From positions 1 through 42,022 of the forward strand of contig VHDF01000038.1 of assembly GCA_016871495.1 (NCBI GenBank): DNA of 42,022 nucleotides, in the 5' to 3' direction. The notes beneath the pieces are model-generated. The model made no database searches and was not told the DNA's origin. It saw nothing but the letters and a program-made list of their open reading frames with translations. The translations under genes and the position numbers were made by a program. This DNA comes from Verrucomicrobiota bacterium (lineage in GTDB: Bacteria; Verrucomicrobiota; Verrucomicrobiia; Limisphaerales; VHDF01). Positions 1 to 42,022 of the stretch are shown here, piece after piece; within the stretch, counting starts at the first letter, position 1, and each line of letters starts with the position of its first letter.

Positions 1-128
1 CCTGCGTGAAAAAAACATTTCCGAACTTTTTCCAGAAACTGGCCGAGGCCCCGCCTCACGGCCTGGGAGTCGTCCTTCGTGACGCGGCAGGACGCCCGTT
101 GTCGGTGGAGTTGATGTCCGCCGAATGA
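1..128 (+). CDS. aroA: 3-phosphoshikimate 1-carboxyvinyltransferase (EPSP synthase), C-terminal tail only
   Basis: The frame open from base 3 to the TGA at 126-128 encodes a short C-terminal tail. It contains CVKKTFPNFFQKL, which matches the conserved end of EPSP synthases (C-x-x-KTFPxFF). The enzyme catalyses the sixth step of the shikimate pathway, joining PEP to shikimate-3-phosphate. The rest of the gene lies upstream of the window. The following gene is cmk, and an aroA-cmk order is common in bacteria, which supports the call. Only about 41 residues are visible, so no catalytic residue can be checked. Confidence 0.8.
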   Translation, partial: CVKKTFPNFFQKLAEAPPHGLGVVLRDAAGRPLSVELMSAE

Positions 129-150
129 GCTGGCAGACCGCGCACTCTGG

Positions 151-846
151 ATGGCATCCATGACTTCCCCTGTGAAATCCCAGAAGGAACTTGATGCGCG
201 CATCGTGGTGGCCATCGATGGCACCAGCGCGAGCGGTAAGAGCACCAACGCCCGGCTCGTGTCCCGCGCCTTGGGTTTTCTTTATGTGGACACGGGCGCC
301 ATGTATCGGACCCTCGCGTGGAAGTGTTTGCACGATCGCATCGATATTTCCGACGAGAAGGCGGTTTCGGGCTTGATTCGCAAATGGAAAACGGCCCTGG
401 AATCCAAGGACGGCCAGGTTCGGTTGTTGGTGGACGGGTATTTTCCCGAGAAGGAAATTCGGACGGCGGAAACGAGTCAGGCGGTGCCGTCGGTGGCCGC
501 GATGCCCAAGGTGCGCGACTGGATGAAACTGAAGCAGCGGGAATGTTTGCGGCTCGGGAATTTGGTGATGGAGGGGCGAGACATTGGCAGCAATGTTTTC
601 CCGGAGACCGAGTTCAAATTTTACCTCGATGCTACGCTGTCCGAACGGACCCGGCGGCGGGAAGCGGACGGGGTTCGGGAGGATCTGGCCTTGCGCGATC
701 GGAGGGACAGTTCGAGGGCTGCCGCGCCGCTGATGATCCCGCTGGGGGCGGTGGTGATCAATACGTCGGGCATGACCCCCAACGATTCGAGCGCCCAGAT
801 CATCGAGTCCGTGCGGCGGCGGTTGGACGGTGCCGCGGGGCGATGA
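151..846 (+). CDS. cmk: Cytidylate kinase
   Basis: A cytoplasmic (d)CMP kinase that makes CDP/dCDP from ATP and CMP. The P-loop GTSASGKST is at residues 24-32, followed by the typical YVDTGAMYRTL segment that lines the CMP site. The later MEGRDIGSNVFPE motif and an Arg-rich lid (ERTRRREADG) are also those of the family. The length of 231 aa is normal. A second ATG lies three codons in, so the exact start is uncertain. The stop overlaps the start of plsC in an ATGA, which implies translational coupling, and the gene follows aroA by 22 bp. The three genes probably form one operon. Confidence 0.95.
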   Translation: MASMTSPVKSQKELDARIVVAIDGTSASGKSTNARLVSRALGFLYVDTGAMYRTLAWKCLHDRIDISDEKAVSGLIRKWKTALESKDGQVRLLVDGYFPEKEIRTAETSQAVPSVAAMPKVRDWMKLKQRECLRLGNLVMEGRDIGSNVFPETEFKFYLDATLSERTRRREADGVREDLALRDRRDSSRAAAPLMIPLGAVVINTSGMTPNDSSAQIIESVRRRLDGAAGR

Positions 847-1490
847 ACCCGATCTACGCGGTCACCGCCTGCGTCTGCCGGATCCTTTTCCGGTTATGGT
901 TCCGCTGGCGGGTGATCCACCCCGAGCGTGTGCCGCGGGAGGGTCCGGTCATCCTCGCTTCGAATCACGCCAGCTTTCTCGATCCGCCGCTGATTGGGTC
1001 GCCCTTGCCGCGCATGGTGAATTATCTGGCGCGGGAATCCTTGTTTCGAGTGCCTGGCATTGGCGCCTATTTGAAGGCTCTGCACGCGGTGCCCGTGGAT
1101 CGGGATGGAGGCGGGGGCACGGGATTGAAGGCCATTCTCGACCGGTTGCGGGGCGGTGGCGCGATTCTGCTTTTCCCGGAAGGCACTCGAACCTCGGATG
1201 GTTCGTTGCTGCCGGCCAAAGCCGGCATCGGGCTGACTGTGATCAAGTCAGACGCTCCGGTGGTGCCGGTGCGCGTGTTTGGAACGTTTGAAGCGTACGG
1301 ACGGAGCCATCGCTGGCCGCGCCCGCGTCCGATCGCGGTCAAATACGGGCGTCCGCTGGATTTTTCGAAATGGCGGGAGGAAGCCAAGTCTTGCTCGAAG
1401 CCGAGGCTCAAGCAGGTTTATCAGGAAGTCGCCGACGCTTTGATGTTGGAAATCGGCCGGCTGGAGGCGCAGTGGGACGACTCGAAGTGA
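843..1490 (+). CDS. plsC: 1-acyl-sn-glycerol-3-phosphate acyltransferase (PlsC family)
   Basis: A 215-aa lysophosphatidate acyltransferase of phospholipid synthesis. The catalytic NHxxxxD motif is NHASFLD at residues 41-47, and the acceptor-binding motif FPEGTR is at 111-116. A hydrophobic N-terminus (residues 5-20) suggests inner-membrane association. The ATG at 843 overlaps the cmk stop codon (ATGA); the frame stays open further upstream, but that part is only a shadow of cmk. Small PlsC-like proteins cannot be told from other glycerol-acyltransferases by sequence alone, so the exact acyl substrate is inferred. Confidence 0.9.
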   Translation: MNPIYAVTACVCRILFRLWFRWRVIHPERVPREGPVILASNHASFLDPPLIGSPLPRMVNYLARESLFRVPGIGAYLKALHAVPVDRDGGGGTGLKAILDRLRGGGAILLFPEGTRTSDGSLLPAKAGIGLTVIKSDAPVVPVRVFGTFEAYGRSHRWPRPRPIAVKYGRPLDFSKWREEAKSCSKPRLKQVYQEVADALMLEIGRLEAQWDDSK

Positions 1491-1549
1491 GCTTCGGGCA
1501 TGCTCGATGCAGCCGGCATGCGCGACGAAACCCGGTCCAAGGCGAAACA

Positions 1550-2914
1550 TTACACCAACTGCTTCAGCAGGACTTTGGATTTTCGTCCGCTTTGATCGTA
1601 CTTTTCCCGGCGGGCGGGCGGCAGGTCATCCGGCGTGCCTTCGATGAAGCCGCCTTTGGATTGGAAATAATTAAAGGCCTGCGTGGACAAGGTGAGCAGC
1701 GTGTTCAGGTTCAACTCTCTCGCCCGGCTTTCCACGAATTGGAGCATTTTCCGGCCGATGCCTTGATTTTCGTGCGAAGGGTTGACGTAGAGGCAGGCGA
1801 GTTCCCCCGCGCCGTGTTCGGGATAGACGTGCAAGGCGACGCAAGCCACTGGATTCTTGTCGATCTCGAACAGATAGTAGTCGTTGATCTGCCGCTCGAT
1901 TGCCGGGCGTGTCCGCTTGACCAGTTCGTGCGATTCCACGGATTTCTTGGTGAGCGCGAGGATGACGCGCACGTCTTTTTTCATAGCGCGGCGGATTTGC
2001 TGGTACTCGTTCGCATAGACCAGCGTCCCGATGCCTTGGTTAGAGAATACTTCCGCCAGGAGTCCCTCATCGACGCGGCCGCTGAGCAGGTGCACGCGTG
2101 GGACGTCGGCGCGGCAGGCGGCGGCGGCATGCTCCGCCTTCGAGATCATGGAAGGCAGAAAGTCGTCGCGCTGCTTCGTCAAGGAGGCTTGCAAATCCGA
2201 GACTGGGACTTGCCGGATCAACTGGCCTTGACGGGTCAGGCCCTCTTCCTCGGTGATGAAGATCAGTTTCGCGGCCTTGAGAGATTCGGCGAGGGCGAGG
2301 GCGACGCCGTCTGAATTGACCCGGTAAGTGCGTCCGTCCCCGTCGAAGCCGAGCGGGGGAACGACGGGAACCACGCCTTGGGAGAGGAGCGTCTGGAGGA
2401 GTTCGACGTCCACCCGCTCGACCTTGCCGGTGTGGAGGTGGTCCACGCCGTTCAGGATGCCCATGGGGTGGGCGATGATGGCATTGGTGCAGGCGGCGCG
2501 CAGGTCGTTGGCGGCGAGGCCTTCGAGGATTTCGTGGGTGAGGCGGTTGGCGGCGGTGAGGGCGAGTTTGAGCGTGTCGGCATCGGTAATGCCGGTGCCG
2601 TCCAAGTTCGAAGGTGTGGCGTGGAGTTCCTCGGCGAGCGTCCGGATTTGGGCCGAAGCGCCATGCACGAGCACGACCCGGATGTTGAGCGAGCGCAGGA
2701 CGGCGACGTCGAGCAGGAGATTGGCGAAGTTTTCGTCCGTGACGATGGCGCCATCGAGGCTGATGACGAAGGTTTTATCCCGAAAACGCGGAATGTACTG
2801 GAGGATGCCCCGGAGGTCGGTTGGTTTCACGTGATTGGCTGCGGTCGCCGCCGGAGCGGACTCCGGTTTGCGAACGAGTTGAGAACTAGATTCTTCCGTG
2901 GCGCTTTCAATCAA
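1550..2914 (-). CDS. argA: N-acetylglutamate synthase (ArgA type, amino-acid kinase plus GNAT)
   Basis: A two-domain ArgA that acetylates glutamate as the first step of arginine synthesis. An amino-acid-kinase-like domain spans about residues 45-290 (FVISLDGAIVTDENFANLLLD, VVLVHGASAQI, GVALALAESLKAAKLIFIT). A GNAT acetyltransferase domain fills about 310-454; its acetyl-CoA loop is NQGIGRKM, preceded by ELACLYVNP and followed by LSTQAFNYFQSKGF-like residues. The 454-aa length fits the family. The first ~40 residues are Ser/Ala-rich and probably disordered. It is divergent from the ACT gene with only about 47 bp between the starts, so their promoters must be compact. Confidence 0.93.
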   Translation of the reverse strand: MIESATEESSSQLVRKPESAPAATAANHVKPTDLRGILQYIPRFRDKTFVISLDGAIVTDENFANLLLDVAVLRSLNIRVVLVHGASAQIRTLAEELHATPSNLDGTGITDADTLKLALTAANRLTHEILEGLAANDLRAACTNAIIAHPMGILNGVDHLHTGKVERVDVELLQTLLSQGVVPVVPPLGFDGDGRTYRVNSDGVALALAESLKAAKLIFITEEEGLTRQGQLIRQVPVSDLQASLTKQRDDFLPSMISKAEHAAAACRADVPRVHLLSGRVDEGLLAEVFSNQGIGTLVYANEYQQIRRAMKKDVRVILALTKKSVESHELVKRTRPAIERQINDYYLFEIDKNPVACVALHVYPEHGAGELACLYVNPSHENQGIGRKMLQFVESRARELNLNTLLTLSTQAFNYFQSKGGFIEGTPDDLPPARREKYDQSGRKSKVLLKQLV

Positions 2915-2961
2915 AAATTTGCATTTTATATTTCCTCGTTTGCGCTTTGGATGAGGGGAGC

Positions 2962-3492
2962 ATGACGATCATTCTCACGCTTGTGGGGCCGGACCGCACC
3001 GGCATTGTGGAAGAGGTTTCTCATCTGCTGGTCATGCATGGCGGCAATTGGCTGGAGAGCCGGTTTTGCCGTTTGGGCGGCCATTTTGCCGGGATTTTGC
3101 GCGCGGACATTCCCCTGGAGAATCGCGATGCGCTTCACCGCGCTTTTGACTCGATGCGAGGCGGCGGATTCGAGATTCAGCTTCGTGAAGGGAGCGTTCT
3201 TCTGGCCGCGCAAGCGATGCATTTCGCCCATCTCGAGGTGGTGGGCGGCGACCGTCCGGGCATCGTTCGCCAGATCAGCCAGATCCTGGCTCGATTGGCG
3301 GTCAACGTGGAAGATTTCGAGTCCGGCTGCGAAAGCGCTGCGATGTCGGGGCACTCCCTGTTCTCCGCCAGGGCGACCCTGGCGCTGCCACCCCAGGTCA
3401 GTGTGGAGACTTTGCGATCCGCCTTGGAGGGCATTGCGGACGACTTGATGGTGACGGTCCGCCCTGGCGCTAAGGAACAGGGGCCAGGGTGA
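2962..3492 (+). CDS. Double ACT-domain regulatory protein (GcvR-like)
   Basis: A 176-aa protein made of two ACT domains (about residues 1-75 and 85-165). The first begins ILTLVGPDRTGIVEEVS and the second EVVGGDRPGIVRQIS, both with the glycine-containing ligand loop. The organisation matches the glycine-cleavage repressor GcvR and related amino-acid-sensing proteins. No DNA-binding domain is present, so it presumably acts by protein contact, as GcvR does. The ATG at 2962 is preceded by a good Shine-Dalgarno, GAGGGGA; an upstream TTG at 2947 is less likely. Its 3' end overlaps the convergent selenoprotein candidate by 23 bp. The ligand is unknown. Confidence 0.8.
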   Translation: MTIILTLVGPDRTGIVEEVSHLLVMHGGNWLESRFCRLGGHFAGILRADIPLENRDALHRAFDSMRGGGFEIQLREGSVLLAAQAMHFAHLEVVGGDRPGIVRQISQILARLAVNVEDFESGCESAAMSGHSLFSARATLALPPQVSVETLRSALEGIADDLMVTVRPGAKEQGPG

Positions 3493-4429
3493 TGCGGAAG
3501 AATCCCTGGGTTCCAGGTTCGGCTGCGGCATCGAAGCGGAACGAAGTTTCGAAACAGCCTGTGCCATCGAAAAGATTGGCGTCGGGGGCCGCGAGAACAG
3601 GCCGCTTCAGCCCGGGCTGCCAGTCTCCGAGTTGCGGGGAGAGTTCGTAGGAAGCCAGGCTCATGGCGGGCGCAGGCCGCCGAAAGGTGGCGACGAGACT
3701 ATTGAGCGCTCCGTTCTTGACCACGGTGAGTCGCACGGACGGGCGGCTGGAGGAGTTCAGGGGCGAAGTTCCGTGGGCCCATTCGGCGAGGTTGCTCACG
3801 CCGTCATGATCGGCATCCTCGTTCGGGCCTGGGGTTAGATTGCCGAAGTGTTTTTCCTCCCACAGATCGGGCAGTCGATCGCCGTCGGAATCCACGACTT
3901 TTGCCGCTTCGAGGAGGAGTTTCTTGAGGGCGGTGTAGTGGGTGGGGAGGAGCAGGTTCTGGCTGGTGAGGTTGAAGACTCCGGACAGCCGGTTCACGGG
4001 GTCGAGGATGCGGACATCGCGGTAGGTGGCCTTCCATTTTTCGGCTACGGCCAGGTCGAAGCGATCTTGAAGCCAGGGCAGGTTGCGGCCTGCGGTTGCG
4101 GTGGCATTGAAGGAGGCGTAGTTGGTGCGGTTGATGCCGAGGATTTCGATGTTAAATCCCACCCGCTCCGCCCGGAGTTCCTTCTGCAAATCGTTCAAGT
4201 ACCCAAACTGGGTACGGCAGTAACTTCACTCCGCGGAGCCGAAGTAAAAGGCGGAGACTTGGAAGACGTAATCGCGGGGAGAGACGGACGCATGGAATCG
4301 CGGGGAATTGGGATTTTCGTCAGGCAAGCGCCAGTCGGCTTCGGGGGTGGCGGCGCGGGCGAACGCGGTCATGACGGCCATCAACAACGCAAGGGAAACC
4401 CTGGCGGCCCCGGACGAAAGCGGATTCAT
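3470..4429 (-). CDS. Candidate secreted selenoprotein: thioredoxin-like domain with UxxC motif and Ca-type DxDxDG tail
   Basis: Read through one in-frame TGA (4226-4228), this is a single 319-aa protein. Residues 1-27 form a signal peptide (MNPLSSGAARVSLALLMAV...ARA). A thioredoxin-like domain follows (VFQVSAFYFGSAE-U-SYCRTQFGYLNDLQKEL), with the TGA at codon 68 exactly where the first Cys of CxxC belongs. The tail has thrombospondin-3/EF-hand-like acidic motifs (DSDGDRLPDLWE, DADHDGVSNLAEWAHGTSP) often found in exported Verrucomicrobiota proteins. A 6-bp hairpin with a G in the second loop position starts 10 nt after the TGA. Both flanks of the TGA are in the same frame and both are needed for the thioredoxin fold. 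The alternative is a nonsense mutation or a sequencing error. Start ATG at 4429; its ribosome site is weak. The C-terminal end overlaps the ACT gene. Confidence 0.72.
4199..4228 (-). promoter_or_regulatory. Bacterial SECIS-like hairpin just after the in-frame UGA
   Basis: On the minus strand the UGA (4228-4226) is followed by ten bases, then a perfect 6-bp stem GUACCC/GGGUAC (4215-4210 with 4204-4199) closing a five-base loop AGUUU. The loop begins 17 nt after the UGA and has G as its second base. This agrees with the bacterial SECIS rule as I recall it: a short stem, a G among the first two loop bases, and a loop about 16-37 nt from the UGA. A weaker outer pairing of GUU with AAC is possible. 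Selenocysteine insertion is inferred; selA, selB, selC and selD are not in the window. Confidence 0.68.
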
Positions 4430-4493
4430 AAGGCGGTTACGGTAGATCAAACAGAGAAGTTTTTCAAAACTTTCCCACCATGGCCGGGCATGG

Positions 4494-4713
4494 GCCGTGC
4501 ATCCCGAAGATGTCTGTCGTGTGGCGCAGGCTGCCCAGCCTGCCGTATCGCCGACTGCCAGTCGGCCCGGCGGGTGAGGAACGAGGCCCTTCCATGCTCT
4601 CCACGCGCCTGGATCCCTTCGTCGCCCCGCAGGCTGGGCAGCCTGCGAAACAGCAAACAGGGCTGTCTGCGTTACCAAGACAACCCGGTCACCGACAACC
4701 TCTGGATGCACCG
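4494..4713. mobile_element. MITE-like non-autonomous element (copy A) with 8-bp target duplication
   Basis: About 220 bp without a real gene fills most of the 4430-4771 gap. The ends are imperfect inverted repeats (CCGTGCATCCCGAAGATGTC at the left, CGGTGCATCCAGAGGTTGTC read inward from the right; about 18 of 24 positions agree). Directly outside them is the 8-bp direct repeat GGGCATGG (4486-4493 and 4714-4721), which looks like a target-site duplication. Inside are three perfect palindromes: GCAGGCTG-CC-CAGCCTGC (4526-4543), GCCGACTG-C-CAGTCGGC (4550-4566) and GCAGGCTG-GG-CAGCCTGC (4629-4646). No transposase is encoded, so movement would need one supplied in trans. Confidence 0.6.
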
Positions 4714-4771
4714 GGGCATGGAAGCTCACAGGGGAAGCAAGATTCCTCGATGAAACCGGATGGCCTCGAGC

Positions 4772-6112
4772 TCAAGGGGCGGCCATCTCCTTTTCCAGCG
4801 CCTTCGCCAGCCGGTCGATCTCGGATTCGTCGTTGAAGATATGGGTTGAGATGCGGAGGGCGTTGTAATCCTGAAGCCGGCCTTGTCCGGTGGAAATCCC
4901 CCCGTAGGTGGGCGGCACCACGCGCGTTTGAATGTGATGGTTTTGATAGAGTTTGGCCGCGAGGTCTGCCGATTTTACGCGTTCGAAGGCGAAGGTCGAG
5001 ATGCCGGGGGCGGAGAGTGAATCGTCGGCGGGGGACAGCAGGCGAACTCCGCCGATGGCGCCGACTTGCTTTCGAAGGTACCCGCTCAGTTCGCGGCAGC
5101 GAGCTTCCACGCGTTTGCGGCCGAGCACTTGATGAAACGCCATCGCGGCGGCGTGTCCGAGAATGCCGGCCACATTCTGTGTGCCTCCCGACGCGGAATA
5201 AAAAGGCTGGCCGAAACCGGTCGGGAGAGGCAGGCGGGGCTGGGCCTCCTTCCGGACATAAAGCAGGCCGCTGCCTTTGGGGGCCAGCATCCACTTGTGG
5301 CTGCTGGAAGCGTAGGTGTCCACGTCCAGTTTCTTCACATCGATGGCCAGCATGCCGGGAGCCTGAGCTCCGTCGCAGACGAGGAGGATGCCGCGGGGCC
5401 GGGTGAGTTTGGCGATATCGGCCAGCGGCATCACCAGGCCGGTGAGCGTTTCCACATGGCTGAAGCTGCAGACGCGGGTGCGGTCAGTGAGTTTGGCGGC
5501 GATGAGATCGAGGATTTCACGGGCGGTTCGCGCGGGCGCGGGGATTTCGACGAAGACCGGTTTGATTCCGTAATGGCGGGCGAGGAACATCCAGCCATTC
5601 GAGCCGCTCGGGTGCTCGTGATTCGTGGTGAGCACTTCGTCGCCGGGTTGCAACCGCAGGGCCATGGCGATGGCGTTCATGCCTTCGGTGGTGTTTCGAG
5701 TGAGCAGAAGTTCGTCGCGCGTGGCGCCGAGGAATTCGGCGGCTCGCTCTCCCGCATCGCCGGGGGCGCCGAAGGCGTATTGCACCGGATCCCCTTCCAC
5801 ATGGCGCAACCACGTGGTCACCGTGTCCAGGACCAGGCGCGGACAGGCCCCGATGGTGGCGCAGTTCAGATGGATCAGTCCGGGATGAAAATCGAATTCG
5901 CGCCGAAGACGGCGCCAGTAGTCTCGGCCCGCTGCCAAGCTTTGCAGTTCCGATTCCAACTCCGCCAGACCTGTCCGCAGGGCGGCGTCCGCTGCTTGAA
6001 CGGCCGCGGTGGCCGCGGCACCCAGTGCCAGCCGGCCCATGAACGAGCGCCGGGAATGGTGAACTTTCGAAGCGAGGCGCGGCTTGGCGCGGGAGGAAGT
6101 CATCGCCGACAT
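4772..6112 (-). CDS. Tat-exported class V aminotransferase (isopenicillin-N epimerase-like)
   Basis: A 446-aa PLP enzyme of fold type I. A twin-arginine signal is at residues 20-42 (SRRSFMGRLALGAAATAAVQA), so export as a folded protein is likely. The substrate-side motif LIHLNCATIGACP is at about 79-91, TRNTTEGMNAIA at 138-149, the cofactor Asp in LLVCDGAQAPG near 247, and the Schiff-base lysine in SSSHKWMLAPKG at K273. This pattern is that of the cysteine desulfurase/isopenicillin-N epimerase class; the substrate cannot be told. A Tat-exported PLP enzyme is unusual but recurs in PVC bacteria. It stands alone, bracketed by two copies of a dispersed repeat. Confidence 0.85.
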   Translation of the reverse strand: MSAMTSSRAKPRLASKVHHSRRSFMGRLALGAAATAAVQAADAALRTGLAELESELQSLAAGRDYWRRLRREFDFHPGLIHLNCATIGACPRLVLDTVTTWLRHVEGDPVQYAFGAPGDAGERAAEFLGATRDELLLTRNTTEGMNAIAMALRLQPGDEVLTTNHEHPSGSNGWMFLARHYGIKPVFVEIPAPARTAREILDLIAAKLTDRTRVCSFSHVETLTGLVMPLADIAKLTRPRGILLVCDGAQAPGMLAIDVKKLDVDTYASSSHKWMLAPKGSGLLYVRKEAQPRLPLPTGFGQPFYSASGGTQNVAGILGHAAAMAFHQVLGRKRVEARCRELSGYLRKQVGAIGGVRLLSPADDSLSAPGISTFAFERVKSADLAAKLYQNHHIQTRVVPPTYGGISTGQGRLQDYNALRISTHIFNDESEIDRLAKALEKEMAAP

Positions 6113-6531
6113 TTTGGACCGTTCGCACGCGATTGGAAATTCAATTCATGAAAGCCGCGGCTCCCGATTGCCTTCTCGAGTTGTCAGCCGGAGGGGGATG
6201 CCGGGAGTCCCACGTTTCGTTCGAAAGAGCTCTGTCGACGCGGAACTCGAACGAGTGAAGAAGGAGGCCCTGCCATGCTCTCCACGCGCCTGGTTCCCTT
6301 TGTCGCCTGCAGGTTGGGCGGCCTGCGCAACGGTCGACAGGGCTGTCTGCGTGATCAGGACAACCTCTGGATACACCTGAACCACGGCGTGCTGAGGCGC
6401 ATCGCCGGACGACGGCACGTGCCTCGCAGACCGCGGCGCTCTGGACATATTATCGCGTTCACCACCAACTTTTGGTTGGGTGCGGCTTTCGGTTGGCCGG
6501 GCGCGGAATTGCCTAGAGGCGGTGAAGTCCT
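6113..6531. other. Intergenic region holding a repeat remnant; no gene seen
   Basis: This 419-bp gap lies between the aminotransferase gene (start 6112) and the pseudouridine synthase (stop at 6532), both on the minus strand. No open frame in it looks like a protein. Its middle part (6255-6378) is a diverged copy of the 4.5-kb repeat. The remainder includes a GC-rich stretch around 6400-6450 and AT-richer sequence around 6445-6480. I saw no convincing terminator. Confidence 0.5.
6255..6378. repeat. Diverged partial copy (B) of the MITE-like repeat
   Basis: This segment aligns in the same orientation with 4574-4712. Shared blocks include the stretch CATGCTCTCCACGCGCCTGG, then CAGG(C/T)TGGGC(A/G)GCCTGCG, then ACAGGGCTGTCTGCGT and ACAACCTCTGGAT(G/A)CACC. 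The right terminal repeat is present as GGATACACC (6369-6377). The left part, with the first two palindromes of copy A, is missing, so this is an older or truncated copy. Together the two copies form direct repeats about 1.7 kb apart around the aminotransferase gene. Confidence 0.65.
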
Positions 6532-7275
6532 TCAGGACACGGCACGGATAAATTGCATGAACCAGAATTCGGGCTCGACCTCGAACACGAACTCGCGCCC
6601 GGCCCAGGCAAAGGAAAGGCTTCGAGCGTGAAGGGCATGATGCGGCAGCATCAGTTTTTCGCATTGGGTCGGAGTCAGCGCATGGTTCACGAAGTCCAGG
6701 TAGTGACGTTCGTCGAGTCCGTATAACTTGTCTCCCACGATGGGATGTCCGATGGAGGCAAGGTGGATTCGGATTTGATGCTTGCGGCCCGTGCGGGGCT
6801 CGACTTCGAGCCAGGAGAAAAGATGGTCCCCGTTGGACCAGCGCTGGAGTTCGCGCCAGGCGGTGGCCGCCGGTTGCCCGTCAGGACGCACACAGTCCTT
6901 GATGGCCACGAGGCTCAGCGGGTCGGGTCCCAAAGGAGCCTCGATGAATCCCAGAGGCTGGCGGGGATGGCCATGGACCAGGGCCCAGTATCGTTTTGAG
7001 ACTTTCCCTGCTTCGAAGGTTTGTCCGAGCGCGCGGGCCGTGTCCCTGGTTTTTGCGGCAATCACCACACCGCTCGTTTCCCGGTCGAGCCGGTGGACGA
7101 GTCGAACGGGTGCTTCGCCGCCAAGGTGAAGTCGGAGGCGTCCGGCCAGGCTGGACCAAGCGTCCGTTTTGGTGGGATGACAGGCGAGTCCGGCGGGTTT
7201 GCGGACGACGAGGAGGTCGGCTGACTCGAAGAGAATATGGAGCCGCGGGTCCGGGCGGATCGGGGCGCTTGTCAT
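6532..7275 (-). CDS. RluA-family RNA pseudouridine synthase
   Basis: A 247-aa enzyme that isomerises uridine to pseudouridine in rRNA or tRNA. The catalytic motif HRLDRETSG is at residues 61-69 with Asp64 as nucleophile. Other family motifs are VVRKPAGLACHP near the N-terminus, KRYWALVHG, and RTGRKHQIRIHLASIGHPIVGD in the second half. No S4 domain is present. The frame can also start at 7296, giving seven more residues; I prefer the ATG at 7275. The target RNA and position cannot be assigned. The start is divergent from the next gene with only about 30 bp between. Confidence 0.9.
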   Translation of the reverse strand: MTSAPIRPDPRLHILFESADLLVVRKPAGLACHPTKTDAWSSLAGRLRLHLGGEAPVRLVHRLDRETSGVVIAAKTRDTARALGQTFEAGKVSKRYWALVHGHPRQPLGFIEAPLGPDPLSLVAIKDCVRPDGQPAATAWRELQRWSNGDHLFSWLEVEPRTGRKHQIRIHLASIGHPIVGDKLYGLDERHYLDFVNHALTPTQCEKLMLPHHALHARSLSFAWAGREFVFEVEPEFWFMQFIRAVS

Positions 7276-7304
7276 GAGGGAGTTTTCGCGTATCATTCGA
7301 CGCA

Positions 7305-7904
7305 GTGAAAGAGAAGCGGAATATCATTTTGGTTGCGTTGGTGTTGCTGGCCTTTGCGTTGTCACGGTGGCCGGGCTTGCTGCCGCAGAATTTCAGTGCG
7401 GCTTATGCGCTCGTCTTTTGCGCGGGGGTTTTTCATCGGCGTCTTCCGTGGTGGGCGGTGGGCTTGACCCTGTTGGCGACCGACGTGATCAAGAATGTGT
7501 GGCATTACCACACGGACGCGGTCAGCGATTACATGATCGCCATTTACGCGGCTTACGTGGTTTTGTTTTGGATGGGCAGGCAGTTTTCGGCCGCGGGTTC
7601 GTTGACCCGGCTTACGGGAGGCGGGTTGATGGGCGCGATTCTGTTTTATTTGATCACCAACACCGCTTCCTGGTTGCAGAACCCTGAGTACGTCAAATCC
7701 CTGGCCGGCTGGTGGCAGGCGTTGACGGTGGGCACCCTGGGCTGGCCGGAAACGTGGAAGTTTTTCAGCAACACTCTTTTGAGCGGCGGGCTGTTTACGG
7801 GAGTGATCGCCTTCCTGTTTCAGTCCCAAACGGAGGACGCCAAGGAGGACGCGGAGGAACCCGCCGAGGAACCCGAACCTGAGGCTGAGAATTCGAAAAG
7901 TTGA
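7305..7904 (+). CDS. DUF6580-like integral membrane protein
   Basis: A 199-aa protein with five or so hydrophobic segments (about residues 7-20, 31-44, 48-62, 77-92, 108-122, 155-170). The layout [23 protein letters not shown]...LLATDVIK...[12 protein letters not shown]...[15 protein letters not shown] resembles the DUF6580 family, which looks like the membrane component of ECF-type or small-molecule transporters. The last 25 residues are very acidic ([17 protein letters not shown]) and should lie outside the membrane. The start codon is GTG. No transporter partner is adjacent, so the function is unknown. Confidence 0.6.
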
Positions 7905-8041
7905 AGGTGTCCGACGATCGACGGTTTCTGGTCACGGCGGAGGGACGGCCCTTTTTCTGGCTGGGAGAAGCGGCATTCCGGTTCGAGAGCTTTGCTGGAG
8001 CGCGCGAGACTTGCGCGGGTGCTGGCTTCTCGCTTCAATGA
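7901..8041 (+). pseudogene. N-terminal remnant of a DUF4038/apiosidase-like glycoside hydrolase
   Basis: A 46-codon open frame reads [26 protein letters not shown] and then runs into unrelated residues and a TGA. The first 26 residues match the start of DUF4038-type secreted glycosidases (LxVSxxGRYLVxxDGKPFFWLGDTAW). The catalytic barrel is absent, there is no ATG, and the next gene begins 4 bp after the stop. It is most simply a leftover from a gene deletion. The match is from memory and short, so confidence is moderate. Confidence 0.4.
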
Positions 8042-8044
8042 GCC

Positions 8045-10219
8045 ATGCACCCCGCCGTTTTTCGGAATTGGCTCCTGCTCATGGGATTCGCAGCCAGCCT
8101 GGACCTTTGCGCCGCCGCGTCGCTTCGCGCCGGAGCGTCCTCCGTCTCGATCAATCCGCCTGAGTTTCCGGTTCGAGTGAACGCCATGTTCACGGAGCGA
8201 ACCGCCAGTCAAGTGGTGGACGACTTGCAGGCCAAGGCCTTGGTGCTTGAGGCCGGGGGCACCACGATCGCCTTGTGTGTCGTGGACACTTGCATGATGA
8301 CGCGCGATTTGATCGACGCCGCCAAGGTTCAGGTCTCGCAAGCCACGGGAATTCCGGAGCATCGCATGATGGTTTCGGCGACTCACACGCACTCGGCTCC
8401 TTCCGCCATGGGCTGCCTGGGCAGCAGGATGGACCCGCGCTACGCCGCTTTTCTGCCGGGGCGCATCGCACGGGCGATGATCGAGGCGCACAAGCGGCTG
8501 GCTCCGGCCGAAATGACCGTGGCGCAAGCCCCGCTTTGGGAACACACGTTCAACCGGCGCTGGATCCGGCGGCCCGACACGCTTCTCACCGATCCTTTTG
8601 GCGACCGTAATGTGCGCGCCCACATGCACCCCGGGCACAACAGTCCGGACGCCATCGGTCCGAGTGGTCCCGTGGACCCGGAACTTTCGATCCTCGGTTT
8701 TCGGGGAATGGATAGACGTCCACTGGCGGTGTTCGCGAACTATTCGCAGCATTACTATGGTTCCCCGTTGCTGTCTTCCGACTATTTTGCGCGCTTCGCG
8801 GATCACCTGGGCAAAATGCTGGGCGCCTCCGAGGGTTTTGTCGGGATCATGTCCCAGGGGACCAGCGGCGATTTGATGTGGATGGACTATGGAGCGCCGA
8901 GGCGGGAGATTGGCTATGATGCCTATGCCCGGGAGATTGCCGAGGCTGCGGCGGGTTTGTTGCGCGACGCCCGCTGGACATCGCGGGTGCCCTTGCGTTG
9001 TGAGGAAAAGTTGCTTCCGTTGGAGTATCGTTCTCCCGGTTCGCAACGCCTTGCCTGGGCGCGTGAGATGGAGGCACGACTTGGGGAAAAGCTGCCGCAG
9101 ACCTTGCCCGAGATTTACGCTTTGGAAGCCATTCATCTTCACGAGAAGCCGCGCACCGAGCTCAAGATTCAGGCGTTGCGGATCGGAGAGGCCGCCATCG
9201 CGGCGTTGCCCAACGAGGTGTTCGCCCTGACCGGACTGAAGATCAAGCGGCAGAGCCCCATGGCCGCGACGTTCAACGTTGAACTGGCCAATGGTGCCGA
9301 AGGTTATATTCCGCCCCCGGAACAACACCGCCTCGGAGGCTACACCACCTGGCCTGCTCGCACTGCCGGACTGGAAACGAACGCCGAGCCTCGCATCGTT
9401 GAAACCGCCCTGAGCTTGCTGGAGAAGGTCGCCGGAAGAAACCGCCTTCCATTGAAGGAGGATCAGGGAAGCTATGCCGTCAAAGTGATGCAGTCCAGGC
9501 CTTCGGCCTACTGGCGGCTGGAAGACATGACGGGGCCGGTGGCCAAAGACGCGATGGGTGTGCATGCGGGAGCTTTCGAGGGATTGGTAGCGCTCTGGCT
9601 CCCCGGCGCCGACGGCCGCATGGGGCATCATCCTTCCGTGTTGCCGGCGCCGAATGCCTTCTCCGGAAGTTCGATCAATCGTTCGGTCCATTTCGCGGGC
9701 GGACACTTGGCGGTGGCGATGCCGCTGCCCAAGGCCTATACCCTTGTTTTTTGGGTGTGGAACGGCCTGCCCTCGCATGCGCGTGGGCTGACGGGGTATC
9801 TTTACTCGCGGGGTCCGCGAGGAAGCCTGGAGGCGGTGGAAAGCCTGGCCCTTGGAGGCTCGGCCCTCGCTTCGGTGAAAGGAGCGGGCCGATTGCTGCT
9901 TCATGGTGGAGAGCACACGAACGAGCCTTTTTGGGGGCGGAATCCCCTGGGGCTCCAGACCTGGCATCACGTTGCCCTGGTGCGGACCGGCGATCGGGTT
10001 CGCGTGTATCTGGACGCGCGATCAAGTCCCGAGATTGATGCGATCTTGCCGATGGGGTCTGGCGGGCCGCGATGGGCGATGACCTTTGGCGGACGGGCGG
10101 AAGGAGGACTCGGGCTGGAAGGCCGGATGGATGAAATTGCGGTGTTTTCTAGCGCGCTCACCCTCGAACAGCTGCGAGCTCAGTACGCGGCCGCTCGAGT
10201 TCGGGCGCTTGAGTTCTGA
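8045..10219 (+). CDS. Secreted neutral/alkaline ceramidase-like protein with C-terminal LamG-like domain
   Basis: A 724-aa exported protein. A signal peptide occupies about residues 1-25. The N-terminal half (about 26-450) resembles the neutral ceramidase N-terminal domain: LRAGASSVSINPPEFPV, the metal-type motif SATHTHSAPSAMG near 115-127, NYSQHYYG, and SQGTSGDLMW. The C-terminal part (about 490-715) is a concanavalin A-like/LamG domain (YWRLEDMTG, FSGSSINRSVHFAGGHLAV, TWHHVALVRTGDRVRVYLD, GRMDEIAVFSSALTLEQLRAQY). PVC bacteria use such ceramidase-like domains broadly, so the true substrate (sphingolipid, other amide or ester) is open. The LamG domain may bind glycan. Confidence 0.75.
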   Translation: MHPAVFRNWLLLMGFAASLDLCAAASLRAGASSVSINPPEFPVRVNAMFTERTASQVVDDLQAKALVLEAGGTTIALCVVDTCMMTRDLIDAAKVQVSQATGIPEHRMMVSATHTHSAPSAMGCLGSRMDPRYAAFLPGRIARAMIEAHKRLAPAEMTVAQAPLWEHTFNRRWIRRPDTLLTDPFGDRNVRAHMHPGHNSPDAIGPSGPVDPELSILGFRGMDRRPLAVFANYSQHYYGSPLLSSDYFARFADHLGKMLGASEGFVGIMSQGTSGDLMWMDYGAPRREIGYDAYAREIAEAAAGLLRDARWTSRVPLRCEEKLLPLEYRSPGSQRLAWAREMEARLGEKLPQTLPEIYALEAIHLHEKPRTELKIQALRIGEAAIAALPNEVFALTGLKIKRQSPMAATFNVELANGAEGYIPPPEQHRLGGYTTWPARTAGLETNAEPRIVETALSLLEKVAGRNRLPLKEDQGSYAVKVMQSRPSAYWRLEDMTGPVAKDAMGVHAGAFEGLVALWLPGADGRMGHHPSVLPAPNAFSGSSINRSVHFAGGHLAVAMPLPKAYTLVFWVWNGLPSHARGLTGYLYSRGPRGSLEAVESLALGGSALASVKGAGRLLLHGGEHTNEPFWGRNPLGLQTWHHVALVRTGDRVRVYLDARSSPEIDAILPMGSGGPRWAMTFGGRAEGGLGLEGRMDEIAVFSSALTLEQLRAQYAAARVRALEF

Positions 10220-10364
10220 GCGCATGAAACCGCTGGGGCCACGAAACCAGGCCGCCTCCCGGGTGAAACGAGGGTTCCGATGCGGGCGGGGCGGCCCTCA
10301 CGAAGTGATGGAAGCGATTTCTGGAAGTCGATGCCGGCCGAGATTGGGACGGGGGGATTTGAAC

Positions 10365-11915
10365 TCACCGTTGACGCTTGCCGCGGGATCCTGGCGAGCG
10401 GGATTGGCCGGGAGATCGACGGCGTGTGGATTCCGATCGAGGGAGGTTCGGGGAGGGTGCGGACCGGCGGGAGCGGATGGTTTCGATCGTTTTCGGCCGT
10501 GCCTTGGGGGCAAGCACCAGGGGGCAACCTTCGTAGCCGAAAGCCTGGCGCAGGGCGGTCGAGAGATACTTTGCGTAAGCAGGGGAGAACAGTTCCTGGC
10601 GATTGACGAAGAGCAGGAATGTGGGCGGCGCCTGGCGAACCTGGGTGGCATAATAGAATCTTAAGCGATGGCCCGAGGCGCTCACCGGTTGGCGGCGTTC
10701 GATGGCATCGTTGAGGGTTCGATTCAAGATGGCGGTGGGAACCTTTTGCCGGAGTTGGTCCGCCACGTAGCGGATCGCTTCCAAAAGGCGGTCCAGATTG
10801 AAGGTGGTCTGGGCGGAGGCAAAGATGACGGGGGCGTAATCGATAAAAAACAGCGTGTCTTGCACCCATTCGCCGTACTCGCCGAGCGTGGTGAGGATCT
10901 GGCGGGAGGCGCGGTTCTTCTTTTCTTTGAAGGCTTCGGCTTTCTCGCGGGCTTGGGCGACCGCCTCGGAGGCGAGATCCCATTTGTTGACGACGACGAC
11001 GCACGCGCGATGGTGCTCCACGATTTTCCCGGCGATGCGTTTGTCTTGTTCCAGGATTCCCGCTTCCGCATCGAGCACGAGCACGGCGATGTCGCAACGT
11101 TCGATGGCGTGCTCGCTGCGTTGCGCGCTGAAGAATTCCACGGTGTCCTGGGCGTGGAGGTTCTTTCGAATGCCCGCGGTGTCGGTGAGAATGTATCGTT
11201 CCACGCGGCCTTCGGTATGCACGGTGAAGGGAACATCGATGGCATCTCGAGTGGTGCCCGGGACGGGGCTGACGATGACGCGATTGGAGCGGGTGAGGGC
11301 GTTGATGATCGAAGACTTGCCGACGTTGGGCCGCCCCACGAGTGCCAGGCGCAGCGGCCGGTCCCGCGTGGGCTCCTCCGTGGCCGGATCCGGGGCGCCT
11401 TCGGCCGGGGCGGGCATCCGGGCAAACGCGGCTTCCATCAGAGCCACGATGCCCAAGCCATGGATCGCTGAAACGGGATGGGTCCGCTCAAAACCCAGCG
11501 AGGCAAAGTCGGCGGTTTGATCGATCACGCCATCATGATCGACTTTGTTGGCGACGAGCAGGGTGGTTTGACCGGAGGCGCGCAGGCGGCGGGCAACTTC
11601 CTCGTCGAGAGGAGTCAAGCCCTCCTGGGCGTTCACCACGAACAGAATGAGTTGTGCCGAATCGATGGCCAGTTGAACTTGGTCCACGGCGGCCGCAGCG
11701 AGCGCATCGGAGGAGCGCTCTCCTCGAGCCAGTCCGATGCCTCCGGTGTCGATGAGGGTAAAGGGGCGCCCGTGCCATTCGACTTCGGCGGAGACGCGAT
11801 CGCGGGTCACGCCGGGTTGGTCGTGGACGATGGCGATGCGTCGTCCGGCGATGCGGTTGAAGAGGGCGGACTTGCCCACATTGGGCCTGCCCACAATGGC
11901 GATGACATCCGGCAT
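10365..11915 (-). CDS. der: Ribosome biogenesis GTPase Der (EngA)
   Basis: A 516-aa GTPase needed for 50S subunit maturation. Two tandem G domains are seen: the first with GRPNVGKSALFN at residues 9-20, DTGGIGL and NKVD; the second with GRPNVGKSSIINAL, DTAGIRK and NKWD. A KH-like C-terminal domain follows (PPTFLLFVNRQELFSPAYAKYLSTALRQAFGYEGCPLVL). The last ~45 residues are Arg/Ser/Pro-rich, a basic tail longer than usual, perhaps for rRNA contact. The frame is open to a TTG at 11939, but the ATG at 11915 fits the family start. It is divergent from the PhcB-like gene across 192 bp. Confidence 0.96.
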   Translation of the reverse strand: MPDVIAIVGRPNVGKSALFNRIAGRRIAIVHDQPGVTRDRVSAEVEWHGRPFTLIDTGGIGLARGERSSDALAAAAVDQVQLAIDSAQLILFVVNAQEGLTPLDEEVARRLRASGQTTLLVANKVDHDGVIDQTADFASLGFERTHPVSAIHGLGIVALMEAAFARMPAPAEGAPDPATEEPTRDRPLRLALVGRPNVGKSSIINALTRSNRVIVSPVPGTTRDAIDVPFTVHTEGRVERYILTDTAGIRKNLHAQDTVEFFSAQRSEHAIERCDIAVLVLDAEAGILEQDKRIAGKIVEHHRACVVVVNKWDLASEAVAQAREKAEAFKEKKNRASRQILTTLGEYGEWVQDTLFFIDYAPVIFASAQTTFNLDRLLEAIRYVADQLRQKVPTAILNRTLNDAIERRQPVSASGHRLRFYYATQVRQAPPTFLLFVNRQELFSPAYAKYLSTALRQAFGYEGCPLVLAPKARPKTIETIRSRRSAPSPNLPRSESTRRRSPGQSRSPGSRGKRQR

Positions 11916-12107
11916 GCCGGGAACATGGGGAGGATGCAAACGGGAAGGAAAGGGGATTTTTCCAGAATGCTATGGCGAAGTGGGCCCGCTTAGAATACAG
12001 CACGCTGGAAAAGCGCGGATTGATGTCTGCGCTGTTTCCCGGCTCGCGGTCTTGCCGACCCGACGCCAACGGCCTTCTGGCGTTCCCCGGGTTGGCGGGC
12101 GATTCGC

Positions 12108-13547
12108 ATGGAACCTAAGTCTCACACGCCCAAGCCGGGCGAAAAAGATAGTTTCATCATCAGCCGCAACAGCCAGGGGCTGGAATTGCGGGGCAGTGTG
12201 CTGCGCATGTCCCGCTACCTCGTTGTATTCGAAGTCTATAATCCTTACAGTTTGCTTCAGCTTTCCGAAGTTCTGGCCGAGTTGCAGATCTTCATCAACG
12301 ACCGGCTCGCCTATCACGGGCGGGCGGTCGTGAGCAACCTGGTCAACACCGGGATCATGCTCGTTTGCGAGGCCGCGATTGACGAGGGATGGATCGACGT
12401 CGATCTGTTCTCCCCGCGTCAGCTGCAGGAACGGCTGGCGCAAGAATTCGGAGAGTTTCTCGATGAATGGGACCGGTTTCAACGGATTTTGCCGGCGTTC
12501 AAGCTGGCCGTCGCCGACATGCAGTTGTTGCTGCTGGACCTGCGCCGGTGGCTGGGCCAGCTCGAATTCGGCATTCGGTCCGAGCCGGTGGCGGACCGCC
12601 GGCAGCTTGAACTCGATGTGGTGCAGCGCATCGAGCCCAGGGTCGTCCCTCTGGTCATGAGCTGGTTCGATCGGTTTGACCGCATTGCCGAGTCGGTGCA
12701 GACCGCCGCCTTGCCCGCTCACCGGGCTTACGCGCGGCGGTTGCTGCATCCGTTGATCTTGTGCGCGCCGTTCGTGTATCGCACGTATCACAAGCCGCTG
12801 GGCTACGCGGGCGATTACGAGATGGTCAATATGATCCTCCGTCCGCCGTATGAAGGAGGATCGCTGTTTGCGCAGCTGGTCAACGTCTGTTTCCTGAAAA
12901 ATCCGCCCGCGGAAGCTCACCGCAACCGCATCGCCTGGCTGCAGGTCTTGTTGCGGGAGGAAACTTCGAAGCGGGCCCGGGCGGGACGGCGCACCCGGAT
13001 TCTCAATCTCGGCTGCGGTCCCGCGTGGGAGTTGCAGCGTTTTCTCCAGGAATGTCCCGAGTGCCGGCACGCCGATATCGTGCTGCTCGATTTTAACGAG
13101 GAAACGTTGCGCCATGCCGGGAGCGTCCTTTCGGGCATCGCAGACGAGGCCGGACTCCCGCTCTCGCTGAAACTCGAATTGCGATCCGTCCATCAGATCT
13201 TGAAGGATTCCGTGCATCGGAAGCCCTTCGATCCGCGCGGGGGTTTCGACGTCATTTACTGCGCCGGCCTTTGCGATTACATTTCGGATCGGGTTTGCAA
13301 AAGGCTGATGAACCAATTCTACGAGTGGCTCGCACCCGAAGGCGTGCTGGTGGCGACCAATGTGGACGCGTGCAAACCCTTCCGCCGGTCCATGGAGATC
13401 CTGCTGGAATGGCACTTGAACTACCGGACCCCGGACGAATTGGCCGCTCTGGCGCCCGACGCTTCGCCCCATGCGTGCCGCCGGTTGCAGGCGGAAGAGA
13501 CGGGAGTGAACCTGCTGCTGGAAGTGCGGAGGGCTGCCGATGAATGA
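12108..13547 (+). CDS. PhcB-like SAM-dependent methyltransferase with N-terminal PilZ-like domain
   Basis: A 479-aa cytoplasmic protein. Residues ~10-100 resemble a PilZ-like domain (SQGLELRGSVLRMSRYLVVFEVYNPYSLLQ...GRAVVSNLVNTGIMLVCEA). The middle carries the family signature FVYRTYHKPLGYAGDYEMVNMI (about 223-244). The methyltransferase has motif I RILNLGCGPAWELQRFL (about 296-312), LLDFNEETL and DVIYCAGLCDY. This arrangement is that of proteins annotated as extracellular-factor 3-hydroxypalmitate methyl ester biosynthesis protein; in Ralstonia PhcB methylates a 3-hydroxy fatty acid to make the quorum signal. The kinase and receiver genes downstream reinforce this. The acyl substrate here is inferred. 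Confidence 0.8.
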   Translation: MEPKSHTPKPGEKDSFIISRNSQGLELRGSVLRMSRYLVVFEVYNPYSLLQLSEVLAELQIFINDRLAYHGRAVVSNLVNTGIMLVCEAAIDEGWIDVDLFSPRQLQERLAQEFGEFLDEWDRFQRILPAFKLAVADMQLLLLDLRRWLGQLEFGIRSEPVADRRQLELDVVQRIEPRVVPLVMSWFDRFDRIAESVQTAALPAHRAYARRLLHPLILCAPFVYRTYHKPLGYAGDYEMVNMILRPPYEGGSLFAQLVNVCFLKNPPAEAHRNRIAWLQVLLREETSKRARAGRRTRILNLGCGPAWELQRFLQECPECRHADIVLLDFNEETLRHAGSVLSGIADEAGLPLSLKLELRSVHQILKDSVHRKPFDPRGGFDVIYCAGLCDYISDRVCKRLMNQFYEWLAPEGVLVATNVDACKPFRRSMEILLEWHLNYRTPDELAALAPDASPHACRRLQAEETGVNLLLEVRRAADE

Positions 13548-14273
13548 CCCGGTCAGCCCGGAAGCGATCGCCAAGGCGTTTGCGGAGGATGACCGCCGGC
13601 ATCATCCACGAAGTCAACAACCCTCTCAACTACGTCAAGACCACGCTCTACACCCTTCGCCGCCGGTTGGATCCCGGCTCGCCGGGCGTGCGTGAAATGC
13701 TGGAGGACATCCAGGATGGGGTGGACCGCGTGCAGGGCATCGTCACCAGTTTGCGCACGTTCAGTCATCCCAGCCACGAACTGCGAAAAGAAGAATCCGT
13801 GGAATCGATCGTCGGAGACGCGCTTCGCCTCGTGAGCCACGAAACGCGGGGCTCGGTCACCATCGAAACGTCCATTCCTCCAGGATTGCGGCTGCTCGCC
13901 AACCGGAATCAAATCACTCAAGTTCTGGTCAACTTGCTTCAGAATTCCCTCGACGCGTTGAAGCAGCGGGGCGAGCGAGCGGACACGCCGTTCATCCGCA
14001 TCGAGGCTGTTGGCGAGGGCATCTGCGACAAGCTCATCCTGCGGGACAATGGCTGCGGTATCCCCCCCCGAATTCCTGGCCCGCGTCTTTGACCCTTTCT
14101 TTACGACCAAGGACGTTGGTCAGGGCATGGGTCTGGGGCTCAGCATATGCTATCGCATCATGCAGGATCACGGAGGCCGCATTACCGTGGAAAGCGAGCC
14201 CGGATCCCACAGCCGGTTCTGTATGGAATTCCCCGCAGCCCAGCCGGCGGGAAGCCGCCCTTTGGCCGCCTAA
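13540..14273 (+). CDS. PhcS-like histidine kinase, disrupted by frameshift(s)
   Basis: Sensor kinase in at least two frames. HisKA is MTAGIIHEVNNPLNYVKT with the phospho-accepting His; the N-box is QVLVNLLQNSLDAL, then RDNGCGIP. At a run of eight C (14062-14069) the frame breaks: it ends as PRIPGPRL, while the next frame supplies EFLARVFDPFFTTKDVGQGMGLGLSICYRIMQDHGG up to 14273. With seven C the sequence reads GIPPEFLARVFDPFF without a break. The start may also be shifted: ATG 13540 gives MNDPVSPEAIAKAFAE, which would join MTAGIIHEV if one G at 13584-13588 were removed; ATG 13544 gives a basic N-terminus instead. No membrane segment is seen. The start overlaps the methyltransferase stop. Confidence 0.75.
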
Positions 14274-14291
14274 TGACACCACTTCATTTTT

Positions 14292-15557
14292 ATGACGCCT
14301 CAACCCTACGATTACAAACGCTTCGCCATCCTCTACGTGGACGATGAGGAGCTCTCCCTGAATGCCTTTCGTCGCCTGATGGAGGGCACCTTTCGGGTGT
14401 TCACCGCGCCCAATGCCGAGGAAGGCTTCAGCCTGTTCGAGCAACACCGGTCGGAATTGGGCCTGATCATCACGGACCAGCGCATGCCGGGTGAGAAGGG
14501 AGTGCAGTTGCTGGAGAGAACCCGTCGATTGGAACCCCGCATTCTGCGCATCCTGGCCACCGCCTACTCGGACCTCGACGCCGCCATCGAAGCCGTCAAC
14601 ACCGGCGCCATCTACAAGTACATCACCAAGCCCTGGGATCCTCCCATTTTGGAAACCACCGTCAAACGCGCTCTCGAGTTCTTCCTCGTGCAGCGCGAAC
14701 GCGACCAATTGCTGAGGGAGAAACTCTCGAGCCTGCACAACCTGATGATCACGGACCGGGTCATCGCGCTCGGGGTTCTGGCGGCGGGTCTCGGGCATTA
14801 CGTCCGTAATTCACTCGTCGCGGTGCAGACGTTCATCGAGCTCGCTCCCTCCAAGCTCAAGGAAGAAAACGTGGACTTGGATCAACTCCGGCAGCCGACA
14901 TTTTGGTGCGATTTTTACGGTCATGTTCAAATTCAAGTGCGGCGCATCGGCGCCCTGCTCAGCGGTCTCGAAACCGCGGCGGCCAAACCCGAGTTCCGTT
15001 TTGAGGACGTCATCGAAACCGGCGCCCTCGTGCAGCGCGGGCTTGACGCCACCGCCTCGGAGCTGGCCGCCCGCCAGGTGCGGGTGACGGTTCGCACCCA
15101 GCCCGGGCTTCCCCCCATGAAGGTGGACATGTTCCGCATCCAACGGTTGTTCGAGCTCATCCTCCGGGATGAATCGTTCACTCTGCCGGAAGGCAGCGAA
15201 GTCCGGATCGACACGTCCCTTGAGCGTGGGGAAGGGGACAGCGCTTATTTCCGATTTGAGATCCTCGACAACGGCCTTGGTTTGCCACGGGAATCGTTGC
15301 GCGCGGTTTTCGATCCGTTTTTTGTGCGGAATCAGGACCCTCAGGGCTTCGGACTGAATCTGATGACCGCTTATTTCATCGTCTATCACCACGGCGGGAC
15401 GATCCAGATCGAGGACATCGAGCCGCGGGGAACCCGTTTCGTCATTCGCATTCCCGTTTCGCCCCAGGCGCCATGGTCTCAAAATGAAGAGAGCGAGTTC
15501 CTGGCCCGCGTGCTGATGAACGACAATCTCTGGGACCGCATCCTGAGGGCGGCCTGA
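14292..15557 (+). CDS. PhcQ-like response regulator with C-terminal histidine-kinase-like ATPase domain
   Basis: A 421-aa protein. The receiver domain (about 8-125) has D17/D18, phospho-acceptor D62 in IITDQRMPGEKG, and K113 in YKYITKPW. A coiled linker (LEFFLVQRERDQLLREKLS) leads to a HisKA-like helix with H169 in GLGHYVRNSLVAVQTF, where the usual Glu after His is Tyr. The ATPase domain shows ILDNGLGLPRESL and GFGLNLMTAYFIVYHHGG, but its N-box (LFELILRDES) lacks the usual Asn, so ATP use may be weak. There is no DNA-binding domain. The order methyltransferase-kinase-this gene mirrors phcB-phcS-phcQ. It starts 18 bp after the kinase, so they are likely one operon. Confidence 0.85.
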   Translation: MTPQPYDYKRFAILYVDDEELSLNAFRRLMEGTFRVFTAPNAEEGFSLFEQHRSELGLIITDQRMPGEKGVQLLERTRRLEPRILRILATAYSDLDAAIEAVNTGAIYKYITKPWDPPILETTVKRALEFFLVQRERDQLLREKLSSLHNLMITDRVIALGVLAAGLGHYVRNSLVAVQTFIELAPSKLKEENVDLDQLRQPTFWCDFYGHVQIQVRRIGALLSGLETAAAKPEFRFEDVIETGALVQRGLDATASELAARQVRVTVRTQPGLPPMKVDMFRIQRLFELILRDESFTLPEGSEVRIDTSLERGEGDSAYFRFEILDNGLGLPRESLRAVFDPFFVRNQDPQGFGLNLMTAYFIVYHHGGTIQIEDIEPRGTRFVIRIPVSPQAPWSQNEESEFLARVLMNDNLWDRILRAA

Positions 15558-15673
15558 GGGCCATCCCATAACCCCTCGACGTGGCCGAGCAATTCCTTGT
15601 CTCTCCAAGCGAATGTTTCCATGCTGGTTTCGGACCGGCGGCGTGGTGCCCTCGCCCCGATCCGGCTTCGAAT

Positions 15674-16891
15674 ATGACCGCATCGGCCAACGCATCGAAA
15701 ACCTCTCCGCCCTCGGAGACCGCAAGCCTCAACCGCGGGGCCGGCGACTTGATCGCGCTGCTGGCAGCCCGCGCCCGTTCTACCGTGGGGTCCATGGAGT
15801 TGCCCCGGGGGCCGGTCGGAAACGCCGTCGGAATCCTCGCCATCGACAAGGATCTGGCCTTGTACCGGGTGGGTGGTGCGGTGGGTGTCCTCGAGGGTTC
15901 CGACCCGCCTTCGACGGCAGTCGCCTTGGAGGAGATTTGGGCCGTCACGACCCTGCCGATTTCAGACCCTTCGTTGATCGAGAACACTTCGGTGGCGCAG
16001 GAGATTGCGTCGCGTGTGCTCCGGTTGACTTGTGCGGGCGCCTGCTCATGGATCGGTTGGGATTCGCCGGGGAGGCCGTCTTCCACATCCATTCTCGGTC
16101 CGCACGATTCATCGAAGGTCGACCATGGACCAAGGCCCCCGGGCGCGGATGCCGTCCCGCCCGATGACCGCACCGATCCGGAAACCGAATGTGCTGCCTT
16201 GAGCGATTGCTTTCAGTCCTGGGGGATTCCTTGCGCCGGACAACCCGCTTCGGCCATTCTGCGTTCCTGGAATCTCCAGACCTCCGCGATTTATGTGGCC
16301 GCGCGGCTTTCCGATCCCGCTCACGCTACCCCCCCTTGGTTCAAGGATGAGGGAGACGTCATCCTTGTGCTGGGAGGCACTGCGACCGGGGCGGATCAGT
16401 CGACAGGCGACGCAGGCCGAATCTCGAGTCTCCGCGAAGTCGTGCGCGGTTTGATTCATGGAGGCCGCGTCAAGAGCGCCGCTTTGATTGGACGTGGAGG
16501 GCTCGCGGCGGCGCTGGCGGAGGGCGTGACCCGTTGTTTGGCGCCCCCGAGTTCTTCATCGTCCGCGGGAGCCCGTGTCGATCTGGCGGCATGGGCGGGT
16601 TCCGATTCGGCGGATGCCGCTGATGCGATCCTTTTTGGTGAATGGCCGGCCCGGGCACTCGTGACCACCGACGCGTTGAGCGGGGGCTTGTTGGCGGCCC
16701 AAGCGAGGATTCTGGGCATGGAAGCCCATGTGATCGGAACGGTCGGCGGCGGCATTTTGGAAATTTCCGGACTCTCCGCACCGCTTCGATGGAGTCTGGA
16801 TGCATTGTGGGCAGCCTCGTCACCGCCGTCGCCTGGATTGGATTATGAAGCAACCAAGCAAACTCCCGTGCCATCGGAGCCTCAGCCCTGA
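15674..16891 (+). CDS. Degenerate PurL/AIR-synthase-like protein
   Basis: A 405-aa protein that retains the order of motifs seen in half of phosphoribosylformylglycinamidine synthase PurL. Examples are a DxNP/G-like stretch near the start, CAALSDCFQSWGIPCAGQP in place of the GNVSLYN region, PWFKDEGDVILVLGG, SLREVVRGLIHGGRVKSAALIGRGGLAAALAEG, and ARALVTTDA...GMEAHVIGTVGGGILEISG. The residues usually conserved (DxSDGGL, GNVSLYN) are altered, so catalysis is doubtful. An upstream GTG at 15581 would add 31 unlikely residues. Its 3' end overlaps the next gene. Role unknown: it may be a decayed paralogue or a scaffold. The relationship is from motif order only. Confidence 0.55.
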   Translation: MTASANASKTSPPSETASLNRGAGDLIALLAARARSTVGSMELPRGPVGNAVGILAIDKDLALYRVGGAVGVLEGSDPPSTAVALEEIWAVTTLPISDPSLIENTSVAQEIASRVLRLTCAGACSWIGWDSPGRPSSTSILGPHDSSKVDHGPRPPGADAVPPDDRTDPETECAALSDCFQSWGIPCAGQPASAILRSWNLQTSAIYVAARLSDPAHATPPWFKDEGDVILVLGGTATGADQSTGDAGRISSLREVVRGLIHGGRVKSAALIGRGGLAAALAEGVTRCLAPPSSSSSAGARVDLAAWAGSDSADAADAILFGEWPARALVTTDALSGGLLAAQARILGMEAHVIGTVGGGILEISGLSAPLRWSLDALWAASSPPSPGLDYEATKQTPVPSEPQP

Positions 16892-19079
16892 CCGCTCCCC
16901 TGTCCGCCACGAGGGATCACGAACTCGTCACGGGTTTGAACTTGAGCGTTACCTCGCGCCTGCTGGCCTGGCCTTGTTGGTGATGGTTCAAGCGGGGTGT
17001 GTTTCGAAGTTTTCCGGCACGGATATGAAGTCGACAGAAGCGCTTGATTGGTCCCGCGATTCGCACCTTTGGCTCGAGGAGGTGGCCGGCGCGAAACCTC
17101 TGGCCTGGGCGAGGGAGCGGAATCGGGCGACCCTGGCGGCCCTGGCCGGGGACGATGCCTTCCGTCTTCTGAAGGATCGGCTCAAGTCGATTTACGACTC
17201 GAAGGAGAAAATTCCCCAAGTCGTCAAACGCCGGGAACATCTCTACAACTTTTGGAAAGATGAACGTCATGTGCGAGGACTCTGGCGCCGGACCACGCTG
17301 GAGGAGTATCGCCGTTCGGACCCGGCCTGGGAAACCGTGCTCGACCTGGATCGGGCAGCCGCCGAGGAAAAGGAGAATTGGGTCTGGCACGGGGCACAGT
17401 TTCTGGAACCCGGGCTGGATCGGTGTTTGATTTCGCTCTCGCGCGGGGGTGCCGACGCCTCGGTCGTGCGGGAGTTCGATGTCCATGCCAAGCAATGGGT
17501 CGAGAAGGGTTTCACGCTGCCGGAGGCCAAGTCCCAGGTGGCCTGGCGGGATCGCGACGCCTTGTATGTGGCCACTGATTTCGGCCCCGGGTCTTTGACC
17601 GACTCGGGTTACCCGAGGGTCATCAAGCTTTGGAATCGCGGCACCCCTTTGTCCGCGGCCGCAACGGTGTTCGAAGGCAAGAAGGAGGATGTGGGGGTGG
17701 GGCCAGGCGTGTCTCACGATCGCGGACGCGTCCATGAGATCATCGAGCGTTCTCCGACATTTTTCAGTTCCGAGACCTGGATCCGGCGTGGCGAGCGCTG
17801 GGTGCGTGTGGAAAAGCCCCCGGATGCCTCGGCCAGCACCTTCGGAGATTGGCTGTTGCTGACTCTGCGCTCGGATTGGAAGCAAGGCTCCAATACCTTT
17901 CAGCGCGGCTCCCTCATCGCCGCGAAACTGGACGATTGGCTGGAGGGTCAAGGGGTTTGGGTTCCGCTTTTCATGCCCACCGATACCACGTCCCTGGCTG
18001 GAGTGGACGGCACGAGGCACTATTTGATTCTGAACATTCTCGACAACGTCCGCAACCGGCTCGATGCCTTGAGGCCCGGGACGGGGACGGGCGAGTGGAC
18101 GCGCGTGGCGTTGAGCGGAGAAACGGGATTTGCCACGGTGAGCGCTTGGGGCTTCGACTCGCGCGAGGACGATCGATTCTGGATGACTTCCTCCAGTTTT
18201 CTCCAGCCCTCAACGCTTTCCCTGGGCCGGGTCGGTGAAGGACAGCCTGAGAAATTGAAATCGATGCCAGCGTTCTTCGATCCCGGTGGGTTGCAGATCC
18301 AGCAAGGTTTTGCCACTTCGCGGGACGGCACCCGTGTGCCCTACTTTTTGATCAGCCGGGACGGCCTTTCGCCTCGCGGCGAACATCCCGTGGTGCTCGA
18401 AGGCTACGGAGGATTTGAGATCCCGCTGTTGTCGGAGTATGACGCCACCGCGGGCGCGGCCTGGCTGGAGCGCGGAGGCGTTTATGCCGTGGCCAATATC
18501 CGGGGCGGCGGAGAGTTTGGGCCGAGATGGCACCAAGCCGCGCTGCAACGTCATCGCCAGCGGGCCTACGATGATTTCATCGCCGTGGCGGAGGACTTGG
18601 TGCGGCGCAAGATCACGTCCCCGGCGCGCCTGGGCATCATCGGCGGTTCCAACGGAGGCTTGTTGATGGGGAACATGCTGGTGCAGCGGCCCGAGTTGTT
18701 CGGTGCCATTGTCTGCCAGGTGCCCCTGTTGGACATGCGCCGCTACCACCAACTCCTGGCTGGGGCGAGCTGGATGGAGGAATTCGGAAATCCGGACCAG
18801 CCTGGGGATTGGGAATTTCTCCAGCAATATTCCCCGTATCACCAAGTCCGGCCCGGCGTGAAATATCCGCCGGTCTTGTTCACCACCTCCACCCGCGACG
18901 ATCGCGTGCATCCCGGTCACGCTCGCAAGATGGTCGCGCGCATGATCGAGTTGGGCCACGCTCCCCTGTATTACGAGAATATTGAAGGAGGCCACGGCGG
19001 CGCGGCGAACAACGAACAAAGGGCGATGATGAACGCCCTGGCGTATCGGTTCTTTTCGAAGCGCCTCGGCCTGCCTTGA
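16845..19079 (+). CDS. Prolyl oligopeptidase-family serine peptidase (S9A), lipoprotein
   Basis: A 744-aa peptidase. An N-terminal hydrophobic stretch ends in a lipobox (LALLVMVQAGC), so the protein is probably lipid-anchored in the periplasm or outer membrane. A beta-propeller-like region follows (about 70-450), then the alpha/beta-hydrolase domain. The catalytic Ser is in IIGGSNGGLLMG (codon at 18648), the Asp in TSTRDDRVHPGHA and the His in EGGHGGAANNEQR; ANIRGGGEFGPRWHQAAL is the typical oxyanion-side motif. Start choice is uncertain: the ATG at 16845 overlaps the previous gene by 47 bp and leaves a long basic N-region before the signal. Substrates are likely short proline-containing peptides. 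Confidence 0.92.
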   Translation: MKQPSKLPCHRSLSPDRSPVRHEGSRTRHGFELERYLAPAGLALLVMVQAGCVSKFSGTDMKSTEALDWSRDSHLWLEEVAGAKPLAWARERNRATLAALAGDDAFRLLKDRLKSIYDSKEKIPQVVKRREHLYNFWKDERHVRGLWRRTTLEEYRRSDPAWETVLDLDRAAAEEKENWVWHGAQFLEPGLDRCLISLSRGGADASVVREFDVHAKQWVEKGFTLPEAKSQVAWRDRDALYVATDFGPGSLTDSGYPRVIKLWNRGTPLSAAATVFEGKKEDVGVGPGVSHDRGRVHEIIERSPTFFSSETWIRRGERWVRVEKPPDASASTFGDWLLLTLRSDWKQGSNTFQRGSLIAAKLDDWLEGQGVWVPLFMPTDTTSLAGVDGTRHYLILNILDNVRNRLDALRPGTGTGEWTRVALSGETGFATVSAWGFDSREDDRFWMTSSSFLQPSTLSLGRVGEGQPEKLKSMPAFFDPGGLQIQQGFATSRDGTRVPYFLISRDGLSPRGEHPVVLEGYGGFEIPLLSEYDATAGAAWLERGGVYAVANIRGGGEFGPRWHQAALQRHRQRAYDDFIAVAEDLVRRKITSPARLGIIGGSNGGLLMGNMLVQRPELFGAIVCQVPLLDMRRYHQLLAGASWMEEFGNPDQPGDWEFLQQYSPYHQVRPGVKYPPVLFTTSTRDDRVHPGHARKMVARMIELGHAPLYYENIEGGHGGAANNEQRAMMNALAYRFFSKRLGLP

Positions 19080-19152
19080 TCATCGATTGCAACTTCCCGG
19101 CCCCGCCGCGGGTCATCCTGGTAGAACGGCGGAACCCGACCCCGCCTTCACA

Positions 19153-19785
19153 ATGACAGAATCGCAATCATTCGAGGCGTTCATGAAGGCCTACCAGGAC
19201 ATGGTTTTCTCCACCGCCGTCCGGCTGCTGGGAAATGAGGCGGAAGCCCAGGACGTCGCCCAGGAAGTCTTCCTCAAGGCGCACGAGCGATTCGCGGAAC
19301 TCTCAGCGAGCCCCACCGCCGGCGGATGGCTGCGCACGGTGGCTCGCAACCTTTCCCTGAACCATCTCAGCCGCTATCGCGCGCGCTGGCGTTTTTTCTC
19401 CGAGATGGAACCGTCCAAGGAGGAGGGTGAAAACCCTGTCCTGGTCGCGGGGGAAGAAAACGTGGCATTGGAAGTGGAGTCCTTGGATCGGCGTGAATGG
19501 GTGGAGCGTTGCCTGGCGCGATTGCCCGCCGCGCAGCGGGTGCCCCTGGTGCTCTACCACTTCGAGGACATGAGCTATGAGGAAATCGCCGCGCAGCTCA
19601 AGGTGTCGTTGCCCAAGGTGAAGACCGACATCTTCCGCGCGAGGGAAGCGCTTCGCCGCGTGTTGCGCGTGGCCATCGAGGCGGACGAGGCGGCGCTGCA
19701 TTCCAAAGGCTCTTCCGGCATGGCCACCCAACCCGTCAAATGGTCTCCGCTGGGCGGACCTCGACTTTCCCCGGATTGGGGATGA
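19153..19785 (+). CDS. ECF-type RNA polymerase sigma factor
   Basis: A 210-aa sigma-70 family protein. Region 2 is FEAFMKAYQDMVFSTAVRLLGNEAEAQDVAQEVFLKAHERF with the following WLRTVARNLSLNHLSR. Region 4 is LARLPAAQRVPLVLYHFEDMSYEEIAAQLKVSLPKVKTDIFRAREALRRVL. No region 3 is present, as usual for ECF factors. The ATG at 19153 gives the family start, since the frame upstream of it has no similarity. The next two genes encode a small membrane protein and a membrane protein with a bactofilin-like segment, so this is probably a regulator of an envelope response. Confidence 0.9.
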   Translation: MTESQSFEAFMKAYQDMVFSTAVRLLGNEAEAQDVAQEVFLKAHERFAELSASPTAGGWLRTVARNLSLNHLSRYRARWRFFSEMEPSKEEGENPVLVAGEENVALEVESLDRREWVERCLARLPAAQRVPLVLYHFEDMSYEEIAAQLKVSLPKVKTDIFRAREALRRVLRVAIEADEAALHSKGSSGMATQPVKWSPLGGPRLSPDWG

Positions 19786-19804
19786 ACTCGAAAGAATTCT
19801 TCGC

Positions 19805-20281
19805 ATGGACATTGATCAACAACATTCCCTGGAACGAGCCATCGACCGTGAACTCAAGGCGCTGCCGCCGCGCAAGGCGCCCGCCACGCTGATTCCCTCC
19901 GTCCTCGCCGCCTTGCGGGCGGATGCCCTCCGCCCTTGGTGGCGCAAAGCCTGGCCGAGCTGGCCTCGCCGCGTTCAGGTCCTGGCCATGGCGGCCGGCG
20001 TGGTTTGGGCGTGCGCCGTGGCCGGTTGGGCTGGCTGGGCCTGGCTCGCCTGGGCGGCTGAACCCCTGGCGCGATTCAGCACGGCTTCCATGGGTTTGGC
20101 GGAAACCGTCTTCACTTTTTTGGACATCCTCCTCGGGGCAGCCGGCGTGCTGGCCCGCCGTCTAGGATTCGAATTTTGGGGTGGACTGGGGCTGGCCGCG
20201 ATGTCCGCCTGGTGGATCTGCGCCGGCGCGGGTTGTTGGTGTTACCGGCAGGTTCGAGGACACTCCTGGGAACAACACTAA
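19805..20281 (+). CDS. Small membrane protein, possible anti-sigma factor
   Basis: A 158-aa protein starting 19 bp after the sigma factor stop. The N-terminal ~55 residues are soluble and charged (LERAIDRELKALPPRKAPATLIPSVLAALRA), followed by at least two hydrophobic segments (about 59-85 and 95-145) rich in Trp and Ala. Position after an ECF sigma gene, a cytoplasmic N-terminus and membrane segments fit an anti-sigma factor, but no zinc-binding anti-sigma motif (HxxxCxxC) is seen. The role is inferred from position. Confidence 0.6.
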   Translation: MDIDQQHSLERAIDRELKALPPRKAPATLIPSVLAALRADALRPWWRKAWPSWPRRVQVLAMAAGVVWACAVAGWAGWAWLAWAAEPLARFSTASMGLAETVFTFLDILLGAAGVLARRLGFEFWGGLGLAAMSAWWICAGAGCWCYRQVRGHSWEQH

Positions 20282-20306
20282 GTCTCAAGACACAGGTTGG
20301 CGCGTT

Positions 20307-21866
20307 ATGAAGTACTGGAATCATCGATGGCATCCTTTCCTGGCCGTAGCCTGGATCCTGATCATTCTGGCGGGCGGAGCCAGGCAAACGCGAGCGCAGG
20401 ACACCCCGGCGAACGCGAGTTCAAGCGCCGCCGGCACGGAGACGGCTCCTTCGGTCGAAACGTCCACCGCTTCCGAAGACGGGCGCACCGTCGTGTATCG
20501 GAAGGATTCATTCGACGGCCCTTGGGGGCATCGCGGAGTTGTCTCCTTCCGTGATACCGCCCGCGTGGGGAAGGATGAGGCCGCGCAGGAACTTGTCAGC
20601 ATCTTTGGCGATGCGGTGGTGGAAGGAAAGGTCCGCCGCGAAGCCGTGATTATCATGGGAGACGCCAAAGTGGACGGGCGGATTGGAGGCGATCTGGTTG
20701 TCGTGCTGGGATCGGCTCAACTTGGGCCCCGGGCGGAGATCGAGGGCGACGCGGTGGTGATTGGCGGGACGCTGCAAGCGGCCGAGGGTTCCAAAGTCCG
20801 GGGCAGCAAAGTGCCGCTGCCTTTTCCGGGTTACGAGGTTGCGGTGGGCTGGTTCAAGAACGGCCTTTTTTACGCGCGTCCACTTCCACCCTCGCTGCCT
20901 TGGGCTTGGTATGTGGGCGGCATTCTCTTCCTTTTGAATGTGATGTTGGGGGCGATGTTCCCGAAACAGGCGCAAAGCTGCGTGGAGACGCTGGATCGGA
21001 CGCCTTCGGGCGCATTGTTGGCGGGATTTCTGGGCGTGGCGCTTTTCCTGCCCTTGCTGGTATTGCTGATTGGAACCGTCATTGGCGCTCTGTTGGTGCC
21101 CTTTGCGATCGCCGGCTTTTTCGCCGCGGGCCTCTTTGGGAAACTCGTGATTTATCGGTTTGCGGGGCAACAGCTTGGCTCCCAACTGAACGCCGAGTTT
21201 CTCAAGCTTCCGTTCATCGCCCTCCTGACCGGCACGATCCTTTTCTATCTTCTCTACACGGTTCCCATTTTGGGACTCTTGGTGTGGTTGCTTGCGTCCC
21301 TTGTGGGTTTTGGCGCTGTGGTTCTCGCCGCCGGCCAGGCGCTTCGAGGGGATCCTGCCAAATCGGCCCCGCGCAGCTTTCATTTTCCAACCGGCTCGGC
21401 GGGCACGTCGGCGAAAGGTGCCGCCGGCGAGCCTCCGGCCTCGTCAGAACCGGGCATCGCCATGGAAGCCGGCGCCGGCCTGGCCCCCCTGAGCTATCCG
21501 TTTGCCGGCTTTTGGGTCCGGCTTGGGGCATTGTTGCTGGATTTGCTTCTGGTCGGTTTCATCTCCGCGGTGACGCAGTTTCCACCAAGCGTCCTGGTGC
21601 TCCTGCCCGCCTATTATGTGGCCATGTGGACCTGGCGCGGCACCAGCATTGGAGGGATCGTCTTCAACTTGAAACTCGTCCGAACCGATGGAGGCAAAGT
21701 CAATTTCGCGGTTGGCTTGGTCCGCGCCCTCAGCGGCTTTTTCTCCTTTATGGTCTTTGGGTTGGGATTTCTGTGGATCGCCTGGGATCATGAGAAGCAA
21801 TCCTGGCACGACAAAGTGGCTGGCACCCACGTGCTCCGCCTGCCCAAGGGTGTGTCACTCCTGTGA
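20307..21866 (+). CDS. Membrane protein with bactofilin-like N-terminal repeats and C-terminal RDD domain
   Basis: A 519-aa protein. A signal sequence spans about residues 10-30. Residues ~95-165 form a short beta-helix-like series (SIFGDAVVEGKVRREAVIIMGDAKVDGRIGGDLVVVLGSAQLGPRAEIEGDAVVIGG) like polymer-forming cytoskeletal/bactofilin domains. A four-segment membrane region follows (about 205-355). After a Pro/Ala/Ser linker the last ~130 residues are an RDD domain (FAGFWVRLGALLLDLLLVGF, TSIGGIVFNLKLVR, SWHDKVAGTHVL). It is third in the sigma-factor cluster and its end overlaps the convergent PhoR-like gene by 12 bp. It may be the envelope sensor or target of the sigma system. Confidence 0.75.
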   Translation: MKYWNHRWHPFLAVAWILIILAGGARQTRAQDTPANASSSAAGTETAPSVETSTASEDGRTVVYRKDSFDGPWGHRGVVSFRDTARVGKDEAAQELVSIFGDAVVEGKVRREAVIIMGDAKVDGRIGGDLVVVLGSAQLGPRAEIEGDAVVIGGTLQAAEGSKVRGSKVPLPFPGYEVAVGWFKNGLFYARPLPPSLPWAWYVGGILFLLNVMLGAMFPKQAQSCVETLDRTPSGALLAGFLGVALFLPLLVLLIGTVIGALLVPFAIAGFFAAGLFGKLVIYRFAGQQLGSQLNAEFLKLPFIALLTGTILFYLLYTVPILGLLVWLLASLVGFGAVVLAAGQALRGDPAKSAPRSFHFPTGSAGTSAKGAAGEPPASSEPGIAMEAGAGLAPLSYPFAGFWVRLGALLLDLLLVGFISAVTQFPPSVLVLLPAYYVAMWTWRGTSIGGIVFNLKLVRTDGGKVNFAVGLVRALSGFFSFMVFGLGFLWIAWDHEKQSWHDKVAGTHVLRLPKGVSLL

Positions 21867-23057
21867 AGGAGGGGGGTGCGTCGAAAGGGTGAAACAGAAC
21901 TGCGCGCCATGGCCGAACTCGCTTTCCACCCAGATCCTTCCCCCGTGGGAATGAACCACATGCTTCGCGATCGACAAGCCCAGTCCGGTGCCCCCTTGAT
22001 CCCGCGAGCGTGCCTTGTCCACCCGATAGAATCGCTCAAACACCCGTTCCAAGGACTCCCGGGGAATGCCCGGCCCATCATCCACGACACGCACTTCGAC
22101 CGTCGAGTCACCAGATCGCGACGCGCGGACCACGACTCTTCCGCCTTCGCTGCCGTACTTCATGGCGTTGTCGATGAGATTGGCCAGCACTTGCTCGATC
22201 CGTTCCGGATCCGCTGTCACTTTGATGCCTTCGGGGATTTCAAGGGCCATCGTCTGGCCGCGGGACCGGGACTTCGACTGTAAATCCTCCACCACGTGGT
22301 CCACCAACGTGCGGAGATCCAGCCATTGATAATTCAACTGTAGCTGGCCGGACTCGAGCCGGGACAGGGTGAGGAGATCGTCGATCAAGAAGGCCAGGCG
22401 GTTGGCGTGGCGTTCGAGCGTGCGCAAAAATTTATCCGCCACCGCGGGATCGTCCTTGGCGCCGTCGAGCAAGGTTTCCACGTAGCCTTTGATCAGCGAG
22501 AGCGGCGTCCGCAATTCGTGGCTCACATTGGCGACGAACTCCTTCATGGTTGCTTCCAGAGTCTTGAGCCGCGTGAAGTCATGAAAGACGAGCAGGGTGC
22601 CGCGCGTTTCGCCTTGGGAACCGGCCAGGGACGTGGCGTTGACTTGCAGAAAACGGCGGGGTGTTTCGATCAGTTCCATCTCAAAGTCCCTGACGCTGCG
22701 GTCCTCGCTGGCTTCCACGGCGCGAAGAATGTCCTGCAAGGCGTGGTGCCTTAACGCCTCGAGCAGTGACTTTCCGGCCGGATCCTGGCCGAGCTTGAAC
22801 ATGCGAATCAGCGCGGCGTTGGCCAGGGTGATGCGGCCGCGGGCATCGAGCACGACGACTCCCTCGATCATGCTCTCGATGAGGGCCTGCTCCTGGGCGC
22901 GCGAGCGGGAGCGCGCTTCGGATTCGGCCTCGGCCAGGCGGCTTTGCTCGCGCCGCGCGAGGTCGAGGTCTCTTTGGGCGGCGCGCCATCGCCGGGCCAT
23001 CCATCCCGCGGTTGCCGCCGCCGCCAGCGCGGTCAGCCATGCCAGAACGAGTTCCAT
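21855..23057 (-). CDS. PhoR-like sensor histidine kinase
   Basis: A 400-aa sensor kinase. One N-terminal membrane segment (about 4-20) is followed by a coiled coil, a PAS domain (about 55-165, MIEGVVVLDARGRITLANAAL...), then HisKA with [23 protein letters not shown] (phospho-His in SHELRTPL) and an ATPase domain with the N-box VLANLIDNAMKYGSEGG, VVDDGPGIPRESL and GGTGLGLSIAKHVVHSHGG. This is the layout of phosphate-regulon PhoR kinases. Its partner regulator lies just upstream on the same strand (81 bp gap). No pst/phoU genes are nearby, so the phosphate role is inferred from architecture only. Confidence 0.85.
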   Translation of the reverse strand: MELVLAWLTALAAAATAGWMARRWRAAQRDLDLARREQSRLAEAESEARSRSRAQEQALIESMIEGVVVLDARGRITLANAALIRMFKLGQDPAGKSLLEALRHHALQDILRAVEASEDRSVRDFEMELIETPRRFLQVNATSLAGSQGETRGTLLVFHDFTRLKTLEATMKEFVANVSHELRTPLSLIKGYVETLLDGAKDDPAVADKFLRTLERHANRLAFLIDDLLTLSRLESGQLQLNYQWLDLRTLVDHVVEDLQSKSRSRGQTMALEIPEGIKVTADPERIEQVLANLIDNAMKYGSEGGRVVVRASRSGDSTVEVRVVDDGPGIPRESLERVFERFYRVDKARSRDQGGTGLGLSIAKHVVHSHGGRIWVESEFGHGAQFCFTLSTHPPPSQE

Positions 23058-23138
23058 GAATTCAGACGAAGAGATACGGCACCGAGAGAGCGGCCAGACC
23101 GCCGCGCCGATTCAACCCGGCCAGCCGCGCCGATCGTC

Positions 23139-23843
23139 TCATCCGTCTTCCGTAAACCGATAGCCGACCCCCCGCACCGTATCGAGGTATTTGGTCGCAC
23201 GCCCGAGTTTTTCGCGCAGCCGGCGCATGTGCGTATCCACCGTGCGGGTGTCGATCAAGCTGTCGTAATTCCAAACATCCCGCAACAACTGTTCCCGGGA
23301 CTGCACTCTCCCTCGCCGCTCCATCAACAGGGTCAACAGTTTGAATTCGGTGGCCGTGAGGTCGACGCGCTTGCCCTGCACCGAAACCAAGTGCCGCGGG
23401 AGATCCACGGAGAGTTCGCGAAACTCAAGACGTTCGAGCTTGCCCTGCGGTTCGTCACGCAATCGCAAAAGCCGCTTGACCCGCAACACCAGTTCGCGGG
23501 GGCTAAAGGGCTTGGTGACATAATCGTCGGCTCCAAGCTCAAGGCCGAGAATGCGGTCCAGCTCCGTGGCCTTCGCCGTCAACATCAAGACGGGAATATT
23601 GGAGGTCGCCGGGTCACGCCGCAGCAGCTTGCAAACCTCAAGGCCGTCGATTTCCGGCAGCATCACATCCAGGATGACCAGATGAGGGCCAAACGTCCGG
23701 GCCTTGCGAATGGCTTCGGCCCCATCGGAGGCAGAGATGACGTCAAATCCGGCGTTTTGAAGGTTGAAAGCGATGAGCTCCACCGCGTCCACCTCATCAT
23801 CCACAATGAGAATTTTAGATTTCAGTCGATCCTTGGTTACCAC
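23139..23843 (-). CDS. PhoB-like OmpR-family response regulator
   Basis: A 234-aa regulator. The receiver (about 10-125) has D15/D16, phospho-acceptor D59 in LVILDVMLPE and K111 in YVTKPFSPREL. The winged-helix DNA-binding domain (about 135-232) has VDLTATEFKLLTLLMERRGRVQSREQLL and the recognition helix part DTRTVDTHMRRLREKLG, then the wing YLDTVRGVGYRF. It is cotranscribed with the downstream PhoR-like kinase, which it probably takes phosphate from. Its receiver is clearly related to that of the next upstream gene, suggesting a local duplication. Confidence 0.9.
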   Translation of the reverse strand: MVTKDRLKSKILIVDDEVDAVELIAFNLQNAGFDVISASDGAEAIRKARTFGPHLVILDVMLPEIDGLEVCKLLRRDPATSNIPVLMLTAKATELDRILGLELGADDYVTKPFSPRELVLRVKRLLRLRDEPQGKLERLEFRELSVDLPRHLVSVQGKRVDLTATEFKLLTLLMERRGRVQSREQLLRDVWNYDSLIDTRTVDTHMRRLREKLGRATKYLDTVRGVGYRFTEDG

Positions 23844-23884
23844 GCCTTCACGGTAGCGACAACGGAGCCCGATTTACAATCAGG

Positions 23885-24322
23885 TTACGTTTGGGAAACG
23901 AGGCTGGCAGGCGGCAATAATTGGCCTATGCGGTTCAAGAGCTCGCGGCGGCTGTAAGGTTTCGTCATGAAATCGTCAGCGCCCGATTCCAACGCCAGCA
24001 CCCGGCAATCGTCGGTCGCGCAGGCCGTGAGCATCAGGATGGGGATGGCCGAGGTCGACGCCTTGCTCCGCAGGATCTCGCAGACCGCGATGCCGTCCAA
24101 TTCCGGCAATAACACGTCCAACAGAATCAAGTCCGGGCGCTCGGATTCCGCCGCCCGTACCGCCGTCCAGCCGTCCCGGGCCACCAAGGTTTGGAAGCCG
24201 GACGAATGCAGATTGAATTGAATCAGCTCCAGCGCGTCCAGTTCGTCCTCGACGATGAGGACGCGTGTCCGTTCGGAAACCATACGAAGCGATGGAGCCA
24301 AACCATCAGGATTTTTAGTCAT
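23885..24322 (-). CDS. Stand-alone receiver-domain response regulator
   Basis: A 145-aa protein of one receiver domain: LIVEDELDALELIQFNLHSSGF, phospho-acceptor Asp in LILLDVLLPELDG, LMLTACATDD, ALESGADDFMTKPYSRRELLNRI. It lacks the C-terminal DNA-binding domain that its neighbour PhoB has. Residues match the PhoB receiver closely through the helix-1 and Asp loops, so it looks like a duplicated receiver. Start choice is open between ATG 24322 and ATG 24283. It lies first in the three-gene minus-strand cluster and may tune phosphoryl flow as a phosphate sink or single-domain partner. Confidence 0.75.
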   Translation of the reverse strand: MTKNPDGLAPSLRMVSERTRVLIVEDELDALELIQFNLHSSGFQTLVARDGWTAVRAAESERPDLILLDVLLPELDGIAVCEILRSKASTSAIPILMLTACATDDCRVLALESGADDFMTKPYSRRELLNRIGQLLPPASLVSQT

Positions 24323-24492
24323 GCCGTATTCATGCAAGACGCGGAAGCCTCCTTTCCAAGGGAGCGTGTTGCCGGTCTCGCCTGCGAACCCTCGCCATTT
24401 CCGGATGGGAGCCGGGATCGCAAGGTTCACCTACACACACGACTGTAAGCATTGCATGTGACAACATTGTGTCATTCCGGCGATAGTTGTCT

Positions 24493-24528
24493 GACAAGCT
24501 TGTCTGGTTCGCTCAGGGTCAACCCTGA
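24493..24528. promoter_or_regulatory. Cluster of palindromes upstream of the regulator operon (possible operators)
   Basis: In the gap between the divergent receiver gene (start 24322) and rpsB there is a perfect 12-bp palindrome GACAAGCTTGTC (24493-24504), overlapped at its left by TTGTC-T-GACAA (24488-24498). Nine bases later is TCAGGGT-CA-ACCCTGA (24513-24528). Such dyads could be regulator sites, but no partner is known and chance cannot be excluded. Confidence 0.3.
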
Positions 24529-24617
24529 ATTCATGGTGAGAATCGATCGCCTGGACGCGGGCCGGGCATCCGGAGCTTTCGACTCGGTTGGGAAGAGTCC
24601 TCTGATCGCCGCGAGTT

Positions 24618-24750
24618 CCGTGTATCCCGATGTTGTTGGTAGGGCGGGCCTGTCCCAGCCCGCCGCCCACGGGATGCAAAACATCATGCTCCGGCGGCGC
24701 GCCGGGACGGACGCGCCCTACCTGCATCACCGGCAACATCGGGATGCACC
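24618..24750. mobile_element. MITE-like element (copy C) with 10-bp target duplication
   Basis: A 133-bp non-coding element sits in the gap before rpsB. The ends are inverted repeats: left CGTGTATCCCGATGTTG (from 24619) and right, read inward on the other strand, GGTGCATCCCGATGTTG (15 of 17 the same). A further inner arm GGTAGGGCG pairs with CGCCCTACC. Outside are identical 10-bp direct repeats GCCGCGAGTT (24608-24617 and 24751-24760), a likely target-site duplication. The termini resemble those of copy A at 4.5 kb although the interiors differ, as expected for elements moved by one transposase in trans. Confidence 0.62.
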
Positions 24751-24884
24751 GCCGCGAGTTCAGGCCTGGAAATAAGGATTGCGCCCCGGTGCCCCCTGTG
24801 AGAGCGTTCCCGGCCCTCGTGGGGTTGGCGAGAATCGCAGGATTTTCGAGGCCTCTCGAGGGGAAGCAAAACGGCCTTAATTGA

Positions 24885-24906
24885 GCCGCGGCTTGGTCGC
24901 CGCGGC
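24885..24906 (+). promoter_or_regulatory. GC-rich hairpin in the 5' leader of rpsB
   Basis: An 8-bp stem GCCGCGGC (24885-24892) and GCCGCGGC (24899-24906) closes a six-base loop TTGGTC. It is flanked by the direct repeat GGCCTTAA (24873-24880 and 24907-24914 region). It lies about 95 bp before the rpsB start. S2 is known to autoregulate rpsB-tsf in some bacteria, so this might be a leader element. No T-run follows on the plus strand, so a terminator is not favoured. Confidence 0.35.
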
Positions 24907-25001
24907 GGCCTTAACCACATCGAACTCAATCCCGCGTTCCCGGGATGGCTCACAAGTCCGGTCAAGGATCTGAGCCCTTAAATCAATGGAACACTGTCCG
25001 C

Positions 25002-25811
25002 ATGAATGTAGGTGTCAAAGAACTGTTGGAAGCAGGCGTTCACTTCGGTCATCAAACCAAGCGGTGGAATCCGAAGATGAAGAAATTCATTTTCGATGCC
25101 CGCAACGGGATCCACATCATCGACTTGAGCAAGACGGCCGCGCAATTGCGCGACGCTTGCAACTTCATGGCCAACGTAGCCGGCAAAGGAGGCCAGATTC
25201 TCTTCGTCGGGACCAAGAAACAGGCTCAAGAAGCCGTGAAAGAAGCGGCCAAGACCTGCAAGCAGCTCCATGTCACCGAAAGGTGGCTGGGCGGCACGCT
25301 GACCAATCTCAAGACCATTAAACGCTCGCTGGGCCGGTTGAACCAGATCGAGAAAATGGAAACCGATGGATCGATCAACCAATACGTAAAGCAGGAGCAG
25401 TCGGCGATCCGCCGCGAAGCCGCCCGCCTGCACAAGAATCTGGATGGCATTCGGGCCATGGACAACCATCCCCAGGCCATGTTCATTGTGGATCTCAAGC
25501 GCGAGCACAACGCGGTGGAGGAAGGGAGGAGGCTGGGCATTCCCATCATCGCCATCGTCGATACCAATTGCGATCCGGATCAGGTGGATTTTCCCATCGC
25601 GGGCAACGACGACGCGATTCGCTCGGTGAGGCTTATTCTCCAGGTGGTCACGCAGGCGATTGGACAAGCCCGCGCTGAATACGAGGCCAAGTATGCCCGG
25701 CGGAAAGAAGAGGAAGTGGCTGCTCAATCGGCACCCGCTCCCGCGCCGGAAGCGGCTCCCGCCGCTCCCCAGCCCGTGGCCGAACCCGTCACGACGCCGG
25801 CGGCCCCTTGA
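25002..25811 (+). CDS. rpsB: 30S ribosomal protein S2
   Basis: A 269-aa S2 protein that joins the head/body hinge of the small subunit. Family motifs are [31 protein letters not shown] at the start, [60 protein letters not shown] and [14 protein letters not shown]. The last ~35 residues are an Ala/Pro/Glu-rich extension after the conserved core, which is common in some phyla. The ATG at 25002 is set by the family start; the frame upstream is just open leader. It forms the classical rpsB-tsf operon with the next gene. Confidence 0.97.
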
Positions 25812-25911
25812 GTCAATCCCCTGGCCGAGGCCGGTAGTCCATGTCTTGAGGCGTTGAAACGACTCGAGAGTGGGCTTCCATCCTGCGCCACGCATCTCAA
25901 CTTTTCGTCTT

Positions 25912-26751
25912 ATGCCTGAAATCACTGCTGCCCTGGTGGGCAAATTGAGAGAAATGACCAACGCGGGCCTGATGGATTGCAAGAAGGCCCTTCAAGAAAC
26001 GCAAGGCGACTTGGACGCTGCCGTCGATGTGCTGCGCAAGCGCGGCGTCGCCACCGCCGCCAAAAAGGCCGGGCGCGAGGCGAAGGATGGCGTCATCGCC
26101 CAGTTCATCGCTCCTGGCTCAAAATTGGGCCTGCTGGTGGAAGTCAATTGCGAGACGGACTTTGTGGCCAAGAACGAATCTTTTCGCGCTTTTTGCGACG
26201 AAGTGGCTCGCACCTTGGCGACTCAGCCGACGGCCGACGTTGAAGCCATGCGCACCGCGCAAGTGGCCAAGATCGGGGAGAACATTCAATTCAAGCGCCA
26301 CGCCCGGCTGGAGGTCGCGGGTCATGGCATGGTCGCGGCTTACATTCACACCGGCGCCAAGATTGGTGTGCTGGTTGAGGTCGGGGCCGGCAAGGAGGCC
26401 ACGGTGGGCCAGGATGACTTTAAGCAGTTGGTGAAGGACATCACGCTGCAAATCGCGGCGGCCAATCCGATCGCAGTCTCGCGCGATCAGGTGGACCCGG
26501 CACTGATCGCGAAGGAAAAGGAAATCGCCGCCGAGCTGGTGAAAAACAAGCCGCCCCAGGCCATCGCCAAGATCGTGGAGGGCAAGATCGAAAAGTTCTT
26601 CCAGAGCTGCTGCCTCGTGGATCAGGGCTACGTGAAGCAAAACTCCGAGATCACGGTGAAGGAGCACGTCGCCAGCGTCTCGAAGAAACTCGACGACGAG
26701 CTTGTCATCCGCCGTTTCCTTCGCTTCCAAGTCGGCGAAGCGGCCGCCTGA
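25912..26751 (+). CDS. tsf: Translation elongation factor Ts
   Basis: A 279-aa EF-Ts that recycles GDP from EF-Tu. The UBA-like N-terminus is intact (ALVGKLREMTNAGLMDCKKALQETQGDLDAAVDVLRKRG), followed by the TDFVAKNESF motif in EVNCETDFVAKNESFRAFCDEV that contacts EF-Tu, and the coiled core regions. Near the end are the family IVEGKIEKFFQSCCLVDQ-type residues. The ATG at 25912 gives the expected start. It lies 100 bp after rpsB and is followed by a strong hairpin. Confidence 0.97.
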   Translation: MPEITAALVGKLREMTNAGLMDCKKALQETQGDLDAAVDVLRKRGVATAAKKAGREAKDGVIAQFIAPGSKLGLLVEVNCETDFVAKNESFRAFCDEVARTLATQPTADVEAMRTAQVAKIGENIQFKRHARLEVAGHGMVAAYIHTGAKIGVLVEVGAGKEATVGQDDFKQLVKDITLQIAAANPIAVSRDQVDPALIAKEKEIAAELVKNKPPQAIAKIVEGKIEKFFQSCCLVDQGYVKQNSEITVKEHVASVSKKLDDELVIRRFLRFQVGEAAA

Positions 26752-26771
26752 TCCAGCCTGCATTTCAAACG

Positions 26772-26808
26772 ACGATCAAGCCGAAGCCCATGGGTTCGGC
26801 TTGATCGT
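26772..26808 (+). terminator. Strong hairpin after tsf (probable terminator)
   Basis: A 14-bp perfect stem (including GATCAAGCCGAA at 26774-26785 with TTCGGCTTGATC at 26795-26806) closes a nine-base loop GCCCATGGG. It starts 20 bp after the tsf stop. No T-tract follows, so it may work as a transcript-stabilising or Rho-assisted end rather than a classical intrinsic terminator. Confidence 0.7.
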
Positions 26809-26984
26809 GGCCGGGCGGTTTTAGACCGCGCCACGTTCGATGGTTTTTCGAACCTGAGGCCTGGGGATGCCCACGCCACGGGATCCTGCATCGAACACAC
26901 TTCGCCAGTGTTATCAGGCCTGGACGTTGCTTGAGACTTTATCAGACCATGCCAAGAATGACCTTGTCCAAGGGTGTTTCCTTG

Positions 26985-29069
26985 ATGTCTGGCGTCCGCA
27001 TTCCGTTCAGAATCTCCATGCCGATTCTGGCCGCCGCCTGGGGACTCATCACAAGTTCCATGCTTTCCATTCACGGCGAAGCATGGTCCCTCGCCGGCCT
27101 GCATGTGGTCCCCCATGTGCAATCGACGGAGATGCAGTATCGGCGCCAGCCCGACTTCAGTTTGGGCGCCCGCGTCGAGGTATTCCTGCGCAATGATTCA
27201 AGACGGACCCTCGTCATTCCCTCCTCGGCCGAGATCCGGTTGAGAGGGCGGACGCCCGAAGAATTGCTGCAAGCGGATGAATGGGCGTGGCACGACCTGC
27301 CCTCCGCTTGGGGCGGAGAGCCACTTCATTTGCCGCCTGGAGCGCTCACGGTCTGGAGTTGGAACGGAAAGCGGGAGCTTTGGGGCACCAACACGCAGGC
27401 AGATTTGGTGGCGTCGCTTCCCGAGTCCGCCGGTCCAAGCCGTTTGACCGTGGCCATCAACCAACCTCTCGCGTGGATCTCCGCCGCGACATTTCTGGGA
27501 GGCTCATCCGATGTCAGGCCTGATTCCTTGATTTTTCACGTGGCCAATGGAACTCGAGGTCCCCTGCGAATCGAGGCTTTTCGGCTGTGGTTGCCCGCGA
27601 ACAACGCGAACTGGAGAGCCCTGGTCGCTCAACCCTGGATCAGCAACCGTCTGGATCGTTTTCCTCGCGACGGCGTCATTCCCGCCAACGACCGGGGTGG
27701 AGCCCGGGTCTCAACCGGGCCCTTGCCGCTGACCTACGCGGGATTGGAAGTCCAGCTTTCCGAGGGCGGAGGGAAGCCGATGACGCTCTGGGCGCACCAG
27801 CGCGTGAAACGCGAGGTGTTCGACATCAGCGGCGGCTGGGTGCATGACACCAGCGGGGGTGGACACAAACCGCTTGAGGCCGAAGCCTTCCACAAGACCT
27901 TGCGCCGCGCCTATGTCAACACCGCCCACATCCAGGACCAGCCCGGCTACACCGACCGGACCGGGTTGGATGGACTCTACACACGTTATCCGCTCAAGTA
28001 TTTCAGCAAGCTTGACCCCATCTCTCATTACGACTCGGACGCCTTGCTCCCGCGCATCCACGCCGTTGAGTTCCTCGGCGAGCCGCAGTATGGGGGCGGG
28101 CGGCCTGTGCCGCCGCAAGAGGTGTGGAAAGCCTTATCGCCTTACGCGCCGAGTCGCTTGCCCACGACCGTCACCCACAGCGAGGAGCGGGTTTGGCGAT
28201 TCTACGCCGGGTTGTCAGACTACCCGCACTATGATGCTTATCGAGTGACCGCCCCTTCACCGGACGCCTGGAGCCAGTACAACCGATGGGGTGGGCAGCG
28301 CATTCGGTGGGGGGCTCCGCTGGAGACCATCGGCGAGATGACGCGGTCCTTGCGCGAATTGAACCGGCCCCGGTCAATTGCCTACTGGTCCCAGGGGCCG
28401 CACCACGACTGGAGGGGCTATGGGGGCCGGAGTCGAGGATCCCCGACGCCGGACGAACTGCGATTGCAAGCCTATCACGCCCTCGCGAGCCGGATTACCT
28501 CACTCTATTGGTTCAACCTGAGCCTGCGTTCGCTGGTCACCTTCCCGGATCTCATCGAGCCCATGACCCGAGTGGGAAGGGAGATTCGCATGATCGAGGA
28601 CTATTACCTCGAAGGTGACGCCGTGAGCCACGAGCGCGTGTTGCGAGAAGGCAGGCCGGACTGGGACCTGGATGTCGTGGCGGGTCCGCGTGGCGCGCTG
28701 CTCTTCGCGCTCGATCTGGCTTATGAAGCGGATGGGGAGGAACGTGTCTTCAAGTTCGGCGCGCCCCGCGAGTGCTCGTTTCGGTTTCGCCTCCCCGTTT
28801 ATCTGCGGTCGCCGACCGAGGTGTTTCGAGTCGATGCCGACGGTGTCACGAACGTGGATCATTCCGTGAGCGACGGTGTGGTATCCATTCGTGACCGGGC
28901 CAGCCGGGTGGCGGTTTATGTTGTGGCGGCGCTTGCCGGCGAACGGGCTCGCATTGAAGCGCGCCGGCATGCTTTGATCGAGGTTGAGAACACCAACGAT
29001 TTCGATCCGGGTCGCCGTCCATCCGACCTTGCCGTGTTACAGGAGCTGCTGAAGCAGAAAGGGAAGTGA
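26985..29069 (+). CDS. Secreted protein of unknown function, possible glycoside-hydrolase-like barrel
   Basis: A 694-aa protein if started at ATG 26985; a signal peptide is then plausible (ISMPILAAAWGLITSSMLSIHGEA). Earlier starts exist at 26949 and 26958. The first ~300 residues look beta-rich. The centre has features of a TIM-barrel-like hydrolase (GLYTRYPLKYFSKLDPISHYDSDA, AVEFLGEPQ with a possible acid Glu, DYPHYDAYRV, SIAYWSQGPHHDW, LYWFNLSL), and the end is a small beta domain. I do not recognise a named family. It shares a TGATG junction with the amidohydrolase, so the two are probably one operon. Confidence 0.6.
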   Translation: MSGVRIPFRISMPILAAAWGLITSSMLSIHGEAWSLAGLHVVPHVQSTEMQYRRQPDFSLGARVEVFLRNDSRRTLVIPSSAEIRLRGRTPEELLQADEWAWHDLPSAWGGEPLHLPPGALTVWSWNGKRELWGTNTQADLVASLPESAGPSRLTVAINQPLAWISAATFLGGSSDVRPDSLIFHVANGTRGPLRIEAFRLWLPANNANWRALVAQPWISNRLDRFPRDGVIPANDRGGARVSTGPLPLTYAGLEVQLSEGGGKPMTLWAHQRVKREVFDISGGWVHDTSGGGHKPLEAEAFHKTLRRAYVNTAHIQDQPGYTDRTGLDGLYTRYPLKYFSKLDPISHYDSDALLPRIHAVEFLGEPQYGGGRPVPPQEVWKALSPYAPSRLPTTVTHSEERVWRFYAGLSDYPHYDAYRVTAPSPDAWSQYNRWGGQRIRWGAPLETIGEMTRSLRELNRPRSIAYWSQGPHHDWRGYGGRSRGSPTPDELRLQAYHALASRITSLYWFNLSLRSLVTFPDLIEPMTRVGREIRMIEDYYLEGDAVSHERVLREGRPDWDLDVVAGPRGALLFALDLAYEADGEERVFKFGAPRECSFRFRLPVYLRSPTEVFRVDADGVTNVDHSVSDGVVSIRDRASRVAVYVVAALAGERARIEARRHALIEVENTNDFDPGRRPSDLAVLQELLKQKGK

Positions 29070-30547
29070 TGCTTCTCCGCGGACTGGGCCCTCCGAAATC
29101 TCGTATCCCGGAAATGCCTCGGGCCAGGAGCCGGCTCCTCATCGGAAATGCCTGGGGTGCGTTCGTCACTTTTGCGGTCCTCGTCGCCCAGACCCTGCCC
29201 GCCGCCTCGCTGGATGTGAAGGACACCCCGTCCTATCGCACGATCAAAGCAGCCTTGGATGCAACGCCGGCGATCGACACTCACGATCATCTGCCGCCCT
29301 TTGAATTGATCCAAGGCCGGGTGGAAACGGAGCGCGGATGGGGGATGAACCTCAGGTCTCTCTGGCAGAGCAGTTACTTTACCTGGTTCAATCCACTGAG
29401 TTCCTGGCCCCAAAGCGGCCGATTCGAGGAATGGTGGTCCAAGGCGAAGCACGATTTCGATCATGCCCGCGCCACCAGTTTCTACCGCTACCAGCTTCCG
29501 GCGTTCACCGACCTCTACGGCGTTGATTTTGACGCCCTTTCGGATGTGGACGCGGTTCGTCTGAATGACCGGATTTTCGATCATTACCGGGATCGTCACT
29601 GGATTTACGAGGTGGTCACCGAGAAGGCCAACATCGAGCTCATGGTGACGGACCCCTATTGGAACCGGCTCGGGTTCGAACTCGAGTATCCTTTCGCGGT
29701 TCCGACGGTCAATGTCACAGCGTTTCTGCGGGGCGGCCACGCCGCGGACTTTCCAAACCCGAATGATTCTCCCTATGCGTTCGCGACCAGGCACGGACTC
29801 AAGATCGAATCGATGGAGGATTATCTGGCGGTCATCGAGCGCATCCTGGTTTTTGGAAAATCAAGGGGATCCGTGTGTCTCAAGACGACGACCGCCTACG
29901 AGCGCACTCTCGACTTCGAGAATGTAACCCGGGAACGAGCGGAGCGGGCGTGGGGAAAGCCGATCTCGCAGTCCTCCCCGGCCGATGCCAAGGCGTTTCA
30001 GGATTTCGTCATGTGGCGGGTGGTGGAGATGAGCGCTCGCTTGGATTTACCCTTTCAGATCCATACCGGGCATGCGCGAATCCAGGGGAGCAACCCGATG
30101 TTGCTGGTGGATCTGATCGCCGCCAATCCGAAGACACGCTTTATCTTGTTTCATGGCGGGTATCCGTGGATCGGAGAGACGGGGGCCATTGCCACACGGC
30201 ACAAGAACGTGTGGGTTGACTCGGTTTGGCTCCCGACCATCAGCTACACCATGGCAAAGCGGGCCTTCCAGGAGTGGCTTGAAGTGATGGGGTCGAACAA
30301 GATTCTCTGGGGCGCGGACGCGCACCACGCGGAGGGGATTTATGCCGCCACGGAGTTCACGCGCCGGTGCCTTGCTGAGGCGTTGGCCGAAAAGGTGGAG
30401 CGGCGGGAATTGCGCCAGGAGCATGCCCTGAAGATCGGACGCCAAATCATGCGGGACAATGCCCTCGAACTTTTTCCGGCACTGAAGGAGAAACTGTGGA
30501 AGCACACGGGCAAGAAGATGCATCCCGGACCCCGAGCTCAACCTTGA
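29069..30547 (+). CDS. Exported amidohydrolase (amidohydrolase 2 family)
   Basis: A 492-aa metal-dependent hydrolase. A signal segment is at about residues 27-46. Metal-binding motifs are in the expected order: AIDTHDHLPP, FQIHTGHARIQG, LFHGGYPWIGETG and ILWGADAHHAEG. The start ATG at 29069 has a good upstream GGGA and overlaps the stop of the previous gene (TGATG). Substrates for this family include aromatic acids and lactones; none can be chosen. It is probably translated with the preceding secreted protein and may be part of a catabolic set. Confidence 0.8.
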   Translation: MLLRGLGPPKSRIPEMPRARSRLLIGNAWGAFVTFAVLVAQTLPAASLDVKDTPSYRTIKAALDATPAIDTHDHLPPFELIQGRVETERGWGMNLRSLWQSSYFTWFNPLSSWPQSGRFEEWWSKAKHDFDHARATSFYRYQLPAFTDLYGVDFDALSDVDAVRLNDRIFDHYRDRHWIYEVVTEKANIELMVTDPYWNRLGFELEYPFAVPTVNVTAFLRGGHAADFPNPNDSPYAFATRHGLKIESMEDYLAVIERILVFGKSRGSVCLKTTTAYERTLDFENVTRERAERAWGKPISQSSPADAKAFQDFVMWRVVEMSARLDLPFQIHTGHARIQGSNPMLLVDLIAANPKTRFILFHGGYPWIGETGAIATRHKNVWVDSVWLPTISYTMAKRAFQEWLEVMGSNKILWGADAHHAEGIYAATEFTRRCLAEALAEKVERRELRQEHALKIGRQIMRDNALELFPALKEKLWKHTGKKMHPGPRAQP

Positions 30548-30553
30548 TCGGTC

Positions 30554-31492
30554 TTAAGCTCCGAGGATCCTTCGCACGAAATCCCGGCTGCGACGGTGAT
30601 TTTCCACGACGGTGCGAGTCACTTGGGTTCCCTTTTCCAGGGCCAATTCGACGGTGAAATTGCGGACCAGTTGACGCTCCCGGACGGTCCTGCCGATGGC
30701 CGCGTAGTCGATGTCTCCTTCGTCCAGATCTTCCCACCAGATTTTCGCGCGGCTTTGGCGGAGATGCCAGCTCACGACGCGATCTCCATATAGGCGCAGG
30801 GCTTCGTCGGGAGCAACGCCTCCACGATAAACCCAATGCACATCATAGCAAAAATCCACCTCGCCGGACTGGGTCTGCTGAAAATTGGAATGGAATTCGC
30901 GAGCCCGGCTCGCCATTTCCGGCGTGTGATGATGAATTCCGAGCTGGATTCCCAAGGACTTCAGTTCTTTCCCCAGCAGGGCAAGGGCGCGAACTTGCAC
31001 CTTCAGCTCCTCGGCTGTTTTTTCACGCCCGACAGGGTCAGGATTGCAAACCAGGATGCGGAAGCCCGCCTCGCGGGCTGATTTCGCGGCTTGCACGGTT
31101 TGCCTGACCCGAGCTTCCCAATGGTCTGCTTCGTGGAATCGCCCTCCGGTGTAAAGACTGACCGCCCGCAGACCGCGCGATTTGAGTTTGGCCGCGAAGA
31201 CCGCGTTTTCTTCCGGGCGGTCCACCGCCAACGAAGATTCGGCGTAATCGTAACCGCAATCTCGAATCAGGCCCAAAACTCGGTCCAATTCCGTTCCAAT
31301 GTCCTTGCCTTCCCGTTCCCAATACTGCCCCCAGCCATAAAGCTGAGTGCCAACCAAGGCTTCAGGGGGAGACGCGGCGCGGAGCGACGAACCCATGGTG
31401 AAGGCCCCGACCGCGCCAAGGAAATGGCGGCGTGTCACACCCATGTGTGCTGGCTGAACCGTCCGGCGACTTGAGTCCGCGGGACCGTTCAT
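30554..31492 (-). CDS. Tat-exported sugar phosphate isomerase/epimerase-like protein
   Basis: A TIM-barrel protein of the xylose isomerase-like/AP endonuclease 2 family (312 aa from ATG 31492; ATG 31444 is an alternative that leaves a shorter N-region). The twin-arginine signal GVTRRHFLGAVGAF lies just inside. Barrel motifs include CGYDYAESSL, FRILVCNPD, LGIQLGIHHHTPEM with conserved His/Glu residues, EVDFCYDVHWVYRGG, VSWHLRQS and DIDYAAIG. These exported family members are frequent in Verrucomicrobiota and Planctomycetota. Convergent with the amidohydrolase, with a 6-bp gap. Confidence 0.8.
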   Translation of the reverse strand: MNGPADSSRRTVQPAHMGVTRRHFLGAVGAFTMGSSLRAASPPEALVGTQLYGWGQYWEREGKDIGTELDRVLGLIRDCGYDYAESSLAVDRPEENAVFAAKLKSRGLRAVSLYTGGRFHEADHWEARVRQTVQAAKSAREAGFRILVCNPDPVGREKTAEELKVQVRALALLGKELKSLGIQLGIHHHTPEMASRAREFHSNFQQTQSGEVDFCYDVHWVYRGGVAPDEALRLYGDRVVSWHLRQSRAKIWWEDLDEGDIDYAAIGRTVRERQLVRNFTVELALEKGTQVTRTVVENHRRSRDFVRRILGA

Positions 31493-31508
31493 GGGAAAAG
31501 ATGGAGGA

Positions 31509-31757
31509 TCAGGAACGGGCTTTGGGTTGGACGGTCTTCCGCACCAACTTGGCCTTGTTGTTGCGCAGATAATCCTGCACGACCTGAATACCACCGAGAC
31601 TGATCGGAACGCGCTTCTTGTCCCGGAAATGCTTGTAATGCGTCAGGGTCTTGCCGACCTCAAGAATCTCGATGAATTCGGCTCCAATTTGCCAAAGCTG
31701 TCCTTTAGCCAAATTGACTTTGCTCGTCGTCTTCGGTGTCTGTTCCTTAACCTTCAT
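31509..31757 (-). CDS. Small conserved-looking hypothetical protein
   Basis: An 82-aa protein (MKVKEQTPKTTSKVNLAKGQLWQIGAEFIEILEVGKTLTHYKHFRDKKRVPISLGGIQVVQDYLRNNKAKLVRK...). It is Lys-rich and has no signal peptide or membrane segment. The compact QLWQIGAEFIEILEVGKTLTHYK...PISLGGIQVVQDYL pattern looks like a small beta-rich domain with a helical end. I do not recognise a family. It lies between purM and the isomerase gene on the same strand. The true start is likely ATG 31757. Confidence 0.55.
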   Translation of the reverse strand: MKVKEQTPKTTSKVNLAKGQLWQIGAEFIEILEVGKTLTHYKHFRDKKRVPISLGGIQVVQDYLRNNKAKLVRKTVQPKARS

Positions 31758-31896
31758 AGAATGAATAGACAATGGAATAAAGTTAGCTGATTCGGGTGTG
31801 GGACACAACACCACAATTGGTTGCCGTCCAGTCTGAGAACCCTTGACCGGAAAACTTGGCCAGTCACTCCCCGCTCAGGAAACTTGAATCTGATTC

Positions 31897-32949
31897 CTAA
31901 ATAACTCTCGTTAAACCACTTCCACGAACCACTTCTCCAATCTTCCAACATTTATTACCTGAGCTAATGATCTTGTTAAGTATTTGTTCTGCTTTTGCCG
32001 GGTCCACGATCGCCACCATTCCGATCCCCATGTTGAAGACTTGATAGAGCTCGGATTCATCCAGGCCACCTCGATCGCGCAAGATCCCGAAGATGGGTGG
32101 TTCCTCCCAACTCCCAGCTTTCACTTCCGCGTCGCAGTCTTTGGGCAGGATTCGCGGAATGTTGTCCACAAATCCGCCCCCGGTGATGTGTGCAAACCCT
32201 CGAATGGTGCGGTCGGAGACATCTTTGTTGAACTTGCGCAACAAGCTTTGCACGAGGAGTCCGTAGCTGACATGGACCTTCAGAAGGGCCTGGCCCAGCG
32301 TTTCCTTCATTCCGGGCATCCTTGTGGAAGGCCGACCGCCCAGTTTCTCGAACAGAATTTTTCGGGCCAGGGAATACCCGTTGGTATGCAATCCGTTTGA
32401 GGCCATCCCAAGGAGACAGTCTCCAGGCCGTATTTCGCGGCCAGTCAGCATTCGTTTGCGCTCCACCACCCCCACAATCGTCCCGCTCAGGTCGTACTCA
32501 CCTTTTTGGTAAAACCCCGGCATTTGTGCAGTTTCCCCACCAATGAGCGCGCAGCGATTGGCGGCGCAGCCTCGAGCAAAACCTCGGATGATCTCCGTGA
32601 ACACCCGGGGGTTGAGCTTGCCCGTTCCCAGGTAGTCCAAGAAAAAGAGGGCTTCCGCCCCAAGCACCGCAATGTCATTGACGCAATGATTGACCAAATC
32701 TTCCCCAATGGTGTCATGCCGGCCCGTCGCGAAAGCGATTTTGAGCTTGGTGCCGACACCATCAACGCTGGAAACCAGCACCGGTTCCCGGAACTTGCGT
32801 GTGTCCAGGGCGAATAATCCTCCAAAACCGCCCACCTTCCCCAGCACACCCGGGCGATGGGTTGAAGCGAGCAGTTCGGGGAGAGTGGATTTAACTCTAT
32901 TGCCGAGGTCGATATCGACTCCTGCGGCCTTGTAGGCTTTAGGCTTCAT
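31897..32949 (-). CDS. purM: Phosphoribosylformylglycinamidine cyclo-ligase (AIR synthase)
   Basis: A 350-aa purine biosynthesis enzyme that closes the imidazole ring using ATP. Family motifs include YKAAGVDIDLGNRVK at the start, VLVSSVDGVGTKLKIAF, GEDLVNHCVNDIAVLGAEALFFLDYLGTGK, ALIGGETAQMPGFY, ASNGLHTNGYSLAR, HITGGGFVDNIPRIL and YQVFNMGIGMVAIV. Length and order are normal. Its only purine partner in the window is the degenerate PurL-like gene 15 kb away. It is transcribed after the R/G-rich protein with a 26-bp gap, so the two are likely one operon. Confidence 0.96.
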   Translation of the reverse strand: MKPKAYKAAGVDIDLGNRVKSTLPELLASTHRPGVLGKVGGFGGLFALDTRKFREPVLVSSVDGVGTKLKIAFATGRHDTIGEDLVNHCVNDIAVLGAEALFFLDYLGTGKLNPRVFTEIIRGFARGCAANRCALIGGETAQMPGFYQKGEYDLSGTIVGVVERKRMLTGREIRPGDCLLGMASNGLHTNGYSLARKILFEKLGGRPSTRMPGMKETLGQALLKVHVSYGLLVQSLLRKFNKDVSDRTIRGFAHITGGGFVDNIPRILPKDCDAEVKAGSWEEPPIFGILRDRGGLDESELYQVFNMGIGMVAIVDPAKAEQILNKIISSGNKCWKIGEVVRGSGLTRVI

Positions 32950-32975
32950 GCAATCGATCGTGAAGACGATCGGAC

Positions 32976-34673
32976 CTAAACGACAGGAGGCGGTTCCTGG
33001 CTGGGAACGGCAGTTTCCGCTGGAGGGACGTCGGGTGAGCTTGGCGCCGGATCGGCCGTGTGGTCTGCGGGAGGAGTTCCTTCAGCAGTTGGCACCGTGG
33101 CGCTGGCGACCTCTCCCTCTTTCGCGGCAGCCCCTTTGGCTTCGGCGGGCGCTGCCCCCGCCGCCTTGGCGGGTTCGGGCTTGGGAGGTTTAGGCGCGGG
33201 CTTCTTGGCGGTGTCCAATTCACCGGAGGCAAACTCGATCACGTGCCCTTCATAAACCAGCCAACGCAGATCGCGGATCAGCGCCTCCACGACGGGATTT
33301 GCGGGAGGAGCGGCGGCGGCTTCCGGCGACGGGGTGTCCGCGGCCGGAGTCCCTTCCGCGGGCGCAGGCGCGCTTTCCTCGCGCGCCGGGGTTGCTGTCG
33401 AAACAGGCGCCAGCGCTTCGATCAAGTGTTTCCGGGTGCACTTCGGATGCGCGTTGATGAACTCCACGATTTTCCGGACTCCCTCCGAAACCGGCGAAGC
33501 CTCCAGATCGAGGAAATGCGGTCGGGCAATACAAACGTGCGTCACCGACTTGTTGACCTTGAAGAACTGCAGACTCCGCTTGGAAAACTGCTGGCTCAAC
33601 GAATGAACCACCTGGATGGGAAACCGGCGCTGCTCGTCCAACGTCCTCCGCGCCAGAGCTTGCATCGGCCCGGGCAGGAGTTCGCGCAAGCGGGGATTCG
33701 AGACCACCAGCTTGTCCACCGGCTGAATGATGTTGGCCAAATGGACCTCGCGGAAATGTTGTTCCACTTCGTCGCGGCTCGTCAGTTTCCTGGGCTCCGG
33801 CACATTCAGGCAGTTGAACTCCAATTTCCAGCTTTGCTCCTCCACCCATTGTTTCACAACCGCCTCGTCCCGCACGATCTTCACCCTGGATTTGAAGACA
33901 TCGAAAGGCATCCGGGCAAAGCGCTCCTGATGCAGCTTGTGCAGCTTGTTTTGATAGTCGTGATAGTTGGGGGGACCCAGGATGACGCCGCTAATCCCGC
34001 ATTGGGCCACAAAGGTGTAGGTGCCTTTGGGCGCCTCAGCGGCGATTTTCTCCGTCTGATAAAAGGTGTCGAAGTGTTTGGCCAGCACATGCCGCACGGC
34101 ATCCGCCTCCGCCATCCACACGCTCTCATCCAAGTTGCAGGTCCAAAGTCCCTGCGCCAATTCTCCCCCGGGCTTCTTGAGGGTCTGAAATACCAACTGG
34201 TACCGCTCGGGCTTTCGCAAAATGAGGTGAGCGATCTCGAAGATGGGGTAGGCGCGGCCCGTGAGCTTGATTTGACGTGCCAGCGAATCGACCCCGGCCT
34301 CATCAGGATACAGCTCCAACCGAAGTTCTGGCATCACCACCGCAGGCCGTTCCTCGCGAAATCCGCGGTCGCGTCCGAAACTCGGTCCTCGCTGTCCCGG
34401 CCCTCCGCGACCCGGCCCGCGATCGTCCTGACGACGTGGTCCTCCGCCCGACCCTTGGGGACGTCCGCCCTCCGGACGAACCCCGTCGCGGCGCTGGGGA
34501 CGATCCGGTCGGCGGGGGCCGTCGCGGCGGGGCGGACGTCCTTCGCCTCCGAAGGAGCGTCGTTCCGATTCGCCGGCGTAACCGGCATAGCGATTAACCG
34601 TGGCGGATTCCTGAGCCCACGCGGGCAGGAAATGGAGATCCAGATCGAGATTGATCTCGGGTGAATTACTCAT
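32976..34673 (-). CDS. Conserved hypothetical protein with R/G-rich N-terminal region
   Basis: A 565-aa protein. It begins SNSPEINLDLDLHFLPAWAQES, then a long Arg/Gly/Pro-rich disordered segment (about 35-110) like RNA-binding tails. The middle (about 115-430) is a folded region without a known motif. The end is Pro/Ala/Glu-rich. Motifs such as GISGVILGPPNYHDYQNKLHKLHQERF recur with high charge. No signal peptide. I think it belongs to a lineage-restricted family of Verrucomicrobiota, but function is unknown; RNA contact is suggested only by the R/G content. It precedes purM on the same strand. Confidence 0.7.
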   Translation of the reverse strand: MSNSPEINLDLDLHFLPAWAQESATVNRYAGYAGESERRSFGGEGRPPRRDGPRRPDRPQRRDGVRPEGGRPQGSGGGPRRQDDRGPGRGGPGQRGPSFGRDRGFREERPAVVMPELRLELYPDEAGVDSLARQIKLTGRAYPIFEIAHLILRKPERYQLVFQTLKKPGGELAQGLWTCNLDESVWMAEADAVRHVLAKHFDTFYQTEKIAAEAPKGTYTFVAQCGISGVILGPPNYHDYQNKLHKLHQERFARMPFDVFKSRVKIVRDEAVVKQWVEEQSWKLEFNCLNVPEPRKLTSRDEVEQHFREVHLANIIQPVDKLVVSNPRLRELLPGPMQALARRTLDEQRRFPIQVVHSLSQQFSKRSLQFFKVNKSVTHVCIARPHFLDLEASPVSEGVRKIVEFINAHPKCTRKHLIEALAPVSTATPAREESAPAPAEGTPAADTPSPEAAAAPPANPVVEALIRDLRWLVYEGHVIEFASGELDTAKKPAPKPPKPEPAKAAGAAPAEAKGAAAKEGEVASATVPTAEGTPPADHTADPAPSSPDVPPAETAVPSQEPPPVV

Positions 34674-34790
34674 GCAAAAATTCTAACGCCCGGCTCGGAG
34701 CCCGGCGGTTCTAGTTCAAACCAGCGGCAAAGAATGAAGAGCCTCCCCGGGGATTGCAAGAATTCGTGCGGAGAGGGAAATCGCCCCAAT

Positions 34791-37700
34791 TCAGTGGTTA
34801 AAAACGAATTCCGGCGAATTCAAAAGCGACCACAAGATGTCCTCGGCCGCGGTTTGCCGGGTGGCCCCCTCTTGTGAGAATGCCTGTAAAGCCACTCCTT
34901 TTTCCGCCTCGGTTGGGAAACGGGTCACGGTCGCCAAATAGAGTTCAGTCACAAGGTCCGCGGGATCTTGCTTCTCCGACACGAGCCGGGCCACGCGCCC
35001 CTCGGGATGGGCCAATTTGGCTTGGATACCCTCCGAATTCATCATGTGCAGGGCTTGAACAACACTGAGATCCCGTTCCCGCTCGCACGGGCAGTCGCTG
35101 CTCGCGTTGGGCCGGCCGTAAGCGTCCATGAAGTGAGACTCGATTTTGTAACTCCACGCTTGAACCGCCCGCGCGCCCAAGGGCATGGCCATCATGGACT
35201 CGGGCAAACCGGTGATGTCGCTCACGGCATCCAGCAGGACTTCCGCCGGCAAACGGCGCCGGTAGGCGCGCGCGAAATTCTTGGTATCCGCCAAATTGGT
35301 TTCATTGGGCGTCGAACTGAGCTGATACAAGCGTGCATTCATGATTCGGCGCATCAAATGTTTGTAGTCCCACCCATGTTCCTCGAAATCCTTGGCCAGC
35401 GCGTCGAGGAGAGCCGGATTGGAACACGGATTCGAAATGCGGAAATCGTCCACGGGATCGACCAAGCCTCGTCCAAAAAACACCGCCCAGACCCGGTTGA
35501 CAGCCGCCCGGGCGAAGAACGGATTGCCTTTCGCCGTCACCCAATCGGCCAAGGCGGCACGGGGATCTTGCTTCTCGCGCAAGGTGATCCCGCCGCCTCC
35601 CAAAGGAACGGGTTTCATCACTTCGCCGGTTACGGGATGCTTCACGGATCCTCCGGGCGCGTGGAAAAAGGACTCGGTGCCGGCGCTGATGGGGGGCGAA
35701 AGCCCGGCCCCCTTCTGCCTGACCTCGCCAAAAAATGCCGCCAATTGATAGAAATCATCCTGGCTCCACTTTTCATTCGGATGATGATGGCACTTGGCGC
35801 ACTCCAGCCGGACGCCGAGGAAAAGCTGGCTGAACATGGTCGTCAGCTCCGGCGGTTCACGGCGATCTCGATAGATCACGGCCGGACCCTCGCGGTGGTT
35901 GGACCCCTCCGCGGTCAGAACGGATCGCGCGAATCGATCGAAAGGAACGTTGTTGCGAAAGGCGTCCCGCAGCCACTGGTCCAGGGTGAACACGCTCTTC
36001 AGTCCCACCCGGTCGGGATTGGGCCGGACGAGATCAGCCCATTTATTGGCCCAATAATCGGCGTAATGGGGTGAATCCAGAAGTTGATCGACGAGGCGGG
36101 CGCGTTTGTCCGGGGAAGGGTCTGCGATGAAGGCCCTGGCCTCTTCGGCGGTCGGAAGCACTCCGATCGCGTCCAGCTTGGCCCGGCGGAGAAACGCCGC
36201 GTCGGTCGTCTGCGGGCTCGGGAACAATCCCAGTTTTTGGAAATGGGCGTAGGCCAGATCGTCGATGAGATTGTTGCGGGGAAGCGCGGCGTATCTTGAA
36301 ACAGGCAGGATTTTCTCGGCTGGGACCGTCACCTGTGAATCCGCCACATGACCCATGAAGCGGGCCAGAACCACCGCCTGCCCGGTGAGCTTCCCGATTT
36401 TCACCCGTCCCCGCTCGTCCACCTTCGCGATCTCCTTGTCGTTCGAGTCAAACGCCGCCAGCGACGTCACGTCGCGGGTGGTGCCATCCGAATAGCGTGC
36501 GGACACGCGCAGGGACCAAGTCGAGCCGCGGCGGTATCGCCCCTGTGCCGGAGCGGCTTCGATGCCGGTGAGCTCCGCTTCGCCCTGTGAGCGATAGGGC
36601 ATGCCCTGCCGGATCCAGCGGACGAGGACCGATTCTTCCCTCGAACCGGGTTCGATGCGCACGCCTCCTTCGTGGGGCAGCCGTCCCGTGGGTTTTAAGA
36701 GCAACAGGCTCTCGAGGGGCGCGGCGGGAAAGACGCGCCGACCGCGAGATTCCTTCACGATTTCGTGGTGGTCGGCTTTCGGGTCGTAGGAAAAAACGGA
36801 AAGCTTGAAACCATTCTGCCCTTCCGGCTTCGCGTGACAGGAACCCGCGTTGCACCCCGCCCGATTCAACACCGGCAGCACATCCCGCACAAAACTGAGC
36901 GGTTCTTCAACGCTTTCAGCGGTCCCTCGCCTTTTGGACGCGGTCTTGGCAACGCGATGTTCGGGCCCGTGGTCCGGCTCCGTCTTCGGCGGGGGTGATG
37001 CGTCCACCCGGGCCGCGGCCTCGAAATCTTTCGGTTCGAGCTTGCCCAAAAGCTTGCCCTCCTTATCCCAAATCCGGACCGTGCCGGCCTGTGTTCCCGC
37101 GAAGACTCTTGAACCGTCCGGGGAGGCTTCCAGGCTGGACACCGGGTCTTCCAGGTCGCCGATTTTCTTTTCATTTCCGGTGGCGGAGCTTTGTTCGCCG
37201 GAATGGACCTTCAGATCGGTGTATCGATAAACCCCTCCGTCTTCCGAACTGGCGAAAAGCATGGAGTGGGCGTGCGGCCATCTCAGGCCGCTCAGACCGG
37301 CGCGATGATTCCCGGGCGTGACGGCCTTCTCACGGGTTCGCAAATCGTAGATTTTGAGCGCTTTGTCCGCACCCCCGGTGGCGAGTTGAGTGGCATTCGT
37401 GTTGAATGCGACCCCAAGAACTTGAGCGGTGTGGCCCTCCAGCACGGCGATCTCCTTGCCCGAATCGAACTCCCAGACACGCGCGACCTTGTCCCCGCCC
37501 GCCGTCGCCAGCCACTTACCGTCGGCGCTGAGATCGAGCGCAAAGACCGAGTCGGCGTGTGCCTTCCACGAACGCGCCACCCTGGGCTCCGACCCTTCCA
37601 CCACACGAACGAATCCTTCCCGGCGCGCGCCCTCGTCCGCGATCAGAAGGGATCCGGAGGGCGCGTGCCATTTCATCGCCAGGATGCGTCCGGAAAGGGA

Positions 37701-38390
37701 ATGGGTGAGCGTGCTGGAAATTCCGGATCCGGGGGACGCCGGATTGATCCACAAGACACGGCGAAACCCGCCGGCGGCGATGCGCTTGCCCTCCTCGACC
37801 CAAGCCAGCGATTCAAGGGTTTCCTCCAATCGAATCACCCGGGTTTTCAAGGTGACTACGGAGGTGTCCACCTGGGCGAGAAACAAGTCGCGTCCTCGCG
37901 CCACGGCTAATTGGCGTCCATCGGGCGAAACGGCCAGAGCGTGGACCGGACGATAGGAATCGGGATTGGGCAGCAACACCACGCTCTTGGGCGGTGGCTC
38001 CGCCAGGAACGCTTCCCTATCCCAGGGGGCCCCTTGTTGAAGCCAGGCGCGAAGGGTTCGAATCTCGGCGGATCCCAATTGTTTCTTCGGCGGCATGTGC
38101 GGGTCACCGGATGGGGCCAGGACCTTGAGCAGCATGCTCGATTCCGGTGATTTCCTTTTGACGACGGGTCCGTTTTCGGAGCCCTTTTTCAAGCCTTCCG
38201 CGCTCGTCAGATCCAGGCCGCCCTTGCGTTTGCTGCTGTTGTGGCAACTCGCACATTCGTCGCGGAGGAGGCGCATGGCTTCGGCGGCCGGTCCGGACAC
38301 CGGGGCCGATGCGGCCAGGGAAGACCCGGTCCACAGCCAGCCGAGGCCGGCCGCGCACCAAAGCAAACCGGCCAGGATGGGGCGGGTCAT
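34791..38390 (-). CDS. Planctomycete-type cytochrome c / WD40 / DUF1549-DUF1553 protein
   Basis: A 1199-aa exported protein. A signal peptide is at 1-27. A PSCyt1-like c-type cytochrome domain has CASCH at 46-50. A WD40-type propeller spans about 140-480 (AVSPDGRQLAVARG, HADSVFALDLSADGKWLATAGGDKVARVWEF, HTAQVLGVAFNTNATQLATGGADKALKIYD). A second CxxxCH-like motif (GCNAGSCHAK) is near 512, and an Ig-like segment at about 610-690. DUF1549 is near 705-950 (NNLIDDLAYAHFQKLG, CAKCHHHPNEKW) and DUF1553 near 985-1195 (NPFFARAAVNRVWAVFFGRGLVDPVDDFR). This fusion is characteristic of Planctomycetota/Verrucomicrobiota. The usual DUF1501 partner is absent. Function unproven. Confidence 0.88.
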   Translation of the reverse strand: MTRPILAGLLWCAAGLGWLWTGSSLAASAPVSGPAAEAMRLLRDECASCHNSSKRKGGLDLTSAEGLKKGSENGPVVKRKSPESSMLLKVLAPSGDPHMPPKKQLGSAEIRTLRAWLQQGAPWDREAFLAEPPPKSVVLLPNPDSYRPVHALAVSPDGRQLAVARGRDLFLAQVDTSVVTLKTRVIRLEETLESLAWVEEGKRIAAGGFRRVLWINPASPGSGISSTLTHSLSGRILAMKWHAPSGSLLIADEGARREGFVRVVEGSEPRVARSWKAHADSVFALDLSADGKWLATAGGDKVARVWEFDSGKEIAVLEGHTAQVLGVAFNTNATQLATGGADKALKIYDLRTREKAVTPGNHRAGLSGLRWPHAHSMLFASSEDGGVYRYTDLKVHSGEQSSATGNEKKIGDLEDPVSSLEASPDGSRVFAGTQAGTVRIWDKEGKLLGKLEPKDFEAAARVDASPPPKTEPDHGPEHRVAKTASKRRGTAESVEEPLSFVRDVLPVLNRAGCNAGSCHAKPEGQNGFKLSVFSYDPKADHHEIVKESRGRRVFPAAPLESLLLLKPTGRLPHEGGVRIEPGSREESVLVRWIRQGMPYRSQGEAELTGIEAAPAQGRYRRGSTWSLRVSARYSDGTTRDVTSLAAFDSNDKEIAKVDERGRVKIGKLTGQAVVLARFMGHVADSQVTVPAEKILPVSRYAALPRNNLIDDLAYAHFQKLGLFPSPQTTDAAFLRRAKLDAIGVLPTAEEARAFIADPSPDKRARLVDQLLDSPHYADYWANKWADLVRPNPDRVGLKSVFTLDQWLRDAFRNNVPFDRFARSVLTAEGSNHREGPAVIYRDRREPPELTTMFSQLFLGVRLECAKCHHHPNEKWSQDDFYQLAAFFGEVRQKGAGLSPPISAGTESFFHAPGGSVKHPVTGEVMKPVPLGGGGITLREKQDPRAALADWVTAKGNPFFARAAVNRVWAVFFGRGLVDPVDDFRISNPCSNPALLDALAKDFEEHGWDYKHLMRRIMNARLYQLSSTPNETNLADTKNFARAYRRRLPAEVLLDAVSDITGLPESMMAMPLGARAVQAWSYKIESHFMDAYGRPNASSDCPCERERDLSVVQALHMMNSEGIQAKLAHPEGRVARLVSEKQDPADLVTELYLATVTRFPTEAEKGVALQAFSQEGATRQTAAEDILWSLLNSPEFVFNH

Positions 38391-38512
38391 ACGAAGATTT
38401 ATAGCAGACCTGATTTCGACCGGTAAACCTTGTTCTTGCGAGAATCTCAGACGGCCCGGAAGGAACGCGGTCGAGCTCTGCGGGGCACATACCTGCAACC
38501 CTTGCGCGGGGA

Positions 38513-38534
38513 GGGACGCGTTCCACCGCGTCCC
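38513..38534. repeat. Short palindromic repeat GGGACGCG-TTCCAC-CGCGTCCC
   Basis: A perfect 8-bp inverted repeat with a six-base loop in the gap between the giant cytochrome gene and the kinase remnant. Its style matches dispersed palindromic repeats of this group. It lies close to the place where the kinase C-terminal coding sequence stops being recognisable (about 38590). Confidence 0.45.
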
Positions 38535-38589
38535 CAATGCCCTTGAGGATGGGTGAAGTCCGACGAACTTGCTCTGTTCCGCTGGCGAT

Positions 38590-39126
38590 TCGGGTTGCCA
38601 GCGCGGGCTTTCTTCTCACCCACCGGGCTGCGCGTTGCGGGAACGAGACCGGGCGGGCCAGGATGGGTTCGTCGCGAAGAAATCGTTCGAGTTCCTCCGC
38701 AAGTTCCAACGCGGTGCCAAATCGGCGGGCCGGTTCCTTTTCCAGGCACTTGAGGCAGATGGTTTCCAAGTCACGCGGGATGCCGGAATCCAACTGGCGG
38801 GGCGGGACCGGTTCCCGTTCGCGTACGGACATCAGCGTTGCCTCGACGGACGATCCGACGAAAGGCGGATGCCCGGTCAGCAGGTGGTAGAGGATCGCTC
38901 CGAGCCCGTAGAGGTCCGAGGCGGGACCGATGCGATCCGTTTCGCCGTTCACCTGTTCGGGCGGCATGAAGTTCGGCGAGCCCAGAGTTTCCCCGGACCT
39001 TGTGAGGTCCGAATCCTCCGCCAGGATTTTCGCGAGGCCGAAGTCGGTGACCCGGGGTTCGTCGGCAGGGTCGATGAGCACGTTCGAAGGTTTGAGATCG
39101 CGGTGGAGGATGCCCCGGGCATGGGC
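38590..39126 (-). pseudogene. Truncated Ser/Thr protein kinase (catalytic lobe only)
   Basis: The frame keeps the C-lobe of a PVC-type kinase: AHARGILHRDLKPSNVLID (catalytic loop), VTDFGLAK (DFG), GSPNFMPPEQVNG, DLYGLGAILYHLLTGHPPF, LETICLKCLEKEPARRFGTALELAEELERFL and the membrane-proximal RWVRRKPALA. The N-lobe with the glycine loop and the catalytic Lys is missing, and the transmembrane/sensor part after RRKPALA is lost; both sides run into unrelated or repeat sequence. The open frame continues to 38104 but the extra residues are shadow of the neighbouring gene. It is almost certainly inactive. Confidence 0.75.
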
Positions 39127-39139
39127 GGAAGCTTCCGCC
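39124..39139. repeat. 16-bp perfect palindrome at the kinase truncation point
   Basis: GGCGGAAGCTTCCGCC reads the same on both strands and sits exactly where similarity to the kinase begins. Together with the repeat at 38513 it brackets the remnant, which suggests repeat-associated deletion. Confidence 0.45.
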
Positions 39140-39206
39140 TTCCGGTTTTCGCCGCTTGAAGCCAGACTTTCCATGGGTCCCGGCTTCTGGCTAAATCGCC
39201 GCACTC

Positions 39207-42022
39207 ATGGTGAAACTCGCGGTTGCCGTCTGGTTCATCCTGGCGCTTGGCTTAGGCTTGAGCGCGCAGCCCGCTGAGTCGAATCAAGTTCTGGACTTGG
39301 ACGGAAGCGGCGCTTTCGTCGAACTTCCCTCGGCGGCCATGGAGGGTCTTTCCGAGCTCACCGTCGATTTTTGGGCGCGGTGGCGGCGGTTCGACCCCAT
39401 TCCCCAGCGCGTCTTCAACTTTGGCGCTCCGTTGCGTGATATCAGCGTTGCCGCCCAGCCGGGAGGTGGTCTTTGGTTCGTGAAGGCGGGTTCACGCGGC
39501 GAACTGTTCCAACTGCGGCAGGCCCTCATCCTTCAATCCAACCTTTGGCATCACATCACGGCCACCTCCGCAGGGGATGCGCCTTTATCTGAATGGATCC
39601 CTCGTTGGTTTCCATCCCCACTCAGCCGGTCCTGATTCCCTGGGGACCGGCTTGAAGTTCTACCTTGGCCAGACGACCACCCGCAACGATCCGCCGGTCC
39701 GATTCGACGGGCAGATCGACGAATTCCGGGTTTGGTCCAGGCAGTTGGACCCTGCCGCCGTTGCCTCCCTGCCGGGGTTGGTTCCTTCGCGCGACGACCC
39801 CCGGCTGCGGGCGCGATGGTCGTTCGACGGCCGGTCGCTGCGGGACTCGGCCCCGGGCCAGTTTCATGGCGAGGCGCACGGAGAGGCTCGCTTTGTCCCC
39901 GAGAAACCCGTGCTGGCTTCGGACTGGGTGGCGCCGACCCTGGCGCGCGTGCAGGTTCTCGACCGGAGGGGCGTGCCGTTGCGCTCGATTGTGGTGGAGC
40001 TATGGCACCACGATCAGTTGAGGCAGGATTTTTTGCTCGGGCGCGACGGACAATTCCTGGTGACCGCCCCCCGGCCCGGTGGAGTGTTGCGCATGCGGGT
40101 TTTGCATCCCGAATTCAGCACGAATGTGGTGGAGGCTCGATTTCTTCCCGGTCTCGAAACGCAGTTCGATTTTCAGGCTCCGGGCACCAAGGCGGATGAT
40201 CCGAAGCCGGGGCGGGATCCGCTGGCGTTGGAGCGTTACGCCGAGGCCTTCAGCCGGCTTGTGGCGCGTGATCCCACCGTCCTGAACACCCTGGACGCGG
40301 CTGATTTTGTGCCGCTGATGGAACGGACGGACCGGCTCCTGCCGATATTGCTCAATCGACTCGACCATGGCGCCACGGATCAGCGCCGGTTCAGCATGTT
40401 CGTGCTGGGGCAAATGGGACAGCTTACGGTGGGCGCCTTGGAATCGATTCTTCGTATGTCCCATCATCCGGACGCGGTGACCCGCGGGCTTGCCCTGGTG
40501 GCCTTGACTCAGGCGAGGGTGCCCTCCGATTGGACCGGGATTTACGATAAGAAGTTGCGCACGTATGCCGGATTGTTCGCGGGGATCCTGCTGCCTTTCG
40601 CGCTGATTCACGGCCTGCTGTTCCTGCTTCACTCGCGGGATTCCAATAACTTCTATTACGCTCTGATCATGATGGTGGCCGCCGGGCTGGCCTGGGTGCT
40701 GGGCGCCCGGGATTATCGCGTCGGCATCGGCGCCGTGTTTGCGCTCGGCTTCCTCTTGCTGGGGCCTCGCTTCCTTTACTCCTTGTTTTACCAGCAGCTT
40801 CCCAAGGTTTTCTGGTGCTTTCTGGCCCTGGGACTAGCTTGCATCTTCGCCATCATCTCGAACGGGGACGCGATGCATCAATTGATTTCGGTCAACATGC
40901 CCAGCGGGTCCGCGCTGGCCGAGGGGTTCGTTTCCGCCCTGGTCTGGGTCGCGGTCGCCCTCCTGTTCGCCGTGCTGGCCGTGGCGGAGATGATGCGCAT
41001 CCTCGTTCTCGCGATTGTCCGCCGCCGTCCCGGGGCGTGGGTCATTGCGCTGGGGTTTCTGGCTTTGCTCGTGGGTGGCGGGTTGAGTCCCGTGCTCTGG
41101 TTCTTGTTGTTCGGCGGTCGCATTTCCGCCGCTGAATTCATGGATTGGAGCCGTTTCTTTCCCAACGCGGGATTCGTCGGATTTGCCGTTTGCGCTTCCA
41201 TTCATCTCGCCCGCAATCTCGCGCAAACCCACCGTGACTTGCGCGAGGCCAACCGCCGAGTCGAAGAGCAATACACCCTACTCGCGGCCGCCCGTGAGCA
41301 GGCCGAGCGGGCTCGCGAACAAGCCGAAAAGGCCAACCAGTGGAAAAGCTCGTTCTTAGCCAACATGTCCCACGAACTCCGCACGCCTTTGAATGCCATC
41401 ATCGGTTATGCCGAGCTCTTGAAAGAGGAAGCTCCGGACCTCGGCGCTCCCACCATTGTTCCCGATCTCGACAAGATCCACGCCGCGGCCCGCCATCAAC
41501 TCGGACTCATCAACGACATCCTGGATCTGTCCAAGATCGAGGCCGGACGCATGACCTTGTTCGTGGAGGAATTCGATCCGGCCAAAGCGGTCCGTGACGT
41601 CGAAGGGACGGTCAGGCCGTTGATGGAGAAAAATCAAAATCAACTCGTGGTTCATTGCCCTTCCGAGCTTGGTCTCATGAAGTCCGACCAGACGAAGCTG
41701 CGCCAAATTCTCTTTAACCTCCTGAGCAATGCGGCCAAGTTCACGGACCACGGCGTGGTGACGCTCGGTGCGGCCAGAGAGGGCTCGCAACTGCGGTTCC
41801 ACGTCGAGGATACCGGAATCGGCATGAACCAGGATCAAATGGGCCGGCTCTTTCAGGCTTTCACTCAGGCCGAAGCGGCCACCCAGGCCAAGTACCGCGG
41901 GACGGGCCTCGGATTGGCGATCAGCAAGCGATTCTGCGAAATGATGGGTGGCACGATTGAAGTTCGCAGCGCTCCGGGCACAGGATCGCGGTTCTCCATC
42001 ACGCTCCCCGCACACGCCCCCA
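39207..42022 (+). CDS. LamG / HEAT-like / multi-pass membrane sensor histidine kinase, frameshifted, partial at window end
   Basis: The ATG at 39207 starts a signal peptide ([19 protein letters not shown]) and a LamG domain ([22 protein letters not shown]...[13 protein letters not shown]). At a GGGG run (39573-39576) the frame ends in unrelated residues (TGA ~39633-39635). Removing one G gives [16 protein letters not shown] and the frame then stays open to 42022. That frame holds the rest of LamG ([23 protein letters not shown]), a CPD-like beta segment, a HEAT-like helical region, about seven hydrophobic segments (40580-41210), a coiled coil, HisKA with [23 protein letters not shown], the N-box [16 protein letters not shown], and [19 protein letters not shown]. 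No receiver is seen before the window ends. Confidence 0.75.

Follow-up and report, generated by a model that had tools for sequence, protein, structure and literature searches.

A gene on the minus strand of the window, the whole 42,022-nucleotide stretch of verrucomicrobial DNA analysed here, very probably encodes an exported thiol:disulfide-type oxidoreductase with a selenocysteine (Sec) nucleophile, and its apparent internal stop codon is almost certainly read as Sec. Supporting this are conservation of the UGA, translation of the 3' half of the gene, a covarying SECIS, the Sec machinery, Sec/Cys exchange among relatives and the predicted fold. A sequence-only reading of the window had already proposed an exported selenoprotein, and this is now backed by the machinery, the Sec and Cys homologues and the covarying SECIS, with export judged from the protein sequence.

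An in-frame TGA at a redox-active position

The ORF starts with an ATG at 4429-4427, and its sense codons span 4429-3473. As the sequence-only reading had it, a single in-frame TGA (4228-4226, codon 68) splits an otherwise open frame at the first redox position of a thioredoxin-type motif (...FGSAE-U-SYCRTQFG...), with Cys codon 71 intact. Under table 11 the frame breaks into a piece of 67 residues and a second ORF downstream, and standard gene calling would end the protein at residue 67 and call the remainder on its own. The features of the gene are as follows.

3470..4429, minus strand: selenoprotein ORF, 319 codons with UGA as Sec, TAG stop at 3472-3470; 20 genomes have one TGA at the same codon
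4349..4429, minus strand: candidate signal peptide, about residues 1-27, by reading (hydrophobic core, ...AFARA-A cleavage-like site)
3905..4339, minus strand: thioredoxin-fold domain, residues 31-175; NF053656 redoxin_TUGYCR, 188.2 bits (cut-off 100), E 6.7e-56
4226..4228, minus strand: predicted selenocysteine UGA, codon 68, first position of U-S-Y-C
4217..4219, minus strand: codon of Cys71, the second redox residue of UxxC, unchanged across 21 sequences
4199..4215, minus strand: SECIS-like hairpin GUACCC-AGUUU-GGGUAC, loop 16 nt after the UGA; covaries in homologues
3761..3892, minus strand: DxDxDG (TSP3-like) linker, about residues 180-223, conserved in homologues; the Pfam bacterial TSP3 repeat model (PF18884) matches 1 of 4 members of alignment A1
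3473..3739, minus strand: C-terminal domain of beta strands (232-317 in the model), about residues 231-319; conserved DGTG motif

The same TGA in twenty genomes

The domain was searched for in whole genomes of the order (n = 320), the class (n = 384) and the phylum (n = 388), as well as in named genome contigs. Eighteen of the 320 order genomes exceed the NF053656 cut-off, 17 with exactly one TGA in the match and one, G013, without. Two genomes from another family of the same class (class search, n = 384) and a MAG labelled as a delta-proteobacterium (L055) also carry one TGA in the match. Sec forms total 20 genomes, the window's included, with homologues 37-48% identical. In every Sec-form relative the TGA falls at codon 68 in the alignment, with xxC directly behind it, and no Sec-form gene has a further in-frame stop. 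G013 is the sole Cys form among the 21 family members, with TGC at the codon-68 site. A homologue alignment at this codon, which the sequence-only reading had suggested as a check, thus places Sec in 20 members and Cys in G013, with WCxYC in a sister subfamily described below. In selenoprotein families Cys forms usually outnumber Sec forms (PMC1794560), and the near universality of the Sec form here (20/21) is unusual.

Decay behind a genuine stop brings dN/dS near 1. In close pairs of these genes dN/dS is below 1 on both sides of the UGA, and downstream of it the values are 0.22 (L063/L064), 0.16 (L058/L056) and 0.13 (L011/L054), from which we conclude that the 3' half is translated, in keeping with the earlier remark that the frame continues past the TGA. 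A pseudogene or truncated gene, with the TGA a true stop and the 3' half decaying, would account for the split frame under table 11, but it is exceedingly improbable and we reject it: purifying selection acts downstream of the TGA across many genomes, the same TGA stands in 20 of them with no other stop, and the alignment of 21 sequences has invariant residues on both sides. An error of sequencing or assembly, turning TGC, TGT or TGG into TGA, might be suspected in a fragmented draft genome of 201 contigs; it is vanishingly improbable and is likewise rejected, since the TGA recurs in independent assemblies of 20 genomes, accompanied by a covarying hairpin.

Two Sec forms differ from the rest in detail. 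In L055 the domain (match 4001-4447) follows a Gly-rich stretch and has no tail C-terminal to it, and its presence in that MAG may possibly reflect lateral transfer or a misbinned contig. In genome G098, the Sec form at L075:1196-2164 (+) has one extra residue before Sec (ASTUGSC), and Ser replaces the usual Tyr.

A covarying SECIS-like hairpin

The sequence-only reading had described a perfect GUACCC/GGGUAC hairpin ten bases beyond the TGA with G second in the loop, and both the structure and its agreement with the SECIS rules hold. Published bSECIS rules ask for a loop of 3-9 nt, a stem of 4-16 bp, G in the first two loop positions, a distance of 16-37 nt from the UGA and an MFE of at most -7.5 kcal/mol (PMC13188914). 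The window's hairpin, which begins 10 nt after the TGA, has a loop of 5 (or 3) nt, a stem of 6 (or 7) bp, G at the second (or first) loop position and a spacing of 16 (or 17) nt. Alone it folds at -8.5 kcal/mol, and the best fold of 39 nt reaches -9.9 kcal/mol (z -2.0 against shuffles).

A single hairpin is weak evidence, the bSECIS rules alone being loose, and it is covariation that carries the argument. In the window's other genes, a stem-loop satisfying the published rules comes after 9.6% of the 5,203 in-frame codons; synonymous recoding of the hairpin stretch yielded such a stem-loop in only 0.33% of 3,000 trials. In each of the 20 Sec genes a hairpin starts 10 nt past the UGA; its loop, which reads AGUU(U/C), lies at 16 nt. 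Besides the window's GUACCC/GGGUAC, the stems include GUGCCC/GGGCAC, GUACUC/GAGUAC (with Gly to Glu), GUGGCC/GGCCAC, GGAGCC/GGCUUC and GUAUCC/GGAUAC. Across the ungapped alignment of the 20 genes, 99.2% of cells are paired and four of the six pairs have changes on both sides; one gene, L065 (genome G144), has an A:C stem mismatch. Covariation scores 0.427, compared with an average of 0.180 in shuffles, of which 0/500 reach 0.427; slid controls do not exceed 0.128. Conservation and covariation of the hairpin across 20 genomes are far beyond chance. This hairpin is missing from the corresponding place in the Cys gene of G013 and in the Cys sister genes, and an Rfam scan around the window's gene returned one sub-threshold match only, unrelated.

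Sec machinery

The search for selA, selB, selC and selD that the sequence-only reading had proposed found all of them in the window's genome, over cut-off: selA at 477.8 bits, selB at 255.8, selD at 300.7 and tRNA-Sec at 60.9, the last with anticodon TCA (ARAGORN). selB and selA adjoin on contig 24. The full set is also present in Sec-form genomes G051 and G053, and selA occurs in 15/17 Sec-form genomes of the order vs 76/303 others (Fisher p 2e-7). selA and selD were not found in Sec-form genomes G140 (60% complete) and G082 (66%), gaps most simply explained by the incompleteness of these genomes.

The residue inserted at a UGA cannot be told by computation, which leaves room for decoding by plain readthrough, a suppressor tRNA or a variant genetic code. 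Such decoding is very improbable given the full SelA/SelB/SelD/tRNA-Sec set in the genome, a UGA position that aligns with Cys and a hairpin that follows the SECIS rules. A variant code was considered and rejected; L011, L054 and L076 use TGA as their own terminal stop. Insertion of Sec is the reading that we retain.

The SelD of this genome (L049:259-2526 (+), contig 44) is itself a 755-residue fusion with Cys in the SelD active site, preceded by an N-terminal part that by eye resembles an FAD/NAD(P) oxidoreductase. SelD fused to an NADH dehydrogenase-like part, with Cys, has been described (PMC4561486). In G051, G053, G807 and G842, SelD contains one TGA.

Predicted fold and domains

A fold model built from 21 sequences, with Sec modelled as Cys, has a pLDDT of 89 and a pTM of 0.84, and replaces a poor model from 4 sequences (pLDDT 65). 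It places a beta strand at residues 57-64 and a helix at 69-88. Sec68 falls just before the helix, where thioredoxins classically have their active site. Among solved structures the closest are ResA (Z 17.5, rmsd 2.2, 135 residues) and DsbE, with peroxiredoxins next; the model has a ResA/TlpA-like fold in which UxxC opens the active-site helix. A profile search of solved-structure sequences gave no match for the thioredoxin domain alone and, for the whole protein, weak matches only, mostly to the DxDxDG stretches.

The signal peptide and DxDxDG tail of the sequence-only reading are both present by inspection. Two DxDxDG-type stretches followed by the beta-strand domain also occur in the other members, with the exception of L055, whose protein ends after the thioredoxin domain. 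The TSP3-like linker is probably calcium-binding. An apparently exported selenoprotein with extra extracellular-type domains offers a test case for why selenium pays outside the cytoplasm.

It is possible, though unlikely, that the selenoprotein acts mainly as a peroxiredoxin-like peroxidase and not as a thiol:disulfide oxidoreductase. Its best Pfam match is AhpC-TSA, which falls under its cut-off (PF00578, 20.6 bits vs 26), and peroxiredoxins such as Bcp4 and Prx4 rank little below ResA in the fold comparison. Against this, ResA and DsbE chains top that ranking and the motif is UxxC, not PxxxTxxC/U. We therefore favor a thiol:disulfide oxidoreductase.

Relation to known families

The window's protein matches positions 2-146 of the 146 in NCBIfam NF053656, 'TUGYCR motif thioredoxin fold (seleno)protein', and shares with it the UxYCR motif, Sec or Cys, although its own motif is E-U-S-Y-C-R where the family has T-U-G-Y-C-R. 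The model covers the domain alone (kind 'domain'), whereas the window's protein adds the signal peptide, DxDxDG linker and beta domain. The sequence-only reading did not know this arrangement as a described family, and novelty is the one point on which we correct it: NCBIfam release 20.0 (June 2026) already names the domain a (seleno)protein. Neither 'TUGYCR' nor 'NF053656' was found in a literature search, and a May 2026 catalogue of 119 prokaryotic selenoprotein families lists neither (PMC13188914). The core domain is an NCBI-named family, undescribed in the papers found.

Like ResA, TlpA and DsbE (CcmG), which are exported and have a two-residue redox motif at the helix start, the protein has the same predicted fold; unlike them it has Sec for the first Cys, added C-terminal domains and only about 15% identity, and no ResA/TlpA/DsbE sequence model matches it (E up to 1). 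Two broader catalogued families, the Prx-like thiol:disulfide oxidoreductase (PF00578) and the Redoxin family protein (PF08534), likewise combine a thioredoxin fold with UxxC (PMC13188914), but the window's protein scores under the Pfam cut-off of each (20.6 vs 26 and 13 vs 26.6). UGC-containing TlpA selenoproteins (cd02966, PMC13188914) have Sec in a TlpA/ResA-like fold, but their motif is UGC and not UxxC. No match to the gene was found in phage records.

Exchange of Sec and Cys

The Cys form, G013, belongs to genus g14, in which the other four members are Sec forms with selA. In this genome, which is 96% complete, no selA, selB or selD was found over cut-off; a marginal tRNA-Sec match (47.3 bits, just over cut-off) has another tRNA-like match next to it and probably represents an ordinary tRNA. 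In the tree G013 is nested inside the Sec-form clade of its own genus, with moderate support at the inner forks and a long G013 branch, a position as expected for replacement of Sec by Cys upon loss of the Sec trait. With four Sec members and one Cys member that lacks the machinery, the genus amounts to a natural experiment in how Sec is lost.

A sister subfamily has 13 proteins, all from a single genus in another family of the order; they score 37-52 bits to the domain profile and, where scored against NF053656, fall below its cut-off. Eleven of the 13 have CxxC at the active site, and two have TGA at the same place.

L083:1282-2058, minus strand (G175): candidate sister Sec gene, TGA at the active-site position, 11 close relatives with Cys; below the NF053656 cut-off
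L085:1381-2157, plus strand (G169): candidate sister Sec gene, likewise

The SECIS-like hairpin of this pair is different (CCAGAU-CGUGA-AUCUGG, 20 nt after the UGA; -5.5 kcal/mol alone and -9.5 for 48 nt), and dN/dS downstream of the UGA is 0.19. G169 carries selA, selD and tRNA-Sec together on one contig; none of the three was found in G175. Because they are clustered in G169, a single assembly gap could explain their absence from G175. The sister TGA looks like an independent Sec/Cys exchange at the same site, in either direction. We see an even chance that exchange has run both ways within single genera, Sec to Cys with loss of the machinery in G013, and, independently, Cys to Sec in G169 and G175 with a new hairpin that differs in sequence and spacing.

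A model for the protein

Our inferences on Sec insertion itself, on export, on substrate and reductant, and on what the tail does can be set out as a model. SelA would use selenophosphate from SelD to convert Ser-tRNA-Sec to Sec-tRNA, which SelB would bring to the ribosome; SelB would recognise the hairpin behind the UGA, and the UGA would thereby be read as Sec. The product would then be exported by the Sec translocation pathway and fold into a ResA/TlpA-like thioredoxin domain. There, U68 at the start of the active-site helix may attack a disulfide, sulfenic acid or peroxide, and C71 would resolve the selenenylsulfide formed at U68. The DxDxDG and beta domains may hold the thioredoxin domain in the extracytoplasmic space.

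No gene neighbor or operon partner that would point to the substrate or reductant is common to the window and the three relatives examined. In a class-level relative (L058:1522-6916), the gene lies near a siroheme decarboxylase NirDL-like/AsnC-type gene and a cytochrome c gene, neither seen beside the other relatives examined. Elsewhere in the window, a gene at 8045-10219 (+) encodes a ceramidase-like N-terminal stretch, just below the Pfam cut-off, together with a LamG-like domain.

Follow-up and report, generated by a model that had tools for sequence, protein, structure and literature searches.

A 220-bp element in the window, by which we mean the whole 42,022-nt stretch of DNA analysed here (host contig C38 in its entirety), is very probably a DDE-type MITE with 8-bp duplications and promoter-offset sites that carries a REP pair as cargo and was moved in trans by a DruA/ISKra4-like transposase. 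Its copies, their duplications, the ends that it shares with other elements, the promoter offset, and REP pairs without such ends in relatives were all directly observed.

Element in the window

The family A copy lies between two minus-strand genes, encoding a class V aminotransferase and a selenoprotein candidate, and occupies 236 of the 342 intergenic bases together with both duplications. It is non-coding. The original prediction described inverted ends between exact 8-bp direct repeats, and this was borne out: positions 4497-4517 and 4691-4711 are inverted with 81% identity, and GGGCATGG is unaltered on either side (Table 1). The three perfect internal palindromes that it claimed were recovered at 4526-4543, 4550-4566, and 4628-4647, the first and third also matching each other in inverted orientation (24 nt, 92%), and the element does begin 65 b upstream of the start of the selenoprotein candidate, whose ATG is at 4429-4427 on the minus strand. 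The family A consensus contains a fourth palindrome (4653-4670 in the window), the window's version of which is broken by a single base.

The selenoprotein candidate has an in-frame TGA at 4226-4228 in a thioredoxin-like context (..FGSAE-TGA-SYCRTQFGY, by eye), and its frame runs past this TGA into the ORF at 3470-4198.

Table 1. Positions of the element, its parts, and neighbouring features in the window
Feature	Position	Strand	Remarks
Sigma-70-like promoter TTGAAA-17-TACCGT	4439..4467	-	Predicted; offset 26; matches 5/6 (-35), weak 3/6 (-10)
Target site duplication, left	4486..4493	.	GGGCATGG; exact repeat
MITE family A, full copy, 220 bp	4494..4713	+	7 differences from the family consensus
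Left terminal inverted repeat	4494..4517	+	(N)CCGTGCATCCCGAAG..GT; end motif common to family B and DruA/ISKra4-like elements
REP-like arm 1	4521..4566	+	GTGGC + hairpin (4526-4543) + CGTATC + hairpin (4550-4566)
REP-like arm 2, inverted	4629..4675	-	GTAAC + hairpin (4653-4670, one base broken) + TGTTTC + hairpin (4629-4646)
Right terminal inverted repeat	4690..4713	-	CGGTGCATCCAGAGGTTGTCGGTG
Target site duplication, right	4714..4721	.	GGGCATGG
Class V aminotransferase	4772-6112	-	PF00266, E 3e-55
Decayed family A copy, 3' part	6252..6365	+	Similarity to family A
MITE family B copy	24617..24751	-	A-type end motif; GTAG..CTAC hairpin pair inside

Copy number and target site duplications

Comparison of the element with the host genome (5.06 Mb, 201 contigs, 97% complete) yielded 45 matches from the 40 of 276 candidates that were scored, comprising 40 long matches with at least 91% identity and five shorter than these, at 24-34 b. 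The host sample, consisting of the window and 37 stretches around BLAST matches, measured 663,604 b and is biased toward matches. When a full copy was defined as a BLAST match within 8 b of both element ends, searching with 4494-4713, as the original prediction had proposed, gave 41 full copies of family A in this sample. Their mean pairwise identity was 90.8% and their identity to the consensus 94.7%, a pattern such as a burst from one source would produce. Genome-wide, an A-specific 29-mer (up to three mismatches) had 119 matches and its backwards control 0.

The 8-mers flanking the 41 copies, taken at fixed boundaries, showed no mismatches in 12 copies, one in 13, two in 9, and at least three in 7. 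An 8-bp duplication with up to two mismatches accompanied 34 of the 41 copies, compared with 0.36% of mispaired flanks. With many further copies that have the same ends and mostly carry duplications, the earlier reading as a MITE held, and the element was confirmed as a mobile, non-coding repeat of this genome.

The 37 genomes compared with the element in addition to the host are all related to it at the level of the order only. The neighbouring aminotransferase gene showed matches of at most 57% identity among the best 80 of 175, from which the host and very near genomes were possibly omitted; none of these matches pointed to a near relative. Comparison of the joined flanks of the A copies with all fetched stretches revealed no convincing empty site, and the spanning matches adjoin MITE copies.

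Sister families in the host

The end motif SGTGCATCC is common to family A, family B, and others, including family C (~230 bp). Family B is 134 bp long, with 23 copies identified in the host sample by a fuzzy pattern, and SGTGCATCCVSANG had 299 matches in the host genome against 2 for the control. The B copy in the window is flanked by the duplication CCGCGAGT at 24609-24616 and 24752-24759.

The host families B, D, and E enclose GTAG/CTAC hairpins between their ends; the ends of D and E are different ones, and the two tags are not both visible in every copy of the three families. Family D (134 bp) comprised 9 candidate pairs, some of which are perhaps false, and showed no duplication of 8-9 bp, its target perhaps being TA. 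It sits mid-element at nearly the same spot in two A copies (L021 3226-3360 and L036 12959-13092). Family E has ends of the type CAGCAGTTCTCATTTTG, a length of 122-123 bp, and an exact 8-bp duplication in three of four pairs. At L017, L030, and L010 it encloses a GTAG..CTAC hairpin pair, with one tag altered in L010. Ends similar to those of family E occur on a DruA-bearing element of genome G209 (L145).

DruA/ISKra4-like elements with matching ends

Of 293 genomes of the order, 50 contained a 24-nt end pattern (up to two mismatches), among them the host with 172 + 148 matches; the backwards control matched three times across all 293. Inverted pairs of these ends 2.2 kb apart led to two adjoining genes, encoding DruA and an ISKra4-like transposase, at loci L071 and L072. 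The DruA genes matched PF14236 (E 4e-23 and 2e-31), and ISKra4 was the best NCBIfam model for the transposases (E 5e-45 and 3e-53), with scores of 154 and 181 bits that lie below the curated cut-off of 205. Together with L178 and L083, identified by tblastn rather than family models, four DruA/ISKra4-like elements have matching ends, all in other families of the order. L083 is bounded by the ends CCGGTGCATCCCGAAGTTGTCGG and CAATGCATCCACAAGTTGACGG and the exact 8-bp duplication GTCCGCAG. No duplication was detected at L071 and L072 by the end scan, or by eye at L178, the left end of which lies outside the range of that scan. L178 contains an internal stop, and the L083 transposase is broken.

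The original prediction had called for a transposase with matching terminal repeats, which was thus found in these four elements, all of them outside the host. The host genome gave no tblastn match to the L072 transposase (one query, run without a positive control), and tblastn found no ISKra4-like transposase in the host stretches of the sample. Because the host genome is 97% complete and in 201 contigs, a copy was possibly missed or collapsed in the assembly. A relic MITE does not need a transposase in its own genome. Since no transposase was found and the copies differ by about 5% from the consensus, family A is probably now inactive in this host.

Among 65 DruA loci (60 fetched plus L071, L072, and L093-L095, with L083 found separately), tblastn identified a same-strand ISKra4-like partner in five: L133, L142, L178, L071, and L072. 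L133 shows a 9-bp duplication around an element with the variant end GGGCGCATCTCAGATTTTCGG, and L142 has GGTGYATCTCACGG ends.

Of 320 genomes of the order, 101 had matches to DruA (PF14236), a protein known from Druantia phage defence. DruA adjoins or is fused to several kinds of transposase, namely ISKra4-like partners, Tn5/IS4-like fusions, and elements with GTAAC or CAGGG ends, which we take to be IS66-like and ISAs1-like, respectively. Four of ten DruA proteins showed a sub-threshold match to the Mom family (best E 0.017), and DUF4338 is termed GNAT-like in the available part of PMC10853773. On host contig C117 (L094), one terminus carries a DruA fragment joined to apparent IS66 pieces (by eye), and the other truncates a DDE_Tnp_1 gene; mobile elements seem to be where this assembly breaks.

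An alternative source of mobility would be a DruA-Tn5-like fusion gene on host contig C15, with DruA acting as a shared end-recognition part. It is the sole non-fragment DruA match in the host (of two matches) and is flanked by two MITE-type ends. However, a motif-free search revealed that it has ends of its own, CTTCACCTCGACATTGCACACA and GTTCACCTCAACATTACACACA (15/18), inside the MITE-type ends, together with its own 8-bp duplication with one mismatch (ggcgcggc/ggcgcggt), indicating that this element jumped into a MITE. We therefore consider it extremely improbable that the fusion gene moves the MITE, and DruA was rejected as the determinant of the ends. The locus (L093, ~3285-5878 on the gene strand) comprises a 2387-bp DruA-Tn5-like element apparently nested in a MITE copy, and its outer left end matches other repeats over about 57 b.

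Other transposase types were also rejected as movers. ISL3 was represented by two short C-terminal relics, the surroundings of which lacked these ends as a pair (by eye); IS256 gave no match; and the two DDE_Tnp_1 matches were a contig-end gene without clear ends of the A type and the DruA-Tn5-like fusion.

Insertion of a subset of copies at a fixed distance from promoter-like sites

We scanned outward from 64 sites (41 A and 23 B; 127 of 128 flanks at full length) for promoter-like pairs, defined by a single fixed model as at least 8/12 matches to TTGACA/TATAAT with a spacer of 16-18. The -35 box lay 26 b from the element end in 6 pairs and 27 b in 10, compared with a mean of 0.44 per offset. 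Offset 26 or 27 was thus occupied in 16 of the 127 flanks; 1000 shuffles gave a mean of 0.60 and a maximum of 5, and the second-best adjacent offset pair scored 3. Among the A copies, 13 of 41 were promoter-proximal, each on one side and none on both. The fixed promoter offset holds for a subset of the A and B sites; the B copy in the window showed no promoter-like site at this offset on either side. When such ends in relatives were scanned, a promoter-like pair lay at offset 27 in 8 of 44 flanks (mean 0.23 per offset; L067, L068, and L070 excluded as duplicates), and both L072 and L083 carry TTGACA there.

In the window, the predicted promoter lies between the MITE and the selenoprotein candidate at the family-wide peak offset, which suggests that a core promoter was left in place between the two. 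Transcription from it would begin just a few bases ahead of the ATG, and one of the two calls, start codon or promoter, may therefore be wrong.

Internal hairpins and REP-like pairs

Matches to the element were found in 10 of 38 genomes including the host, that is, in 9 of 37 relatives, and were confined to query positions 20-90 and 112-188. Six of seven relative loci (L047-L053) showed the layout GTAGCGCAG-hairpin-CTGC-nGTnTCGC-hairpin (or GTGG) with an inverted partner, and the seventh, L052, showed a variant layout. The MITE end motif was absent within 750 b of all seven loci; relatives carry such REP pairs without MITE ends. We compared 14 arms, 12 from relatives and two from the A consensus, which were chosen by A-likeness and are non-independent where they share a locus. 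Both stems pair at the seven outer positions in all 14 arms, 7 of the 14 outer stem pairs covary (both sides changed), and the eighth stem position pairs in 9/14 and 4/7. From this comparison, the palindromes of family A can be read as two GTAG-type REPs in inverted orientation, each with two hairpins, an identity that the original prediction had not recognised.

The mobility of REPs is usually ascribed to RAYT tyrosine transposases. Among the hallmarks of GTAG REPs, a tag next to the hairpin and inverted pairs were present, and no RAYT flanked by the same repeat was found in the host. A strict scan of the 2.1-3.3 kb loci surrounding five host Y1_Tnp matches found no GTAG hairpin (stem of at least 6), and the putative RAYT link of the repeats rests on repeat likeness.

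Of the 103 arm matches in the host sample (nhmmer E ≤0.05), 102 had an A end within 230 b; the exception, L032:1385-1431, might represent a free pair or else a decayed copy. Single arm matches in L055, L058, and L096 belong to the C81 region, beside an A end. These results bear on the possibility that the mobile unit is the REP pair itself (a REPIN), inserted into or targeting a pre-existing palindrome, for which the accessible text of PMC3733652 offers a precedent in the GTAG-15 dimers of Anabaena variabilis, REP dimers that regularly lie within palindromes. In family A, however, nearly all arms in the host sample accompany A ends. In 34 of 41 copies the 8-bp duplications stand outside the entire 220 bp, which shows that the complete element was what moved last. 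Movement of the pair alone is contradicted for the last transposition round and possible for a founding event; as an account of the element we judge it quite improbable.

Within family A, stems 1, 3, and 4 were less variable than the middle (2.1% vs 4.2%, Mann-Whitney p 0.018), a difference that selection on the stems after insertion might explain. The four hairpins in the A copies showed no compensatory double changes, except at one pair (consensus 63/67). MITEs commonly fold into long hairpins, and the palindromes might merely be the element's own sequence with no REP link. This ordinary MITE would fit the uncompensated decay of stems after insertion (with that one exception) and five of nine short elements with these ends in relatives that lack an internal GTAG. 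We nevertheless consider it unlikely, because relatives from other families have inverted, covarying two-hairpin units to which the core can be aligned and which lack the ends, and the host families B, D, and E likewise enclose GTAG/CTAC hairpins.

The window element folds with z = -4.5 and -4.6 on the two strands, and 0 of 200 shuffles equalled these values. Such a strong predicted fold on both strands would also be expected of a structured RNA gene or regulatory RNA element. However, Rfam gave two matches, each well short of the gathering score. The element is also dispersed with duplications, and compensatory change does not maintain its stems after insertion; this reading is very improbable.

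Proposed origin and comparison with known systems

We propose that the outer ends of about 24 bp derive from a two-gene element encoding DruA and an ISKra4-like, Mutator-type DDE transposase. We infer that such a transposase, acting in trans, moved family A and its sister family B, generating 8-bp duplications and often picking sites at a fixed distance upstream of sigma-70 promoters. The REP pair would once have been a free REP/REPIN-type repeat that became enclosed by DruA/ISKra4-like ends and was carried as cargo; capture in this direction, not the reverse, appears probable. The whole unit would then have multiplied by transposition, in the order of events that we reconstruct. At the selenoprotein candidate, the element would have replaced the sequence upstream of the -35 box and kept the core promoter. 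In a further reading, which we regard as less likely than not, promoter-homing ends have been adopted as carriers that deliver REP hairpins about 60 bp upstream of the transcription start of many genes. That several end types (A/B, D, and E) in one genome carry such pairs would, in this reading, point to an advantage of the hairpins to the MITE or the host and not to a chance passenger.

A REP pair spread inside promoter-favouring DDE-type ends would represent a second route of REP dispersal, and such elements would position hairpins at a set point ahead of genes. DruA, for its part, is tied to mobile elements of several kinds. In the literature searched, of which parts were seen and which left most subscription papers outside its scope, we found no description of a DruA/ISKra4 element or of REP pairs inside ISKra4-type MITEs.

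In the sections of PMC3942029 available, Mutator-like bacterial elements are described with 18-39 bp repeats, a terminal C, and 8-9 bp duplications; several members of the ISKra4 group insert upstream of sigma-A promoters, TnGBS inserts 15-17 bases upstream of the -35 box, and marked elements in the tree do so at 13-17 bp. The present elements resemble the ISKra4 group (p-MULT 4) of those sections in their terminal C, repeat length within 18-39 bp, 8-bp duplications, insertion upstream of sigma-70/A promoters, and a transposase best fitted by the NCBIfam ISKra4 model. They differ in that the partner scores fall below the NCBIfam cut-off, DruA lies directly upstream of the transposase, and the A element itself is non-coding. 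The offset of 26-27 is also about 10 longer than the 13-17 given there, or about one helical turn further.

The available part of PMC3733652 describes GTAG-tagged REPs, their dimers, and a GTGG variant in O. terrae, where GTAG-20 is mostly GTGG; the tags in family A are GTGG and GTAA. The GTAG-15 dimers of A. variabilis, which lie in long palindromes, are similar in that a REP dimer is enclosed by inverted sequence, but that part presents them as insertions within palindromes and gives no duplication, transposase, or promoter preference. As in the GTAG REPs and REP dimers (REPINs, BIMEs) covered by the portions available of PMC3733652, PMC2817692, and PMC3116915, the tag in family A stands next to the hairpin and the units are inverted. 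Unlike them, each arm here has two hairpins, and the pair is enclosed in DDE-transposon ends and would move with them.
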